64,000 nucleotides of DNA from Pseudomonadota bacterium. GTDB taxonomy: Bacteria; Pseudomonadota; Gammaproteobacteria; Burkholderiales; Rhodocyclaceae. This document shows positions 1 through 64,000 of this stretch, piece by piece. The notes under the pieces are model-generated. The model did not search any database. It saw only the letters and a list, made by a program, of their open reading frames with translations, and was not told where the DNA came from. Where the stretch lies: assembly GCA_018241725.1 (NCBI GenBank), contig JAFEDI010000144.1:1-64000 (forward strand). Direction: 5' to 3'. A program made the translations under genes and the position numbers. Positions within the stretch are counted from its first letter, which is position 1. Each line of letters begins with the position of its first letter.

Positions 1-125
1 CCGCCGAACTTGCGCGACAGAACGGTCGTGATCGCAGCCGTCAGCGTGGTCTTGCCATGGTCAACGTGACCAATCGTACCAACGTTCACGTGCGGCTTTT
101 TCCGCTCGAACTTTTCCTTTGCCAT
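1..125 (-). CDS. tuf: Elongation factor Tu, N-terminal fragment (cut by window edge)
   Basis: Reading leftward from the ATG at 125-123, the translation begins [20 protein letters not shown] and continues into [11 protein letters not shown], the P-loop (GHVDHGKT) of EF-Tu. EF-Tu delivers aminoacyl-tRNA to the ribosome as a GTP complex. Only about 41 codons are inside the window; the rest lies to the left. It is the last visible gene of a tRNA-Tyr/Gly/Thr-tuf transcription unit, the arrangement known for tufB-type loci in Proteobacteria. Whether a second tuf copy exists cannot be seen here. Confidence 0.97.
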
Positions 126-188
126 GTCATCAACTCCGCAAAAAAATCAGAAAACCGGGTACTCACCCTGAGCTGCCGCACCAAACCG

Positions 189-263
189 TGGTGCCCATGG
201 GCAGGATTGAACTGCCGACCTCTCCCTTACCAAGGGAGTGCTCTGCCACTGAGCTACATGGGC
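189..263 (-). tRNA. thrT: tRNA-Thr (GGT)
   Basis: The minus strand folds into a full cloverleaf: acceptor GCCCATG pairs with CATGGGC, the T-arm carries GGTTCAATT-like sequence and the anticodon loop reads GGT. The CCA end is encoded. It lies 63 bases upstream of tuf. Confidence 0.95.
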
Positions 264-278
264 CTCTCACACTCAACC

Positions 279-352
279 TGGAGCGGGTGAAGGGAATCGA
301 ACCCTCGTCATAAGCTTGGAAGGCTTCTGCTCTACCATTGAGCTACACCCGC
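279..352 (-). tRNA. glyT: tRNA-Gly (TCC)
   Basis: Cloverleaf on the minus strand with acceptor GCGGGTG/CACCCGC, T-loop GGTTCGATTCC and anticodon TCC in the loop CTTCCAA. CCA is encoded. It is separated from tRNA-Thr by 15 bases, so both are processed from one precursor. Confidence 0.95.
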
Positions 353-422
353 TTTACAACGTACGACTCACATTCACCACTCACAACACCGCAACTCGCG
401 GGCGGAGCTAACAGCAAAACCG

Positions 423-508
<86 letters not shown>

Positions 509-521
509 AAACGAGACGCGC

Positions 522-550
522 ATTATAGGCAGGCATAAAATGGCTGTCAA
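522..550 (-). promoter_or_regulatory. Sigma-70 promoter of the tRNA-tuf operon
   Basis: The minus strand shows TTGACA (550-545), a 17-base spacer and TATAAT (527-522). Both hexamers match the housekeeping consensus exactly and the spacing is optimal, 13 bases upstream of tRNA-Tyr. Such strength fits an operon for stable RNA and EF-Tu. Confidence 0.85.
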
Positions 551-627
551 ACACTATTTGCGTTTTTTGTGAAATGCCCCCTGTTGTAGTGAAATGGGGC
601 GTCCAACAGGAAGAAAGCGCACCCGCC

Positions 628-1443
628 ATGAATGATCAGGATGCACTCGTTACTGCCGTTCTCGCCAGCGGCGTCGTTCTGCCGAACCCCGGCGCGGGTT
701 TTCTGCGCCTGCAGGCTGCAGCAGCAGACGACGACGCGGGGCCCCGTGAGCTCGCGGCCGCGGTGATTCAGGATCCCGCGCTTACCGGCGCCCTGATGCG
801 CGTGGCCAACTCGCCCGTATTCCGGCCACGCAACGCCCCCCGCTCGGCCCTGGAAGCGATCACCATGCTGGGCCGGACGCGCACCCTCGCCACCGCCGCC
901 AGCACCACGATGCGCGGCCACTGCGCGGGTCTGGATGCGACGGCCATTGAAGCTCTGTGGCAAGCGAGCGCCTGTGCCGCGGATTTCAGTTATCTCTTCT
1001 GCCGGGGCACGGAACACCGGGCCTGGGCGGATACCACCTACCTTACCGCCCTAATGCAGGACTCCGGCGTCGCCGTGCTACTGCGCCGCACGCCTGAACA
1101 CGCCCATCTGCTGCGCCACAGCGGACCGGCGCTGGAAGCTGCCACCCGCGCAGTGGATGCCTTGACGGGCTGCGACCACGCCGCTGCGGGATTCCTCGTC
1201 GCGCGGAACTGGAAGCTGCCAGACGTGGTCTGCGAGGCGATCCGCTGCCACCACGACCCGCACCTGACCGCACGACTGGCAGACACCCCACGCCGGATCA
1301 CGCTGATGCTGGCTGTCGGCCGCCGCTTGCGCGACGGGCCATCACCAGACTGGACCGACTGGGCGGAACCGGTGGAGGAAGAATTCGGCGTCGACGAAAT
1401 CGGCCTGGATCGCCTGCTCGCCGAATTCGCCGCCCGCAACTGA
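628..1443 (+). CDS. HDOD domain protein
   Basis: The predicted protein of 271 residues resembles HDOD-domain proteins, which are HD-GYP relatives without a full metal-binding HD motif and usually work in signalling. Supporting segments are the early helix LAAAVIQDPALTGALMRVAN and the SALEAITMLG turn, which match the typical I..DPaLt..lL+laNS and I..ai..LG signature, followed by an alpha-helical body. The ATG at 628 is chosen because AGGAAG lies upstream and the upstream in-frame extension looks non-coding. It stands alone, tail to tail with the LysE exporter, so the context gives no target. The family is fairly secure; the role is unknown. Confidence 0.75.
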   Translation: MNDQDALVTAVLASGVVLPNPGAGFLRLQAAAADDDAGPRELAAAVIQDPALTGALMRVANSPVFRPRNAPRSALEAITMLGRTRTLATAASTTMRGHCAGLDATAIEALWQASACAADFSYLFCRGTEHRAWADTTYLTALMQDSGVAVLLRRTPEHAHLLRHSGPALEAATRAVDALTGCDHAAAGFLVARNWKLPDVVCEAIRCHHDPHLTARLADTPRRITLMLAVGRRLRDGPSPDWTDWAEPVEEEFGVDEIGLDRLLAEFAARN

Positions 1444-1451
1444 AGCGTAGA

Positions 1452-2063
1452 TTACTGGCGGGAAGTGCCCGCCAGCAGGGCGCCAGCGGCAACGAAGATG
1501 CTACCGAAGACCCGGTTGGCGAGCAGTCCCCGCCGCGGGCTGGCCAGCACGCCGCGGAAACGGCTCGCCAGCAACGCGTAACATGACATCACCGCCGTAT
1601 CGAGACTGCACATGGTCAGCGCGATCACTGCAAACTGGGGCAGCTGCGGCGCCTGCGGATCGATGAATTGCGGCACCAACGCAGCGATGAAGACAATCGC
1701 CTTCGGATTGCCGAGATTGACCAGGATACCCTGGCGGTAGAACCCGCGATTCACATCCGTCCCCGCCTCGCCGATGGCGAGGGGCTCGCGCCAGCGCTGA
1801 ACCCCCAGCCACACCAGGTAAGCCGCGCCGGTCAACTTTATGACGAGGAAGGCCAGTTCGGACGCCGCCAGCACCGCCCCCAGACCGAGCCCCACCAACA
1901 TCAACTGCAGCAGCAGGGCCGTCTGCAGGCCGAGGATCGCCATCAGCGCGTAGCGATAGCCCAGGCGGATCCCGACGCTCATACTCAGCACGGCCCCCGG
2001 CCCTGGGGACAGCGCCACCACCAGCGTCGTCAGGAAAAAACCCAGCCACAGATGCAAAGCCAT
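1452..2063 (-). CDS. LysE/RhtB family amino acid exporter
   Basis: A 203-residue inner-membrane protein with about six hydrophobic segments. The N-terminus has the family signature LSPGPGAVLSMSVGIRLGYR (roughly residues 20-40), as in RhtB and LysE exporters that expel amino acids or related metabolites. The ATG at 2063 is preferred over an in-frame GTG at 2075 because GGAG lies at 2074-2071. It starts 12 bases after the tonB stop, so the two may share a transcript. The substrate cannot be read from the sequence. Confidence 0.85.
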   Translation of the reverse strand: MALHLWLGFFLTTLVVALSPGPGAVLSMSVGIRLGYRYALMAILGLQTALLLQLMLVGLGLGAVLAASELAFLVIKLTGAAYLVWLGVQRWREPLAIGEAGTDVNRGFYRQGILVNLGNPKAIVFIAALVPQFIDPQAPQLPQFAVIALTMCSLDTAVMSCYALLASRFRGVLASPRRGLLANRVFGSIFVAAGALLAGTSRQ

Positions 2064-2075
2064 ATCAATCTCCAC

Positions 2076-2819
2076 TCAACCCGCGTCATCACCGAGACGG
2101 AAGCGCACCGGCACCACCACGGTATCCTCGATCGGCTCACCGCCACGCTTGGCCGGCACGAACTTCCAGTGCCACACGGCCGTCGTCGCCGCCTCGTCGA
2201 GGCTTTCATGCCCGGAACTCTCGCGCACCCTGACCGCCGTCGGGATGCCATCAACGGACACCCGCACATCGAGACGCACAATGCCTTCCAGGCCACGGCG
2301 CCGGGCCATCATCGGATAGGCAGGCTTCGGATTGTGCAGGTAGCCGGCACCGAAGCCCGGCGGTGAATACGTCGGCGCCGACACGGCCCCCATGCTCCCC
2401 GCCGCCCCGGCACTGCTCGTACTGGGCGTCGGCGCCCCCCCCTGGACGGCCGCCACCGGCGACGCGGTGGATGCCCCACTGATCACCGGCGCGGCGGGCC
2501 GCTCGGCCGGTGCCTCGCTCACCAGCCGGGGCGGCGCCGACACCACGGCTGGCACCAGCGCAGGTGCGGGCGAATGACGGACGTCCGGCCTGGGCAGCTC
2601 GGGCCTGGCTAGCTCAGGCCTCGGCTGCCGCGGCAATGACTCCTGATGGGGCGAAACTTTCGGCTTCTCCGGAAGCACCTCCTCCGGCACCAGGCGCGCC
2701 TCGAGCACCCGCGGAGGCGTCGTGACGCCGGCCGGCGCCAGCCCGCCAAGCCCCAGCGCAGCTCCGTGCAGCGCCAGCGACGCCGCCAGCGCAGCCAGCA
2801 CGCTGCGATCCGTCAGCAC
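2076..2819 (-). CDS. tonB: TonB-type energy transducer
   Basis: The 247-residue protein has one N-terminal membrane helix (about residues 8-28), a long Pro/Ala-rich periplasmic linker (about 35-155) and a C-terminal TonB domain with the typical LEGIVRLDVRVSVDGIPTAV and WKFVPAKRGGEPIEDTVVVP segments. TonB passes proton-motive force from ExbBD to outer-membrane receptors. No exbB, exbD or receptor lies in the window, so this is an orphan copy. The adjoining nickel transporter hints at metal uptake, but that is inference. Confidence 0.85.
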   Translation of the reverse strand: MLTDRSVLAALAASLALHGAALGLGGLAPAGVTTPPRVLEARLVPEEVLPEKPKVSPHQESLPRQPRPELARPELPRPDVRHSPAPALVPAVVSAPPRLVSEAPAERPAAPVISGASTASPVAAVQGGAPTPSTSSAGAAGSMGAVSAPTYSPPGFGAGYLHNPKPAYPMMARRRGLEGIVRLDVRVSVDGIPTAVRVRESSGHESLDEAATTAVWHWKFVPAKRGGEPIEDTVVVPVRFRLGDDAG

Positions 2820-3078
2820 GACGTAAGGCGCGCAAGGACGCTCGGAAAGCTCGGCCCGGCAGCCCGGGCGAGAATGGCGATGGCGGAGGACGTTTCGGTC
2901 TTCAAGAGATACTCATCGTAGTCAATCGGTACAGCCGGCCCTGCATGATCGGCATTCGGCGGCAGAACCTAATCTGCCGCGCTGGCCGCCAGGCGGCCTT
3001 AAGATCGATCAAGGACGAAGGGACGGATGCTACCGAATTGTCCGCCATCGGTGGGCCTGTCCCGTCGCCACAGCGCCC

Positions 3079-3903
3079 TCAGGCCACCGTCCGGGACTCC
3101 ATGACCGACCCGCGGGCCAGCCGCAGGCCCAGCAAGAAACTGACAAAGACCACCCCAACCACCAGCCCCCCCAGCACCAATTCCTTGCCCTCGCCCCAGA
3201 TCTCCAGCTCAGGCAACACCATCCGTGCCAGCCCATAGGCCGCGACGAGCAGGCTCATGCCGGCCACCGCCAGCGCCATCACCCGCGACGCTACCCGCGC
3301 CGTGCCATCAGCGCGGGCGATCAGGCGGGCGATCCACCAGCCATTGACCCCGTCGGCGATCAGCATGCCGAGCATGAAGACCAAGCCCAGCCCGGTCGCC
3401 GGCAGCCAACCCCCGGCCTGCACGCCGGCCATCGCGAACAGCGCCACCTGGCTCACCGTATCGAAGGACAACGCGAACAGCGCCCCCACCAGCGCCACTC
3501 CGCCCGGATGGGCAGCCTGCCCGAGACGCCCCAGCCAGCGCCCTTTCAGGCCCACCGGATGCACCATTTCGTGCGCCTCGGCGGTGAAGACCGCACGCAA
3601 ATTGAGCATGCCGAGCAGGATCAGGAAAGCGATCGAGATCCACGCCCCCGACAGTTCCAGCCACGCTGGCGTCGCCCACGCCCCGGACAGCCGACTCACT
3701 ACCAGCGCAATGGCCACCACCACGGCGCCATGGCCGAGAGAGAACAAGGTCCCGCAATAACGCGCCCATCCCGGGTTGGCGCGGGCATTGAAGCGCGTCA
3801 GCCCGTCGATGGTGGCGAGGTGGTCGGCATCGAAACCATGCTTGAGGCCAAGGACGAAGACCAGCAGGACGAGGGCAAGATGATCGGAAGGCAAGGCGGG
3901 CAT
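3079..3903 (-). CDS. NiCoT family nickel/cobalt transporter
   Basis: A 274-residue polytopic membrane protein carrying the NiCoT signature HGFDADH (HX4DH, residues 22-28) in its first helices, followed by LGHGAVV and later membrane segments. NiCoT permeases such as HoxN and NixA import Ni2+ and/or Co2+ at high affinity. Nickel is the likely physiological substrate because nikR, hupT and the whole [NiFe] hydrogenase cluster are adjacent and a NikR-type palindrome lies just upstream of the ATG. The hydrogenase cluster lacks hupE, so this gene may be its main nickel entry route (inference). Confidence 0.88.
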   Translation of the reverse strand: MPALPSDHLALVLLVFVLGLKHGFDADHLATIDGLTRFNARANPGWARYCGTLFSLGHGAVVVAIALVVSRLSGAWATPAWLELSGAWISIAFLILLGMLNLRAVFTAEAHEMVHPVGLKGRWLGRLGQAAHPGGVALVGALFALSFDTVSQVALFAMAGVQAGGWLPATGLGLVFMLGMLIADGVNGWWIARLIARADGTARVASRVMALAVAGMSLLVAAYGLARMVLPELEIWGEGKELVLGGLVVGVVFVSFLLGLRLARGSVMESRTVA

Positions 3904-3923
3904 GGAGCGATTGCGGACGATTC

Positions 3924-3950
3924 GTATGAAGAAGATATATTAGTTCATAC
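3924..3950 (-). promoter_or_regulatory. Putative NikR operator of the nickel transporter
   Basis: A perfect inverted repeat GTATGAA-N13-TTCATAC lies 21-47 bases upstream of the transporter ATG. The half-sites GTATGA and TCATAC match the known proteobacterial NikR half-sites, but the spacer between them is 15 bases instead of the usual 16. nikR lies 1.5 kb away. Nickel-dependent repression of the transporter follows if NikR tolerates this spacing. Confidence 0.75.
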
Positions 3951-4060
3951 AACATCCGTGCCACAGGCCTGGGCCGCGTCGCTGCGAGCCCTGCCACCCC
4001 GCTGACGGCAAGCCACCTGCCAGCAGCGCGCCCGTACAGCAAGCCGACTTTCCAGCCGGC

Positions 4061-5431
4061 TCAGGACGTCCCCATCATAGCGCCGCTCCCCGCCCACGGC
4101 AGGCGCAGCACGAACTCCGCGCCACCGTCGGGATGATTGCCGGCACTCAGCGCACCGCCATGGCGCTCGACGATGCCGTAGCTGATCGACAGGCCCAGAC
4201 CGGTTCCGCTGCCCACCGGCTTGGTGGTGAAGAAGGGGTCAAAGATGTGCGGCAGATGGCGGGTGTCGATACCGGGCCCGTTGTCATGGAAGCGCACCAC
4301 CACCGCCCCGTCCTCGATCACCCCGTCGATCTGCAGCCGCGCCGCATCCTGGCCGGCGGTGGCGTCGCCGGCGTTCTGCACCAGATTCATCACCACCTGC
4401 TGCATCTGCCCCGACGAGCCAATCACCGGCAATTCGGCGGGCAGGCGAACGTCCACCACGAAACGCTCCGGTGCCGCCTTGCACACCCAGTTCACCGAGC
4501 GGCCGATCACCGCCACCAGATCGAAACGACTGCTCTCCTCCCGGTCCAACGCGGAGAAGCGCTTCAGGCCATCGACGATGTCGCGGGTCCGTTCGGCCCC
4601 TTCGATGGTGCCTTCGATCAGCGGATTCAGATCTCCGAGGATACGGTCGATACGCAGGCGCTGGCGCAGCTCGCCCAGGACTTCCGGCTGCTCACAGGCA
4701 TGTACCGCCGCCAGGTATTCCGCCAGACGCTCTGCATAACGCTTGAGCGCGTGGGTGTTGCCAAGGATGAAGCTGATCGGGTTGTTGAGCTCGTGGGCGA
4801 CGCCGGCCACCAGGCGGCCGAGGGAAGCCATCTTCTCCGAGTGCAGCAGCTGCTGCTGGGTCCGCTTGAGATCGTCGTGGGCCTGGCGCAGCGCCGAATA
4901 GGCCTTGCGCAGCTCCCCCACCGGCCGCCCGGTGATCACCATCCCCAGCGACTTGCCCACCGACGAATAGCGCGGCGTACAGTTGACGGAAACCGGCACC
5001 GCGCTGCCGTCGGCAGCCCGCAAGGCCAACTCGCAATCGTGGATGGGCGCATCGCCGCGCAGCGCGAACCAGCCACGCGCCACCTCGACGGCCGCCGGAT
5101 CGGCCAGCAGCTCGAAGAACGGCATGCCGCGCAGGGCGTCCGAGACCCGCCCGGTGAAAGCCTCCAGCGAACGGTTCACCTCCTCGATGCGGCCGCGCCG
5201 GTCGCACACCACCAGGATGTCGGAGATCGAGGTCAGCACCGACAGGATGAAGCCCTGGCTCTCCTCCAGCTTGGCGTTCTTCTCCTCTAGAGCGACCTCG
5301 TACTGCAACAGGTCGGAATAGACTTCATCCATCTTCTGGATCACGTCGATCCAGGCGCCCTCTCCCACGCCTTCCGGCGCCGCAGCCAGCAAGGCGGAGG
5401 AATCCGGCAGGCGACGCTCACCGTCGGCCAT
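4061..5431 (-). CDS. hupT: Hydrogenase-regulating sensor histidine kinase (HupT/HoxJ)
   Basis: A 456-residue cytoplasmic kinase without membrane segments. A PAS domain (about residues 60-165) is followed by a coiled coil, the H-box VAHELNNPISF (phospho-His about 213), an N-box (MNLVQNAGDA) and G-boxes (DNGPGID, GTGLGLSISY). HupT/HoxJ kinases read the H2-sensing hydrogenase HupUV through the PAS domain and control HupR. The ATG at 5431 is chosen because it lies two bases after the nikR stop and gives the usual length. All catalytic motifs are present. It is separated from hupV by about 4 kb of unrelated genes, so assignment also rests on hupUV and hupR being nearby. Confidence 0.85.
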   Translation of the reverse strand: MADGERRLPDSSALLAAAPEGVGEGAWIDVIQKMDEVYSDLLQYEVALEEKNAKLEESQGFILSVLTSISDILVVCDRRGRIEEVNRSLEAFTGRVSDALRGMPFFELLADPAAVEVARGWFALRGDAPIHDCELALRAADGSAVPVSVNCTPRYSSVGKSLGMVITGRPVGELRKAYSALRQAHDDLKRTQQQLLHSEKMASLGRLVAGVAHELNNPISFILGNTHALKRYAERLAEYLAAVHACEQPEVLGELRQRLRIDRILGDLNPLIEGTIEGAERTRDIVDGLKRFSALDREESSRFDLVAVIGRSVNWVCKAAPERFVVDVRLPAELPVIGSSGQMQQVVMNLVQNAGDATAGQDAARLQIDGVIEDGAVVVRFHDNGPGIDTRHLPHIFDPFFTTKPVGSGTGLGLSISYGIVERHGGALSAGNHPDGGAEFVLRLPWAGSGAMMGTS

Positions 5432-5433
5432 GC

Positions 5434-5910
5434 TCAACTCCGCGGCCGGTAGTGGCCATGGGGATGGGCGTGGCCATCGGCATGGGGATGGCTGTGGCTC
5501 TGCGCGCCGAACTCCGCCGTCACCAGGTTCAGCGCACCGTGGCGGATGCCCGGCTTGGCAATCAGCGCGTCGGCAAAGGCCCGCACCTCCGCCGTCGGCC
5601 CGCGCAGGATCACGCTCTCCATACAGTTGTCGTGATCCAGGTGGGCATGCAGCGTCGCCACGCACAGGTCGTGGTGCTCATGCTGGTCGTGGGTGACGCG
5701 CTCCGCCAGCTCCCGTTCGTGGTGGTTATAGACGTAGGACAGGTTGGCGATGCAATACCCAGCCTCTTCCCGCGCCAGCCGGTTGCTCTCCAGCTGGGCA
5801 CGCAGGATGTCGCGCACCGCCTCCGAACGGTTGGAGTAGCCACGGGCGGCGATCAGCGCATCGAACTCGCGGGCCAGGTCTTCGTCGAGGGAGATGGTGA
5901 AACGTTCCAC
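5434..5910 (-). CDS. nikR: Nickel-responsive regulator NikR
   Basis: The 158-residue protein has a ribbon-helix-helix DNA-binding domain (residues 1-50, ERFTISLDEDLAREFDALI) and an ACT-like metal domain. The high-affinity nickel ligands are visible: His in the HEHHDL segment, the two His of TLHAHLDHDNC and the Cys of that motif. A His-rich tail (SHSHPHADGHAHPHGHY) extends past the usual end and could bind more metal. NikR represses nickel uptake when nickel is sufficient. It precedes hupT by two bases, so both are probably one transcript, linking nickel status to hydrogen signalling. Confidence 0.93.
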   Translation of the reverse strand: MERFTISLDEDLAREFDALIAARGYSNRSEAVRDILRAQLESNRLAREEAGYCIANLSYVYNHHERELAERVTHDQHEHHDLCVATLHAHLDHDNCMESVILRGPTAEVRAFADALIAKPGIRHGALNLVTAEFGAQSHSHPHADGHAHPHGHYRPRS

Positions 5911-6038
5911 GGGGCGCTCCAGGCAAGGTCAGGCGAAGCATTCTGCCTCTCGTCCCGGCGCGCCGCAATCGACGCCCCATACGCTTCGCTGCACTGCGAT
6001 AATCGAATGACAGACCTATCGCCCCCTAAGGACATCCC

Positions 6039-6470
6039 ATGGCCCGCATCCAGATCGAACTGCCCGGGCAGTTCCTTTTCTCGACCGACATCCCGATCTA
6101 CATCACCCACATAAACAAGGCCCAGCACCTGGACAACGCCGCTCTCATCGGGCTGCTGTCGGAGGCACGGGTGCGCTTCTTCCGCTCCTTCGGCTATGAC
6201 GAGCTGGATGTGGAAGGAGTCGGCATCGTGGTCGCCGATGCCGCATTGCAATACAAGTCCGAAGCCTTCCACGGCGAGACCCTAGCGTTCTCGATGACCC
6301 CCACCGATTTCAACAAGTACGGCTTCGACCTGACGTGGTCAGCCGCCGACAAGGCCAGCGGCCGCGAAGTGGCCCGCGGCAAGATGGGCATCCTGTTCTT
6401 CGACTATGCCGCCCGGCGCGCCGCCCTCATTCCGCCTGCCTTCAGGGCGAAAATCAGCGCACCGGACTGA
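6039..6470 (+). CDS. Acyl-CoA thioesterase, hotdog fold
   Basis: A 143-residue protein of 4HBT thioesterase size. It shows the hotdog layout: early ITHINKAQHLDNAALIGLLSEARVRF helix (with an Asp in the usual active-site region), then beta strands including IVVADAALQYKSEAFHGETL. Such enzymes hydrolyse acyl-CoA thioesters. The gene diverges from nikR. The natural substrate cannot be deduced. Confidence 0.8.
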   Translation: MARIQIELPGQFLFSTDIPIYITHINKAQHLDNAALIGLLSEARVRFFRSFGYDELDVEGVGIVVADAALQYKSEAFHGETLAFSMTPTDFNKYGFDLTWSAADKASGREVARGKMGILFFDYAARRAALIPPAFRAKISAPD

Positions 6471-6654
6471 AGGAAAGCCGACTCGCCCTCCTCCACGACA
6501 GGCTGCCCGGTGGCTTTGCGACAACGGTGTCCCCGCCAGCCCGGCAGAGACACCGTTTTGCACTGCGGAACGGAACTTGCTGCTCTTCCGTCATACCTGC
6601 CTCCGCATTGCTCGCCCGAGTCGTGTCCGGCCCGTATGAGCCCAAGGAGACTCC

Positions 6655-7311
6655 ATGAGCAATCAGGACTGGCGTGACTGCTGGCGACGCAACGACATTG
6701 ACTTCCACCAGGTGGATGGCAATCCCCTGCTGCAACGCATCTGGCCGAACCTGGAACTGGCACCTGACTGCCGCATCCTGGTGCCCCTGTGTGGCAAGAG
6801 CCGTGACCTGCAGTGGCTGGCAGAACAGGGCCACCATGTAATGGGTGTGGAATTGAGCCCTATCGCCATAACGGCCTTTTTCCGGGAAAGCGGTCTGACG
6901 CCACAACGCACACGAAAAGGTCGCTTCACCGTATGGCGACATGGCCCCATCACCATTCTCGAAGGAGATCTTTTCGATCTCACTCCCGCCCATGTGGCCG
7001 ATGTGAGCGTCGTGTACGACCGCAGCTCGCTCACGGCACTACCCGAAGCCCGCCGACGCGACTACGCCCGCCACATGATCCGCATCCTGCCCGCCCACAG
7101 CCGCACCCTTCTCATAACAATGGAATCACCGGAAGGTGACCAGCCCCCGCCGCCCTACCAGATCGACGCGGAAATCAGCAGCCTCTACGGCGGAGCCTGC
7201 GATGTCACCCTCGTCCACGGCGAAACCGTGCTGGAGGACGATTTCGAGCGCCCCGGCGGACCACCGCTGGCAATGGAGGCCAAGGTCTACCTGCTGGCAC
7301 CGCTGGCCTGA
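6655..7311 (+). CDS. tpm: Thiopurine S-methyltransferase
   Basis: A 218-residue SAM-dependent methyltransferase of the bacterial TPMT family. It begins with the family-typical DWRDCWRRNDIDFHQ and has the SAM-binding ILVPLCGKSRDLQWLAEQGH segment, followed by GVELSP and a VYDRSSLTALPE motif. Bacterial TPMTs methylate thiopurines and also selenium or tellurium oxyanions. The ATG at 6655 follows AAGGAGA at optimal distance. It is tail to tail with the next gene. Confidence 0.93.
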   Translation: MSNQDWRDCWRRNDIDFHQVDGNPLLQRIWPNLELAPDCRILVPLCGKSRDLQWLAEQGHHVMGVELSPIAITAFFRESGLTPQRTRKGRFTVWRHGPITILEGDLFDLTPAHVADVSVVYDRSSLTALPEARRRDYARHMIRILPAHSRTLLITMESPEGDQPPPPYQIDAEISSLYGGACDVTLVHGETVLEDDFERPGGPPLAMEAKVYLLAPLA

Positions 7312-7316
7312 ACCGC

Positions 7317-8354
7317 TCAGACGTTCACATCCACCTGCTGCATCGTCCCCACGTGGCCGTCCTCGGCCACGTAGACACCGGTGCTGCGCACAGCCCCCAG
7401 CGCGGCGCCGTCCTTCAGCGTGAACGGGGTCGCCGTCCGCCCCAGGTACAGCGCACCGACACCGGCATCGCGCAGGGAGCGCACGCTGCCGCCACCCGCG
7501 GCATCCGGCGTCCACACGCCAAGGCGGTCGAACACCGCGTCGGCCTCGTCGATCCAGCCACTGGCATCACTATCGTACTTGGCGAGGTCGGCAAAACCGT
7601 CACCGCTGGCTGGCCCGAAAAGCTGCTTACCCGAAGCCACCTTGCCACTATCCACCGCATCAAGCACCAGGAAGCCGCTGCCCTGGCCAAGCAGCGGCAT
7701 GTCCACCTGCCGGCCGTCGCCCATCAGGTCGAAGCTGAAACGCTGGCTAGTGAGGCTAGCCGCCTGGCCGGCGAAGTTGATCACCAGTGGATCCTTGCTC
7801 ACCGCATTGCCAGCCCGCAGGCTTACGCTGCTGGTCGTCGTTTCGCTGCGCGCCATCGACAGTGCAACGTTGAAATCGATGCGCTGGCCGTCTGCGGTCT
7901 GAATTGTACCGCTCGCCTCGAAATGGGTTTCCTCCGACTCGGTACGGGTTTCCGTGCGGTCGTAGGCGATACCGAATTCGGGTGCCGAAGCCTGCGCCGC
8001 AGCCGATGAGACTGCCGTCGCCGTTTGCTGCGCAGTGCTCAGCCCATCGACCGACATCAGGCGGATTCGCTGGCCGGTCAGTTGCTCGATTATGGTCTTG
8101 AGCAACGCCAGCTTGGGATCGTTCTTCGTCCCATCGTCGTCACCCGACTTGGCAACCGTGGCCGAAGCCTGGGCCTGTTCCTGGCGGAGGGCTTGGCGGG
8201 CCGCCTGGGACACCACCACGCTGCGCGCCAGGCGGCTCTGCCCGGCCGTATCCGGCCGGCGCCCGCCCCATGCCGACAGACGCTCGTCCACCGCCAGCGT
8301 GGCCTGGCTGCGATGGCTGGCTTGCATTTCCATGCTGGATGCGGCGATTTTCAT
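7317..8354 (-). CDS. Conserved-type protein of unknown function with one EF-hand loop
   Basis: A 345-residue protein with no signal peptide or membrane segment. Residues 1-125 are low-complexity and Gln/Ala/Ser-rich; 125-240 looks beta-rich. Residues 261-272 (DSDASGWIDEAD) fit the 12-residue EF-hand calcium loop, with acidic or Ser ligands at 1, 3, 5, 9 and 12, Gly at 6 and Ile at 8. The segment FDLMGDGRQVDMP just before also resembles calcium-loop sequence. I do not recognise the family and assign no function. It has a GAGG ribosome site and stands alone. Confidence 0.65.
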   Translation of the reverse strand: MKIAASSMEMQASHRSQATLAVDERLSAWGGRRPDTAGQSRLARSVVVSQAARQALRQEQAQASATVAKSGDDDGTKNDPKLALLKTIIEQLTGQRIRLMSVDGLSTAQQTATAVSSAAAQASAPEFGIAYDRTETRTESEETHFEASGTIQTADGQRIDFNVALSMARSETTTSSVSLRAGNAVSKDPLVINFAGQAASLTSQRFSFDLMGDGRQVDMPLLGQGSGFLVLDAVDSGKVASGKQLFGPASGDGFADLAKYDSDASGWIDEADAVFDRLGVWTPDAAGGGSVRSLRDAGVGALYLGRTATPFTLKDGAALGAVRSTGVYVAEDGHVGTMQQVDVNV

Positions 8355-8570
8355 GGCGAACCTCGGTACAGACGTGAAGATGCCCTGCTCTACGGCGTTC
8401 TGCCCGGCAACTTTACCGCCGCATGAGGGGCCGACAGGCTTTCATGGCCTTCCGCCTGCGGTGGTAATCTGCGCTTACAGAGTCCTGTCGAAGCGCTTAC
8501 GAAGGGGCTCTAAGATAAAAAACAGGAACCTTCGCCCTTACCCTGACCCGGCCCACCCCGGGAGCCCATC

Positions 8571-9455
8571 ATGCCCGCTATCGCCCGTCTGCTCCGCCCC
8601 TTTGCCCTCGCGGCCGTTCTTGTCCCTGCCGCCGCCCAGGCCCAGACCGTGTTGATCGCGGAACCGGTCCAGCTGTTCGCAGGCCCGGCCCCCGATTACC
8701 CCATCCTGATGACGCTGGCTCCAGGCATGGAGGCCCGCCTTTTCGGCTGCCTGTCGGACTACCAGTGGTGCGACGTACAGTTGTCCTTCGGGGCCCGCGG
8801 CTGGGTCTTCGCCGGCAGCCTGTACTACCCGTGGGGGGGCAGCAGCGTACCGATCCTGCAGTACGGACCGACACTCGGCATCCCGCTGATCAGCTTCTAC
8901 ATCAGCGACTACTGGGGCGCCCATTACCGCCGCCAACCCTGGTACGGCGACCGCGACCGCTGGCGTGACCGGCCGCCCCCGGCCGCGCCCATCATGCATC
9001 CGCCGCGGGCCATGCCGCCTCCGGGAGGCTGGAGCCAGCCCTACCCGGCACCGCGCTTCGACCATGATCGGGAGCGCGAGAGGGAACGGGACAGGGGCTG
9101 GGAACGCGAACAAGGGCGCCGCGAGGCCGAGCGCGGGCGCGAACGTGAAGGCGACAGGGAACGCAACCGGCCGCCGCGCCAGGAGGCCATTCCCCAGCAA
9201 CAGCAGCAGCCCCCGCGCAACGCCATGCCGGCCCAGAACCCCGGCTGGAATGGCGGTGGCATGCAGAACGCACAGCCCCGCCCGGAACACGCAGCACCGC
9301 CTCGCCAGGAGCCGCCGCGGGCCTTCACTCCGCCCCCTGCCCGCCCCGAGCCGCAGCGCGAAGCACAACCACCACGCCAGGAGCGCGGCACCGGCCACGA
9401 CCGTGGCCCGCAGCATCAGGAAGGGCCGCGGGAAGAACGCCAGGGGAACCGCTAA
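8571..9455 (+). CDS. Exported protein with SH3-like domain and Arg/Glu/Pro-rich tail
   Basis: Residues 1-24 form a signal peptide ending AAAQAQ. Residues 25-90 match a bacterial SH3-type domain (VQLFAGPAPDYPILMTL... DVQLSFGARGWVFAGSLYY). The rest is low complexity: an Arg/Glu/Asp-rich block from about 160 (repeats of RERE-type sequence), then a Pro/Gln/Arg-rich end. Bacterial SH3 domains often bind cell-wall peptides, so an envelope role is likely, but the tail resembles nothing I can name. It converges on hupV. Confidence 0.7.
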   Translation: MPAIARLLRPFALAAVLVPAAAQAQTVLIAEPVQLFAGPAPDYPILMTLAPGMEARLFGCLSDYQWCDVQLSFGARGWVFAGSLYYPWGGSSVPILQYGPTLGIPLISFYISDYWGAHYRRQPWYGDRDRWRDRPPPAAPIMHPPRAMPPPGGWSQPYPAPRFDHDRERERERDRGWEREQGRREAERGREREGDRERNRPPRQEAIPQQQQQPPRNAMPAQNPGWNGGGMQNAQPRPEHAAPPRQEPPRAFTPPPARPEPQREAQPPRQERGTGHDRGPQHQEGPREERQGNR

Positions 9456-9474
9456 GCCGCTCCTCCGCCTTTGC

Positions 9475-10917
9475 TCAGTGGACCGTGCAGACCATGCAAG
9501 GATCGAAGCTACGCACCACGTGCTGCACCAGCAAGGGCTGGTCTTCCGGCAGGCCGACCAGGGCCTGCTCCAGCGCCCCGGGAATATCGGCGGCATCCCG
9601 CGGCGAAAAGTTCCAGGTCGTCGGTGCGATGATCTGATATCGGCTGATGTGCCCGCCGCGTAGCGTGACCCAGTGCCCCAGGGCACCACGGGCAGCCTCC
9701 ACCAGACCGACGCCGCGCCCGTCACCAGGCAGCGCCACCTGGGCGCAGAACGGGCTGTTGTCGACGTCGCGCAGCCAGCCCTCCATCGCCGGCACCACGA
9801 TGGCCAGTTCCAGCAGACGCGCCACCACCCGGCTGAACACATTGCCGCCGCCTTGGGCCACCAGCTCGCGGATCAACGGATGGCCGGCGACGACCTGTCG
9901 GGCCAGCGCACCACACTCCACCACCTGCTGCTGCCAGCGCGGCGCCTTGCACCACGTGTAGGCGCCCGGCTTGTCCTCCACCGGCCGCGTTTCGCCTTCC
10001 GACGGATGGCGTGGCGGCTCGTCTTCCAGCCAGGCGTGGCTGACATCCTCCAGTACGTCGCCGGGCAGGAAGGGCTGCAACGCCCCCGCCGGCAGGTCGA
10101 GCACGCCGCGCGGAAACAGCCAACCGCCGCCCTCCCTCGGATAGGCGCCGTGGCTCAGGAAACGGTCCGTGCCGCGGCCGTAGCGCGCCAGCTGCAGATC
10201 CTCGGCGATCTCCAGGAACAGGCGGAAATCGCTGGCCTCCGCCGGCCGGCTGTCCATCCAGCGATGCAGCGCAAGCTGGGAATCGAGGGCCGCGATGGCC
10301 TCCAGCCTGTCGCCAAACAGCTGCCGCTCCAGCCAGCCGCGGAATTCCCGCAGGGCCGCGAAGACCCGCAGGCGCTCCGCCGCCTGGGGCGCGCGCGCGA
10401 CGCCGCCCGGTTGCAGCGTCAGCGAATGGGGCCACTTGCCGGCGAGCAGGCCCATGATCTGCAGGAAACCTGCCCGCGCCGGCAGTGCGTCGCGTGTCGC
10501 CGTTCCGCTGACCGCCTTGAAGCGTGCCTCGGCCGCGGGGAACCAGGCCCGCGCCCGGTAGGCCTCGCGGGCGAAATCCGGCATGAAAAACAGGTAGAAA
10601 TGAGTGAAATGGTCGGCCAGGTTTTCGGCGGCGAGAATCAGGTTGCTCATCCGGCGGCCGTTGGGCGTCGGCGGCACGCCAGCCAAGTCGGCCAGCGCGG
10701 CGGCCGCAGCCGCCGACTGGGACACCGAGCAGATGCCGCAGATGCGCGGCACGATCACCAACGCATCCAGCGCCTCGCGACCGACCAGGATCTGCTCGAA
10801 ACCGCGGAACAGCGGTGAATTGACGTAGGCCGCAGCGACCCGCCCATTCTCCATCTCCAGGCTGACCTCCAGGTCGCCCTCGACGCGGTTGAAAGGCCCT
10901 ACCGTCACCCGGCTCAC
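9475..10917 (-). CDS. hupV: H2-sensing regulatory [NiFe] hydrogenase large subunit (HupV/HoxC)
   Basis: A 480-residue large subunit with both nickel-binding motifs: RICGICSVSQS near the N-terminus and DPCMVCTVH at the very end. The protein stops at that His. The absence of a cleavable C-terminal extension is the hallmark of regulatory (HupV/HoxC) rather than catalytic large subunits, so no protease is needed. With HupU it senses H2 and signals through HupT to HupR. The GTG at 10917 is chosen for the GGAGAG upstream and for the start of similarity (VTVGPFNRVEGDLEV). Unusually it is separated from hupU by three genes. Confidence 0.93.
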   Translation of the reverse strand: MSRVTVGPFNRVEGDLEVSLEMENGRVAAAYVNSPLFRGFEQILVGREALDALVIVPRICGICSVSQSAAAAAALADLAGVPPTPNGRRMSNLILAAENLADHFTHFYLFFMPDFAREAYRARAWFPAAEARFKAVSGTATRDALPARAGFLQIMGLLAGKWPHSLTLQPGGVARAPQAAERLRVFAALREFRGWLERQLFGDRLEAIAALDSQLALHRWMDSRPAEASDFRLFLEIAEDLQLARYGRGTDRFLSHGAYPREGGGWLFPRGVLDLPAGALQPFLPGDVLEDVSHAWLEDEPPRHPSEGETRPVEDKPGAYTWCKAPRWQQQVVECGALARQVVAGHPLIRELVAQGGGNVFSRVVARLLELAIVVPAMEGWLRDVDNSPFCAQVALPGDGRGVGLVEAARGALGHWVTLRGGHISRYQIIAPTTWNFSPRDAADIPGALEQALVGLPEDQPLLVQHVVRSFDPCMVCTVH

Positions 10918-11036
10918 GAGCGCTCTCCGGCAACGCCCGTGACGGTTTCGGAATGGAACGGCAAAGACGGGCAACAACGAAGCATGGCGGTCGGAACGGG
11001 AACTGATGTCGACCGAAGGATACAACGCCGCCCCGG

Positions 11037-11456
11037 CTAGCTCCCGATCCGCACGCCGAAGCGGCGCAAACCGGCCCAGCCGGCCAGCCCCAGCCCGAGG
11101 ACGCTGGCCAGCACCGGGCCGACCCAGGCGCTATCCAGCGTCCACGCCTCCACAAGCCACGGCGCCAGCAGCATGGACGCGGCGCCAGCAGCAAACGCCG
11201 AGCCGACCACGATCGCCAGCGTATCCCGGCGCAGCCTCACGTGGTCCGCCTTCAGGCCTGCCAGCAGACGGGCGTGTTCCGCCTCCAGCGCGGCCTGGCG
11301 GGCCGCCAGATCGGCCGCCGCATCCTGCAGCATGGCGGCCATCAGCTGCTGGCGGAAGCCGTCGGGCAGCGCCGGCGGCGTCAGCACCTTGCCCAACGCA
11401 CTGTCCAGCAGCTGCAGCGCGCGGGCTTCGGTGTTATCGGAATTCGTCTTGTCCAT
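11037..11456 (-). CDS. Putative membrane anti-sigma factor
   Basis: The 139-residue product has a helical cytoplasmic N-terminus with a likely coiled coil (about residues 40-80, AARQAALEAEHARLLAGLKA) and two membrane helices (about 83-100 and 113-130). It starts 12 bases after an ECF sigma gene on the same strand, the usual place for the cognate anti-sigma factor. It has no HX3CX2C zinc motif, so it would not be a ZAS-type protein. The role is inferred from position and topology. Confidence 0.55.
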   Translation of the reverse strand: MDKTNSDNTEARALQLLDSALGKVLTPPALPDGFRQQLMAAMLQDAAADLAARQAALEAEHARLLAGLKADHVRLRRDTLAIVVGSAFAAGAASMLLAPWLVEAWTLDSAWVGPVLASVLGLGLAGWAGLRRFGVRIGS

Positions 11457-11468
11457 GCTTCTTCCTTC

Positions 11469-12086
11469 CTACAGCCACAGCCCCGCATCGTCCAGCCCGC
11501 GGCGCTCGAACTCGGCGAGCAGCAGCTTGCGCGCCCGGTGCAGGTGGGTCTTCACGGTGCCGTCGGGCAAGCCCAGCATCTGCGCCACTTCGGCCACCGA
11601 GCGATCCTCGTAGTAGAACAGCGTCAGGCAGCTTCGGTACGCCACCGGCAGCGCATCCACCAGGCGTGCCAGCAAGGCCGCCGGCCCTTCGCCGACGATG
11701 TCCGGCGGCGCGGCCAGGGCCTCCGCCTCAGCCCACACCTCCGGCACGCTGAGGGACGCATGCTCCGGGTCGCGCCGCGCCAGCAGGGACAGGCAGCGGT
11801 TGCGGGCGATAGCGTACAGCCAGGTGGACGGAGCGGCGCTGCGGCGATCGTAAGTCCCCAGCGCCCGCCACACACGCAGGAACACGTCCTGGGCCGCATC
11901 CCGCGCCTGCGCCTCGTCGCGCAGCAAAGCCATGCACAGGCGATGGACCTTGCGTTCGTAACGCGCCACCAGCTGCTCGAAGGCCGCGGCGCCGTCGCCC
12001 CGCTCCAGCCGCGCGACGATATCCGCATCGCGGCGGCCGGCATCGGAATCCGGCGAGCTCAGGGAAGGGGGGGGATTGAGGTCCAT
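11469..12086 (-). CDS. ECF-family sigma-70 factor
   Basis: A 205-residue sigma factor with region 2 (FEQLVARYERKVHRLCMALL, then ARDAAQDVFLRVWRAL) and region 4 (LPVAYRSCLTLFYYEDRSVAEVAQMLGLPDGTVKTHLHRAR). ECF factors redirect RNA polymerase, typically under an anti-sigma factor, and one lies directly downstream. The pair and a divergent membrane gene separate hupU from hupV. No target promoter could be assigned; the stretch to the divergent gene (12087-12211) is the first place to look for an autoregulated one. Confidence 0.9.
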   Translation of the reverse strand: MDLNPPPSLSSPDSDAGRRDADIVARLERGDGAAAFEQLVARYERKVHRLCMALLRDEAQARDAAQDVFLRVWRALGTYDRRSAAPSTWLYAIARNRCLSLLARRDPEHASLSVPEVWAEAEALAAPPDIVGEGPAALLARLVDALPVAYRSCLTLFYYEDRSVAEVAQMLGLPDGTVKTHLHRARKLLLAEFERRGLDDAGLWL

Positions 12087-12211
12087 GCCGCTTGATACTT
12101 CCCGACATGCAAGCCGGTTTCAACGGGGCACGAAAAAAATCTGCGACGGCGGCGAAACCGGCCGCCAGCCGGCCAAGTATCAAGGGCATCAACCCACACA
12201 GGAATGCACAC

Positions 12212-12679
12212 ATGTCCATCGACGACTCCAGCGAACTGGTCGCCATCCTGCGCGCCGCGCTGCCCCTCACCGCCATCGTGCTCGGCATCGGCATCGCCAT
12301 CCTGGGCACGGCCCTCCGCTACCGCCGACGTATCCGCATCGCCGAGCTGATTCACGCCGAACGCATGGCGGCCATCGCGCAGGGCATGGAACCCTCGCCG
12401 CTACCGCCGGAGCTGCTGGACGGAGGCAGCGGATGCCGCCGCAGCCCGACTTCCGACGACTACCTGCGGCGCGGAGTGCTGCTGCTCGCCGCAGGTATCG
12501 CGATCGCCATCGCGCTGCTGGTCAGCAGCCGCCATCCCGGACGGGCGATCTGGGGGCTGGTGCCGGCGGCAATCGGCGCCGCCAACCTACTGCTGTACAA
12601 ACTGGATGCCCGGCGCCGCCAGCCCGGCGACAACCTGCCCGCCACGTCACAACACCGCGACGGGCGCTCGCCTGGCTGA
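12212..12679 (+). CDS. Small membrane protein of unknown function
   Basis: The 155-residue product has one membrane helix near the N-terminus (about residues 10-33), a charged loop with a AERMAAIAQGME helix, then two further hydrophobic segments (about 90-107 and 115-130). This resembles the DUF6249-like membrane proteins often encoded beside ECF sigma/anti-sigma genes, though I cannot confirm the family. The ATG at 12212 follows AGGAA. It diverges from the sigma gene and converges on hupU with a 12-base gap. Confidence 0.6.
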   Translation: MSIDDSSELVAILRAALPLTAIVLGIGIAILGTALRYRRRIRIAELIHAERMAAIAQGMEPSPLPPELLDGGSGCRRSPTSDDYLRRGVLLLAAGIAIAIALLVSSRHPGRAIWGLVPAAIGAANLLLYKLDARRRQPGDNLPATSQHRDGRSPG

Positions 12680-12691
12680 CGCCGGCACGCC

Positions 12692-13687
12692 CTACTTCAA
12701 GCCGGTCTTGCGGATGGCCGGCGCCACCACCGGCGTCTCGGCCACCGCGTTGTGGCGCACCCGAGCCGGCGTGGCCGACTTGGACAACGCCGCCAGCGCG
12801 ACGAACCAGGCCTTGGGCATGTCCGACGGCAGGCCGATGGGGATGCCCGCTACCTTCGGCGTGCGCGCGAAGGCGTGGCCGGGCGCTTCGAAGCCGGGCT
12901 CGGTGCAGCTGATGCACGGGTAGCCGCCGTTGGTGCACGAGCCGACGCCGTTCCACGGGCGGATGTTGCAGTCGGCATGGGCCTGGGTGCCCTTGCAACC
13001 CATGTGCTCCATCATGCAGCCCAGGTCGCCGGGCTTCTCGGCGCTGGCCTTGAACTCGTAGAACTCGTTGCGGGTGCAGCCGTGGTGCACCAGCTGGTCT
13101 GCGTAGAAGCGCGGCCGCCCGAGGGCATCCATGTCGCTGGCGGCGAACTGGCCGAGGGCCAGCGCCAGCAGCGTATCCACCACCCAGTCGGGGTGGGTCG
13201 GGCAGCCCGCCACGTTGATCACCGGCAGGCCGGCGACCGAGCGGTAATCCACGCCGAGCAGTCCGCCCGGGTGCTGGCCGTCGTACTGCAGGCCGACCGC
13301 CCCGGCCGGATTGTTGCCGGCAGCGGTGATCCCGCCATAGGCCGCGCAGGTACCGATGCCCAGCGTGTAGCGGGCACGGGCCGCAAGTGCCCGCACCCAG
13401 GCGATCATCGGCCGGCCGGTGCCGGCCAGCATGTGAAAGCGGCCACTGCCGTTGGGCCCCGTAAGCAATGAACCCTCCACGCATAACAGGTCGAGGGGCT
13501 CGCGGCCGGATTCGAAGCCGGCCAGCAGCCCACGCACCTCGTCACCGGTGGCTTCCGACAGGGACGGATGCCAGGCCAGCTCGATGCCCGCCGACGCCAG
13601 CAGGCCGGGCAGATCCTGCGCGCCGGAGCACAGCAGCGACATCGTGCAGCCGCCGCAACCGCCGGACTGCAGCCACAGCAGCTTCAC
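12692..13687 (-). CDS. hupU: H2-sensing regulatory [NiFe] hydrogenase small subunit (HupU/HoxB)
   Basis: A 331-residue small subunit carrying the iron-sulfur Cys sets: SGGCGGCTMSLL at the N-terminus, GTCAAYGG, a Cys/His set at HHGCTRNEFYEF and GCMMEHMGCKGTQAHADCN, and ISCTEPGF. There is no twin-arginine signal, unlike HupS, which is the mark of the cytoplasmic H2 sensor HupU/HoxB. It starts with GTG overlapping the hupR stop by four bases (GTGA). It partners HupV, here displaced about 1.8 kb downstream. The C-terminal tail is longer than the core fold requires. Confidence 0.93.
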   Translation of the reverse strand: MKLLWLQSGGCGGCTMSLLCSGAQDLPGLLASAGIELAWHPSLSEATGDEVRGLLAGFESGREPLDLLCVEGSLLTGPNGSGRFHMLAGTGRPMIAWVRALAARARYTLGIGTCAAYGGITAAGNNPAGAVGLQYDGQHPGGLLGVDYRSVAGLPVINVAGCPTHPDWVVDTLLALALGQFAASDMDALGRPRFYADQLVHHGCTRNEFYEFKASAEKPGDLGCMMEHMGCKGTQAHADCNIRPWNGVGSCTNGGYPCISCTEPGFEAPGHAFARTPKVAGIPIGLPSDMPKAWFVALAALSKSATPARVRHNAVAETPVVAPAIRKTGLK

Positions 13688-15180
13688 TCCCCGTCCCCCG
13701 CCTTGTCGCCGCCATCGAGCCCGAAGCGGGCCAGCTTGGCGCGCAGGCCGACGCGGGACAGGCCCAGCTCGTTGGCGGCGCGGGTCTTGTTCCAGCGCAG
13801 GCGGATCAGGGTCTCCTTCAGCACGCGGGCTTCGAGGGCATCGACGCGCTCCTGCAGCGTACCGCTGAAGCCGACCGCCTCCAGATCGCCGTCGTAAGGG
13901 CTCTCGTCGCGGCCGTCGGCGCCGGCCTGCAGCACCCGCGGTGCCAGCAGGTGGGCGCCCAGGCGCGGCTCGGCGGACAGCGCCAGCATGCGCAGGATGG
14001 CGTTCTGCAGCTCCCGTACGTTGCCCGGCCAGCGGTAGGCGGCCATGCAGTCCAGGGCTTCCTGGGTGAAGCCCTCGCTGTCCTTGCCGAGGGCGTTGCG
14101 GCTCACTTCCAGCAGGCGTTCGGCGAGCAGCGGGATGTCCATCGGCCGCTCGCGCAGCGGCGGCACGTGCAGCGGCACGATGGCCAGCCGGTAGTACAGA
14201 TCCTCGCGGAAGCGCCCTTCCCGCACTTCGGTTTCCAGATCCCGGTTGGTGGCGGCGATGACCCGCACATCCACCGTCACTGGCCGCGTACTGCCCAGCG
14301 GGCGGAACTCGCCCTCTTGCAGCACGCGCAGCAGCTTGACCTGGAAAGCCGGCGAGGTCTCGCCGATCTCATCGAGGAACAGGGTGCCGCCGTCCGCCTG
14401 CTGGAACAGGCCGATGCGATCCTCGTAGGCACCAGTGAAGGCACCACGCTTGTAACCGAACAGCTCGGCCTCCAGCAGCTGGTCGGGCAGCGCCCCGCAG
14501 TTCTCAATGACGAAGGCCTTGTCGGCGCGGCGGCTCTGGTAGTGGATGGCCCGCGCGATCATCTCCTTGCCGGTGCCCGACTCGCCGGAGATCAGCACCG
14601 ACAGGTCGAAGGGCGCGACCTGGGCGATCAGCTCGCAGACCGGGTTGAGCGGGCTGCCCGGCGCACGGGTCAGCCCGTCGAGGCCGAACTCCCGCTTGAC
14701 CCGCTCGTACTTCATCTCGACGCGTTTCTTCAGCACCGGCCCGGCGGTGCGCAGCTCCAGGCTGAGGCGCTGGTTCTCGGCCTGCAGGCGGTGCAGCTCG
14801 GCAGCGTTGCGGATCGCCATCAGCAGGTGGTCCGGCTGCCAGGGCTTGAGCAGGTACTGGTAGATGCCCGCATCGTTGATGCCGGCGATGATGTCTTCGG
14901 AGTCCGTATAGCCCGAGATGATGATGCGTACCACGTCCGGCCACTGCTCGCGCACACGCTTCAGGAAGGCCACGCCGGACTCGCCGGGCATGCGCTGATC
15001 GCACAGCAGCACCTGGATCACTTCCCGTTCGAGGATGGTGCCGGCCTCCTCCGCCGACGAAGCAGTGAACACTTCGAACTCCTCGTCGAGGGTGCGACGC
15101 AGGGCTTCCTGGGAGCGAACTTCGTCATCCACCACCAGCACCGCCGGCAGGCGGGCGGCAGGTTTGAAAGGGGTATTCAT
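13684..15180 (-). CDS. hupR: NtrC-family response regulator of hydrogenase genes (HupR/HoxA)
   Basis: A 498-residue sigma-54 activator: receiver domain (residues 1-125; phospho-acceptor Asp61 in LLCDQRMPG), AAA+ domain with Walker A GESGTGKE, the sigma-54 contact loop GAFTGA and Walker B GGTLFLDE, and a C-terminal Fis-type helix-turn-helix ([20 protein letters not shown]). HupR/HoxA activates hydrogenase structural genes with sigma-54; a candidate promoter lies upstream of hupS. It overlaps hypX and hupU by four bases on each side, so the three genes are translationally coupled. Confidence 0.93.
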
Positions 15181-16907
15181 CGGCCGACCTCCCGGTGACG
15201 GGCGAGGTGGCGGGGGGTCCAGGACTGGGGGCTTTTCATCACGAAATGGTAGCGTGCGCCGTGGTAGCTGGGGTCGAAGCCGTAGAAATTGCGGCGCATG
15301 TGGGCGAGTTCCTCGTCGCGGTAGGCGGCCAGCGGCTTGGCGGCCTCATCGGCGGCGCGGCGGGCCTGCTTGGCGGCAAGATGCTCGGCGTAGTCCGGCG
15401 CAGCGGCCAGCGCGGCGGCGCGGGCCAGCACCTCGGCCTCGAAGGCCGGCCGGTCGGCTCCGAAGCAGGCGTCGATCAAACCGCAATCCACCGCCCGCGG
15501 CGCGCCGAGGGGCAGGCGTGCGGCCATGATCGCGCGGGCACCGTCCGCCCCCACCCGCCGCGGCAGCAGGTAGGTCCAGTACTCCGAGCCGTACAGGTTG
15601 CCCATGTTCTTGTAGTGCGGATTGAGGATCACGCCCTCCCGCGCCCACACATGGTCGGCGGCCAGCGCCAGGAAACAGCCGCCGGCGCCGGCATTGCCGC
15701 GCAGGGCCGCCACCGTCAGGCGGTCGGTGATCTGCAGGATGGCGAGGCACACGTCGTCCATCGCGTTGATGTTGTCCCACGACGCATCGGCCGCCGAACC
15801 GCCGTCCAGCTGCACGGCCTCGATGCGGTTCAGGTGGATGCCGTTGGACCAGAAGTCCGCCCCGCCCTCCAGCACCAGCACGCGGGTCGGCCGGCTGCGG
15901 GCGAAGTCGATGGCGGCGGTCAGGCGCCGGCACTGGTCGCTGGCCATCGCGCCGTTGTAGAAATCGAAGCTCAGCACACCGACTGCCCCGCCCGCTTCTT
16001 CGCGGTAACGCAGCTCGGCGCCGTTGTCGGTGACGTCGCGCCACAGCTCGGCCGGCCGCTCGGGCAGGCCGGCGGCCTCGGCGGAGAAGGCGACCGTGGC
16101 CGGCAGCTTGATCGCGTCCGGCCGGTCGCCGCGCTTCACGTGGCCGATCCACACCGCCCCATCCACGGTGGCGCGCAGCACCGCGCCGTCCCGCCTGGCC
16201 AGCAGCCCGCCGGGCGTGGCGCCGGGTTCAAGAGGCGCAGGATGGGCGTCGAACAGGTGGCAGGGCACGCCGAACAGGCTGTCCGCCACGCCGGGGAAAC
16301 CGTCCGCCGCACGCAGGTGGGCGAGGATCTGCGCGGTGCCGTCGCGCTGCCAGTCGATGCGGCGGTCGGCCTGGCGCATCGGCGGCTGCAAGCTGCCCCG
16401 CACATCAGCGTCGCCGGGCTGCACGCGGCGCGGCTGCCAGCGGCCGGCGCGCCAGTCGTCCACGCGGGTTAGGGCCTCCAGCACGGCGGCCAGCGCCGCT
16501 TCGGTGACCTCGTTGCGGTACAGGCTGGACTTCTTCGCCGCCCGCATCGGGAAGGTCGCACTTGCCCACACCGGGCCGGCGTCCATATCCGCCTCGGCCT
16601 GCAGCACGGTGACGCCCCACTCCGCCGCGCCGGACTGGATCGCCCAGTCCAGCGCCGACGGCCCGCGGTCGCCGACGATGCCGGGATGGACGATCAGGCA
16701 CAGCTGGCGCGACCACAGGGATTCGGCAATGGCCCGTTTGAGGAAGGGCGCCAGCAGCACGTCCGGTCGGAACAGCGCAACCGCCTCCTCGGTGACCGAG
16801 TCGGCGATGTCGAACTCCACCGATAGTTCATGACCGCGCACCGCCAGCGCCTCGAAAAGGCGCTGGGTCAGGCTGTTGAAGCTATGGGTCAGCAGCAGGA
16901 TGCGCAC
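15177..16907 (-). CDS. hypX: HypX/HoxX, CO-ligand biosynthesis enzyme
   Basis: A 576-residue two-domain protein. The N-terminal half is a formyl-THF transferase/hydrolase-like domain with HPGIVGDRGPSALDWAI; the C-terminal half (from about 300) is an enoyl-CoA hydratase/isomerase fold with GGADFWSNGIHLNRIE and AGGCFLALAADHVWAREG. HypX converts formyl-tetrahydrofolate through formyl-CoA to the CO ligand of the NiFe site under air. It starts at GTG 16907 directly after the IsdG-like gene and overlaps hupR by four bases. Its presence suggests hydrogenase maturation under oxic conditions. Confidence 0.93.
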   Translation of the reverse strand: MRILLLTHSFNSLTQRLFEALAVRGHELSVEFDIADSVTEEAVALFRPDVLLAPFLKRAIAESLWSRQLCLIVHPGIVGDRGPSALDWAIQSGAAEWGVTVLQAEADMDAGPVWASATFPMRAAKKSSLYRNEVTEAALAAVLEALTRVDDWRAGRWQPRRVQPGDADVRGSLQPPMRQADRRIDWQRDGTAQILAHLRAADGFPGVADSLFGVPCHLFDAHPAPLEPGATPGGLLARRDGAVLRATVDGAVWIGHVKRGDRPDAIKLPATVAFSAEAAGLPERPAELWRDVTDNGAELRYREEAGGAVGVLSFDFYNGAMASDQCRRLTAAIDFARSRPTRVLVLEGGADFWSNGIHLNRIEAVQLDGGSAADASWDNINAMDDVCLAILQITDRLTVAALRGNAGAGGCFLALAADHVWAREGVILNPHYKNMGNLYGSEYWTYLLPRRVGADGARAIMAARLPLGAPRAVDCGLIDACFGADRPAFEAEVLARAAALAAAPDYAEHLAAKQARRAADEAAKPLAAYRDEELAHMRRNFYGFDPSYHGARYHFVMKSPQSWTPRHLARHREVGR

Positions 16908-16910
16908 GAT

Positions 16911-17213
16911 TTACAGCACGGCCTCGAAGCCCTCGAACTGCGGCGGCCCCAGGTAGATGTCGCGGCTCGTGCCGGCGCCGGCGTGGGCCTTGCGGAAGGC
17001 TTCGGAGCGGGTCCACGCCTCGAAGGCGGCCGCCGACGCCCACACCGAGTGGGACGCGAACAGCGTGAACTCCGGCGTCGTCGCACCCTGCAGCAGGTGG
17101 AATTCCTTGAAGCCCGGCACCTCGTCCAGGTGCGATTCGCGCTGCTTCCAGATGTCGATGAACTCGGCCTCGCGGCCCGGGGCGATACGGAAACGGTTCA
17201 TGGCGATGTACAT
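16911..17213 (-). CDS. IsdG/HmoA-like (ABM domain) monooxygenase
   Basis: A 100-residue antibiotic-biosynthesis-monooxygenase (ABM) fold protein. Asn6, Trp67 and His77 fall where the heme-degrading IsdG/IsdI/HmoA enzymes have their catalytic Asn-Trp-His triad (NRF..., FEAWTRSEAF, KAH). It is packed between hypE (22-base gap) and hypX (3-base gap) with a GGAGAGA ribosome site, so it is an integral operon member. Other ABM proteins oxidise quinones or are cofactor-free oxygenases, so heme is not certain. A role in hydrogenase maturation is inference from position only. Confidence 0.75.
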   Translation of the reverse strand: MYIAMNRFRIAPGREAEFIDIWKQRESHLDEVPGFKEFHLLQGATTPEFTLFASHSVWASAAAFEAWTRSEAFRKAHAGAGTSRDIYLGPPQFEGFEAVL

Positions 17214-17235
17214 GGTCGGTCTCTCCTGGGGGGGG

Positions 17236-18282
17236 TTAACAAATCCGCGGCAGCTGTTCGCCGGCCAGCCAGTCCACCATGCGGCGGCCGCCGAAGGCGG
17301 TCTTCATCTGCACGAAGCGGTGGTCGTCGGCGATCACCTCGCCGACCTTCGCCGCCCGCGCACCGAGGGGATGGGCGCGCAGCGCGGCGAGCAGCCCATC
17401 GGCCTGCGCCGCCGGACAGACGGCGATCAGCTTGCCTTCGTTGGCGATGTTGAGCGGGTCGAGGCCGAGGAACTCGCAGGCGGCCGCGACCTGCGGATCC
17501 ACCGGGATAGCGGCTTCGTCAAGGACGATGCCAACCCCCGACTGCTGGGCGATCTCATTGAGGGTGGCGGCAAGGCCGCCACGGGTCGGGTCGCGCAACA
17601 GGCGCAGCTCCGGCGCAGCGTCCATCGCCACGGCGGCGAGGCCGTGCAGCGCGGCAGTGTCGGAGCGGATCGCCGAGTCGAAGGCCAGGTTCTCGCGCTG
17701 GGCCATGATCGCCATGCCGTGGTCACCGAGGGTGCCGGAGACAATCACCGCGTCGCCGGGCCGCGCGTTGGCGCCGGACAGCTCGCGCCCGGCCGGCAGT
17801 GCGCCGATGCCGGTGGTGGTGATGAAGATGCCGTCGCCCTTGCCCTTCTCGACCACCTTGGTATCGCCGGTGACCACCGGCACGCCGGCCTCCCTGGCCG
17901 CCGCGGCCATGCTCAGCACCACGCGCTGCAGGTCGGCCAGCGGGAAGCCCTCTTCGAGCACGAAGCTGGCGGCCAGGTACAGCGGGCGGGCGCCCATCAC
18001 CGCCACGTCGTTGATGGTGCCGTGCACGCACAGGCAGCCGATGTCGCCGCCGGGAAAGAACAGCGGCGACACCACGTGGGCGTCGGTGGCCACCACCAGG
18101 CGCTCGCCGGGGGCCGGCGCCGGCAGCACCGCGCCGTCGTCGCCGCGACGCAGCCATTCGTTGTCGAAGGCGCGGGCGAAGATGTCGCTGATGAGCTGGA
18201 CCATCGCGCGGCCGCCGCCGCCATGGGAGAGGTCCACGCTGCCGTGGCGCAGGTCGAGGGGACGGACGTAGGCTTTTTTCAT
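17236..18282 (-). CDS. hypE: HypE, carbamoyl dehydratase for CN ligands
   Basis: A 348-residue AIR-synthase-fold protein ending in the invariant PRIC, whose Cys receives the carbamoyl group from HypF and is dehydrated to thiocyanate. ATP-site segments such as VDLSHGGGGRAM, VVTGDTKVVEKGKGDG and RDPTRGGLAATLNEIA are intact. The ATG at 18282 (MKKAYVRPLDL) is chosen from family starts; the ribosome site there is weak. hypE is separated from hypD by two foreign genes, which is atypical. Confidence 0.95.
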   Translation of the reverse strand: MKKAYVRPLDLRHGSVDLSHGGGGRAMVQLISDIFARAFDNEWLRRGDDGAVLPAPAPGERLVVATDAHVVSPLFFPGGDIGCLCVHGTINDVAVMGARPLYLAASFVLEEGFPLADLQRVVLSMAAAAREAGVPVVTGDTKVVEKGKGDGIFITTTGIGALPAGRELSGANARPGDAVIVSGTLGDHGMAIMAQRENLAFDSAIRSDTAALHGLAAVAMDAAPELRLLRDPTRGGLAATLNEIAQQSGVGIVLDEAAIPVDPQVAAACEFLGLDPLNIANEGKLIAVCPAAQADGLLAALRAHPLGARAAKVGEVIADDHRFVQMKTAFGGRRMVDWLAGEQLPRIC

Positions 18283-18335
18283 TCTGCGGTCGGATGGGAG
18301 ACGAAGGGTCGGGGCGAGTGCGCTCGTCCCACGGA

Positions 18336-18692
18336 TCAGGGTTTGAAGGCGAACAGGTCCGGATGGCTGCGGTGGTAGCGGCGCAGGTTCAGCACCAGCG
18401 CCGGCACCAGGGAACGCACGCCGAAGGCCAGCGCCTCGTCCACCGTGCTGCGCTGGATGCTGTGCAGGCTGCGGGCGGTCATCGCCCAGCCGTCCCGGTC
18501 GAGGGACGACAGCGCGGCGGCCGCGTCGGCGGGCAGGTTGCCGAGGGAGTCGGCGATGACGATCAGACGGCGGATCGCCTCGTCGCGGGTCAGGCGCAGG
18601 GAGCACAGGGTCGCGTCGTCCACCCCGTCGATGAGGGTCAGGATCGCGTAGGCGGCATCCTCGACGATGCCGAGCAGGGCGCCGGTCAGCAT
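18336..18692 (-). CDS. Unknown 118-aa all-helical protein in hyp operon
   Basis: The product is predicted to be almost entirely alpha-helical, without signal peptide, membrane segment or metal motif. Notable stretches are EDAAYAILTLIDGVDDATL and RSTVDEALAFGVRSLVPALVLNLRRYHRSHPDL. I do not recognise a family. It lies between hypE and the FIST chemoreceptor on the same strand, with gaps of 53 and 99 bases, so it may have travelled with the chemoreceptor. Coding status is supported by strand, frame and position. Confidence 0.6.
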   Translation of the reverse strand: MLTGALLGIVEDAAYAILTLIDGVDDATLCSLRLTRDEAIRRLIVIADSLGNLPADAAAALSSLDRDGWAMTARSLHSIQRSTVDEALAFGVRSLVPALVLNLRRYHRSHPDLFAFKP

Positions 18693-18791
18693 GGCCGGCC
18701 CCCGCGCGTGGGGAGGTCACTGGGCAACATGGGCATGTCGTGTCGTTCGGGTGGGCCGTCCGGCACGGCACGCGCAGGCGTGCCCGCCGGG

Positions 18792-20822
18792 TCAGGCCCG
18801 GGTCAGTTGGCTCTCGGTCAGGTGTTTGAGGGTGTCGGCCACCGCCTTGGTGTGGCCGGCGGTCTCGGAGGTCTTGCCGCTGAAGGCCTGGATGTCGGTC
18901 AGCATGCCGGACAGCGTGGACACGTCGCCGGCCTGGCGCTCGATCTCCTGCGCGACGCGGCCGATCTCGCTGGCCAGCGTGGAGATGTCGGCACCGATCT
19001 CGCCGGCGCTGGTGCGGGACTTCTCGGCCAGCTTGCGCACCTCGTCGGCCACCACCGCGAAGCCGCGCCCCGCCTCACCGGCCCGGGCCGCCTCGATCGC
19101 CGCGTTGAGCGCCAGCAAATTGGTCTGGTCGGCGATCTGCTGGATGACCTCGACGACGCCCTGGATGCGACCGCTGGCCTGGGCCAGCTTGCGCGCGCTG
19201 TCGGCACTGTCGGCGGCCTGGTGGGTCAGCTCGCTGACCGTGCCGCCAGCTGCATTCACAACCTTTTCCTGCTCGTCGATGTGCGCGGACAGGTCGCCCA
19301 CCGAGCTATACAGATCGCCGGCGCAGCTCTCCAGCTGGTGGGCCATGTCGTCGCGCAGCGCGTGGGACGACTGCAGGGTCTGGCCGAGGCTGTTGAGGCC
19401 GTTCACCACCAGCGCGATGTTGTCGTCGAAGTTGGCCGGGTCGAGCTGGCTGCCGAAGGCCTCGGCCTGGTAGTCGGCGATCTGCTTGACGATGACCCGC
19501 GACAGGCCCGTGAGTTTGGCGCTCTGGCGGCGCAGGAAGAAGGCCTTGAACTCGCCGTAGTGGGCGACGAAGTTGTCCACGTAGTCGTCACGGAAAGGCG
19601 TGCCTTCCGGCACGCGGAAGAAGAACACCGCGGTGAGGGTCTGGTTCAGGTTGAGGCCGAGGATCTCGCCGAAGGTCGAGAAACCCGCCAGCTGCTTGCA
19701 CGGCAGCGCGCTGCCGACGCGGGACAGCTCCTTGTCGTTGTACAGGCGGCGCAGGATGCAGTCGTTGAGGATGCCGGCCACCGGCGCGCCGGGCTTGCCG
19801 GCCATGAAATTGCGGAAATCCTGCTCGGTGCTCTGCACCAGGCCGGTCCGGCGGACCAGCATCAGCTCCTCGCCCGGCGAGATATCGCAGTAGAAATTGA
19901 CGCGGCCGGCGCCCACGTCCACGTTCACCACCGAGCGGACGAAGATCTCCTTGCCGACCTGGATCGCGAAGGAATAATCGGCCAGCTTGCCTTCCAGCTG
20001 GGCCGCCTCGCAGCGGAAATGGCTGCACAGCGCGTCGATGAAGGGCACGATGCGGCCGTCGGCGGCGATCACCTGGCTGACGTAGCGCTGCTCCAGCGAC
20101 GCCCCGATGACCGGGAAGCGCGGACCGTCCGGCACGAAGTTCTGACTCTTCAGCACACCGAAGCGGGTACCCCTGGCCACCTTCAGGAAGGCGATCAGCG
20201 CGTGGTTCTCCAGGCGGCGCGTACCGTCGTGGATCCAGGTGTTCTTGAAGTCGAACTTGCCGCCAGCCGAGCCGCCGACGAACAGGCAGGGGAAGCGCCC
20301 GGAATCGTAGAGCGCCTCCATGAAGAAGGACTCGGACGCGGACAGGCCGTCGAACAGTACGTAGGCCAGCGTGTCCCGGTAGTCGATGTCCATGTCGAGG
20401 CGCACCGCCTCGATGTTGCGGGCGATGCGCGCCAGGCGCTCCTTCACCGGCACCTCGGACTTGCCACGGCGCAGGTCCTCGCAGGCCAGCGACACGGCGA
20501 CCACCTGTGCTCGGGCGATCAGCGAGGCGTCGAAGCATTGCAGCACCACCCGATCCCAGTGCTCGCCGGTGTGGCAGTACAGATTATCGGTCTCGCCACA
20601 CAGCTCGCCGGCAGTGGAACACAACATCACCGGCACGCCCGGGAAACGGGCGGTCACGGCGCGGGCAACCTGGTCGATATCCACGTGGGGCGACACATAG
20701 CCGCCGACGAAGGTCGGTGCGATGGCTGCGGACGCGAGGCGTTGGGCGACCTCGGAAGCGCGGCATTGCAGGGTCACCACACCCGGGGTCGGCGTCCCTC
20801 GCAGGCTTTTGAACAGGTTCAT
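18792..20822 (-). CDS. Cytoplasmic chemoreceptor with FIST sensory domain
   Basis: A 676-residue protein without membrane helices. Residues about 30-230 resemble the FIST N domain ([45 protein letters not shown]), about 240-400 FIST C ([18 protein letters not shown]), and 470-676 is a methyl-accepting signalling domain with the hairpin tip [44 protein letters not shown] domains are ligand sensors of uncertain specificity. It sits inside the hyp operon between hypD and hypE, so it may sense a signal tied to H2 oxidation (inference). It starts at ATG 20822. Confidence 0.9.
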
Positions 20823-20982
20823 CTTGTTGTCTCCTGGCTCGGCCTCGAACGGGCCCTATGGCGGCTTATCGGCCGCAACGAGACGAGATTTAACCCTGTT
20901 TCCGGTAATAAAGCACGTCCCGCGAACGGCCTGCCAAAGCCATTGTTCCCTTTCGATACAAGGACTTGGCGAAACCGCTCCA

Positions 20983-22122
20983 TCATGCAGCAACAACCGG
21001 GATATCGCGGAAGCGGCCGTAGGTGTAATGGGCCGCGCACGCCCCCTCGGACGACACCATGCACGAGCCCATCGGCGTCTCCGGCGTGCACACGGTGCCG
21101 AACAGCTTGCAGTCAAGAGGGGTCTTGACGCCGCGCAGGATGGCCCCGCATTCGCAGGACTTGTGGTCCGGCACGCCCTGGTAGTTCAGACCGAAACGCG
21201 CCTCCGCGTCGAAGTCGGCAAAGCGCTCGCGGATGCGCAGCGCCGAATAGGGCACCGTGCCGAGGCCACGCCATTCGAAGTCGCGGCGCAGCTCGAAGAT
21301 CTCCGACACCAGGGCCTGGGCCTTCAGGTTGCCGTCCTCGCTGACGGCGCGGGAGAACTCGTTCTCGACTTCAGCCCGGCCCTCATTTACCTGACGCACC
21401 AGCATGCGGATCGCCTGCATTACGTCGAGGGGCTCGAAGCCGGCGATCACCACCGGCTTGCGGTACTCCTCGGCGAAGTACGCGTACGGGCGGCTGCCGA
21501 TCACGGTGCTGACGTGGGCCGGCCCGATGAAACCGTCCAGCGGCACCGTGCCCAGTTCGCGCACCTCCGGCGATTCGAGGATCGCGGTGATCGCCGATGG
21601 CGTCAGCACATGGCAGCACAGCACGCTGAAATTCTTCAGGCCCAGCTGGGCGGCCTGGCGGATCACCAGCGCGGTGGGTGGCGTGGTGGTCTCGAAGCCG
21701 ATCGCGAAGAAAACCACCTGCCGCTGGGGCTCCTTCTGCGCCAGCGCCAAGGCATCGGCCGCCGAATAGATCATGCGGATGTCGGCGCCCCTGGCCCGCG
21801 CGCGCAGCATCGACAGCCCGCCGGAGGCCGGCACGCGCAGGGTGTCGCCGTAGGTGCACACGGTGACGCCGCACTCCAGCGCCAGGCCGATGGCCTGGTC
21901 GATGCGGCCAATGGGCAGCACGCAAACCGGGCAGCCGGGGCCATGGATCATGCGCACCTGGGGCGGCAACAGGTCGGCAACACCGTAACGGGAGATCGCG
22001 TGGGTATGCCCGCCGCAGAACTCCATGAAGGCATAGCGCCGATCCGGCCGCGCCTCGCGGGCGATGGCCTCGGCGAGGCCGCGGGCGACCTCTCCGTCGC
22101 GGAATTCGTCCACGTACTTCAT
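20983..22122 (-). CDS. hypD: HypD, Fe(CN)2CO assembly scaffold
   Basis: The 379-residue protein has the HypD core motifs: MEFCGGHTHAISRYG, HGPGCPVCVLP, ATP-independent FAIGFETTTPPTA, GFIGPAHVSTVIGS and the C-terminal Cys set CKLFGTVCTPETPMGSCMVSSEGACAAH that binds a [4Fe-4S] cluster. With HypC it assembles the Fe(CN)2CO unit from HypE-bound thiocyanate. It overlaps hypC by four bases. A 160-base gap separates it from the chemoreceptor gene. Confidence 0.96.
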   Translation of the reverse strand: MKYVDEFRDGEVARGLAEAIAREARPDRRYAFMEFCGGHTHAISRYGVADLLPPQVRMIHGPGCPVCVLPIGRIDQAIGLALECGVTVCTYGDTLRVPASGGLSMLRARARGADIRMIYSAADALALAQKEPQRQVVFFAIGFETTTPPTALVIRQAAQLGLKNFSVLCCHVLTPSAITAILESPEVRELGTVPLDGFIGPAHVSTVIGSRPYAYFAEEYRKPVVIAGFEPLDVMQAIRMLVRQVNEGRAEVENEFSRAVSEDGNLKAQALVSEIFELRRDFEWRGLGTVPYSALRIRERFADFDAEARFGLNYQGVPDHKSCECGAILRGVKTPLDCKLFGTVCTPETPMGSCMVSSEGACAAHYTYGRFRDIPVVAA

Positions 22123-22361
22123 GCGGATGCTGCCTCGCCAGCCACGTCGATGCCGGCTTCCTTCATCAGCGCCAGCGTGCGCTCGGCCTCTTCCGGGTCG
22201 AGGCGGGTCAGCGCGTAGCCCACGTGGACGATCACGTAGTCACCGGGCAGCACGTCATCCACCAGTTCGAGGGAAATCGTCTTGCGCACGCCACCCAGGT
22301 CCACCAGGGCCTGGCCGTCGGGCAGGAGTTCAACCACGCGGGTCGGAATTGCGAGACACAT
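22119..22361 (-). CDS. hypC: HypC, Fe-ligand chaperone
   Basis: An 80-residue protein starting MCLAIPTRVVEL; the Cys2 exposed after Met removal is the functional iron ligand of HypC/HybG chaperones. It works with HypD and then delivers the iron unit to the large subunit. The ATG at 22361 is fixed by the MC-[LI]-[AG]-[IV]-P motif. It lies 37 bases after hypF. HupF (29035-29340) is its paralogue. Confidence 0.95.
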   Translation of the reverse strand: MCLAIPTRVVELLPDGQALVDLGGVRKTISLELVDDVLPGDYVIVHVGYALTRLDPEEAERTLALMKEAGIDVAGEAASA

Positions 22362-22398
22362 GAAATCAGTCCTTCCTGTTGTCGGGCAGCCCGGCTGC

Positions 22399-24774
22399 TC
22401 ACCACACGCCCCGCGCCAGCTGCGCGCGGGCCACCCAGGCCTGGCCGAGGGCCACGCCACCGTCGCTGGGAGGCGCATGCTGGGCTTCGAAGACCTTCAG
22501 CCCGCGGGCCTGCAGGCGCGCGCGCAGACCGCTGGCGAGCAGGCGGTTGTGCAGGCAGCCGCCGGACAGCGCGACCTGGCGGATTCCGGTGGAGAGGGCC
22601 GCATTGCCGAGCCACTGGGCCAGGCCATCAATGAGGCCAGCATGGAAGCGGGCCGCGCCGCGCGCCGCATCGTCCTCGTCGGCCAGGTGATTGAGCAGCG
22701 GATACAGATTGAGCACAGACAGGCCTGCCTCCGGGCGTTCGTCGATGTAGTAGCTGCCTGGCAGTGCCCGGCAGCTACCGGAGGCCCGCGCAAGGGTTTC
22801 GAGCAGCATCGCCGCCTGGCCTTCGAAAGTCATCGTGTCGCAGATGCCGAGCAGACCGACCGCCGCATCGAACCAGCGGCCGAGGCTGGTGGTCGGCGGG
22901 CAGCGGGTGCCCTTCTGCAACATCGCCAGCACCTGCTCCACGGCCTGATCGGGGAAGCGCGAGCTCGCCTCCGCCCCCCGCCCCAGCGCGTGCAGCACGC
23001 CGCAGGCCATGCGCCACGGCTCCCGCGCCGCGCGGTCGCCGCCGGGCAGCGGCAGTGGGCTGAGGTGGCCGAGGCGGCGGAACTCGGCGCCGTCCACGTA
23101 GAGCAGCTCGCCGCCCCACGGCATTCCATCGGTGCCGAGGCCGACGCCGTCAGCAGCCAGGCCGAGCACCGGCCCTGCAAGGCGATGCTCGGCGCACACC
23201 GCGGCCAGATGGGCGTGATGGTGCTGGACGGCGATCGCCGGAATATCGAGGCGCTCGGCCAGGGCCAAAGCAGCCTGCGTCGAGTAGTAATCGGGATGGG
23301 CGTCGTGGGCCACCGCCGCCGGCCGCACCGACAGGATGGACTGCAGGTGTTCGGCCACCTCGTCCAGCGCCGCGCAGGCGGCCGGGTTGTCGAGGCCGCC
23401 GATGTGCTGGGACAGGAAGGCCTCACGCCCACGGGCCAGGCACAGGGTCGCCTTGAGATGGGCGCCGAAGGCCAGCACCGCCGGGCCGTCGTCGGGCAGC
23501 GGCAGGGACAACGGCGTGAAGCCCCGCGCCCGGCGCATGAACTGGATGCCGGCGCCGGCGGCCTCATGGGGCCCCGCGGGCAGATCCGGCCGCAGGCGCA
23601 GCACCGAGTCGTCGCAGCGCACGACGATGTCCCGGTCGTGCATCAGCAGCACGTCGGCAATGTCGGCCAGACGCTCGAAGGCTTCGGCATTGTCCTTCAC
23701 CAGCGGCTCGCCATGGGGATTGGCGCTGGTCATCACGAGGCCCAGTGGCTGTGCATCGGCCAGCCACGCGGTGCCGGCCGGCCGGCCGGCGGCCTCGTGG
23801 AAGAGCAGGTATTGCAGCGGCGTGTAGGGCAGCATCACGCCGACTTCATCGAGGCCCGGTGCAATGCCCGGGAACATCCGGTCGAAGCCCGGCAGTTTTT
23901 CCAGCAGCACGATCGGCCGCTCGGGGCTCTCCAGCGCCGTGGCTTCCGCTTCCGACACGCGCGCCCAGCGCTTCACGCTGGCCAGGTTGGCGAACATCAG
24001 CGCCAGCGGCTTGTGCGGGCGGCGCTTGCGCACCCGCAAGCGGGTCACCGCATCGCCTTCCGCCGCGTCGCAGGCCAGATGGAAACCGCCCAGCCCCTTC
24101 AGCGCGACGATCTCGCCGAGCTGCAGGCGGCGCAGCGTCTCGCCAACCGGATCGCGGGCCAGCGCACGGACGCCGTGGGGCTCGTAGAGGCTGAGCTGCG
24201 GGCCACAGACCGGGCAGGCGTTGGGCTCGGCATGGAAGCGCCGGTCGCCCTGGAAGGCATATTCGGCCTCACAGTGCGGACACTGCGGGAAGGCCGCCAT
24301 GCTGGTGTTGGCGCGGTCGTAGGGCAGGCGACGGGTGATCGTGTAGCGCGGGCCGCAGTTGGTGCAGTTGATGAAGGCGTAGCGCCAGCGGCGGTCGTCC
24401 GGGTCGCATAGTTCACCGAGGCAGGATGGGCAAATCGCGGTGTCCGGGCCGATGGCGGTGGCCACCGCGCCGTCGGCGCTGGGCAGGATCAGGAACTCGG
24501 TGCGCGCCAGGTCCGGCGCGATGACCTCCGGCTCGACGGCATCGACCCGCGCCAGTGGCGGCGCTTCGTTGGCCAGGCACTGGGTGAAGGCATCAAGGAT
24601 GGCTTCACCACCCTGGATCTCGATCTCCACGCCGGCACCGTCGTTGCGCACCCAGCCGGTCAGACCGAGCTTCCGGGCGAAACGGTAGACGAAGGGCCGG
24701 AACCCCACACCCTGCACGACGCCGCGCACGCGCAAGCGACGAGCGACACAGGTCGGGTCGACGATCATCAGCAT
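22399..24774 (-). CDS. hypF: HypF carbamoyltransferase
   Basis: A 791-residue protein with the standard order: acylphosphatase domain (residues 12-100, VRGVVQGVGFRPFVYRFA), two zinc-finger blocks (CPSCLGELCDP...CTNCGPRYT; CPHCEAEY...CPVCGPQL), YrdC-like domain, and a Kae1-like C-terminal domain with VQHHHAHLAAVCAEH and LSGGCLHNRLLA. It makes a carbamoyl-adenylate from carbamoyl phosphate and transfers the carbamoyl to HypE. The ATG at 24774 follows AGGGG, seven bases after the hypB stop. Confidence 0.95.
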   Translation of the reverse strand: MLMIVDPTCVARRLRVRGVVQGVGFRPFVYRFARKLGLTGWVRNDGAGVEIEIQGGEAILDAFTQCLANEAPPLARVDAVEPEVIAPDLARTEFLILPSADGAVATAIGPDTAICPSCLGELCDPDDRRWRYAFINCTNCGPRYTITRRLPYDRANTSMAAFPQCPHCEAEYAFQGDRRFHAEPNACPVCGPQLSLYEPHGVRALARDPVGETLRRLQLGEIVALKGLGGFHLACDAAEGDAVTRLRVRKRRPHKPLALMFANLASVKRWARVSEAEATALESPERPIVLLEKLPGFDRMFPGIAPGLDEVGVMLPYTPLQYLLFHEAAGRPAGTAWLADAQPLGLVMTSANPHGEPLVKDNAEAFERLADIADVLLMHDRDIVVRCDDSVLRLRPDLPAGPHEAAGAGIQFMRRARGFTPLSLPLPDDGPAVLAFGAHLKATLCLARGREAFLSQHIGGLDNPAACAALDEVAEHLQSILSVRPAAVAHDAHPDYYSTQAALALAERLDIPAIAVQHHHAHLAAVCAEHRLAGPVLGLAADGVGLGTDGMPWGGELLYVDGAEFRRLGHLSPLPLPGGDRAAREPWRMACGVLHALGRGAEASSRFPDQAVEQVLAMLQKGTRCPPTTSLGRWFDAAVGLLGICDTMTFEGQAAMLLETLARASGSCRALPGSYYIDERPEAGLSVLNLYPLLNHLADEDDAARGAARFHAGLIDGLAQWLGNAALSTGIRQVALSGGCLHNRLLASGLRARLQARGLKVFEAQHAPPSDGGVALGQAWVARAQLARGVW

Positions 24775-24781
24775 CGGCGCG

Positions 24782-25834
24782 TCACCCCTTGGCGGCGAGC
24801 TGAGCTTCCAACTCGGCAATGCGCGCGCGCAGCTGATCGACAGTGCGCTGGCGACCGGCACGGGCCTCGTCGAGGCGGGCGTCGATCCACCCCAGCCAGT
24901 CGGCGAAGCCGGCACCGGTGGTGGCGGAGACCTGGATCACTTCGAGCCTGGGATTGACCCGCCGCGCGAAATCGATGGCCTTCTGCACGTCGAAGCTCAG
25001 GTAAGGCAGCAGGTCGATCTTGTTCACCAGCATCAGGCGCGCGGCGGCGAACATGTCCGGATACTTGAGGGGCTTGTCCTCCCCTTCGGTCACCGACAGC
25101 ACCACCACCTTGGCTGCCTCGCCCAGGTCGAAGGCAGCCGGGCAGACCAGATTGCCGACGTTCTCGACGAGCAGCACGCTGTCTTCCGGCGGGCTCAGTT
25201 TTTCGAGCGCGCGGCCGACCATGTGGGCGTCCAGATGGCAGCCCTTGCCGGTGTTGATCTGCAGCGCCGGCGCCCCGGTGGCACGGATGCGCTCGGCGTC
25301 GAAGCTGGTCTGCTGGTCGCCCTCGACGACGGCGACCGGCACCTGGTTCTTCAACTCTTCGATGGTGCGCACCAGCAGCGTGGTCTTGCCGGAGCCCGGA
25401 CTGGACACCAGGTTCAGGGCCAGGATGCCCCGGTCGGCCAGCCAGCCGCGGTTGCGCTCGGCGTAGCCGTCGTTCTTGGCGAGGATGTTCTGCTCGATCC
25501 TGACCATCTGCGCCTGGCTCATGCCCGGCGCGTGGGCACCGGCCGGGCCCTGGCCGTAGTGCACGCTGTCATCGCCGTGCTCGTGGATGTGCTCGCCTTC
25601 ATGGACGTGATCATGCGCATGCACGGAGCCGTCGGCGTGGCGGTGCGTGTGCCCATGGGCGCCGGCCGGCACCCACTGGTAGGGGGCGTGGCTGTGCGCA
25701 TGCTCGTCCGTGTGGTGATGGGTATGGCGGTGCACGGTGCCGTCGGCGTGCACGTGCTCGTGTTCATGCTCGTGATCGAGGGCTTCACCCTCCAGGCGGG
25801 TTTCTCCGGTTCCGCAACCGCACACATTGCACAT
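24782..25834 (-). CDS. hypB: HypB, His-rich GTPase for nickel insertion
   Basis: A 350-residue SIMIBI GTPase. The N-terminus CNVCGCG is the high-affinity nickel site; residues 19-100 are a His/Asp/Glu-rich stretch with more than 30 His ([14 protein letters not shown] and similar), typical of nickel-storing HypB. The GTPase motifs follow: [36 protein letters not shown] and NKIDLLP. HypB with HypA loads nickel into hydrogenase precursors. The C-terminal tail (about 325-350) is a coiled coil. Confidence 0.96.
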
Positions 25835-25848
25835 GTCTCAAACCACCT

Positions 25849-26190
25849 TCATTCGATTTCCAGTTCCTTGACCCGCATCTCGGTACCGCCGGTGGCCTGC
25901 ACCTGGTAGCTGCCGCATTTCGGGCACGGATCGTACAGCGCGGCGACGGGCACCGTCTCGGCACACTGCATGCACCAGCCGCTGCCCGGCACGCTGTCGA
26001 TCTGCAACACGGCCCCGGCGGCGATGCTGTCCTGCATCACCACGTCGAAGCAGAAGCGCAGGCTATCCGGCTCCACCGACGACAGCTGGCCGATCTCCAG
26101 CACCACCGTCTTCACCTTATTGAAGCCCTGGCTGCGCCCGGCGTCCTCGACAATCTGGCGGATCCCTTCCGCCAGCGACATTTCATGCAT
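25849..26190 (-). CDS. hypA: HypA, nickel metallochaperone
   Basis: A 113-residue protein starting MHEMSLAEG, whose His2 is the nickel ligand, and containing the zinc site CMQCAETVPVAALYDPCPKCG (two CXXC pairs). HypA transfers nickel with HypB to the large subunit. The ATG at 26190 is chosen to give the invariant MHE start; it overlaps hupK by eight bases. Confidence 0.95.
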   Translation of the reverse strand: MHEMSLAEGIRQIVEDAGRSQGFNKVKTVVLEIGQLSSVEPDSLRFCFDVVMQDSIAAGAVLQIDSVPGSGWCMQCAETVPVAALYDPCPKCGSYQVQATGGTEMRVKELEIE

Positions 26191-27022
26191 CCGCGATCTC
26201 CACTTCATACGGCACGCAGGGGTCGAGCAACAATACCGCCCGCTCCACCGCCTCCTGCGCCGCGGCCCGCGTCGGCAAATCGGCGGGCAGCAGCTTCACG
26301 ATACCCGTTTCACTGGAGAAATTGCGATCCGTCGGCGCCTCCACGCGCCAGCCGGCAACACGCCCCCCGTCCATCCGCACCTCATGGCGCAACGCGCCGC
26401 GAGCCGTGTGGATCCACGCCTCACCGTATCCGACTGCGGGACGCCCGCCACTCCCATGGGGATAGACGTCATCCAGCGCAAGGGATTCCAGCGCGGCGCG
26501 GAATGCCGCCAGGCGGGCCTCGAGCCCCCGGCGAACAGCCGACGCGCCATCCGCGTCCAGGCGGCTCAAACCCGGCGCCAGCAGCCCGCCGTTGCCATCG
26601 CCGCCCAGGGTTTCGTCCAGAACCCTCGCGGTCGCCACCGTCAGGGCCGAGCGGCCCTTCCCGCGCACGCTGCGCCAGGCCGCGAAGGCCGCGGTCTGCG
26701 GCGCCGCGCCGAAATGCCGCGGCCAGTCGAGCAGCAGACGCCACAGGTGTTCGTGCAGGCACTCGGCCCACAGCCGCCAGCTTTCCGGTGGCTCCTCGGT
26801 GGCCCACCCGGACGCCAGCAGCGCCAGCCGCCCCGCTTCCCGCTGGGCGTGACCGCACAGGCTGAAGTACAGCGGCACGCGGGCCAGCGCCTGCTCCGGC
26901 GCCACTCCGAGGAGGGCCTGGGTGACCGGCGGCCGGACCAGGCTGAGCTGCCAGTCGTGCAGGCTCCCGGCAGTCCAGCACGCCCGCACATGCAGCCCTC
27001 CAGCCAGGGAAGCACTCGTCAC
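26183..27022 (-). CDS. hupK: HupK/HoxV hydrogenase maturation factor
   Basis: A 279-residue protein remotely like the hydrogenase large subunit. It keeps a vestige of the C-terminal motif (LLLDPCVPYEVEI) but lacks the second Cys of the CXXC. HupK/HoxV is a scaffold in which the iron centre is thought to be handled before transfer to HupL in oxygen-tolerant systems. The GTG at 27022 is chosen because GGGAGGGG precedes it and the upstream frame overlaps hupJ without family features. It lies 16 bases after hupJ. Confidence 0.85.
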   Translation of the reverse strand: MTSASLAGGLHVRACWTAGSLHDWQLSLVRPPVTQALLGVAPEQALARVPLYFSLCGHAQREAGRLALLASGWATEEPPESWRLWAECLHEHLWRLLLDWPRHFGAAPQTAAFAAWRSVRGKGRSALTVATARVLDETLGGDGNGGLLAPGLSRLDADGASAVRRGLEARLAAFRAALESLALDDVYPHGSGGRPAVGYGEAWIHTARGALRHEVRMDGGRVAGWRVEAPTDRNFSSETGIVKLLPADLPTRAAAQEAVERAVLLLDPCVPYEVEIADA

Positions 27023-27038
27023 GGTTACCCCTCCCGCC

Positions 27039-27530
27039 TCAAGCCGCCGACACGCGGCCGCGCCCGAACAGCCAACGCCGACGCGACACGGGCTCGGCCG
27101 CCGGCGCCTCCACGGAGGCATCCAGCGGTGGACGCAACAAGGCCAGCAAGGCCGCCTGGGCCGTCGCGCAGGCGGCCTCCATCGAATCGAACTCCAGCGC
27201 CGGCGAGAACAGCGAGCACACCTGGAAGGGTCCGAAGCCGACATCCTCGGCGTGGATGAACTCGTAATCGCCGCTCGGGAAACGCCATTGCTGCTTGGAC
27301 AACGCAGAGGCCGCCTGCCACGGGGCGCTGCCGGGCAGCAGCAGCAGGTTGATCGCCCACGGCATCACCAGCGCACCGACGCGGACGCCTTCCCAGTCCG
27401 CCAGCCCCAGCAGCCGCACGGACAGCACGGGATTGCACAGCGGCACGTCGGCCATCGCCCCGGCGGCAACACCGCGGTAACAGGCCTCGATGCGCTCGAC
27501 CAGCCCGGCAGCAGCCAGCGGATCAGTCAT
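27039..27530 (-). CDS. hupJ: HupJ, HybE-family hydrogenase assembly chaperone
   Basis: The 163-residue product resembles the HybE/HupJ/HoxT chaperone family: MADVPLCNPVLSVRLLGL, GALVMPWAINLLLLPGSA and FGPFQVCSLFSPALEFDS. These proteins help mature the exported uptake hydrogenase, probably by binding the Tat-dependent small subunit before folding is complete. It overlaps hupI by eight bases. The C-terminal 25 residues are a basic low-complexity extension. Confidence 0.88.
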   Translation of the reverse strand: MTDPLAAAGLVERIEACYRGVAAGAMADVPLCNPVLSVRLLGLADWEGVRVGALVMPWAINLLLLPGSAPWQAASALSKQQWRFPSGDYEFIHAEDVGFGPFQVCSLFSPALEFDSMEAACATAQAALLALLRPPLDASVEAPAAEPVSRRRWLFGRGRVSAA

Positions 27531-27735
27531 CCTTCAGCACCATGAACTTGTGCTGCGGCGCGTCGCAGGTGGGGCAGCGCCAGTGCTCCGGCAGCCGCGA
27601 GAACGGTGTGCCGGGCGGAATGCCCCAGTGCTCGTCGCCCTCGGCCGGATCGTAGACCGACCAGCAGATGCCACATTCAAGCTTATCGCTGTCAGCCAGC
27701 TTGGCGCCGTCACCGAGAAAGGAGCCTTCGAACAT
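27523..27735 (-). CDS. hupI: HupI rubredoxin
   Basis: A 70-residue rubredoxin with the two iron-binding pairs CGICWSVYDP and RCPTCDAPQHKF and the aromatic core residues. Uptake-hydrogenase rubredoxins (HupI/HoxR) help maturation or protection of HupS clusters in air. It follows hupH by two bases. Confidence 0.93.
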   Translation of the reverse strand: MFEGSFLGDGAKLADSDKLECGICWSVYDPAEGDEHWGIPPGTPFSRLPEHWRCPTCDAPQHKFMVLKDD

Positions 27736-27737
27736 GC

Positions 27738-28589
27738 TCAGCCCTCCTTCAGCATCTGGATGTACTCGCCGAGGCGATCGATGGAGTCATCGTAGTCCTC
27801 GGCAGCGGCCAGCACCACCTCGGGCATATCCACCACCTCGATGGTATTGAGGATCAGGCTGTCCATGCTGTTGAAGTACTGCACCCACCACACGTTGGCG
27901 AGCCGGGTGCTGGTGACGCGGCAGTTGCCGTAGCCCCGCGACAGGATCGACACCTCCCGGTGGCCGAGGGCGCCGTACAGGTAGTCCAGGTCCGTCTCGG
28001 TGACCGGCAGCAGGGTCAGGTTGATCACATGGGCAGGCTTGCCGGACTGGTGACGGGCGGCCTGCTGCTGGACCTCGGCGAGCAACGCCTCGCCGTTCAT
28101 CATGTTGGGCAGCAGCGGCGGCAGGCTCAGCTCGGGCAGAGTGGTAGCGCGCATTGCCGCATACAGTTCGACCGGCACTGGGCTGGCGACGAGGCGGTCG
28201 GCGACGATCCGGCCGCCCTCCCCCTCTTCCAGCACCCGCCACAGCGCGGCAAAGGCGGTTTCCTGCACGCGCACTCGGGTCGGCGCCAGCGTGAAGGCGG
28301 ACACCTCGCCGAAGCCTAGGGATTGGGTCAGCACCTCGCGGACGCCGGCCGACTCACCGTCGAGCAGCGCCGTCGCCGGCTGGGCGGCATCGATGGGCTG
28401 GCTGCGCATTGTCGTCAGCAAGCCTTCGAGCACCTCCGCCGCCCGCGCGATGTCGGCGGCGCTGGCTTCCTCTGGCAGGCGCGGCGCCTGGAAGGTATTC
28501 ATGCCGCTCGGCATGGCCAGGTAGTCGGGCGCCTCGTCGGTCTGCGAACCGGGGCCGACGGGCACGACGGGAATCGGGAAAGGCTTCAT
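27738..28589 (-). CDS. hupH: HupH/HoxQ hydrogenase expression/maturation protein
   Basis: A 283-residue protein matching HupH/HoxQ/HyaF: VRVQETAFAALWRVL, GYGNCRVTSTRLANVWWVQYFNSMDSLILNTIEV. Family members assist maturation of the small subunit together with HupG. It overlaps hupG by four bases and is followed by hupI after two bases. Confidence 0.9.
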   Translation of the reverse strand: MKPFPIPVVPVGPGSQTDEAPDYLAMPSGMNTFQAPRLPEEASAADIARAAEVLEGLLTTMRSQPIDAAQPATALLDGESAGVREVLTQSLGFGEVSAFTLAPTRVRVQETAFAALWRVLEEGEGGRIVADRLVASPVPVELYAAMRATTLPELSLPPLLPNMMNGEALLAEVQQQAARHQSGKPAHVINLTLLPVTETDLDYLYGALGHREVSILSRGYGNCRVTSTRLANVWWVQYFNSMDSLILNTIEVVDMPEVVLAAAEDYDDSIDRLGEYIQMLKEG

Positions 28590-29038
28590 GAACAGCTCCT
28601 GGCGTCCTGGACGGCGACGGAAATCGGGGGACGGGTGGGGGCGGCGGCGGCCAGGGCCTGCAACTCGCCGACGAAGGGCCCCCAGTCGAGGATGCCGCTG
28701 AAGGCGCCCAGGTAGGCGCCATCGCGCAGCACGACGACAGTCGGGAAACGGCTGGCACCAAAACGCTTGGCCAGCAGCGGGCTTACCTGCGCGTCGGCGG
28801 CGAAGCGCCGCGCCGGCAGCCCGAGGGCCTGCAGCGCCTCGGGCAGCACAACGATGACGTCGAGGGATTCGGGGCTACGCTGCGGATCGTCGGTCAACAG
28901 CAGCACAGCCAGCCCTGCACCGGCATCGAAAGTGGCCGCGTCAGCGACACGCTCGAAGCCGTGGCGCTCGGCCAGGCGCTTGAGGGCCGCGTCCAGTTTG
29001 TCGAGGGACGACTGGGGCGGCGCGAATTGAACGCTCAT
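28586..29038 (-). CDS. hupG: HupG/HoxO (HyaE-like) chaperone
   Basis: A 150-residue thioredoxin-fold protein: LAVLLLTDDPQRSPESLDVIVVLPE and SRFPTVVVLRDGAYLGAFSGILDW. The CXXC of thioredoxin is absent, as expected for HyaE/HoxO chaperones that bind the Tat signal of the small subunit. It overlaps hupF and hupH by four bases each. Confidence 0.9.
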   Translation of the reverse strand: MSVQFAPPQSSLDKLDAALKRLAERHGFERVADAATFDAGAGLAVLLLTDDPQRSPESLDVIVVLPEALQALGLPARRFAADAQVSPLLAKRFGASRFPTVVVLRDGAYLGAFSGILDWGPFVGELQALAAAAPTRPPISVAVQDARSCS

Positions 29039-29340
29039 GAAAGATCCTTCAAGTGATCGGGCAGGCTCGGTTCGCGGTCGATCAGGTCGGCGAACAACGC
29101 GTCGATACGCGCATGGTCGCCGGCCATCGCCGCATCGAGCGCCGCCAGCGCGTTGTTGATGGCGGCGGCCCGGTCGGCATCGATCACCTCCCGCGCGGCG
29201 CCGAGAAAGGTCAACAGCCAGGTGCCGGGCGGCTGTTCGCCGACCAGCGACAGGTCGATGTGCTGCTCGCCGTCCGGCCCTGCACAGCGGGCCATCCAGC
29301 CAGCGGATTCAATGACGCGGTACGGTATGCCGAGGCACAC
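29035..29340 (-). CDS. hupF: HupF/HoxL, HypC-like chaperone for HupL
   Basis: A 101-residue HypC paralogue starting (GTG codon) MCLGIPYRVIES, longer than HypC by a helical C-terminal extension. HupF/HoxL chaperones bind HupL during insertion of the iron unit and protect it in oxygen. It lies three bases after hupD. Confidence 0.93.
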   Translation of the reverse strand: MCLGIPYRVIESAGWMARCAGPDGEQHIDLSLVGEQPPGTWLLTFLGAAREVIDADRAAAINNALAALDAAMAGDHARIDALFADLIDREPSLPDHLKDLS

Positions 29341-29343
29341 GGC

Positions 29344-29955
29344 TCAGCCCTCCTGCAGGAAGCGCGCGTCGCCGAAGCGGCAGGCATCCTGCTCGCTGGG
29401 TCGGCCGGCCTCGTAGTTGGCCATTTCCAGACTGCCTTCGTTGAGACGCGGCCCGGCGCCATCGCGCAGCACCAGCGGTGAATCCCAGCGGGCCAGCCAT
29501 TCGCCGGCCACTGCCAGCGCCGGCTCGATCTGCGCCTTCACCGCGTCGCGCAGGCTGCCGCCGAAATCCTCCAGCTCCACCGGCTGGCAGCCGATCAGCA
29601 CCAGTTCCTCAGGCAAGCGGCCGAGCAGTTCCGCGGAGGCCAGCACTTCCTGGAAGCCGGTCTGGTGCAGGCTCATCTTCTTGGCGCCCATGAAGCGCGG
29701 CACCTCGCTGCCGACCACCACGCGCAGCGTGCCCGGCGCATCGCCGTAATCCACCGCATCGAAGACCAGCAGGCGCTGCGCCTCCTCCACATAAGGCAAC
29801 AGGTACAGGCCCTGGGTGCCGCCATCCATCGCGGTGACGTTGTCCGGCAGCGCATAGCGTTCGGCCAGCGCCTCCACGCAGCGCACACCAAAACCTTCGT
29901 CGGCCCACAGGAGATTGCCGATACCCAAAACGAGAATTCGCGGGACGGAAGTCAT
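29344..29955 (-). CDS. hupD: HupD, hydrogenase maturation endopeptidase
   Basis: A 203-residue nickel-dependent protease of the HyaD/HoxM family. Metal ligands lie in GIGNLLWADEGFGVR (Glu), VFDAVDYGD (Asp) and the MSLHQTGFQEVL (His) segment. It clips the C-terminus of HupL after nickel insertion; HupV needs no cleavage. The ATG at 29955 (MTSVPRILVLGIGN) is chosen because AAGGCG precedes it and similarity starts there. It begins the block hupD-K-hyp after a 300-base gap. Confidence 0.93.
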   Translation of the reverse strand: MTSVPRILVLGIGNLLWADEGFGVRCVEALAERYALPDNVTAMDGGTQGLYLLPYVEEAQRLLVFDAVDYGDAPGTLRVVVGSEVPRFMGAKKMSLHQTGFQEVLASAELLGRLPEELVLIGCQPVELEDFGGSLRDAVKAQIEPALAVAGEWLARWDSPLVLRDGAGPRLNEGSLEMANYEAGRPSEQDACRFGDARFLQEG

Positions 29956-29967
29956 GAACACGCCTTT

Positions 29968-30003
29968 GTAACGGAATGAGTTACACAATCAAGATCCGTG
30001 CCG
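29968..30003 (-). promoter_or_regulatory. Possible second promoter/operator before hupD
   Basis: Two signals overlap here on the minus strand. A sigma-54-like element CGGCAC-N5-TTGAT (30003-29988) has the -24 GG but a weak -12. Just downstream is an inverted repeat GTAAC-N7-GTTAC (29968-29984). Either could give hupD-hypE transcription independent of hupS. The match is imperfect and the call is tentative. Confidence 0.3.
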
Positions 30004-30330
30004 CCTTTGCCCAAAGAACGGCGAGCGGATAAATGACTGCCTCCAAAGGCTCGCAACCCTCGGTTCAACCGGGCAGGCGGGCATCGCAAAACAAAAACGA
30101 AAAGCAATCTTCCATAAAAACACAAAACAGAAATCTTTTTTTCCACCAAAAAGCCTTGCCGGACAAATACAAAGGCATATATTCAAATCCATGAGCTAGC
30201 CGTTCAATTTCACTCCTATTTACATATATATTTCATTGGCATAACCCAAAACGACATGAGCGGGAATTTTTCGCATTGCAACGGAATTTGCCCTGCACAC
30301 CCGAACGGAGTGGTTTATTGTCTTGAGCCT
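30004..30330. other. AT-rich intergenic region between hupD and a foreign-looking gene
   Basis: This stretch, especially 30090-30250, is far more AT-rich than the surroundings, with A/T runs (AAAAACACAAAACAG, CATATATATTTCATT). I see no gene in it. It probably holds the promoter of the rightward gene at 30331 (a TATATT-like element near 30176 is one candidate) and marks DNA of different origin. Confidence 0.5.
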
Positions 30331-31443
30331 ATGAGAAAGATCCTGCCCGCCCTCACTGCCCTCGCTCTCCTGACCGCGGCGCCATTGGTCCGATCTGCCG
30401 AGGACGCTCCGCTCAAGTCAGCGACTTCCCCCAAGCCCATTGCCACATCCGAGGCCGAGAGCAGTATTCCGGCCGCGACTCGCAAGATCACCCGCTGGGA
30501 AGACACCGGAATGAAACCGGCGGAAGCCCGGGAATGGGAGAGTTATTCGTTCAAGCCCCACGAGGCGCTCGAATGGAAAAACGCCGACTTTGCTCCCGTG
30601 GTAGCGCGCACCTGGTCCGACAAAGGCTTCGATCCTGACGAAGCAGCTGAATGGCGTGAGACGACCAAGAACAACCGCACGCTGATGGCGGAACTCGATC
30701 AGTCCGACCCCGTCCAGTGGAAGCGCGAAGGCTTCACCCCGCGTGATCGCCTGGCTTGGCTGGATGCAGGCTTTGGCTTCGAGGATGCGGTCACCCTGAC
30801 CCGTGCCGGCATGTCACCTGCCGACGCGGCCTGGCACGGACACGAAAAGCTGAAGGAGCTCAAAAAGCAGGACGCCCCGGCCAAGGCTGACTCTCAGCAT
30901 CAGGACGCCCTTTCCCCGTCCTGGACATCGTCTGATCTGAAGCAGCTCTACTGGACGCTCCGCCCACACCTGGAGCTTGGGCTGATCATTGCTCTAACGA
31001 TAGTGTCCTTCGGACTAGCCCTCTATTTGCGCTCGATCCGTAGATCGAATGCCGTGGAACGCGCGCAGAAGGCCCCCGATAGCACAACGCCGGACACTGC
31101 CCCGGGAGGCTCCTACCATCGGCCGCACAGGAAAAAGGGGGCGGCCCATCGCATCACCGTCAAACTCGAGGAAAATCGCCACCACCCAGCTCGCCGGACC
31201 ACCTTCTGGACACCGACAACCCCGACCTGCGTGCATTGCAACAGCACCAACGTCCGCATGTCACGGATCAATCCACGCCGGATCGCAGGCATCACGTTCA
31301 GCGAATACTTCCGCTGTCGCGACTGTGGGCGTCATTTCTCCAACGTGAGTTACGCACCCCTGGCTGCGGCCGGGATCGCCGTGATAATGCTGTTGACATT
31401 CAGTACCGCCGGCTTCATCCACCTGATGTCGCTGCTCCCGTAA
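30331..31443 (+). CDS. Membrane protein with 13-residue Trp repeats and a zinc ribbon
   Basis: I do not recognise this 370-residue protein. Residues 1-22 are a signal peptide (MRKILPALTALALLTAAPLV). Residues 56-168 hold seven 13-residue units, W-x3-G-[FM]-x-P-x-E-A-x2, in blocks 56-107 and 130-168. A membrane helix spans about 214-234. Residues 300-332 form a C4 zinc ribbon (CVHC ... CRDC), and a last hydrophobic helix spans about 345-367. The layout suggests repeats in the periplasm and zinc ribbon in the cytoplasm. It lies on the opposite strand inside the hup operon, behind an AT-rich region, and its 3' end overlaps the XRE gene by 29 bases. Transfer into the locus is likely. Confidence 0.7.
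   Translation: MRKILPALTALALLTAAPLVRSAEDAPLKSATSPKPIATSEAESSIPAATRKITRWEDTGMKPAEAREWESYSFKPHEALEWKNADFAPVVARTWSDKGFDPDEAAEWRETTKNNRTLMAELDQSDPVQWKREGFTPRDRLAWLDAGFGFEDAVTLTRAGMSPADAAWHGHEKLKELKKQDAPAKADSQHQDALSPSWTSSDLKQLYWTLRPHLELGLIIALTIVSFGLALYLRSIRRSNAVERAQKAPDSTTPDTAPGGSYHRPHRKKGAAHRITVKLEENRHHPARRTTFWTPTTPTCVHCNSTNVRMSRINPRRIAGITFSEYFRCRDCGRHFSNVSYAPLAAAGIAVIMLLTFSTAGFIHLMSLLP
30496..30834 (+). repeat. Protein-level tandem repeat, seven 13-codon units
   Basis: Trp codons recur every 39 bases: Trp56, 69, 82, 95 and 108, then Trp130 and 143, with a degenerate seventh unit starting at Leu156. Examples are WEDTGMKPAEARE, WSDKGFDPDEAAE and WKREGFTPRDRLA. The units differ at the DNA level, so the repeat is old and maintained by selection. 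Confidence 0.85.
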
Positions 31444-31786
31444 CGCAGCCCGGACGGCCAGTCACAGCCCGGCACTCCCGATACAGGTCCCACTGCAGCT
31501 GCAGCCCTAGCCAGAAAGCCGGCTCCAGTTGGAACAGCAGCGCCAGCCGTACTGCAGTATCCGGCGTCACGGCGCGCTTGCCACGCACCAGTTCATTGAC
31601 CCGGCGCCGGGAGATCCCCAGCGCCTTCGCCAGCGCATCCTGGGTGATGCCCAGCGGCACCAGGAAACGGCTTTCCAGAAAGAAGCCCGGATGCAGCGGG
31701 CGCCGGCCTGGGCGCAGACGCAGAAAGGCCGGAACGCCCTGTTGCCAGGGACGGTCCGGCCCGGGGAGGGAGACCTTGCGGGTCAT
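31415..31786 (-). CDS. XRE/HigA-type helix-turn-helix protein
   Basis: A 123-residue protein with a HigA/VapI-like helix-turn-helix: GITQDALAKALGISRRRVNELVRGKRAVTPDTAVRLAL, followed by the family-typical FWLGLQLQWDLYR. HigA antitoxins pair with a HigB toxin, but none is encoded next to it. It lies 20 bases after hupC on the same strand, so it should be transcribed with hupSLC. The ATG at 31786 is chosen since the upstream frame overlaps hupC. It may be a stray antitoxin or a local repressor. Confidence 0.75.
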   Translation of the reverse strand: MTRKVSLPGPDRPWQQGVPAFLRLRPGRRPLHPGFFLESRFLVPLGITQDALAKALGISRRRVNELVRGKRAVTPDTAVRLALLFQLEPAFWLGLQLQWDLYRECRAVTGRPGCVTGAATSGG

Positions 31787-31806
31787 TGCGCGCGGGTGCG
31801 CAACAC

Positions 31807-32511
31807 TCAATCCTTGAACATCCGCCAGCCCGAAATCATCGTCGAGATCAGGCTCTGGCGGCTCATGATGTCTTCGCGGATCGCTGCATACACATGCACG
31901 ACGACGAAGCTCATCATGATCCACATGCCCAGCCGGTGCAGGCTGTGGGTCTGCATCGAGCCACCGAGCATGGGGATCACCCAGCCGAACAGGCGGTCGG
32001 CCCAGGAGCCCAGACCCAGCCCTTCACCGTACAGCGCGAAGCCGGTGCACAGCATGCCGAAGGCCAGTACGGTAAAGAAGAAGAACATCATCAGCTGGGC
32101 CATCGGGTTGTGACCGACGTATTTCTTCGGCTGCTTCTCGAGGAACAGATACCAGCGCAGCTCGAAGAACACCTCGCTCCACCAGTGGCCGTTGAAGATC
32201 GGCAGCTTGAAGATCTGGCGCGAATGGTGATTGCCGACGAAGGCCCAATACACCCGCCCGGCCAGCCCTACCGCGAAGATGTAGGCCGCGGCGAAATGGG
32301 CAAAGCGGATGTAGCCGAGCAAGAAGTTGTCGGACGCCTCACCCGGCATCGTCGGCAGCGGCTTGCCAATGAAGTAGCCGCTGACCGCCAGCACCACCAT
32401 CGCCAGCGCGTTGATCCAGTGCCACAGACGCACCGGGGCTTCATACACGTAGATCGAGCGTACCTGCCGGCCGTGCCTTTCGGCCTCCAGCATGTCCTGT
32501 TGTGACAGCAT
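31807..32511 (-). CDS. hupC: Uptake hydrogenase cytochrome b subunit (HupC/HoxZ)
   Basis: A 234-residue Ni/Fe-hydrogenase b-type cytochrome with four membrane helices. Heme-ligating His lie in YEAPVRLWHWINALA, FAHFAAAYIFAVG and LHRLGMWIMMSFVVVHVYAA. It anchors HupSL to the periplasmic side and passes electrons to quinone. The ATG at 32511 follows AAGGAG and lies 10 bases after the hupL stop. Confidence 0.95.
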   Translation of the reverse strand: MLSQQDMLEAERHGRQVRSIYVYEAPVRLWHWINALAMVVLAVSGYFIGKPLPTMPGEASDNFLLGYIRFAHFAAAYIFAVGLAGRVYWAFVGNHHSRQIFKLPIFNGHWWSEVFFELRWYLFLEKQPKKYVGHNPMAQLMMFFFFTVLAFGMLCTGFALYGEGLGLGSWADRLFGWVIPMLGGSMQTHSLHRLGMWIMMSFVVVHVYAAIREDIMSRQSLISTMISGWRMFKD

Positions 32512-32521
32512 GATCAGCTCC

Positions 32522-34312
32522 TTAACGGACCTTGACTGACGCCATTTCCTGTCCATCCGGCGCCATCACGTGGGTGGAGCAGGCCAGGCAGGGATCGAAG
32601 GAATGCAGCGTGCGCAGGATCTCCAGCGGCTCGTCGGGCTTGGCCACCGGGGTGTTCATCAGCGAGGCCTCGAAGGCACCGATCTGCCCCTTGTCGTCGC
32701 GCGGACCGCCGTTCCAGGTGGTTGGCACCACCGCCTGGTAGTTGTCGATGCGGCCGTCCTTGATCTTGATCCAGTGCCCCAGCGCGCCGCGCGGTGCCTC
32801 TGTGAAGCCGGCCCCCTTGGTTTCGGCCGGCCACTTGCTGGGCTCCCACTTGTCGATGTTGGCGGTGTTGAGGTCGCCAGCCTTCAGGTTGGCAATCAGC
32901 TTGTCGAAGAAATAGCGCGACTTGTGCGCCGCCCACGACGCCTCCAGGCCCCGCGCCGCGGTACGGCCAAGAGTCGAGAAGATCGCCGGCAGTGGCAGGC
33001 CGAGGTCGGACAGCAGCTTATCCACGGGCTCCTTGAACTCCGGGTTCTTCTGCACGTAGCCGATCACGTAGCGGGCCAGCGGACCCACCTCCATCGCGTT
33101 GCCGCGCCAGCGCGGCGCCTTGATCCACGAGTACTTGCCGGCTTCGTCGAGGCTCTCGATCTTGGTCTTGGTGCCCTTGGTGTTCTTGCCGAGCTCGAAA
33201 TGCGGCTCGGTGACGCCATCGAAGGGGTGCAGGCCCTTCGACTCGTCGGCGTACTTGTACCAGCTGTGAGCGACGAATTCCTGGATCTGCTCCGGATCCT
33301 TCAGGTCCACCTCGTGGATCTTGGTCAGATCGCCACCGATGATCGCCCCGCGCGGCAGCAGCAGGCTGGAGGCGGAGTAATCGTTGGCCTTGTCGGGGAT
33401 GTCGCCATAGGATAGCAGGGCCTGGGACGAGATGCCGCCACCGTAGGTCCAGTCCTTGTAGAAGCTGGCAATGGCCTTCAGGTCAGGGATGTAGACGTTG
33501 TCGATGAAGTCGATGCAGCGGTCGATGATGGAGCTGACCATGTTCAGGCGCTCCATGTTGATCGCCCCGACCGCGCCGGCGCCTTCCAGGTTGATCGCGC
33601 AGGGCACGCCGCCGACCAGCCAGTTGGGGTGCGGATTCTTGCCACCGAAGATGGTGTGAACCTTGACGATGTCCTTCTGGAAATCCAGCGCTTCCAGGTA
33701 GTGGGTCACCGCCATCAGGTTGGCTTCCGGCGGCAGCTTGTAGGCCGGGTTGCCCCAGTAGCCGTTCATGAAGGGGCCGAGCTGACCGGATTCGACGAAC
33801 TTCTTCAGGCGGTTCTGCACATCGCGGAAATAGCCCGGCGAGGACAGCGGCCAGCTGGAAATGCTCTGGGCCAGCTCGGAGGTTTTCTTCGGATCGGCCT
33901 TCAGCGCCGATACCACGTCCACCCAGTCCAGCGCGTGCAGATGGTAGAAATGCACCAGGTGGTCGTGGATGTACAGGTTGAGCTGCATCAGGTTGCGGAT
34001 GATGTTGGCGTTCTCCGGGATCTGGATCGCCAAGGCATCTTCCACCGCGCGCACGGACGTCAGCGCGTGGGTGCCGGTGCACACGCCGCAGATCCGCTCG
34101 GTGAAGGCCCACGCATCACGGGGGTCGCGGCCCTTCAGGATCACCTCCAGCCCGCGCCACATGGTGCCGGTGGACACCGCGTTGCGGATCACGTTCTTGT
34201 CGTCGATGTTCACTTCGACGCGCATGTGGCCCTCGATCCGGCATACCGGATCGACCACCACGCGCTTGCCGGAGTTATCGAGCTTGAAGCCCTGGGTTTC
34301 AAGCACAGTCAT
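32522..34312 (-). CDS. hupL: Uptake [NiFe] hydrogenase large subunit (HupL/HoxG)
   Basis: A 596-residue catalytic subunit with [12 protein letters not shown] near residue 74 and DPCLACSTH near the end, giving the four Cys ligands of the NiFe site. The last 15 residues after the His ([15 protein letters not shown]) are the extension removed by HupD. It resembles group 1 membrane-bound uptake hydrogenases. Its start overlaps the hupS stop by one base (TAATG), so the subunits are translationally coupled. Confidence 0.98.
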
Positions 34313-35403
34313 TATTTATCTCCCGAATTCTGATTGTCGCCCTGCTTGTCGCTACGGGCCCGCGCCAGCGCTGTCACCGCGGCATGGGCGGCGACCGCTG
34401 CACCGACCACGCCGGCCGCCGTACCGCCGACCTTATCGGCGTTGCCTTCGACGGCGAACTGCTTGATGTCGGTGACGCGGTCGTAGAAGCTGCCCTTGTC
34501 CCAGAAGCCGTCTTCCGAGCAGCCGATGCAACCGTGGCCGGACTGCACCGGCCAGCTGACGCCGCCGTTCCAGCGCATCGACGAGCAGGCGTTGTAGGTG
34601 GTCGGGCCCTTGCAGCCCATCTTGTAGAGGCAGTAGCCCTTGCGCGCCGCGTCGTCGTCCCAGTTCTCGACGAACTGGCCGGCGTCGAAGTGCGGCCGGC
34701 GGTAGCACTTGTCGTGGATGCGCTGGCCGTAGAACATCTTCGGGCGGCCCTGGCGATCCAGTTCGGGGATCTTGTCGAAGGTCAGCATGTAGGTGACCAC
34801 GCCGGTCATCACCTCTGCGATCGGCGGGCAGCCGGGCACGCGCACGATGGGCTTGTCAGTGATCACCTTGTGCACCGGCGTCGCGCGGGTCGGGTTCGGC
34901 TTGGCGGCCTGCACACAACCGTAGGACGCGCAGGCCCCCCAGCTGATGATGGCCTTGGCGTCGGCACAGGTTTCCTTCAGCACTTCCACGAAGGGACGGC
35001 CGCCGTGGATGCAGAACATGCCGTCCTCGTTGAGCGGCGGGTTGCCCTCGACTGCGACGATGTAGTTGCCCTTGTACTTCTTCTTGACCTCTTCGATGAT
35101 CGCCTCGGCCTGGTGGCCTGCGGCCGCCATCAGCGTGTCGTCGTAGTCGAGGGACAGCATCGACAGCACCACGTCCTTGGTCAGCGGGTGGGCCGAGCGG
35201 ATGAAGGACTCCGAGCAGCAGGTGCACTCCAGACCGTGCAGCCAGATCACCGGCGTGCGCGGCTTGTTTTCCAGCGCGTGGGCAATCTTCGGCACAAAGG
35301 CGCTGCCGAGGCCCAGCGAAGTCGCCGTCAGGCTGCAGAATTTCATGAAGCTGCGGCGCGTGATGCCCTGCCGCCGCAGCACTTCGTAGAACGTTTCAGT
35401 CAT
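34312..35403 (-). CDS. hupS: Uptake [NiFe] hydrogenase small subunit (HupS/HoxK)
   Basis: A 363-residue subunit with a twin-arginine export signal ([10 protein letters not shown], cleaved near AHALENKP). Mature-domain Cys motifs for three iron-sulfur clusters are present: [10 protein letters not shown] (with extra adjacent Cys), [42 protein letters not shown] and [15 protein letters not shown] plus the additional Cys of ASYGC suggests the oxygen-tolerant type with a [4Fe-3S] proximal cluster (inference from known HoxK/HyaA patterns). A C-terminal Ala-rich helix (about 325-345) anchors it. The ATG at 35403 gives the usual Tat start [13 protein letters not shown]. Confidence 0.97.
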
Positions 35404-35500
35404 GGATACCAACCCCCTGGTGGAACATCGGGCCCGGATATGTTCTGATCTATCGCGACGCAAGCGGGCCGGCACGGTCGCACATGGCGAGAGGGGATTT

Positions 35501-35516
35501 AACAAAAAACGTGCCC
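35501..35516 (-). promoter_or_regulatory. Candidate sigma-54 promoter of hupS
   Basis: The minus strand reads GGGCACG-TTTT-TTGTT, matching TGGCACG-N4-TTGCW at the -24 GG and most other positions, but GT replaces the -12 GC. It lies about 100 bases upstream of the hupS ATG. HupR, a sigma-54 activator with GAFTGA, is in the cluster. No NifA-type TGT-N10-ACA site was found between 35404 and 35687. Confidence 0.5.
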
Positions 35517-35687
35517 AATTTTGGCAGGCCGTAAAAACCCTTATTCGACAAGGCCTTATTGATTTACGACGAGCGGCCCCACCGAGCGAGCCGGGAAACT
35601 GGTAATCGACTGACCGGCCAAACGGAAACCAGGCATCCACCCCGACACAAATCCAGCGACATAAACCCGAGTTTTCCGATACCCACG

Positions 35688-36185
35688 ATGAGCGACCTTT
35701 CCATCCAGCCCGTCGACTTCGACGACGAAGCCCAGCGCAACGACTTTCTCGACTTGCTCGACCACTACATGCGCGGCCCCACCGGCAGCGGCAAGGCCAT
35801 GAGCGACGCGCTGCGCGCACGCCTGCCGGACGAGTTGCGCCGCCGCCCGACCGTGCTGAGCTTCATCGCCTACTGGAACAAGAAAGGGGAGCGGCAGGCC
35901 GCCGGGCTGATCAACTGCGTGGAGGGCTTCTCCACCTTCGCCGGCCGGCCGCTATTGAATGTGCACGACATCATCGTGCATGAGGACTTCCGCCGCCGCG
36001 GCATCGCCACGGCCTTGCTTGCCCACGCCGAACAGGTGGCACGGGAACGGGGCTGCTGCAAGCTGACCCTCGAAGTGCTCGAAGGCAATACCGGTGCCCG
36101 CCAGGCCTACCTCAACAGCGGCTTCGCGGGCTACCAGCTCGACCCGGCCATGGGCCAGGCCCTGTTCATGGAAAAGAAGCTCTAG
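35688..36185 (+). CDS. GNAT family N-acetyltransferase
   Basis: A 165-residue GNAT protein. Acetyl-CoA-binding motif A is visible as [20 protein letters not shown], followed by [27 protein letters not shown] (motif B). It acetylates an unknown amine. The ATG at 35688 is preferred to in-frame upstream starts that would run into the hupS promoter region. It diverges from hupS and overlaps the end of the convergent chemoreceptor by four bases. Confidence 0.88.
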
Positions 36186-37798
36186 CCAAGACGAAAGCGG
36201 CGCACGCTTTCTTCGAGATCGACGGCGACGCGGGCCAGCACTTCGACTTCACGCAGGGTCTCGACGCTGGCCTGATGGTTCTCGTTGCCCATGCTGCTGA
36301 TGCCGTTGATCTGTTCTGACAGCGCGTCGCAAGCACGATGCTGCTCATGCATCGCGGTGCTGATCGATGCCACCAGATCGTGTACCTGTCTCACGATCGT
36401 CTCGAGCTCGGCAATCGCGTCCTTCGCATTGCTCACCTTATCGACGCTACTACCCGCCATCGCCACCGTCTCCGAGACGCTCTCGACAGCGCCACGGCTG
36501 CTCTGCTGGAGACGGGAAATCATGGAAGCGATTTCCTGCGTGGCCGTCCCGGTCCGCTCCGAGAGCTTGCGTACCTCGTCGGCAACGACCGCAAACCCTC
36601 GTCCCTGCTCTCCCGCCCGGGCAGCCTCGATCGCAGCATTCAAGGCCAGCAGGTTGGTCTGATCCGCAATCTCCTTGATGGCAGTGACAATCTGGGAGAT
36701 CTCATGGGACTGTCCCCCCAGTTGCTCGATGATCTCAGCGGACGCCTGCATCCGGCCGGCCATATCTCCGATTACCGCTTCAACATCCGCGATGCGGGCA
36801 ATCGTACGCTGGGCCCCCTCGGTACTTGCGCTGGCCAAGCGACCGGCCTCGGCTGCGCCCTGGTCCACGTCACCGATACTGTGTGCCAGGGTACCGATGG
36901 CGTTGGCCATGGCTACCGACGCGTCATTCTGGGCGCGGGACACGCGAGTCACGGCATCCGAATTCCCCCGCACCACATCGACGGTGTTGCTCAAGCGCCC
37001 GGCGGTATCCCTCACCTTTCCAATTTCCGCTGACAGGTCAACCTGCATGTTCTGCATGGCCGCAAGCAGGCTGGAGCCATCCTCGCCCGGCGAAAGCGGT
37101 ACTTTTTCGGACAGGTCGCCATGGGCAATACGCCGCACCACCGTCACGGCCACGGCCGGCTCACCACCGAGCTGCCGTAAAAGCCCCTGGCTGATCCAGG
37201 TCGTGACCGCCAAGCTGAGCAACAGCAAGACCGTTCCCAGCGCAAAAGCCTTTGCCCGCGCATTCTTGTACCCATCATCGAGAATCTGGCGGGTTTCCTG
37301 GGCACGCTGGCGAGCATCCTCGCGGGCCTTCAGCAAGCCTTCCCGCAGGCCCCGCCAGCGCGGCGTTTCGTCACCAACCAGATAAGCCTTGGCTGCCTCC
37401 AGTTCACCGCGCTTGACACGCCCCAGCACCTCATCCCGGAGCGGGCGCCAGGCCTCGGCCGCAGCTACGATCTCCCGGCGACTCGCCATTCCATCCGCTC
37501 TGGCGATGGCTTGCATGGCTTCGTCAAATTGCGCCCGAGCTTTGTTGTAATTCGCATAGCCCTTTTCATTGGCTGGATCGAGAAGGATGTTGCGTAGCGC
37601 CTGACCGATCTGGAGCCCCTGAGAATAGGCGTCACCGAGGTTACGTTCGAGGGCGAGATCGGAGTCAAGAAAACGGGTGATTCGCTCCTGATTCCAGTCC
37701 ATCTGCAGAAGCAGCGCGCCAACGGCGGCAATAAACAGTAGCCCGTTCAGGAGAAGAAGCAGAAAAAGACGGGTTTTGATAGACAGTCGGGCGAACAT
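36182..37798 (-). CDS. Methyl-accepting chemotaxis protein (four-helix-bundle type)
   Basis: A 538-residue transmembrane receptor: helix about 10-30, periplasmic helical region to about 185 (4HB_MCP-like), helix about 190-210, HAMP domain, then a signalling domain with [37 protein letters not shown]. It ends without a CheR-tethering pentapeptide. The ligand is unknown. A short AT-rich upstream gap may hold its promoter. Confidence 0.92.
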
Positions 37799-37906
37799 GA
37801 TCTGTGAGGCGATTCAGCGGAACCGCCAGAAAAATGAGGAATATGACTTTATCGACATATTCCCATTTAATCTTGACGGTTCAACACACCACGTCACACA
37901 GATAAT

Positions 37907-38182
37907 TCAACCCAGCTCCGGCGGCACCCATTCCATTTCATGGGGGAACAGACCGACGCTGCTCACCGCCGTCGTCTCCACGCAGTTCCACCACATGGTC
38001 ACCCAGGCGCGGCCCTCCTCGTCGATCTTCTCCACCTCAGAGATGGCCCCGACCATAAACATGATCATGTCCAGTTCGTCCTCGTCCATGTCCGGGTCTG
38101 GCGAAACGGACAAGATCCGCACATGTTCGCCCACGGTGACCGCCCGGCCGTTCCTGTCCTTCACGCTAACTCTTGCATCCAT
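37907..38182 (-). CDS. Unknown 91-aa acidic protein, probable NifA regulon member
   Basis: The product looks beta-rich and small, starting MDARVSVKDRNGRAVTVGEHVRILSV, with an acidic stretch SPDPDMDEDELDM (residues 27-39) and a Trp-rich end (WVTMWWN, EWVPPELG). It has no Cys motif or export signal. The beginning is reminiscent of small beta-barrel proteins such as NifZ, but I do not claim homology. The ATG at 38182 follows GGGAGA. A sigma-54-type promoter lies 63 bases upstream on its strand, with two NifA-type sites beyond, shared with divergent nafY. Confidence 0.7.
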   Translation of the reverse strand: MDARVSVKDRNGRAVTVGEHVRILSVSPDPDMDEDELDMIMFMVGAISEVEKIDEEGRAWVTMWWNCVETTAVSSVGLFPHEMEWVPPELG

Positions 38183-38244
38183 GTGGGTCTCCCGCTGTCG
38201 CATTGTCGAAGACCGCCGCAATCCGGCGGTGTCGAACAAGGCAT

Positions 38245-38260
38245 AGCAAGCTTCGAACCA
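38245..38260 (-). promoter_or_regulatory. Sigma-54 promoter of the 91-aa gene
   Basis: The minus strand reads TGGTTC-N5-TTGCT. The essential GG (-24) and GC (-12) are present with correct spacing; CA is replaced by TT in the first box. The ATG of the 91-aa gene lies 62 bases downstream. Confidence 0.6.
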
Positions 38261-38323
38261 CGCCTTCCCAGGCCCCGATAGCGCCTCCGGTACGGCATTC
38301 CGGCCCCGCTGGCGCCCCCGGCT

Positions 38324-38339
38324 TGTCGGGAAGGCGACA
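38324..38339. promoter_or_regulatory. NifA upstream activator site 1
   Basis: TGT-CGGGAAGGCG-ACA matches the NifA consensus TGT-N10-ACA exactly. It lies 63 bases from the leftward and 145 bases from the rightward sigma-54 promoter. Confidence 0.7.
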
Positions 38340-38377
38340 TCCAACCGCCGCTTTCCCGCCACGCCGGATGCGGGCTT

Positions 38378-38393
38378 TGTCGTTGAAACGACA
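38378..38393. promoter_or_regulatory. NifA upstream activator site 2
   Basis: TGT-CGTTGAAACG-ACA is a second exact NifA-type site and is itself an extended palindrome (TGTCGTT...AACGACA). It lies about 91 bases upstream of the rightward -24 element and about 117 bases from the leftward one, normal distances for NifA sites. Confidence 0.75.
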
Positions 38394-38484
38394 CATCGCC
38401 AGCCACCGGACGGGCTCCGGCATCCGCCAACTTCCGCTTTGCCGACAAGCACTTGAACGACATGCCTGACGCCCCCCCGGAAGC

Positions 38485-38500
38485 TGGCACTGTATCTGCT
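38485..38500 (+). promoter_or_regulatory. Sigma-54 promoter of nafY
   Basis: TGGCAC-TGTAT-CTGCT matches TGGCAC-N5-TTGCW closely, with GG and GC correctly placed, 40 bases before the nafY ATG at 38540. It also argues against the earlier in-frame ATG at 38453, which lies upstream of the promoter. Confidence 0.75.
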
Positions 38501-38539
38501 GATAGCCGGAGAAACATCACAAGCGAGCGGAGTCCCCCA

Positions 38540-39286
38540 ATGGAAAAACCCGAAAAGATCACCCGCGAGGCTGCCCTCCGGGTGGCCCTTGCCGCGCGGG
38601 CCATGCCCAACATCGGCCTGACCCGCCTCATCGAAGTGCTGCAGGAATGCCTCGGCGACAGCATCGACATCGAGACCCTGCGCAACATCACCGTCACCCA
38701 TCTGAAAACCGGCTTCGGCAGCCTCGACGGCGAAGAGGACGGCGAGGACATCGGCATCGGCCTGGAAGCCATGAAGTTGGCCGTGCGCATCCTGTGGGGC
38801 GACGCCGACGACGATGAAGGCCTGCCGCCGCTCGAGCCCTACAACGAAGGCGACATGCCGGACTCGGTACGCGTCGCCATCGCCTCCGACTTCGGCCTGG
38901 CGCTCAACGGCCACTTCGGCTCCTGCCTGCGCTTCCTGGTCTACCAGGTGTCGCCCACCGAGAGCCGCCTGATCGACGTCCGCCACACCGCCGAGGCGGA
39001 TTTCGCTCCGGACAAGAACCTGTTCCGCGCTCAGCTCATCGGCGACTGCCACGTGGTGTATGTGGTGTCCGTCGGCGGCCCGGCGGCGGCCAAGATCATC
39101 CGTGCCGACATCTACCCAATCAAGCTGGCGGAAGGCGGCACAGCGGACGAGGTGATCGCCAAGTTCCAGCACGCCATGGAGAACTCGCCACCGCCCTGGC
39201 TACTGAAGATCCTCGGCGTCGCTGCGGAAAACCGGCTGCGTAACTACGGCGCAAACCGGGCGGCCGACGACGTTCACGCGGACTGA
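38540..39286 (+). CDS. nafY: NafY, nitrogenase accessory factor (NifX-like)
   Basis: A 248-residue protein. Residues 1-100 resemble the NafY N-terminal helical domain (TREAALRVALAARAMPNIGLTRLIEVLQ), which contacts apo-dinitrogenase; residues about 113-225 are the NifX/NifB-C-terminal-type FeMo-co-binding domain (VRVAIASDFGLALNGHFGSCLRFLVYQV with its His). NafY carries FeMo-co to apo-NifDK. No nif structural gene is in the window, so this is a detached nif-regulon locus. Start chosen for GGAG upstream and for the promoter at 38485-38500. Confidence 0.88.
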   Translation: MEKPEKITREAALRVALAARAMPNIGLTRLIEVLQECLGDSIDIETLRNITVTHLKTGFGSLDGEEDGEDIGIGLEAMKLAVRILWGDADDDEGLPPLEPYNEGDMPDSVRVAIASDFGLALNGHFGSCLRFLVYQVSPTESRLIDVRHTAEADFAPDKNLFRAQLIGDCHVVYVVSVGGPAAAKIIRADIYPIKLAEGGTADEVIAKFQHAMENSPPPWLLKILGVAAENRLRNYGANRAADDVHAD

Positions 39287-39309
39287 AAACCGTTCCTGAA
39301 GGACACGCC

Positions 39310-39576
39310 ATGACCAAGCCGAAACCCGATCACTTCGAGGCCACCGCCGCGCTGATCAGCAACGCGATCGGCACGGCCCGCGTCTTTGGCGAGAACCCGC
39401 GCATCACGCGGCTGGTGGCCAGCAGCATCGGCCGCTTCGCCGCCGAGCTGGACAACACGCCGGATGCCATCGCCGCAGGCCCCCAGCTGATCCGCTACGC
39501 CCTTGCCCAGATCAGCGAGCAGGACGCGCTGTTCGTGCCCAAGCTGCAAGCGTCGCTGGAAGAGCTGGCGCGCTAG
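39310..39576 (+). CDS. Unknown 88-aa protein downstream of nafY
   Basis: A helical, Ala-rich small protein (HFEATAALISNAIGTARVFGENPRI...). No domain recognised. It starts 23 bases after nafY with a GAAGGA ribosome site and precedes a strong terminator, so it ends the nafY transcript and should share its nitrogen-fixation control. Confidence 0.65.
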   Translation: MTKPKPDHFEATAALISNAIGTARVFGENPRITRLVASSIGRFAAELDNTPDAIAAGPQLIRYALAQISEQDALFVPKLQASLEELAR

Positions 39577-39662
39577 GTCTCGGCGACACGACAGACTGCG
39601 GGACGGAACTCATTCGTCATCCGCAGCCAGAGCAAAGTTGAGGGCGAGTGAACTCACGCCAA

Positions 39663-39698
39663 AAAGACAAAGCCCGGCTTTCGCCGGGCTTTGTCTTT
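39663..39698. terminator. Bidirectional rho-independent terminator
   Basis: A 16-base-pair perfect stem AAAGACAAAGCCCGGC with loop TTTC, flanked by A- and T-runs. It can end both the nafY operon (rightward) and ilvD (leftward). Confidence 0.9.
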
Positions 39699-39718
39699 AG
39701 ATCACGCGGAAACCTGAC

Positions 39719-41560
39719 TCAGCGCTGGATCTGCGTCACGTCGCGCACCGCGCCGGTATCGGCACTGGTGGTGAGCGCCGCGTAGGCCTGCAGTGCGGCG
39801 GACACGTGGCGGACACGATTGGCCGGCTTCCAGCCACGGGCGTCCTGGGCGGCACGGCGGGCGGCCAGCACCTCGTCGGACACCGCCAGGTGGATGCGGC
39901 GGTTGGGGATGTCGATCTCGATGGTGTCACCCTTTTCCACCAGGCCGATCGCACCGCCGCAGGCCGCTTCCGGCGAGGCGTGGCCAATGGACAGGCCGGA
40001 GGTGCCGCCGGAGAAACGCCCATCGGTGAGCAGCGCGCAGCTCTTGCCAAGGCCCTTGGACTTCAGGTAACTGGTCGGGTAGAGCATTTCCTGCATGCCG
40101 GGGCCGCCCTTCGGGCCTTCGTAGCGGATCACCACCACGTCCCCAGCGACGATCTGGTCGGCGAGGATACCGGCCACCGCGTCTTCCTGGCTCTCGAACA
40201 CTCGGGCACGGCCGGTGAATTGCCAGATCGACTCGTCGACGCCGGCGGTCTTCACGATGCAGCCCTTCTCGGCGATGTTGCCGTACAGCACGGCGAGGCC
40301 GCCGTCCTGGCTGAAGGCATGCGCCTTATCACGGATCACGCCGTGGCTGCGATCCAGGTCCAGCTCGTTCCAGCGGCGATCCTGGCTGAAAGCGACCTGG
40401 GTCGGCACGCCGCCCGGTGCGGCCTTGTAGAAGTTGAAGACGCCACCATCGTGGGCCTTCATCACGTCCCAGGTCGCCAGCGCCTCGCCGAGGGTCTTGG
40501 CATGGACGGTGGGCAGGTCGGTGTGCAGCAGGCCGGCGCGGTTCAGCTCGCCGAGGATACCCATGATGCCACCGGCGCGATGCACGTCCTCGATGTGCAC
40601 GTCGGCCACGGCCGGCGCCACCTTGCACAGGCAGGGCACGTGGCGGGAGATCCGGTCGATGTCCTTCATCGTGAAGTCCACACCGGCTTCCTTGGCGGCG
40701 GCCAGCAAGTGCAGCACGGTGTTGGTGGAGCCGCCCATCGCCACGTCGAGGCTGATGGCGTTCTCGAAGGCCTTGAAGCTGGCGATGGAGCGCGGCAGCA
40801 CGGACTCGTCGTCCTGCTCGTAGTAACGGCGGGCCATGCCGACGATGGTGCGGCCGGCGCGCAGGAACAGCTGCTCGCGGTCGGCGTGGGTAGCCACCAC
40901 GGTGCCATTGCCAGGCAGGGACAAGCCCAGCGCCTCGGTCAGGCAGTTCATGGAGTTGGCGGTGAACATGCCGGAACAGGAACCGCAGGTCGGACAGGCG
41001 GAACGCTCGACAGCGTCCACTTCCTCGTCGGAGCAGCTGCTGTCAGCGGCCTTGACCATCGCATCCACCAGGTCGAGGGAGATCACCTTGGCTTCCCACT
41101 TGACCTTGCCGGCCTCCATCGGGCCACCGGACACGAAGATCGCCGGAATGTTGAGGCGCAGCGCGGCCATCAGCATGCCCGGGGTGATCTTGTCACAGTT
41201 GGAGATGCACACCATCGCGTCGGCGGTGTGGGCATTGACCATGTACTCCACGCTGTCGGCGATCAGGTCGCGGGACGGCAGGCTGTAGAGCATGCCGCCG
41301 TGACCCATGGCAATGCCGTCATCGATGGCGATGGTGTTGAATTCCTTGGCGACGCCGCCGGCAGCCTCGATCTCGCGCGCAACCAGCTGGCCCAGATCCT
41401 TCAGGTGCACGTGCCCCGGCACGAACTGGGTGAAGCTATTGACCACGGCGATGATCGGCTTTTCGAAATCGCCGTCCTTCATGCCGGTGGCGCGCCACAG
41501 GGCGCGGGCGCCGGCCATGTTGCGACCGGCGGTGGAGGTGCGGGAACGGTACTGGGGCAT
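39719..41560 (-). CDS. ilvD: Dihydroxy-acid dehydratase
   Basis: A 613-residue IlvD/EDD enzyme that dehydrates 2,3-dihydroxy-isovalerate/methylvalerate in valine and isoleucine synthesis. The Fe-S ligands lie in [12 protein letters not shown] and [19 protein letters not shown]. The ATG at 41560 gives the family start [20 protein letters not shown]. It is read away from the branched-chain amino acid transport operon, a metabolic match. Confidence 0.97.
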
Positions 41561-41846
41561 CTCGAGGGACTCCGTCTTCAAACGAATGGTTTGTTGCAAT
41601 CTTGCATTCTAGCGCTTGCGGCGGCCCATGCTGCAGCGGATGTGGAAAGCCCCACGCTCAGCCCACGCCGTTCGGGTATTCCCTCACCGTCGCCGCGTGC
41701 CGGCTACCAGGCCCTTGAGGCGCCAGCAAAGGCGCTCCGTGGCAGAGCCGCCCGACTGGCATATCGCAACATTCGTTACATTTGAGCAACGCTGTGGACA
41801 AGGTCCGGCCCTAGGCTAGCAGCCATAACGATACGGAGACACCGCC

Positions 41847-41978
41847 ATGAGCCCCTTGCCCATCCTGGCGACGATCATCACGCTCGTCCTCGCAGTGCGG
41901 CTGGCCCGCCGCTTCGTCGAGACGCAGCGGCACCCCATTCCCGTCCGCGCCCGCAGCCCCCTCCCGACAAAACGCTGA
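41847..41978 (+). CDS. Small membrane peptide (43 aa), hypothetical
   Basis: The frame encodes MSPLPILATIITLVLAVRLA and a basic tail ending LPTKR. A GGAGAC ribosome site lies six bases before the ATG and one hydrophobic helix (residues 4-20) is followed by Arg residues, a type I small-membrane-protein pattern. It ends 23 bases before livG and could be a leader gene of that operon. Function unknown. Confidence 0.5.
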   Translation: MSPLPILATIITLVLAVRLARRFVETQRHPIPVRARSPLPTKR

Positions 41979-42001
41979 TCCGCCACGCTGCGGGAGGGCT
42001 C

Positions 42002-42769
42002 ATGAGCGAATACATCCTCGAAACCGCCGGCCTGACCAAGGAGTTCAAGGGCTTCACGGCAGTTTCCAATGTGGATCTGAAAGTCCGGCGCGGCCACATC
42101 CACGCGCTGATCGGGCCCAACGGCGCCGGCAAGACCACCGTCTTCAACCTGCTCACCAAGTTCCTGCCACCAACCCGCGGCACAATCAGTTTCGACGGGC
42201 AGGACATCACCCGCGAGGCACCAGCTGCCACCGCACGGCGCGGGTTGGTGCGCTCCTTTCAGATCTCGGCGACCTTTCCGCACCTGACGGTGATGGAGAA
42301 CGTGCGCATCGGCCTGCAGCGGAAGCTCGGCACCGAGTTCCACTTCTGGCGTTCCAAGAAGAGCCTCGACGTGCTCAACGGTCGCGCGATGGAACTGCTG
42401 GAATCGGTGGATCTGGCCGGCTTCGCCGACACCGTCACCGCGGAGATGCCCTATGGCCGCAAGCGCGCGCTGGAGATCGCCACGACGCTGGCGCTGGAGC
42501 CGACGATGATGCTTCTGGACGAGCCGACCCAGGGCATGGGCCACGAGGACATCGCCCGCGTCGTCGCGCTGATCCGCAAGGTTTCCGTCGATCGCACCAT
42601 CCTGATGGTGGAGCACAACCTGTCGGTGGTGGCCGACCTGTGCGACCGCATCACCGTGCTGCAGCGGGGCAGCATCCTCGCCGAAGGCCCCTATGCAGAG
42701 GTCTCCAAGAACCCGCAGGTGCTCGAAGCCTACGTGGGCTCAGCCGACATGCACGACGCCCACCACTGA
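42002..42769 (+). CDS. livG: Branched-chain amino acid-type ABC transporter ATPase (LivG-like)
   Basis: A 255-residue ATPase with Walker A GPNGAGKTT, the LivG-type long insertion and Walker B MMLLDEPTQGM followed by VEHNLSVVADL. The usual signature LSGGQ is replaced by MPYGRKRALEIA, normal for the LivG family. It opens an ATPase-ATPase-binding protein-permease-permease operon. Substrate is probably an amino acid or small amide; livG is a family label. Confidence 0.88.
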   Translation: MSEYILETAGLTKEFKGFTAVSNVDLKVRRGHIHALIGPNGAGKTTVFNLLTKFLPPTRGTISFDGQDITREAPAATARRGLVRSFQISATFPHLTVMENVRIGLQRKLGTEFHFWRSKKSLDVLNGRAMELLESVDLAGFADTVTAEMPYGRKRALEIATTLALEPTMMLLDEPTQGMGHEDIARVVALIRKVSVDRTILMVEHNLSVVADLCDRITVLQRGSILAEGPYAEVSKNPQVLEAYVGSADMHDAHH

Positions 42770-42784
42770 CCGGAAGCCCGCCCC

Positions 42785-43507
42785 ATGACCAGCGCCTTCG
42801 ATCCCAAGCCCGAGATGCTGCGCATCCGAGACCTGCACGCGTTCTACGGCGAATCCCACATCCTGCACGGCATCGACCTGCACATCGGGCGCGGCGAGTG
42901 CGTCACGCTGCTGGGGCGCAACGGCTCCGGCCGCTCGACGACCCTCAAATCCATCCTCGGACTGGTGGGCCGCCGCAGCGGTTCGATCATGCTGAATGGC
43001 AAGGAAATCATCGCTGAGCCGACCCATCGCATGGCCCGCTACGGCATCGGCTACGTACCCGAGGAACGCGCGATCTTCGCCTCCCTGTCCACCGAGGAGA
43101 ACCTGCTGCTGCCGCCCCAAGTGGCCAGCGGCGGTATGTCGGTGGACGAGCTCTACGCGATGTTCCCCAACCTGCTGGAACGCCGCAACAGCCCCGGCAC
43201 CAAGCTGTCCGGCGGCGAGCAGCAGATGCTCGCGATGGCCCGCGTGCTGCGCACCGGCGCCAAGCTGCTGCTGCTCGACGAGATCACCGAAGGGCTGGCG
43301 CCGGTCATCGTCAAGAAACTCGGCGAAGTCATCAACGAACTCAAGGCGCGTGGCTTTACGATCATTCTGGTGGAGCAGAACTTCCGCTTCGCCGCGCCGC
43401 TGGCCGACCGCCACTACGTGCTGGAGCACGGCGAGATCCTGGCCACGATCAGCAAGGAAGAGCTGCCCGGCCGCATGGACTGGCTGCACCACACGCTGGG
43501 CGTCTGA
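42785..43507 (+). CDS. livF: Branched-chain amino acid-type ABC transporter ATPase (LivF-like)
   Basis: A 240-residue ATPase. The signature KLSGGEQQMLAMARVL and Walker B LLLLDEITEGLAP are normal, but Walker A reads GRNGSGRST: the phosphate-binding Lys50 is Arg (codon CGC). It starts 15 bases after livG. Some LivF homologues carry this change, so it may be tolerated with LivG providing hydrolysis. Confidence 0.88.
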   Translation: MTSAFDPKPEMLRIRDLHAFYGESHILHGIDLHIGRGECVTLLGRNGSGRSTTLKSILGLVGRRSGSIMLNGKEIIAEPTHRMARYGIGYVPEERAIFASLSTEENLLLPPQVASGGMSVDELYAMFPNLLERRNSPGTKLSGGEQQMLAMARVLRTGAKLLLLDEITEGLAPVIVKKLGEVINELKARGFTIILVEQNFRFAAPLADRHYVLEHGEILATISKEELPGRMDWLHHTLGV

Positions 43508-43542
43508 ACATCCCCACACAACAAACAGAAGGAGTGAGAGAC

Positions 43543-44757
43543 ATGAGCATGAAGAAGACGACGAGCCTGGCCTGTGCCGCCGCCCTCGCCACCCTGTCCG
43601 CCGGCGCCCACGCGCAGATCTCCGGCGGCGTGGTGAAGATCGGCGTGCTCACCGACCTGTCCGGCACCTATTCCGACCTGGCCGGCTCCGGTGCAGTACT
43701 GGCCACCAAGATGGCCGTCGAGGACTTCATCGCCAAGGAGAAGCCTAATTTCAAGATCGAGGTGGTCACCGCCGACCACCAGAACAAGGCCGACATCGCC
43801 TCCAACAAGGCCCGCGAGTGGTTCGAACGCGAGGGCGTGGATACCGCCACCGAACTGGTCACCACCTCCACCGCACTGGCGGTGATGAAGGTGGCCAAGG
43901 AAAAGGATCGCATCGCGATCATGAATGGCCCCGGCTCCACGGCCATCACCAACGAACAGTGCAACGACGTATCGGTGCATTACGCCTATGACACCTATGC
44001 CCTTGCCAACGGCACAGCCAAGGCGGTGACCAAACAGGGCGGCAAGAGCTGGTTCTTCATCACCGCCGACTACGCCTTCGGCCAGGCCCTCGAAAAGGAC
44101 GCCTCGGCGGTAGTCATCGCCAATGGTGGCAAGGTGCTCGGCTCGGTACGCCACCCCTTCCCGGGCTCGGATTTCTCGTCCTATCTGCTCAAGGCGCAGG
44201 CCTCCGGCGCCCAGGTCATCGGCCTCGCCAACGCCGGCGCCGACACCACCAACTCGATCAAGCAGGCCGCCGAGTTCGGCATCACGCCAACCCAGTCCCT
44301 GGCCGGCCTGCTGATGTTCATCACTGACGTGCATGCCCTCGGCCTGAAGTCCACCCAGGGCATGTACCTGACCGAAGGCTTCTACTGGGATCTCAACGAC
44401 GAAACCCGTGCCTGGTCGAAGCGTTTCTTCAGCGTGCAGAAGAAGATGCCGACGATGGTCCAGGCTGGCCAGTACTCGTCGATCTACCACTACCTGAAGG
44501 CGGTCAAGGCGGCCGGCACCGACGACACCAAGAAGGTCATGGCCCAGATGAAGAAGATGCCGATCAACGACTTCTTCGCCAAGAACGGACAGATCCGCGA
44601 CGACGGCCGCATGGTGCACGACATGTACCTGATGCAGGTAAAGAAGCCGTCCGAATCCAAGTACCCGTGGGACTACTACAACGTGCGTCAGGTCATTCCG
44701 GCGGCGGAGGCCTTCCAGCCCCTGTCCCTGTCACGTTGCCCGCTGGTCAAGAAGTAA
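43543..44757 (+). CDS. Periplasmic substrate-binding protein of the Liv-type transporter
   Basis: A 404-residue type I periplasmic-binding protein with signal peptide (residues 1-24, ending AGAHAQ) and the mature start ISGGVVKIGVLTDLSGTYSDLAG. ABC transporters of this class bind branched-chain amino acids, amides or aromatic acids. The ligand cannot be read here. The ATG at 43543 follows AAGGAG. Confidence 0.9.
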   Translation: MSMKKTTSLACAAALATLSAGAHAQISGGVVKIGVLTDLSGTYSDLAGSGAVLATKMAVEDFIAKEKPNFKIEVVTADHQNKADIASNKAREWFEREGVDTATELVTTSTALAVMKVAKEKDRIAIMNGPGSTAITNEQCNDVSVHYAYDTYALANGTAKAVTKQGGKSWFFITADYAFGQALEKDASAVVIANGGKVLGSVRHPFPGSDFSSYLLKAQASGAQVIGLANAGADTTNSIKQAAEFGITPTQSLAGLLMFITDVHALGLKSTQGMYLTEGFYWDLNDETRAWSKRFFSVQKKMPTMVQAGQYSSIYHYLKAVKAAGTDDTKKVMAQMKKMPINDFFAKNGQIRDDGRMVHDMYLMQVKKPSESKYPWDYYNVRQVIPAAEAFQPLSLSRCPLVKK

Positions 44758-44864
44758 TCGCGGCAGCCCCTCTCCTGTGGCGGTGGCATCAGTCGCCGCC
44801 ACAGGGAGCAGCCTCCCCCAACATCGTCTGGTAGCCCGACGCAATACCAGGACTGGAGTGCCCC

Positions 44865-45746
44865 ATGGAAATCTTCGGCGTCCCGACCGCCCTGCTCGGC
44901 AGCCAGTTGTTGGTCGGGTTGATCAACGGCTCCTTCTACGCGATCCTCAGCCTCGGGCTGGCGATCATCTTCGGCCTGCTCAACATCATCAACTTCGCCC
45001 ACGGCGCGCAGTACATGATGGGCGCCTTCATCGCCTGGCTGGCCCTGACGAAGTTCGAGGTCAACTACTGGGTCGCCCTGATCGCCGCGCCGCTGCTGGT
45101 CGGCCTGCTCGGCGTCCTCCTCGAGCGCACCATGCTGCGCAAGCTCTACAAGCTGGACCACCTCTACGGCCTGCTGCTCACCTTCGGGCTGGCACTGATC
45201 ATCGAGGGCATCTTCCGCGACCAGTTCGGCATCTCCGGTGAATCCTACGAGGTGCCGGAAGCCCTCTCCGGCGGCATCCACCTGGGTTTCATGTTCCTGC
45301 CGCTGTACCGCGCGTGGGTCGTCGTCGCGTCGCTGACGGTGTGCTTCGGCACCTGGTTCATGATCGAGAAGACCCGTCTCGGCGCTTACTTGCGCGCCGG
45401 CACCGAGAACCCGCAGATCGTCCAGGCGCTGGGCATCAACGTACCGCTGCTGATCACCTTCACCTACGGCTACGGCGTGGCGCTGGCCGCCTTCGCCGGC
45501 GTGCTCGCCGCACCGGTGTTCCAGGTCAATCCGCTGATGGGCTCCAACCTGATCATCGTGGTCTTCGCCGTCGTGGTAATCGGTGGCATGGGTTCCATCC
45601 TCGGCTCCATCGTGACCGGTATCGGGCTGGGCCTCATCGAGGGCCTGACCAAAGTCTTCTACCCGGAAGCCTCCGCCGTCGTCGTCTTCGTCATCATGGT
45701 CGTCGTCCTGCTGCTGCGGCCTGCGGGCCTGTTCGGCAAGGCCTGA
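44865..45746 (+). CDS. livH: ABC transporter permease (LivH-like)
   Basis: A 293-residue polytopic permease with the LivH opening QLLVGLINGSFYAILSLGLA and LLNIINFAHGAQYMMGAF, ending VLLLRPAGLFGKA. It forms the membrane channel with LivM. It lies 107 bases after the binding-protein gene, which may allow different expression levels. Confidence 0.92.
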   Translation: MEIFGVPTALLGSQLLVGLINGSFYAILSLGLAIIFGLLNIINFAHGAQYMMGAFIAWLALTKFEVNYWVALIAAPLLVGLLGVLLERTMLRKLYKLDHLYGLLLTFGLALIIEGIFRDQFGISGESYEVPEALSGGIHLGFMFLPLYRAWVVVASLTVCFGTWFMIEKTRLGAYLRAGTENPQIVQALGINVPLLITFTYGYGVALAAFAGVLAAPVFQVNPLMGSNLIIVVFAVVVIGGMGSILGSIVTGIGLGLIEGLTKVFYPEASAVVVFVIMVVVLLLRPAGLFGKA

Positions 45747-45768
45747 ACCACGGAAACCAGGAGTCAGC

Positions 45769-46725
45769 GTGAACTCTCCCGCCCAGCCCAGCGCCCTGAT
45801 CAAGACCGAGGTGTTGTACACCGGCCTGTTCGTCGTCGGCCTGCTCGCACCCTTCGCGGTGTACCCGACCTTTCTGATGAAGCTGTTCTGCTTCGCGCTG
45901 TTCGCCAGCGCCTTCAACCTGCTGCTCGGCTTCGCCGGCCTGCTGTCCTTCGGCCACGCCGCCTTTCTCGGCACGGCGGGCTATGTGTGCGGCCTGCTGG
46001 TACGTGACTCCGGCGTCTCACCCGAAGTGGGCATTCTGGCTGGCACGGTCAGCGCCGGCCTGCTCGGCTGGCTGTTCGGCATCCTGGCGATCCGCCGTAC
46101 CGGCATCTACTTCGCGATGATCACGCTGGCCCTCGCCCAGATGGTGTATTTCCTGGTCCTGCAGGTGCCCGCCACCGGCGGCGAGGACGGCCTGCAGGGC
46201 GTGCCCCGCGGCAACCTCTTCGGCCTCATCGACCTGTCGGACAACATCGCCATGTACTACCTGGTGTACGCGGTTTTCAGCATCGGCTTCTTCATCATCT
46301 ACCGGACGATCCACTCCCCCTTCGGACAGATCCTCAAGGCCATCCGCGAGAACGAACCGCGGGCAATTTCCCTCGGCTACGACGTGGCCAAATTCAAACT
46401 GCTGGCCTTCGTGATCTCGGCCTCTCTGGCCGGCCTCGCCGGTGCGACCAAGACCCTGGTCTTCCAGCTGGCGTCGCTCTCCGACGTGCATTGGCACACC
46501 TCCGGCGAGGTGGTGCTGATGACCCTGCTTGGCGGCCTCGGCACCATTCTCGGCCCGGCCGTCGGCTCGGCGACCATCGTCAGCCTGCAGAACGAACTGG
46601 CCGACAAGGTCGGTTCGTGGGTGACGGTGATCATGGGGGCGATCTTCGTAGCCTGCGTGCTGGCCTTCCGGCGCGGCATCGTCGGCGAGATCCAGGCGCT
46701 GATCCAGCGGGCCGGTATCCGCTGA
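45769..46725 (+). CDS. livM: ABC transporter permease (LivM-like)
   Basis: A 318-residue permease with LLLGFAGLLSFGHAAFLG and the C-terminal GGLGTILGPAVGSA typical of LivM. It starts at GTG 45769 after CCAGGAG. It closes the operon and converges on the next gene with a 17-base gap. Confidence 0.92.
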   Translation: MNSPAQPSALIKTEVLYTGLFVVGLLAPFAVYPTFLMKLFCFALFASAFNLLLGFAGLLSFGHAAFLGTAGYVCGLLVRDSGVSPEVGILAGTVSAGLLGWLFGILAIRRTGIYFAMITLALAQMVYFLVLQVPATGGEDGLQGVPRGNLFGLIDLSDNIAMYYLVYAVFSIGFFIIYRTIHSPFGQILKAIRENEPRAISLGYDVAKFKLLAFVISASLAGLAGATKTLVFQLASLSDVHWHTSGEVVLMTLLGGLGTILGPAVGSATIVSLQNELADKVGSWVTVIMGAIFVACVLAFRRGIVGEIQALIQRAGIR

Positions 46726-46742
46726 CACGGACGACCGCACCA

Positions 46743-47819
46743 TCAGGCCGCGACGGCGGCGGCCTTCTTCTTTCGCTCCGCGGTGTAGTCCGCGTAGGTC
46801 GCCATCAGCCCGGTTTCGAGGGAGGTTTTCGCCACCAGCCCGAGAGCCGACAGGCGGCCGGTATCGAGCAGCGGCGAGCCGGCTACAGCCGTCGCTGAAA
46901 ACTGGATGCAGCCCTCGAAACCGACCACTGCCGCCAGCGCGCTGGCCAGCTCGGCCAGCGTCACCGGGGTCGCACTTCCCACATTGAGCATCGGCCCGTC
47001 GTAGCACCGCTCCATCAGGTCCACGCAGACTGCCGCCAGATCGTCAGCAAAGACCAGATCCCAACGCGTGTCGGCAGCCCAGGGCAACACGATTGCCGGC
47101 TCGGCGCCGGTCGCCACTACGCGCTTGCCCTCCCCCCGCGCCAGCCCGAGGCGTGCGAGTACATCGTCCGGAATGCGCCCATGGCGCTTCTCGTCAGCTG
47201 AAATCGCATCGAGCGCCAAACCACGCACCAGCTTGGCCAGATGCAGCTGACGCAACAACACAGGGACCGGCCGGCCACCATGCAGATCGAAGCTGTCCGC
47301 CGGACCATAGACGCAGGACGGCACGATGCTGACGAAGGGCTGGCCATACTGTGCGCCGTAGGCATCGCACAGTTGCACGCCGGCCAGCCTGGCCTGGCCA
47401 TGGGCACCGGTCGCCGGTGGTCCACTCATCGCCGCAGACTCCGCGACGGGCTCCACCGCACCGGCCGGGTAGATGCCATCTGCCGCGATGAAAGCCAGCC
47501 AGCGCACCGCCGCCTCGTGGGCGCCGTGGATTAGGTTGTTCTGGATCGTCAGGTTCTCGAACAGCACCCGGCCCGGCTCCTCCGCGTCGCCGGACGGCGG
47601 GCGCTCGGCGGCACAGAAGACGTACGAGGGGCGCTGGAACTCGATCAGCTCGAAGACCGAACGCTGATCGAGGATGTCGAGCTGAATGTCGTTGCGGACC
47701 AGGATGTCGGTGTAGCCGCGGGTTTCGAGGGCACGCACGAGGGCGGCACCGATCATGCCGCGATGGCCGGCCACGAAGACCTTGTCGTCGCGGGTGGGCA
47801 GGCTGGGTGTCGGGTTCAT
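46743..47819 (-). CDS. GDP-L-fucose synthase homologue with altered active site
   Basis: A 358-residue SDR-extended protein whose Rossmann start VFVAGHRGMIGAALVRALE and later GVQLCDAYGAQYG and VYGPADSF follow GDP-fucose synthase (Fcl/WcaG). The enzyme's catalytic set is lost: SSCIYP is here AADGIYP, and YAIAKIAG is HGQARLAG, so Ser, Cys, Tyr and Lys are all replaced. It is probably a pseudo-enzyme or a differently acting epimerase. No other sugar-nucleotide genes are near. The ATG is at 47819. Confidence 0.75.
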   Translation of the reverse strand: MNPTPSLPTRDDKVFVAGHRGMIGAALVRALETRGYTDILVRNDIQLDILDQRSVFELIEFQRPSYVFCAAERPPSGDAEEPGRVLFENLTIQNNLIHGAHEAAVRWLAFIAADGIYPAGAVEPVAESAAMSGPPATGAHGQARLAGVQLCDAYGAQYGQPFVSIVPSCVYGPADSFDLHGGRPVPVLLRQLHLAKLVRGLALDAISADEKRHGRIPDDVLARLGLARGEGKRVVATGAEPAIVLPWAADTRWDLVFADDLAAVCVDLMERCYDGPMLNVGSATPVTLAELASALAAVVGFEGCIQFSATAVAGSPLLDTGRLSALGLVAKTSLETGLMATYADYTAERKKKAAAVAA

Positions 47820-47952
47820 GACAGGATGGCTTCCGGAATGTCGCGGACAAGCGGCCGGGCCCACCGTTTGCGGGCACAAGGAACGGCCGGCTGTACTCGG
47901 GCAGCCTGGCAAGCAGGTAGCGTTCCATCCGGTGGGCTGAACGTGGCAACCC

Positions 47953-47983
47953 AAAAGCAAAACGGACGGCCCCAGCCGTCCGT
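47953..47983 (-). terminator. Terminator of the heme chemoreceptor gene
   Basis: On the minus strand a nine-base-pair stem ACGGACGGC/GCCGTCCGT with a four-base loop is followed by TTTTGCTTTT, 23 bases after the stop codon. Confidence 0.8.
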
Positions 47984-48006
47984 CTCCAGCACCGCACACC
48001 TCCGGC

Positions 48007-49629
48007 TTAGACCCGGAAACGCGACACCGTCTGCTGCAGCTGGCTGGCGAGGTTCTCCATGTCCTGGGCGGCGCGGGCCGTAGACTCGACAGCTTCATTA
48101 TTGTCCCGCGCCATCGCGGCGATCGACTCGATGCTCTCGGCCACCGCTGCGCTGGCCGAACGCTGCTGCTCGGTCGCCTCGGCGATCTCGTCGAGGCCAT
48201 GTCCGACGGCCACCACCGACTCGTTGCCAGCAGTGATCGCGCTGGACACCGTGGACACCGCCTCTCGGCTCGACGCCAAGTGCTCCAGCCCTTGCTGGAT
48301 GGATTCGCGCACCGCCACCGACTGCTTGCTGAGACGCGACGTGACCGCGTCGATCTCACCGGCGGAGCGGGCCGACTTCTCGGCCAGCTTGCGCACTTCG
48401 TCAGCCACCACCGCAAAGCCGCGCCCCTGCTCGCCGGCGCGAGCTGCTTCGATAGCCGCATTGAGGGCCAGCAGGTTGGTCTGCTCGGCGATGTCACGCA
48501 CCTCCTGAGTCATCGTCGTGATCGCCGTAGTGGACTCGACGAACTGCTCCACCGACGACGCCATTTCCCGCACCGCGCTCTCGGCGTAGCTCACTTCCGC
48601 CACCAGGGAATCGAGGGTCCGGCTGCCTTCTCCGGCCTGCTTCAAGCTCTCCTGGGAACGCTGGTGTACCCGCTCGGCGCTGGCCGCCACGTTCGCGATG
48701 TTGGCCGCCATGTGCTCCACCGATGCGGCCGCACTCACCGACTGATCGCTCTGGCGGCGGGACCCGTCGGCCACCCGGCCGGCACTGGACGACAACTGGT
48801 GCGCCGAACTAGTCACCCGCGCGGCCGATTCGGACACATGCCGGACCAGTTGCGCAATCGTGCCGAGCATTTCATTGAAGGTGGATGCGGTCTTGCCGAT
48901 CTCGTCCTGCCCAGCCACCGTCAGGCGCCGGGTCAGGTCACCCTCGCCCTTGGCGATCTCGGCCAGGCTGTTATTCATCTCGGTGAGCGGCGTCACGACG
49001 AAGCGCCGGATGAAGAACATCACGAAGACGATCAGCGGTATCGACACAACCAGTGCGCTGACGATGCTCTTCCACAGGAAGGTGTCCACCGCCTCGTTCA
49101 CCCGGTCGAGGGAAATCTTCATGCTCACCAGACCCAATGGCGTGCCCGGCGTTACCTGATGGCAGGCCGTACAGTTCTTGCCAAGGTAATTGGTGGACGC
49201 AAGCGCCGGCTTTACGACCCTCAGGTACTCGCCGGTGCCGTTGCCGTGTTCGACCCGAACCATGGCCTTCCCGCTGCTCAAGGCCTGCTTTTCATCCTCA
49301 TCGAGGGTCGGCATCTTGCGATTGCCGGGGCCGAACTGCTTGCTGACCGCGTCAGCGCGTATTACTTCGAGATCGCGGATCACCGACAGCTGCTTGATCT
49401 GGTCGAGGAAAACCTCCCGCTGCCCCACAGTGCCGGTAATCATCATGCCGGTCAGGCCGGCCATGGTCATTTCGTGGATGCTGTGCGCGAAGTCTTCCGC
49501 CTGCGCAATCGCAATGTCCCGATTGACGCGGGTCTCCCACGCGATCATGCCCCCCCAAGCGATCACCAGCATCAGCCAGATCGCCCCCGTCAGACGTAGC
49601 CAGATAGGCGTATCCGATAGCTTGCGCAT
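48007..49629 (-). CDS. Chemoreceptor with c-type heme motif in the sensor domain
   Basis: A 540-residue receptor: membrane helix about 10-31, periplasmic domain 32-185, helix about 186-207, HAMP, then a signalling domain ([37 protein letters not shown]). The periplasmic domain contains CTACH (Cys153, Cys156, His157), the covalent heme c motif, preceded by NYLGKN. It resembles the Tll0287/DUF3365-like heme sensor domains. It would sense redox state or a diatomic gas. A GTG nine bases upstream is an alternative start. Confidence 0.88.
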
Positions 49630-49731
49630 GCTTACCACCCCAGATTGGTGCCGGTTTTTGATTTCCGGTCAGTTGTTGTCTACGGGAGGTATACGGCAAA
49701 GGCTCCGCGGGCTTTAAGCCTCGCGGCGAAA

Positions 49732-50331
49732 TCAACGGGGAGTTTTCGGCTCGACAGCGCGGGTATTCAGGCGCTGGGTTGCCCCGTTCCAGTCGGCCCG
49801 CGCAATCAGCGGCCAGGCCGACAAAGCACGATCGATGGACTCATCGATGAGTGTTGCTTCCTCTCGCCGGGGCGGCTTGAGGACGAAGTTCACCACCTCG
49901 TTGCGGTCACCAGGGTGGCCGATGCCAATACGCAGGCGCCAGAAGTCCTGGGTTCCCAGGTGGGCGGTGATGTCCTTCAGGCCGTTGTGGCCACCCAGGC
50001 CACCGCCGAACTTGACGCGCAACTGGCCGGGAGGAATATCGAGTTCGTCATGCACCACAAGAATCTCGGCGGGTGCGATGCGATAGAAACGCGCCAGCGC
50101 GGCCACCGACTGGCCGGAGCGGTTCATGAAGGTCTGCGGCATCAACAGCCAAACGCCTTCATTGCGGGCATTGGCGGCGAGGCCGTGAAAACGGGCTTCC
50201 TTGCTGAAGCTGGTGCCCAGATCGCGGGCCAGGCGCTCACAAAACCAAAACCCGGCGTTATGCCGGGTTTCAGCGTATTCCGCACCGGGGTTGCCGAGGC
50301 CGACGACGAGCTTGGGTGCAAACTGGCTCAT
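49732..50331 (-). CDS. pth: Peptidyl-tRNA hydrolase
   Basis: A 199-residue Pth with [18 protein letters not shown] (catalytic His), [10 protein letters not shown] and [22 protein letters not shown] motifs. It frees tRNA from dropped peptidyl-tRNA. It follows rplY by 30 bases on the same transcript. A terminator-like hairpin lies inside its coding sequence. Confidence 0.97.
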
Positions 50332-50361
50332 GCGTTATCGACCTCGCAATCCCGGGGAGAA

Positions 50362-50961
50362 TCAGGCGGCCGGGGTTTCGGCAGCTTCGTCGGCGCCACC
50401 ACGGACGGCCAGGATGGTCGCCACGACGGGGTCTTCACCGTGAGTCAGCGCCTTGACGCCGGCCGGCAGAACCAGATTGGACACGTGGATGGAGTGGCCG
50501 GAAGCCAGATCCTTCAGGTCGACCTGGATGAACTCAGGCAGATCGCCCGGCAGACACTCGAGTTCGACTTCGGTCATGACGTGGGACACGATGCCGCCGT
50601 CGAGCTTGACGCCCGGAGCGATCTCGGCGTTCACAAAGTGCAGGGGCACCTTGACGTGGATCTTGTGGCTAGCGTCAACACGCTGGAAGTCCAGGTGCAG
50701 CACTTGCTGCTTGTACGGGTGCCACTGGGTGTCCTTCAGAATCACGGACTGGACGGCGCCATCCAGGACCATGCTCAGCACGGAAGAATGGAAGGCTTCG
50801 TTGCGCAGGGCGTGGTAGATCTCGTTGTGATCAACTTCGACCTGCTGGGGAGCGGCAGAACCACCGAAAACGATGGCGGGCACGCTGCCGGCACGACGCA
50901 GGCGGCGGCTCGCACTCGAACCCTGCTGAACGCGCGACTTGGCATTGAATTGAATGGTCAT
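50362..50961 (-). CDS. rplY: 50S ribosomal protein L25 (CTC form)
   Basis: A 199-residue long-form L25: an N-terminal 5S-rRNA-binding domain (QFNAKSRVQQGSSASRRLRRAG) and a C-terminal CTC/TL5 domain, ending in an Ala/Glu-rich tail. The ATG at 50961 follows GGAG. A hairpin with a U-run lies just upstream. Confidence 0.96.
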   Translation of the reverse strand: MTIQFNAKSRVQQGSSASRRLRRAGSVPAIVFGGSAAPQQVEVDHNEIYHALRNEAFHSSVLSMVLDGAVQSVILKDTQWHPYKQQVLHLDFQRVDASHKIHVKVPLHFVNAEIAPGVKLDGGIVSHVMTEVELECLPGDLPEFIQVDLKDLASGHSIHVSNLVLPAGVKALTHGEDPVVATILAVRGGADEAAETPAA

Positions 50962-50976
50962 CAGTACTACTCCAGT

Positions 50977-51004
50977 AAAAAGCCTGTCCGCGACCAGACA
51001 GGCT
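50977..51004 (-). terminator. Hairpin with U-run in the rplY leader
   Basis: AGCCTGTC-N8-GACAGGCT followed by TTTT, ending 16 bases before the rplY start. It is the second of two tandem hairpins after prs. It may be a back-up terminator or an attenuator controlling rplY. Confidence 0.6.
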
Positions 51005-51005
51005 G

Positions 51006-51036
51006 AAAAAAGCCGGCGGGCTTTCACCCGCCGGCT
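51006..51036 (-). terminator. Terminator of prs
   Basis: A ten-base-pair GC-rich stem AGCCGGCGGG/CCCGCCGGCT with a six-base loop, followed by TTTTTT on the minus strand, 14 bases past the prs stop. Confidence 0.85.
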
Positions 51037-51050
51037 CAAAACTTGATGAT

Positions 51051-52001
51051 TTACTCCGTGAAGAGCGAACTCACTGACTCTTCGTTGCTGATCCGCAGGA
51101 TGGTATCGGCAAGCAGGTCGGCGATGGACACCGAGCCGATCTTGCTACAGGCCTTGGCCTCGTCGGACAGCGGGATGGTGTCGGTGACGATCAGTTCGTC
51201 GAGGTCGGACTCGTTGATGCGGCTGATCGCCGGGCCGGACAGCACCGCGTGCGTACAGTAGGCCAGCACGCGCTTGGCACCGTTTTCCTTCAGCGCTTGA
51301 GCAGCCTTGCAAAGGGTGCCAGCGGTATCGACGATGTCGTCCATGATCACACAGGTGCGACCTTCGACCTCACCGATGATGTTCATCACTTCGGACACGT
51401 TGGCCTTGGGACGACGTTTGTCGATAATCGCCAGATCGCACTCGAGGCGCTTGGCGAAGGCACGGGCACGAACCACGCCGCCGACGTCAGGGGAAACGAC
51501 CATCAGATCGTCGTACTTCTGCTTTTCCAGGTAATCCAGCAACACCGGGGTCGCATAGATGTTATCTACCGGGATATCGAAGAAACCCTGGATCTGGTCG
51601 GCGTGAAGATCGACGGTCAGGACACGCTGCACACCGGCGGCCTGCAGCATGTTGGCCACCACCTTGGCGGTGATGGGCACACGTGCTGAACGCGGACGGC
51701 GATCCTGACGGGCGTAACCAAAGTAAGGAATGGCTGCGGTGATCCGACCGGCGGAGGCGCGCTTGAGCGCATCCACCATGATCAGCAGCTCCATGATGTT
51801 ATCGTTGGTGGGAACGCAGGTCGGCTGGAGGACGAAGATGTCCTTGCCGCGCACGTTCTCCAGCAGTTCGACATTGACTTCGCCGTCGGAGAAACGCCCT
51901 ACAGTGGCGGAACCCAGAGATTTGCCCAAGCGGCGCACAACATCTGCGGCCAGTTTGGGGTTGGCGTTGCCGGTGAAAACCATCAGGCTGCCCGAAGCCA
52001 T
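51051..52001 (-). CDS. prs: Ribose-phosphate pyrophosphokinase
   Basis: A 316-residue PRPP synthase with [18 protein letters not shown], the [15 protein letters not shown] metal/ATP segment and the PRPP loop [13 protein letters not shown]. It makes PRPP for nucleotides, His and Trp. The ATG at 52001 follows AGAGG; an in-frame GTG six bases earlier is less likely. Confidence 0.97.
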
Positions 52002-52034
52002 GATCACCTCTCGTTACTGCGATGAAGAACAGCT

Positions 52035-52067
52035 TAAAACAAAACGGGCAGGTTTTTGGCCTGCCCG
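52035..52067 (-). terminator. Terminator after tRNA-Gln
   Basis: CGGGCAGG/CCTGCCCG with a seven-base loop followed by TTTTGTTTT on the minus strand, eight bases after the tRNA. It would end the ispE-tRNA transcript and isolate prs. Confidence 0.8.
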
Positions 52068-52074
52068 CATAATT

Positions 52075-52151
52075 TGGCTGGGGAAGAAGGATTCGAACCT
52101 TCGAATGCCGGAATCAAAATCCGGTGCCTTGACCAACTTGGCGACTCCCCA
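52075..52151 (-). tRNA. glnT: tRNA-Gln (TTG)
   Basis: Cloverleaf with acceptor TGGGGAG/TTCCCCA (one G-U pair), T-loop GGTTCGAATCC, anticodon TTG in loop TTTTGAT and encoded CCA. It sits between ispE and prs, an order known in Betaproteobacteria. Confidence 0.95.
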
Positions 52152-52169
52152 AGAAATCGTTTTCGCTAC

Positions 52170-53030
52170 TTACACAACCCAGCTCTGCAGAGGGTGCCTG
52201 TCGAGCCCTTCGGCTACCCAGACCTTCAAACCCTGCGGCGCTTTGGCTAGAACCTGCTCTGCCGCTTCCTTCGTATCGAAGGGAGCAAAGATACAAGCTC
52301 CTGAACCGCTCATTCTTGCTGCCCCGTATTGCGACAACCAATCAAGCGCTTCAGCCACTTTCGGAAACTTCCTGCATGCTGTTGCCTGCATGTCGTTTCG
52401 CGTTGTGTGCGTTGCGAAGGCCTGCATTATTAGGATTTCACTATCGCGTGTCAACAGGGGATCAGAAAATATTTCTGAAGTTGGCACAAAAACGCTCGGA
52501 GCCACCATTACGTACCAGGCGGGCGGCACGCTCAAGGGGGTCAGATCCTCCCCCACGCCCTCGGCAAAAGCGGTCTCCCCGAAGATGAAGAAGGGCACGT
52601 CGGCCCCCAGCTTGAGACCGATCTCCTGCAGGCGCTGGCGAGACAGCCCGCAGCCCCAGATCCTGTTGAGCACGAGCAGCACCGAAGCCGCATCCGAACT
52701 TCCGCCTCCCAGGCCACCGCCCATCGGGATCTGCTTACTGACGCCGATCTCCGCTCCCAAGGTAGAGCCCGTCGCCGCCTGCAGCGCCTTTGCGGCCCGC
52801 ACCACCAGGTCAGACTCTGGGGGCACACCCGGCACTTCGGTAGTACGCAGGATCACACCGTCGTCGCGACGACGGAGCGTGATCTCGTCGCCCCAATCGA
52901 GCATGCGGAAGGCGGTCTGCAGCAAATGGTAGCCATCCGGGCGGCGCCCGACGATGTGCAGAAAAAGGTTGATCTTGGCCGGGGCAGCCACGCGGATGGT
53001 GGCTGCCGGATCGAATTGGGCAAGGGTCAC
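52170..53030 (-). CDS. ispE: 4-diphosphocytidyl-2-C-methyl-D-erythritol kinase
   Basis: A 286-residue GHMP kinase of the MEP isoprenoid pathway, with PAKINLFLHIVGRRPDGYH, the ATP loop PMGGGLGGGSSDAA and MSGSGACIFAPF. GTG start at 53030, one base after the lolB stop. Confidence 0.96.
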   Translation of the reverse strand: MTLAQFDPAATIRVAAPAKINLFLHIVGRRPDGYHLLQTAFRMLDWGDEITLRRRDDGVILRTTEVPGVPPESDLVVRAAKALQAATGSTLGAEIGVSKQIPMGGGLGGGSSDAASVLLVLNRIWGCGLSRQRLQEIGLKLGADVPFFIFGETAFAEGVGEDLTPLSVPPAWYVMVAPSVFVPTSEIFSDPLLTRDSEILIMQAFATHTTRNDMQATACRKFPKVAEALDWLSQYGAARMSGSGACIFAPFDTKEAAEQVLAKAPQGLKVWVAEGLDRHPLQSWVV

Positions 53031-53031
53031 G

Positions 53032-53610
53032 TCAGGGATTCCAGGTATCGATGATCAGGCGCAGCCGGGTGTCACCACGGTGGATGTCGATCTTGCGGGG
53101 CAGTGCCGCCCGGTCGTCGTCGGTGTATTCCAGGTACTCAACGGTCCATCCCTGGTCGATGACGCGCAGCGGGCGCCCCGCAGCATCGAGTTCACGGACT
53201 TCCGCGCCGCCCGGCAAGCGGGCGGTCACCCAACGTGGCAACTGGGCAAAGGGCGCCTGCACGTCGAACAGGCGCTCGGCCAGCTCTGCCGCCGAAGCGG
53301 CCTCTACGCGCCTGCCATCGGCGAGGGTCATGCGGGCGCCGCCCGGATCGGACCGGATACGCGCCACCCCCTGCCCCAGCGGACCGGAGAACAGCCATTC
53401 GTCCCCTTCCTCGGCGTGCATCCATTCGACACCGACGGCGGCGGTCTTGTCGCCGTCCCGCACCTGCAGGCGGCCGTCGATCTCGAAACGAGGCAGTGCA
53501 GCCATGGACGGCGCTTCCGGTGCTTTTGCGGCAGCCGGCGGCGCCACCGACTGTATTGCGCAGGCGCCAAGGATCAGCGGCAGCAGGCTCGCGGCAAGGA
53601 TTCGTCTCAC
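53032..53610 (-). CDS. lolB: Outer-membrane lipoprotein LolB
   Basis: A 192-residue lipoprotein with lipobox LGAC (Cys16). The mature part has LolB features: FEIDGRLQVRDGDKTAAVGVEW and LFSGPLGQGVARI. It receives lipoproteins from LolA. Its start overlaps the TPR gene by four bases. Confidence 0.93.
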   Translation of the reverse strand: MRRILAASLLPLILGACAIQSVAPPAAAKAPEAPSMAALPRFEIDGRLQVRDGDKTAAVGVEWMHAEEGDEWLFSGPLGQGVARIRSDPGGARMTLADGRRVEAASAAELAERLFDVQAPFAQLPRWVTARLPGGAEVRELDAAGRPLRVIDQGWTVEYLEYTDDDRAALPRKIDIHRGDTRLRLIIDTWNP

Positions 53611-55331
53611 GGCTTGAATTTCTTTATCACGTCGGCCAGCACGGTATTGTCAGGGTTGGCTTGGGCTGCCTCGCGCCATGTCTTGGCCGCCTCGTCCCGC
53701 CGTCCGAGCATCCACAGGACTTCGCCCAGATGAGCCGCGATCTCCGGATCGGCGCGCAGTTCGAAAGCCGTCTTCAATTGTTCCAGGGCCTCCGTGAGCC
53801 TGCCCTTGCGATACAGAGCCCAGCCCAGGCTGTCGATGATGAAGGGATCGCCGGGCAAGAGGCTGAGCGCCTTGCGGATCAGCCTCTCCGCTTCGTCGAG
53901 GCGCATGTTGCGGTCGACGAGGGAGTAGCCGAGCGCGTTGTAGGCATGGGCCTGATCGGGCTTGAGGGCGATGACCTTGCGCAGACGCCCCTCCATCACC
54001 TCCACGCGGCCGAGTCGCTCAGCGGCCAACGCGGACTCGTACAACAGATCGGTATTCTCTGGATCGCGGCGCAAGGCCTCGTCGAGCACCTCGAAGGCAT
54101 CCTCCATCCGGTTCGCGTCCCGCAGCAACTGCGCCTCTGCCAGCACGTACTGGAGCTTGTCCTGGGGCGCCGCACTGGCGGCAGCCTGCAAATGCTGACG
54201 GCCCTCGGCCAGCTTGCCGCGGCTGGCCAGCACCTGGGCGAAGCGCACTTGGGCACCGATGAACTGCGGCCCCGGCGCCACCGCCCGATACCAGTTGAGG
54301 GCATCGTCGTAGCGCTTGGCATCCTCGGCAATCTGGCCAAGGTACATGCGGATGATATCCGGATCGCCGAAACCTAGATTCAACAGATGACGGAAATGGA
54401 CCTCGGCGGCCTGGCGATCGCCCTGCTGCATGGCCAGCAGCCCAGCCGCGTGGACCACATCCCGGTCTTCGGGGGCCAGCTTGAGCAGGATCTCGAACTG
54501 TTCTCGCGCAGCAGCGAACTCCCGGCTGGCCACCAACATGCGGGCGAGCACGATACGGGCCTCGCGGGATTCGGGGTTGGTGCCGAGGTAGCTGCGCAAG
54601 GTCTGCACACCGACGCCCGGCGAGGCCTCCTGCTGGAACTGGGCCTTCAGGATGACCGCCTGCTCCCAATCCGGCCGGATCGCCAGAGCGCCATCGAGGG
54701 CCTCGGAGGCGCCCGCCACATCACCCGCGACAAAGGCCGCGTTGGCGCGCGCGAAATGCGCCTCGGGGCGGTCCAGGTAGGGTTCGGTCAGTTCATTCAC
54801 GAGGCGCCGGATCAGCACCTTGTCGGGAATCCGTGCCAACCCGCGGTTGAGCCCCATCAGCGTCACTCCGACGTTTGGCCCTTGCTGGGCCAGCGCCTTG
54901 GCCAGCTGCGCGGTAAACTCCTCGATGCGCTCCTCGTTGGCAAACGCACCGCTGACCAACTGCTGAGCCTGCAAGGAGCCCGGGTCGAGTTCCAGCCACA
55001 GGCGTGAAGCCTCGCTGGCCAGATCGGCCTGGCGCGAGACCACAGCAATTTCCGCGGCGCGCCGGGCGATCCGGGGATCCCGCGTGCGCTTGGCAAGATC
55101 CAGGTAGGAACGCGCCGACACGACCAATTGCCCGCGTGCACCGGCGATTTCCGCCAGCATCAGCTGGTACAGGATCTGTGGCGTCAGTTGCTGCGCGGGA
55201 TACGTCGCGACAGCATCCACCACGTCTTCCACAGCGGACTCCTGGGCCCGCGCCAACGTCGCCAGCCCCCCCGCTATCAACAGAACGGCCAGCAGGCGGG
55301 CCGGGCGCACGAGGCGAATGAAAGACGTCAT
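53607..55331 (-). CDS. Exported tetratricopeptide-repeat protein
   Basis: A 574-residue protein with a signal peptide (ending ATLARAQ) and about ten TPR units between residues 55 and 560 (for example AHAYNALGYSLVDRNMRLDEAERLIRKAL, split here by motif only). TPR proteins scaffold complexes; homologues next to lolB are common in Betaproteobacteria. The partner is unknown. The ATG at 55331 is chosen for its signal peptide. Confidence 0.85.
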   Translation of the reverse strand: MTSFIRLVRPARLLAVLLIAGGLATLARAQESAVEDVVDAVATYPAQQLTPQILYQLMLAEIAGARGQLVVSARSYLDLAKRTRDPRIARRAAEIAVVSRQADLASEASRLWLELDPGSLQAQQLVSGAFANEERIEEFTAQLAKALAQQGPNVGVTLMGLNRGLARIPDKVLIRRLVNELTEPYLDRPEAHFARANAAFVAGDVAGASEALDGALAIRPDWEQAVILKAQFQQEASPGVGVQTLRSYLGTNPESREARIVLARMLVASREFAAAREQFEILLKLAPEDRDVVHAAGLLAMQQGDRQAAEVHFRHLLNLGFGDPDIIRMYLGQIAEDAKRYDDALNWYRAVAPGPQFIGAQVRFAQVLASRGKLAEGRQHLQAAASAAPQDKLQYVLAEAQLLRDANRMEDAFEVLDEALRRDPENTDLLYESALAAERLGRVEVMEGRLRKVIALKPDQAHAYNALGYSLVDRNMRLDEAERLIRKALSLLPGDPFIIDSLGWALYRKGRLTEALEQLKTAFELRADPEIAAHLGEVLWMLGRRDEAAKTWREAAQANPDNTVLADVIKKFKP

Positions 55332-55516
55332 CGAAGGGCTCTGACAAGGTGTTGGAGAAGGCCGCAGCCGCCACACAGGCGGACGGTGATGGCACCGACG
55401 GCCCCCGGACACCAGTTGGATCGCGCTATTACAATAGGGTTCGGGGCTCGCCGGATGTTAGGCGCTTTCCCCGCCCCCAAGCAAGCAAACCCCAGGCAAC
55501 CCCAACTCCAGCGCCC

Positions 55517-56326
55517 ATGCCAGAACTACCCGAAGTCGAGACCACCCGCCGGGGCATCGCCCCCGAACTTGCTGGAGCTATCGTCAGCACGGTCCTCATC
55601 CGTAACGCCCGCCTGCGCCAGCCGATCCCCGCCGATCTCGGGGAAACCCTTGCCGGCCAGGCCCTGCTGGCGGTCGAACGGCGCGCCAAATACTTGCTGT
55701 TCCGCTTCGCGACCGGTAGCCTGCTCGTCCACCTGGGCATGTCGGGAAGCCTGCGCATCGTGGCAGCGGACCATCCACCCGAAAAGCACGACCACCTGGA
55801 CATCGTCTTCGGGGCACGGGCGCTGCGTCTGCGCGACCCTCGCCGCTTCGGCCTGGTCCTGTGGCAGGCCGGCGACGCCGAACATCCACTGCTCACCGGC
55901 CTGGGTATCGAACCCCTTGGCGAGACCTTCGACGGCGCCTGGCTGCATGCAGCAAGCCGCGGCCGCAGGACACCGGTCAAGCTGTTCCTGATGGACGCCG
56001 CCCACGTGGTCGGCATCGGCAACATCTACGCCTCCGAGAGCCTTTTTCGCGCCGGCATCGATCCGGCCAAGCCGGTGGGTGAGCTCGGCCCCCGCCGCTG
56101 CGCCCGCCTCGCCACCTGCATCCGCGAGACCCTGCAGGATGCATTGGCCGCCGGCGGCAGCACGCTGCGGGATTTCGTCGGCAGCAACGGCGCGCCGGGC
56201 TACTTCCAGCAGCAGTATTTCGTCTATGGACGCGACGGCGAAGCGTGCCGCAGTTGCGATACGCCGATCCGCAAACGCATCATGGGGCAGCGCGCCACCT
56301 TTTATTGCCCACGCTGTCAGCATTGA
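55517..56326 (+). CDS. mutM: Formamidopyrimidine-DNA glycosylase
   Basis: A 269-residue Fpg/MutM with catalytic Pro2-Glu3 (MPELPEVETTRRG), the Lys in RRAKYLLF, the helix-two-turn-helix region and a zinc finger at the end (CRSCDTPIRKR...CPRCQ). It excises 8-oxoguanine and other oxidised purines. Confidence 0.96.
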   Translation: MPELPEVETTRRGIAPELAGAIVSTVLIRNARLRQPIPADLGETLAGQALLAVERRAKYLLFRFATGSLLVHLGMSGSLRIVAADHPPEKHDHLDIVFGARALRLRDPRRFGLVLWQAGDAEHPLLTGLGIEPLGETFDGAWLHAASRGRRTPVKLFLMDAAHVVGIGNIYASESLFRAGIDPAKPVGELGPRRCARLATCIRETLQDALAAGGSTLRDFVGSNGAPGYFQQQYFVYGRDGEACRSCDTPIRKRIMGQRATFYCPRCQH

Positions 56327-56415
56327 AAGCTGTTCCTGCCGGCAGCGTTCACGTTTATGCTTGGGATATTCGACATTCGTGCCGACGAAGCGGCGCCCAG
56401 CCAGGAATGAAGCCC

Positions 56416-58380
56416 GTGAAAGACGCCCACATGCTTGCTGAACACTTCTCCGCCTACACCCAATGGCGCGGCGACGTCGCGACCGGGATCGAGGAGTTGC
56501 GCAAATGGTTGCACCTCAATGAAATCGGGGATGCCCAGTCCGACCTGCGCCTGCAATACCTGCTCGACCGACTGCGCGAGGACAAGCTGATCGTCGCCTT
56601 CGTGGCCGAGTTCTCCCGCGGCAAGTCCGAACTGATCAACGCGGTGTTCTTCGCCGGCTATGGCAATCGCATCCTGCCGTCCAGCGCCGGGCGCACCACC
56701 ATGTGCCCGACCGAACTGCAATGGAAGGCCGGTGACAAGCCGGAGATCCGGCTGCTACCCATCGAGAGCCGCAAGACCAACGCCAGCATCACCGAACTCA
56801 AGCGCTACCCTGAGGAATGGCAGGTCCGCCCCCTCGACACCAGCTCCGCCGAAAGCCTCCAGCAGGCCCTCGCCCAGGTCGGCGAAACCCGCTTGGTCAG
56901 CCGCGCCGAGGCCGACCAGCTGGGCTTCCCGGTCGATGACAGTGGCGACGCCGGCCTGCGCCCCGACGCCGATGGCGGGATCGAGATCCCGCGCTGGCGC
57001 CACGCCATCATCCAGTTCCCGCATCCACTGCTCGAACAAGGGCTGGTCATCCTCGACACGCCGGGCCTCAACGCGATCGGTGCCGAACCGGAGCTGACCC
57101 TCAACCTGCTGCCCAATGCCCACGCGGTGCTATTCATCCTGGCCGCCGACACCGGCGTCACCCAGAGTGACCTGGCCGTCTGGCGCGAGCACGTGAACGC
57201 CGGCCGCCGCCAGCGTGGCCGTCTGGTCGCCCTCAACAAGATCGATGGCCTGTGGGACGGCCTGCGCAGCGAGGCCGACATCGAGCGGGAGATCAGTGGC
57301 CAGGTCGCCAGCGTCGCCGACACACTGGACATCGACCCGAGCCAGGTCTATCCGGTCTCCGCGCAGAAGGGCCTGGTCGCCAAGGTTAACAACGATGAGG
57401 ACCTGCTCGCCCGCAGCCGCATCGTCGAGCTCGAGGAAGCCCTGTCCACCGAGCTGCTACCAACCAAGCGCGACATCGTTCGCGACAACACCTATGGCGA
57501 TGTGAACGACATCGTCAGCCGCAGCCGCGAACTCCTCAACGCCCGCCTCACCGGCCTGCGCGAGCAGTTGCAGGAACTGACCGACCTGCGCGGCAAGAAC
57601 CAGAACGTCATCGAGTACATGATGCGCAAGGTGCGCTCCGAGAAGGACGAGTTCGAACAGGGCCTGCAGAAGTACTACGCGGTGCGCAGCGTCTTCTCCA
57701 ACCTGTCCAACAACCTCTTCGGTCACCTGGGCCTTGACGCACTGCGCGACGAAACCCGGCGCACCCGCGAGGCGATGCTCGACGCCGCCTTCTCCCGCGG
57801 CTTGCGCGAAGCGATGAAGGGCTTCTTCGAACACCTGCGCGGCAACCTCCGGAAATCCACCGACGAAGTCGGAGAGATCTCCAAGATGCTCGACGCCATG
57901 TACAAGCGCTTCACCGTCGAGCACGGCCTCAAGCTGGCTGCACCGTCCTCCTTCTCGACGCTGCGCTACGAGAAGGAGATCGAGCGTCTGGAAGAAGCCT
58001 TCAACAACCAGTTCAACACAGTGCTGACCATCGTCACCACCGAGAAGCACACCCTCACGCAGAAGTTCTTCGAAACCGTCGCCGTGCAGGCAAGACGCAC
58101 CTTCGAAATTGCCAACCGGGATGCCGAACAGTGGCTGCGGGCCGTCATGGCACCGCTGGAAACGCAGGTCCGCGAATACCAACTGCAGCTCAAGCGCCGC
58201 CTGGAAAGCGTCAAACGCATCCACCAGGCCACCGACACGCTGGAAGACCGGGTTGGCGAACTGCAACAGGCCGAAGATCTGCTGGTCCAGCAACTCCGTC
58301 AACTCGACACGCTGTCCGTACGCATCGAACACGCCCTCGACATGCCGGCCGACAGCGGCGCGGCAGCCCTGGCAGCCTGA
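56416..58380 (+). CDS. Dynamin-like GTPase of unknown role
   Basis: A 654-residue large GTPase: G1 AEFSRGKSELIN, G3 LDTPGLNAIG, G4 NKIDG, then long helical stalk regions (about 330-650). The first P-loop residue, normally Gly, is Ala. Bacterial dynamin-like proteins remodel or protect membranes. GTG 56416 is chosen for AGGA upstream; ATG 56407 or 56431 are alternatives. No paired dynamin gene is adjacent. Confidence 0.82.
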   Translation: MKDAHMLAEHFSAYTQWRGDVATGIEELRKWLHLNEIGDAQSDLRLQYLLDRLREDKLIVAFVAEFSRGKSELINAVFFAGYGNRILPSSAGRTTMCPTELQWKAGDKPEIRLLPIESRKTNASITELKRYPEEWQVRPLDTSSAESLQQALAQVGETRLVSRAEADQLGFPVDDSGDAGLRPDADGGIEIPRWRHAIIQFPHPLLEQGLVILDTPGLNAIGAEPELTLNLLPNAHAVLFILAADTGVTQSDLAVWREHVNAGRRQRGRLVALNKIDGLWDGLRSEADIEREISGQVASVADTLDIDPSQVYPVSAQKGLVAKVNNDEDLLARSRIVELEEALSTELLPTKRDIVRDNTYGDVNDIVSRSRELLNARLTGLREQLQELTDLRGKNQNVIEYMMRKVRSEKDEFEQGLQKYYAVRSVFSNLSNNLFGHLGLDALRDETRRTREAMLDAAFSRGLREAMKGFFEHLRGNLRKSTDEVGEISKMLDAMYKRFTVEHGLKLAAPSSFSTLRYEKEIERLEEAFNNQFNTVLTIVTTEKHTLTQKFFETVAVQARRTFEIANRDAEQWLRAVMAPLETQVREYQLQLKRRLESVKRIHQATDTLEDRVGELQQAEDLLVQQLRQLDTLSVRIEHALDMPADSGAAALAA

Positions 58381-58413
58381 TACCAGTGCCGGACCACGGT
58401 CCGGCACCCAAGC

Positions 58414-58453
58414 AAAAAGGCCGGGCGCTCCCGTCGGAGCGTCCGGCCTTTTT
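58414..58453. terminator. Bidirectional rho-independent terminator
   Basis: AAAAAGGCCGG...CCGGCCTTTTT with an inner GCGCTCC/GGAGCG stem. It separates the convergent GTPase and ferredoxin genes. A second perfect ten-base dyad lies just before it at 58386-58407. Confidence 0.9.
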
Positions 58454-58475
58454 GCGTCAGGGCTGAAGCCGCGTC

Positions 58476-58733
<258 letters not shown>

Positions 58734-58748
58734 TTACTTCCTTCGTTA

Positions 58749-59798
<1,050 letters not shown>

Positions 59799-59802
<4 letters not shown>

Positions 59803-61139
59803 GGCTTGGCCCCCGTCTTGAGCGTCGCGGTCTTGTCGCCATCGCCCCCGACCACTACCGTTACCAGATGGGCTGGCGACACGTGTCGTTTGAAGGCATC
59901 ACGGATCTGCGCGACGGTCACCGCCTTGATCTTGTCCCGATAGGTATCCAGGTAATCCAGCGGCAGGCCGAAACCACCGATGACGGCCACCTGTTCCAGC
60001 ATCTTGCGGTTGGAATCGAGACGCAGCGCAAAACCGTTGATCAGGTTGTCCTTGGCCGCCTTCAGTTCCGCTTCCGTCGGCCCCTTGGCGAGAAACTCCT
60101 CAAGGGTTGCCGCCACCACCTTCAAGGCATCGTCGGTCTGGCTGCCCTTGGTCTGCAGACCGATCTCGAAGGGGCCCACATCGCGCTGGGGCATGAAGTA
60201 ACTGTAGACACTATAGGCATAGCCGCGCTTCTCGCGCACTTCATTGGTCAGTCGCGAGACGAAGCCGCCACCGCCGAGGATGTAGTTGCCGACCACCAGC
60301 GGGAAGAAGTCCGGGTCACCACGGCGGATGCCCGGCAGGCCAATGGAGATATGTGCCTGCGCCGAGGGATTCGGCACGCGGATGGTCTGGGCCTGCGGCT
60401 GCGTGGTGTTGATGGTCGCGGTCGGCGCCTCGCCGGCCGGCAGGCCACTCATGAGGCGGCTGGTGATGGCTTCCGCCTCGGCCCGCGACACGTCGCCGAC
60501 GATGCTCACCACGGCCCGTGCGGCGGTGTAGTTGCGCTTGTAGAAATCCACCAGATCGTCGCGCGTGATCGACGACACCGTGTCCACGCTCGGCAGGCGG
60601 CCATAGGGATGGTCAGGAAACACCGCGGCGGCGAAGCGGCGGGACAGGATCGCGTCGGGCTGGGTGTCGGCCTCCTTCAGGCCGGCGATGCTGCGGGCCT
60701 TCTCCCGCTCGACGACGGCCGCCGGAAAGGTCGGCTGCTGGATCAGCGTGGCCAACAGGTCGACAGCACCGTTACGTTCCTCAGGGTTGCTGAGCGTCCG
60801 CAGCGACAGGGACGCACGATCCATATCGGCGCCGCCGCCGAGTTGCACGCCCAGGTCGGCGACACGGTTGGCGATGGCCTCTTCATCCAGGCTGCCGGCT
60901 CCGGCATCGAGCAGGGAACGGGTCAGCCCCGCGACGCCGGCCTTGCCGGCCGGCACCTCGGCGCCACCGGCACGGAAATCGACCTGCACATCGAGGATGG
61001 GCAAGGCATGGGTTTCGACGAAGAACACCTTGGCGCCGCCGGCGGAGGTCCAGGTCTGGATGTTCAGCCCGGCATGGGCCGACAGGGTCGCCAGGGCCAG
61101 CACCAGCGCGGCCCCGAGACGTTGATAACGGGAAATCAT
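59799..61139 (-). CDS. M16 family peptidase-like subunit lacking HXXEH
   Basis: A 446-residue exported protein (signal to about residue 24) of the M16 fold. The zinc motif is missing: the expected position reads KAGVAGLTRSLLDAG, so it is the non-catalytic partner. An Arg/Tyr pair typical of the helper subunit is present in REKRGYAYSVYSY. It follows the active subunit with a 28-base gap. Confidence 0.88.
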
Positions 61140-61167
61140 CAGGAAATCACCTCGAAAACAGGGGTGC

Positions 61168-62541
61168 TCAGTGTTGATGCGGCGCCGTAGCCTTGGCACG
61201 GGCCTGGGGATCGACCGGCAGCGGGTCGAGCTGGGCGACGGTCAGGGTATCGTCGTGGAAATACTTCCTGGCCACCGCCTGCACCTGCTCCGCGGTAACG
61301 CCGCGGATACGCTGCAGCATCAGATCGTCATCCTTCCACGACAGGCCGACCATCTCGTCCATGCCGATCTCCATCGCCTGACCCATCAACGAATCGCGCT
61401 TGAAGACCTGACCTGCCACCGCCTGGACCTTCACGCGGCGCAGTTCCTCCTCCGACACGCCTTCGTTCTGGATGCGAGTGATCTCTGCACGCAGCGCGGC
61501 CTCCACATCGGCGACCGTCTTCCCTGCGGCCGGCGCCCCGTCAAGGATGAACAGGGATTCGCCGCGGGCCGAGCCGTCGTAACCGGCACCAGCAGTCACC
61601 GCCACGCGGCTGCCGCGCACGATGTCCTTCGCCAGGCGGGCACCTTCGTAACCGTCCAGCACAGCGGCCAACACCTGCAGCGCGTAGTAATCGTCGTCCC
61701 CCTTCACGTCGCGCAGCGTCGGCGCGCGCCAGGCCAGGGCCACGTAGGGCAGTTCGGCCGGCGCCTTCACCACGGTCCGCCGCGGCCCGGTCTGCGCTGG
61801 CTCGACGAGGGGCTTGCGCACCGGCAGCGGACGGCTCCCAACCTGGCCGTAGGTGCGCTCCGCCTCCTTGAAGACCGTCTGGTGATCCACGTCGCCCACC
61901 ACCACCAGCGTCGCGTTGTTGGGTACGTACCAGCGCTGGTACCACTCACGGGCGTCGCGGGCGGTCATGTTATCCAGGTCGCTCATCCAGCCGATGATCG
62001 GCCGGCGGTAAGGGTGAGCCTGGAACGCAGTGGCCATCAGCTGCTCGATGACCAGTGCACGCGGCTTGTCGTCGGTGCGCAGGCGGCGCTCTTCCTTGAC
62101 GACCACGATCTCCTTGCTGAACCCAGCCTCGGTCACCTGCAGATTGGCCATGCGGTCGGCCTCCAGGGTCATCATGCGCCCCAGCGCTTCCTTGGGCACC
62201 TGCTGGAAATACGCCGTGTAATCCTGGCTGGTGAAGGCATTGTCGCGGCCTCCGGCCGCGGCGACGAGCTTGTTGAATTCACCGGGCCCGACCTTCTTTG
62301 TACCCTTGAACATCATGTGTTCGAGAAGATGGGCCACGCCGGAGGTGCCATCCACCTCGTCCATCGCCCCGACCTTGTACCACACCATATGCACCACCGA
62401 CGGCGCCCGCTTGTCTTCCTTGACGATCAACTTCATTCCATTCGGAAGCACGGTCTCGTAGGGATTGGCCCAGGCCGGAGCGGCCAGCGCCACGGCAAGG
62501 GCGACGGCGGACGAGGCGATCCGCAAACTGCGTTTCATCAT
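61168..62541 (-). CDS. M16 family zinc peptidase, catalytic subunit
   Basis: A 457-residue exported peptidase (signal to about residue 25) with HLLEH (His71, Glu74, His75) and the downstream Glu region VKEERR. It should form a heterodimer with the next gene product, like mitochondrial-processing-peptidase relatives. MMKRS at 62541 is the chosen start; another ATG lies 15 bases upstream. Confidence 0.88.
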   Translation of the reverse strand: MMKRSLRIASSAVALAVALAAPAWANPYETVLPNGMKLIVKEDKRAPSVVHMVWYKVGAMDEVDGTSGVAHLLEHMMFKGTKKVGPGEFNKLVAAAGGRDNAFTSQDYTAYFQQVPKEALGRMMTLEADRMANLQVTEAGFSKEIVVVKEERRLRTDDKPRALVIEQLMATAFQAHPYRRPIIGWMSDLDNMTARDAREWYQRWYVPNNATLVVVGDVDHQTVFKEAERTYGQVGSRPLPVRKPLVEPAQTGPRRTVVKAPAELPYVALAWRAPTLRDVKGDDDYYALQVLAAVLDGYEGARLAKDIVRGSRVAVTAGAGYDGSARGESLFILDGAPAAGKTVADVEAALRAEITRIQNEGVSEEELRRVKVQAVAGQVFKRDSLMGQAMEIGMDEMVGLSWKDDDLMLQRIRGVTAEQVQAVARKYFHDDTLTVAQLDPLPVDPQARAKATAPHQH

Positions 62542-62700
62542 AGGCTGTTGAAGCATCTGGTAAAATTGAAGAACAATGGCCGCTGGCCGGCGTGTGGCGC
62601 GGCATCATAGCGGCATTCCGACGACCCGGCCAACCGGACATGACGGGCCTTTTCACCCCATGCGCCGGTCCGATCGACCCACCTTCAGACTCAGCACCCC

Positions 62701-63816
62701 ATGTTTGGTTTCCTCAAGAAAGCCCTCAAGCCCGGCGAAAGCCCGGCAGCGGCCCCCGAAACACCGGCCGCTGCGCCGCAGGCGGACATCCCCGCCACGC
62801 CCGCGCCGCAAGCGCCGGTGCTGACCCCGGCCCCCGTTGCGGCAGCCCCGGCGCCCGAGCCCGAAAAGAAGCGCTCGTGGATGGACCGCCTGCGCGCCGG
62901 TCTGTCCCGCACCCGCGAGCAGATCGGCGGCGGCCTCGGCAACCTGACCAGCCTGTTCTCCCGCCGCAAGATCGATGAGGACCTCCTCGAAGAACTCGAA
63001 ACCACGCTCCTGATGGCCGACTGCGGCGTCGAGGCCACCCAGCACCTGCTCAAGGAACTGCGCCTGCGCTGGAAGCGCGACAAGCTGGAAACCGCCGACC
63101 AGCTGCAGGGTGCGCTGGCCGAAGGCCTGCTGTCCATCCTCGCGCCCCTCGAGCAACCCCTCGAGATCAGCGGCCACAAGCCCTACATCATCATGATCGC
63201 GGGCGTGAACGGCTCCGGCAAGACCACCTCCATCGGCAAGCTGGCAAAGCATTTCCAGAACCAGGGCAAGAGCGTGCTGCTGGCCGCCGGCGACACCTTC
63301 CGTGCCGCCGCTCGCGAACAGCTGATGACCTGGGGCGAACGCAACGGCGTGGCCGTCATCGCCCAGGAATCCGGCGACCCGGCCGCGGTGGTCTTCGATG
63401 CGATCAACGCCGCCCGCGCCCGCAACATCGACATCGTGCTGGCTGACACCGCCGGCCGCCTGCCAACCCAACTGCACCTGATGGAAGAGATCGCCAAGGT
63501 CCGCCGGGTCGTCCAGAAGGCCGAACCCTCCGGCCCCCATGAAGTGCTGCTGGTGCTGGATGCCAACATCGGGCAGAACGCGCTGCAGCAGGTCAAGGCC
63601 TTCGACGCTGCCATCGGCGTCACCGGCCTGGTCCTCACCAAGCTCGACGGCACCGCCAAGGGCGGCGTGGTCGCCGCCATCGCCCGCCAGAGCCCGAAGC
63701 CGCTGCGCTTCATCGGCGTCGGCGAACAGATCGACGACCTGCAGACCTTCCGCGCCAAGGAGTTCGTGGACGCCCTGTTCACGCCGGTCGGTGGCACCAC
63801 CGAGCAGGCCGACTGA
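62701..63816 (+). CDS. ftsY: Signal recognition particle receptor FtsY
   Basis: A 371-residue SRP GTPase: Pro/Ala-rich acidic-poor linker (about 10-58), N domain, then G motifs [37 protein letters not shown] and [10 protein letters not shown]. It docks ribosome-SRP complexes at the membrane. The N-terminal A domain is short. Confidence 0.97.
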
Positions 63817-63938
63817 CCCAAACTGCCGTACGTCATATGCGACGTGCACCGCCCCGCGTTCTCGCCTATTCTTCCGGAATGACGGGGCGGACCTGACGGA
63901 CAACAAACCACGCCCCTCCCTGCCGCGGAGAGACGTGG

Positions 63939-64000
63939 ATGCAGCCCACCCCCGACGCCCGCCCGATCGACCGGACGGCGCACCTTGCCGACGCACCGGC
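63939..64000 (+). CDS. Start of an unidentified gene (cut by window edge)
   Basis: An ATG with GGAGAG six bases upstream opens a frame MQPTPDARPIDRTAHLADAP that runs off the window. Too short to identify; a GTG four bases earlier in another frame is an alternative. Confidence 0.3.
   Translation, partial: MQPTPDARPIDRTAHLADAP

What the first reader, a model, noticed from the sequence alone, without database searches (positions are those of the whole stretch)
38245..38500. Divergent nif-type control region: two NifA sites between two sigma-54 promoters
Two exact TGT-N10-ACA sites (38324-38339, 38378-38393) lie between a leftward TGGTTC-N5-TTGCT and a rightward TGGCAC-N5-CTGCT element, all at distances usual for NifA-driven genes. 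All four signals in about 260 bases are unlikely by chance and place both flanking genes in the nitrogen-fixation regulon although no nif structural gene is near.
Basis: partly seen in the sequence, partly recalled or inferred. Interest (0 to 1): 0.72.

Follow-up and report, generated by a model that had tools for sequence, protein, structure and literature searches.

The report
Shared NifA switch for two genes
A short stretch of DNA in a nitrogen-fixing Zoogloea-like bacterium carries the standard nitrogen-fixation switch facing both ways, toward a known cofactor-carrier gene (nafY) and toward a small unnamed gene that keeps company with it; the switch is of a well-known kind, while the small gene has no described function.

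Summary
Confirmed: both exact TGT-N10-ACA sites and both sigma-54-like elements lie where stated. The rightward gene (38540-39286) is itself a nif gene, NafY-type, which corrects "no nif structural gene is near". The genome holds NifA, NifL, RpoN, NifD and a vanadium nitrogenase. Strict site-plus-promoter arrangements occur 6 times in 5.9 Mb against 0 for the reversed pattern; the nearest downstream genes called are all of nif or nif-associated type, and this nafY is one. The nafY half recurs in 42 of 47 close relatives but in 0 of 33 distant ones. The leftward half is weaker: TGGTTC-N5-TTGCT alone is no better than chance, but it is conserved in four closely related sequences and orthologs of the left gene have sigma-54 promoters at the same place. 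The left gene encodes an unnamed, probably SH3-like protein, present in all 11 sampled genomes that have this nafY. Verdict: a real, ordinary divergent NifA/sigma-54 control region. Newer: the unnamed gene, and a NifA-like palindrome fixed about 41 bp downstream of its promoter in 27 of 28 relatives' leaders.

The parts
37907..38182 (-). Left gene (here 'P1'), 91 aa, no Pfam or NCBIfam family; predicted small beta-barrel of SH3/KOW type
   Evidence: Translation; no family; model mean pLDDT 88.8; homologs
38196..38211 (-). Degenerate remnant (CTTCGACAATGCGACA) resembling the palindrome found in the leaders of P1 homologs; 13 of 16 letters as in CGTCGACTTTGCGACA
   Evidence: Sequence; compared by eye with leaders
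38212..38230 (-). Perfect inverted repeat ACCGCCG-5-CGGCGGT in the P1 leader, invariant in four closely related sequences
   Evidence: 38209-38238 invariant; fold of the relatives' leaders
38245..38260 (-). Leftward sigma-54-like element TGGTTCGAAGCTTGCT, 78 bp upstream of P1
   Evidence: 15 of 16 columns invariant; position equivalents in homologs
38324..38339 (.). NifA-type site 1, TGTCGGGAAGGCGACA; 79 bp from the left element, 161 bp from the right one
   Evidence: 16 of 16 columns invariant; distances
38378..38393 (.). NifA-type site 2, TGTCGTTGAAACGACA; 107 bp from the right element, 133 bp from the left one
   Evidence: 15 of 16 columns invariant; one of 6 genome-wide composites
38428..38458 (.). 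31-bp fully invariant block between site 2 and the right promoter, with an IHF-like match GTTCAAGTGCTTG on the - strand (38458-38446, 2 mismatches; 0.5 such matches expected in this region)
   Evidence: weak on its own
38485..38500 (+). Rightward sigma-54 element TGGCACTGTATCTGCT, 55 bp upstream of nafY
   Evidence: 16 of 16 columns invariant; a sigma-54 match in 47 of 47 close relatives
38540..39286 (+). nafY (NafY-1 type), 248 aa: DIMCO_N and Nitro_FeMo-Co domains, His-Phe-Gly motif present
39310..39576 (+). Small gene 'P2', 88 aa, no known family, follows nafY on the same strand; found near nafY in 19 of 80 named loci

Best explanation
The 357-bp gap between 38182 and 38540 is a divergent nitrogen-fixation control region. 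Under nitrogen-fixing conditions NifA most likely binds the two palindromes and activates RNA polymerase with sigma-54 waiting at both promoters. Rightward this makes a second NafY (FeMo-cofactor carrier, separate from the NafY encoded beside nifHDK) and probably P2; leftward it makes P1, a small SH3-like protein of unknown function tied to this NafY. Site 2 is the main site for nafY (107 bp) and site 1 the main site for P1 (79 bp); whether each site also serves the other promoter is inference. Shown here: the sequence elements, their rarity, their conservation, the presence of NifA, NifL, RpoN and nitrogenase genes, and the identity of NafY. Inferred: actual NifA binding, promoter activity, IHF bending, P1's function.
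For: All signals present. Whole arrangement 0 of 300 in simulation. Genome-wide, TGT-N10-ACA followed at 75-105 bp by TGGCAC-N6-TGC gives 6 places, reversed control 0; the nearest called genes downstream are NifE, NifH (5' part at a contig end), NifQ, an A-type Fe-S assembly protein, RnfH (with NifL and NifA behind it) and this NafY. NifA 675 bits, above its cut-off; NifL 626 bits; one RpoN 478 bits; nifD and vnfD above their cut-offs. UAS-to-promoter pair upstream of nafY in 42 of 47 loci of at least 66% identity, shuffles expect 0.0; spacing 89-93 bp in 14 and 100-103 bp in 18 of the 42, one helical turn apart. Four related sequences: 62 of 64 motif columns invariant against 231 of 293 others, Fisher p 2.3e-4. 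P1 homologs: TGGCA[CT]-N5-TTGC at 78-95 bp upstream in 28 leaders; in three homologs not beside nafY a NifA-like palindrome lies 78-89 bp upstream of CGGCAC-N5-TTGC. All 11 of 150 family genomes with this NafY have P1; within genomes with a nifD-family match 11 have both, 6 P1 only, 48 neither, 0 this NafY only.
Against: The left -24 element departs from consensus at two positions. Random placement of four 16-mers in the same alignment reaches the same invariance in 1557 of 100000 trials, and the P1 leader itself is nearly invariant (57 of 62), so the footprint of the left half is only moderate. 5 of 47 close relatives (L055, L074, L077, L079, L080) have a sigma-54 match but no exact TGT-N10-ACA, and none of 33 methanotroph-type relatives under 66% identity has the pair. 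Several unlinked P1 homologs (L137, L141, L143, L144) show no NifA-like site. P1-nifD co-occurrence is 17 of 18 with any nifD-family match but 14 of 18 with matches above the nifD cut-off (44 of the other 132 genomes; p 4.8e-4), and the genomes are not independent. No expression data.
Confidence: 0.82

Rival explanations
1. Only the right half is real: NifA and sigma-54 drive nafY from both sites, and P1 is transcribed from another, non-sigma-54 promoter.
For: The left element is as expected by chance in number; two tandem sites before one promoter are also seen at nifE in this genome and before nafY in L042 and L044; several P1 homologs show neither element.
Against: 28 P1 leaders in relatives have a sigma-54 element at the same place; the left element is conserved in 15 of 16 columns; site 1 lies 79 bp from it, like the 78-89 bp in L138, L140 and L146.
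Confidence: 0.22
2. The palindromes bind another sigma-54 activator, such as the VnfA-like protein at C30:22333-23604 or a hydrogenase regulator linked to hupSL in the window.
For: The genome has about 28 NifA-like activator hits including a VnfA-like one beside the V-nitrogenase genes; hupSL lies about 3 kb to the left.
Against: The same composite precedes NifH, NifE and NifQ in this genome. That VnfA and hydrogenase regulators use other sites is recalled, not tested here.
Confidence: 0.1
3. Chance arrangement.
For: Individual elements are common.
Against: 0 of 300 simulations, 6 against 0 genome-wide, 42 of 47 relatives.
Confidence: 0.02

Closest known systems
NifA/sigma-54 nif promoters with upstream activator sites (TGT-N10-ACA and TGGCACG-N4-TTGC), as in Azoarcus sp. 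BH72
   Same: Same site, same promoter type, similar spacing; the BH72 study predicts 29 NifA sites before 25 genes, tandem sites before rnfA1, nifL, sodC and nifE, and names nifY2 among genes raised under N2 fixation (PMC3916325, passages seen)
   Different: That BH72 nifY2 is the ortholog of this nafY is my guess, not tested; two genes share one region here
NafY-1 region of Dechloromonas aromatica RCB
   Same: Table 4 lists flavodoxin FldA, a hypothetical protein of 86 aa, NafY-1 of 247 aa, then NifB, with NafY-2 beside NifHDKT (PMC2907700, passages seen): the same pair of genes, most likely
   Different: There the genes lie within the nif cluster; here they lie apart from it and divergently. 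Identity of the 86-aa protein with P1 rests on position and size, not on a sequence comparison
Azotobacter vinelandii NafY
   Same: Two-domain FeMo-co carrier with an His-Phe-Gly motif (PMC8496260, passages seen); both Pfam domains found here
   Different: Not compared by sequence here; this genome has two further NafY-like genes

Membership tests
NifA/sigma-54 controlled promoter | Exact TGT-N10-ACA upstream site(s) | tested here: met
   Two sites
NifA/sigma-54 controlled promoter | Rightward -24/-12 element at a usual distance | tested here: met
   TGGCAC-N5-CTGCT, one mismatch, 107 bp from site 2; one of 6 genome-wide
NifA/sigma-54 controlled promoter | Leftward -24/-12 element | tested here: inconclusive
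   TGGTTC-N5-TTGCT, two mismatches, chance level alone; conserved and positionally matched in homologs
NifA/sigma-54 controlled promoter | Genome encodes NifA and RpoN | tested here: met
NifA/sigma-54 controlled promoter | Conservation in relatives | tested here: met
   Right half 42 of 47 loci of at least 66% identity; 0 of 33 below that
NifA/sigma-54 controlled promoter | NifA-dependent transcription | not testable with these tools
   No expression data held
NafY | N-terminal DIMCO_N domain and C-terminal Nitro_FeMo-Co domain | tested here: met
   111 and 66 bits, both above cut-off
NafY | His-Phe-Gly cofactor-binding motif | tested here: met
   NGHFGSC in the translation; motif described in PMC8496260
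NifX (TIGR02663) | Score above the equivalog cut-off | tested here: not met
   93.6 bits against 112
SH3/KOW-type proteins (for P1) | Significant family or fold match | tested here: inconclusive
   No Pfam family for P1; KOW and SH3 models only at E of 0.01-0.04 in a few of 41 homologs; best PDB fold match E 9.2e-3, none at 0.001 or better

The most novel reading that the evidence does not exclude
P1 is a previously undescribed partner of the NafY-1 type cofactor carrier, and its promoter is controlled by a NifA-type site that has changed place during evolution: upstream in the window's clade and in L138/L140/L146, but about 41 bp downstream of the -24 element, inside the transcribed leader, in the Azonexus/Dechloromonas-type loci. 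If NifA binds there it would activate or limit sigma-54 polymerase from a close, rigidly spaced downstream position; alternatively the element acts as an RNA hairpin.
Probability: 0.3. Interest if true: 0.6.

Novelty: new member of a known kind. Interest (0 to 1): 0.42.

Why it matters
It places a second NafY and a small uncharacterised protein family in the nitrogen-fixation regulon of Rhodocyclaceae. P1 and this NafY occur together in 11 of 11 sampled genomes with this NafY, even where the two genes lie far apart, which makes P1 a concrete candidate for a missing accessory factor in cofactor delivery. The rigid downstream palindrome in P1 leaders offers a simple test of how close and on which side a NifA-type site can sit.

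Tried and rejected
Considered P1 as a known nif accessory protein: no Pfam or NCBIfam family for the window's P1, only scattered weak Pfam matches (best E 0.012) among 41 homologs, no solved relative by sequence (best E 0.82), and only weak fold matches, mainly to eukaryotic ribosomal proteins and DSIF/Spt5 KOW domains. A second structural look was not available.

Considered the leader palindrome of P1 homologs as an RNA hairpin only. Native left and right flanks pair better than swapped ones (26 of 20000 permutations as good for 24 distinct leaders; 88 of 20000 for 16 clusters), but 6 to 8 of the 24 leaders pair no better than swaps, the distance is fixed to the promoter rather than to the start codon, and the same 16-mer TGTCGACTTTGCGACA is an ordinary upstream site 98 bp from a sigma-54 element in two other genomes (L207, L208; at L207 it faces an A-type Fe-S gene) while 5 other genome-wide matches had no such context and one was a P1 leader. 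So a DNA site is favoured, the hairpin is not excluded.

Considered the TGT-N10-ACA count in the window as evidence: rejected, it is at chance level. Of 26 exact TGGCAC-N5-TTGCW sites in the genome only 3 have an exact TGT-N10-ACA within 300 bp upstream, so most sigma-54 promoters here are not NifA targets.

Searched papers for a description of this region or of P1 (open-licence PubMed Central only); in the listings and the passages I opened I saw no description of P1's function. This is not proof of absence.

Full report
What is there. The gap 38183-38539 holds, left to right, a leftward TGGTTC-N5-TTGCT, two exact TGT-N10-ACA palindromes and a rightward TGGCAC-N5-CTGCT, exactly as reported. 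The two palindromes are 54 bp apart; site 2 starts 107 bp before the right element and site 1 lies 79 bp from the left one.

Chance. Single elements are at chance level: 4 palindromes against 5.7 expected, 30 sigma-54-like matches with up to two mismatches against 35.5 expected. The arrangement is not: a close pair of palindromes appeared in 8 of 300 simulated windows and the full divergent layout in none. In the whole 5.93-Mb genome the strict pair TGT-N10-ACA, 75-105 bp, TGGCAC-N6-TGC occurs 6 times, the reversed pattern never. The nearest genes I called downstream of the six are NifE (above its cut-off), NifH (its 5' part, cut by a contig end), NifQ (Pfam), an A-type Fe-S assembly protein, an RnfH-family gene about 180 bp on, with NifL and NifA behind it, and the nafY of this window. 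So this nafY promoter is among the six best-formed NifA-type promoters of the genome by that criterion.

The genes. The right gene is NafY: both NafY domains are above their cut-offs and the His-Phe-Gly motif is present (described for NafY in PMC8496260, passages). It scores below the NifX cut-off. The genome has two more full or near-full NafY-like genes, one behind nifHDK and nifT on contig C92 (50% identity) and one between a nifH-type and the vnfD gene on C30 (40%). The left gene, P1, has no family. Its model has a mean confidence of 88.8 and is a small beta-barrel with only weak matches to KOW/SH3-like domains. P2, behind nafY, has no family either.

The organism. The closest named relative of this nafY locus is Zoogloea sp. 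LCSB751 (98% protein identity); two metagenome-assembled genomes are at 98-99%. NifA, NifL, RpoN, nifD, vnfD and vnfG all exceed their cut-offs. nifH is split over contig ends.

Conservation, right half. Of 80 named loci, 47 have NafY of at least 66% identity: 42 of these have a TGT-N10-ACA 60-200 bp before a sigma-54 element upstream of nafY, and all 47 have a sigma-54 match; shuffled upstreams give none. Nearest-site spacing is 89-93 bp in 14, 100-103 bp in 18, 107 bp in 3, 111-114 bp in 4 and 67, 158 and 169 bp in the rest, that is, mostly in steps of about one helical turn. The five misses have no exact site. The other 33 loci, mostly methanotrophs of 59-63% identity, have no such pair.

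Conservation, left half. In four closely related sequences (88-96% identical over the gap) 62 of 64 motif columns are invariant against 231 of 293 others (p 2.3e-4), or against 142 of 192 columns between the promoters (p 2.1e-5); random placement of four 16-mers does as well in 1557 of 100000 trials. P1 homologs occur in 36 of the 80 named loci: 3 divergent from nafY, 27 downstream on the opposite strand, 6 downstream on the same strand. In L138, L140 and L146, where P1 is not beside nafY, a palindrome lies 78-89 bp upstream of CGGCAC-N5-TTGC, close to the 79 bp of the window. Other unlinked homologs show no such signals.

Co-occurrence. In 150 genomes of the family P1 is found in 18, a nifD-family match in 65 (58 above cut-off) and this NafY type (68% identity or more) in 11. 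All 11 have P1; in several they are far apart, for example 227 kb in G115 and on different contigs in G130. P1 goes with a nifD-family match in 17 of 18 (p 2e-6) or with one above the cut-off in 14 of 18 (p 4.8e-4); two of the exceptions are fragments and one, G090, is a weak P1 match. In 399 genomes of the order a P1 profile matched 15. Genomes share ancestry, so these p values are guides only.

A side result. In the 28 leaders above, GTCG-N6-CGAC is found 41-42 bp after the first base of the -24 element in all 28, and the fuller [TC]GT-N10-ACA at 40-41 bp in 27, against 0.57 expected and at most 3 in 500 shuffles. It thus lies in the transcribed leader. The window keeps only a degenerate version (38196-38211), while its clade has the upstream sites. 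The same 16-mer is an ordinary upstream site in two other genomes, which favours a NifA-type DNA site; compensating flanks in some leaders leave an RNA hairpin possible.

Literature. Azoarcus BH72 has the same promoter logic and a nifY2 raised under N2 fixation (PMC3916325, passages). Dechloromonas aromatica has FldA, an 86-aa hypothetical protein and NafY-1 in a row (PMC2907700, passages). Both fit, but orthology to the genes here was not tested by sequence.

Verdict. A real divergent NifA/sigma-54 control region, strong to the right, probable to the left: a new member of a known kind. NifA binding and transcription remain to be shown.

Noticed in passing
L045-L082, L139, L147 (leaders of P1 homologs): A NifA-like palindrome lies 40-41 bp downstream of the -24 element in 27 of 28 leaders, with partly compensating flanks. 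Downstream NifA site or RNA hairpin is unresolved.
   Followed up: partly
L135, L136, L142, L145: P1 homologs of other genera carry exact TGTCG-N6-CGACA 35-51 bp before the start codon; in L136 and L145 it is about 100 bp downstream of a sigma-54-like element.
   Followed up: no
L138, L140, L146: P1 lies beside a gene that looks like nikR (name from recall of the sequence, not from a family search); the window's P1 lies about 3 kb from hupSL. A nickel or hydrogenase link is possible.
   Followed up: no
window 39310-39576: P2, an 88-aa protein of no known family, follows nafY; homologs in 19 of 80 named loci, 9 of them with P1 as well.
   Followed up: no
G000 contigs C30, C34, C64, C92: Two nifH-type genes are each split over contig ends; the genome has Mo and V nitrogenase gene sets and three NafY-like genes.
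   Followed up: partly
G000:C64:60802-62000: A second pair of outward-facing NifA-type promoters, toward NifQ and NifH, though about 900 bp apart and with a called gene between them.
   Followed up: no
window 38212-38230: Perfect 7-bp inverted repeat in the P1 leader, invariant in the four related sequences.
   Followed up: no
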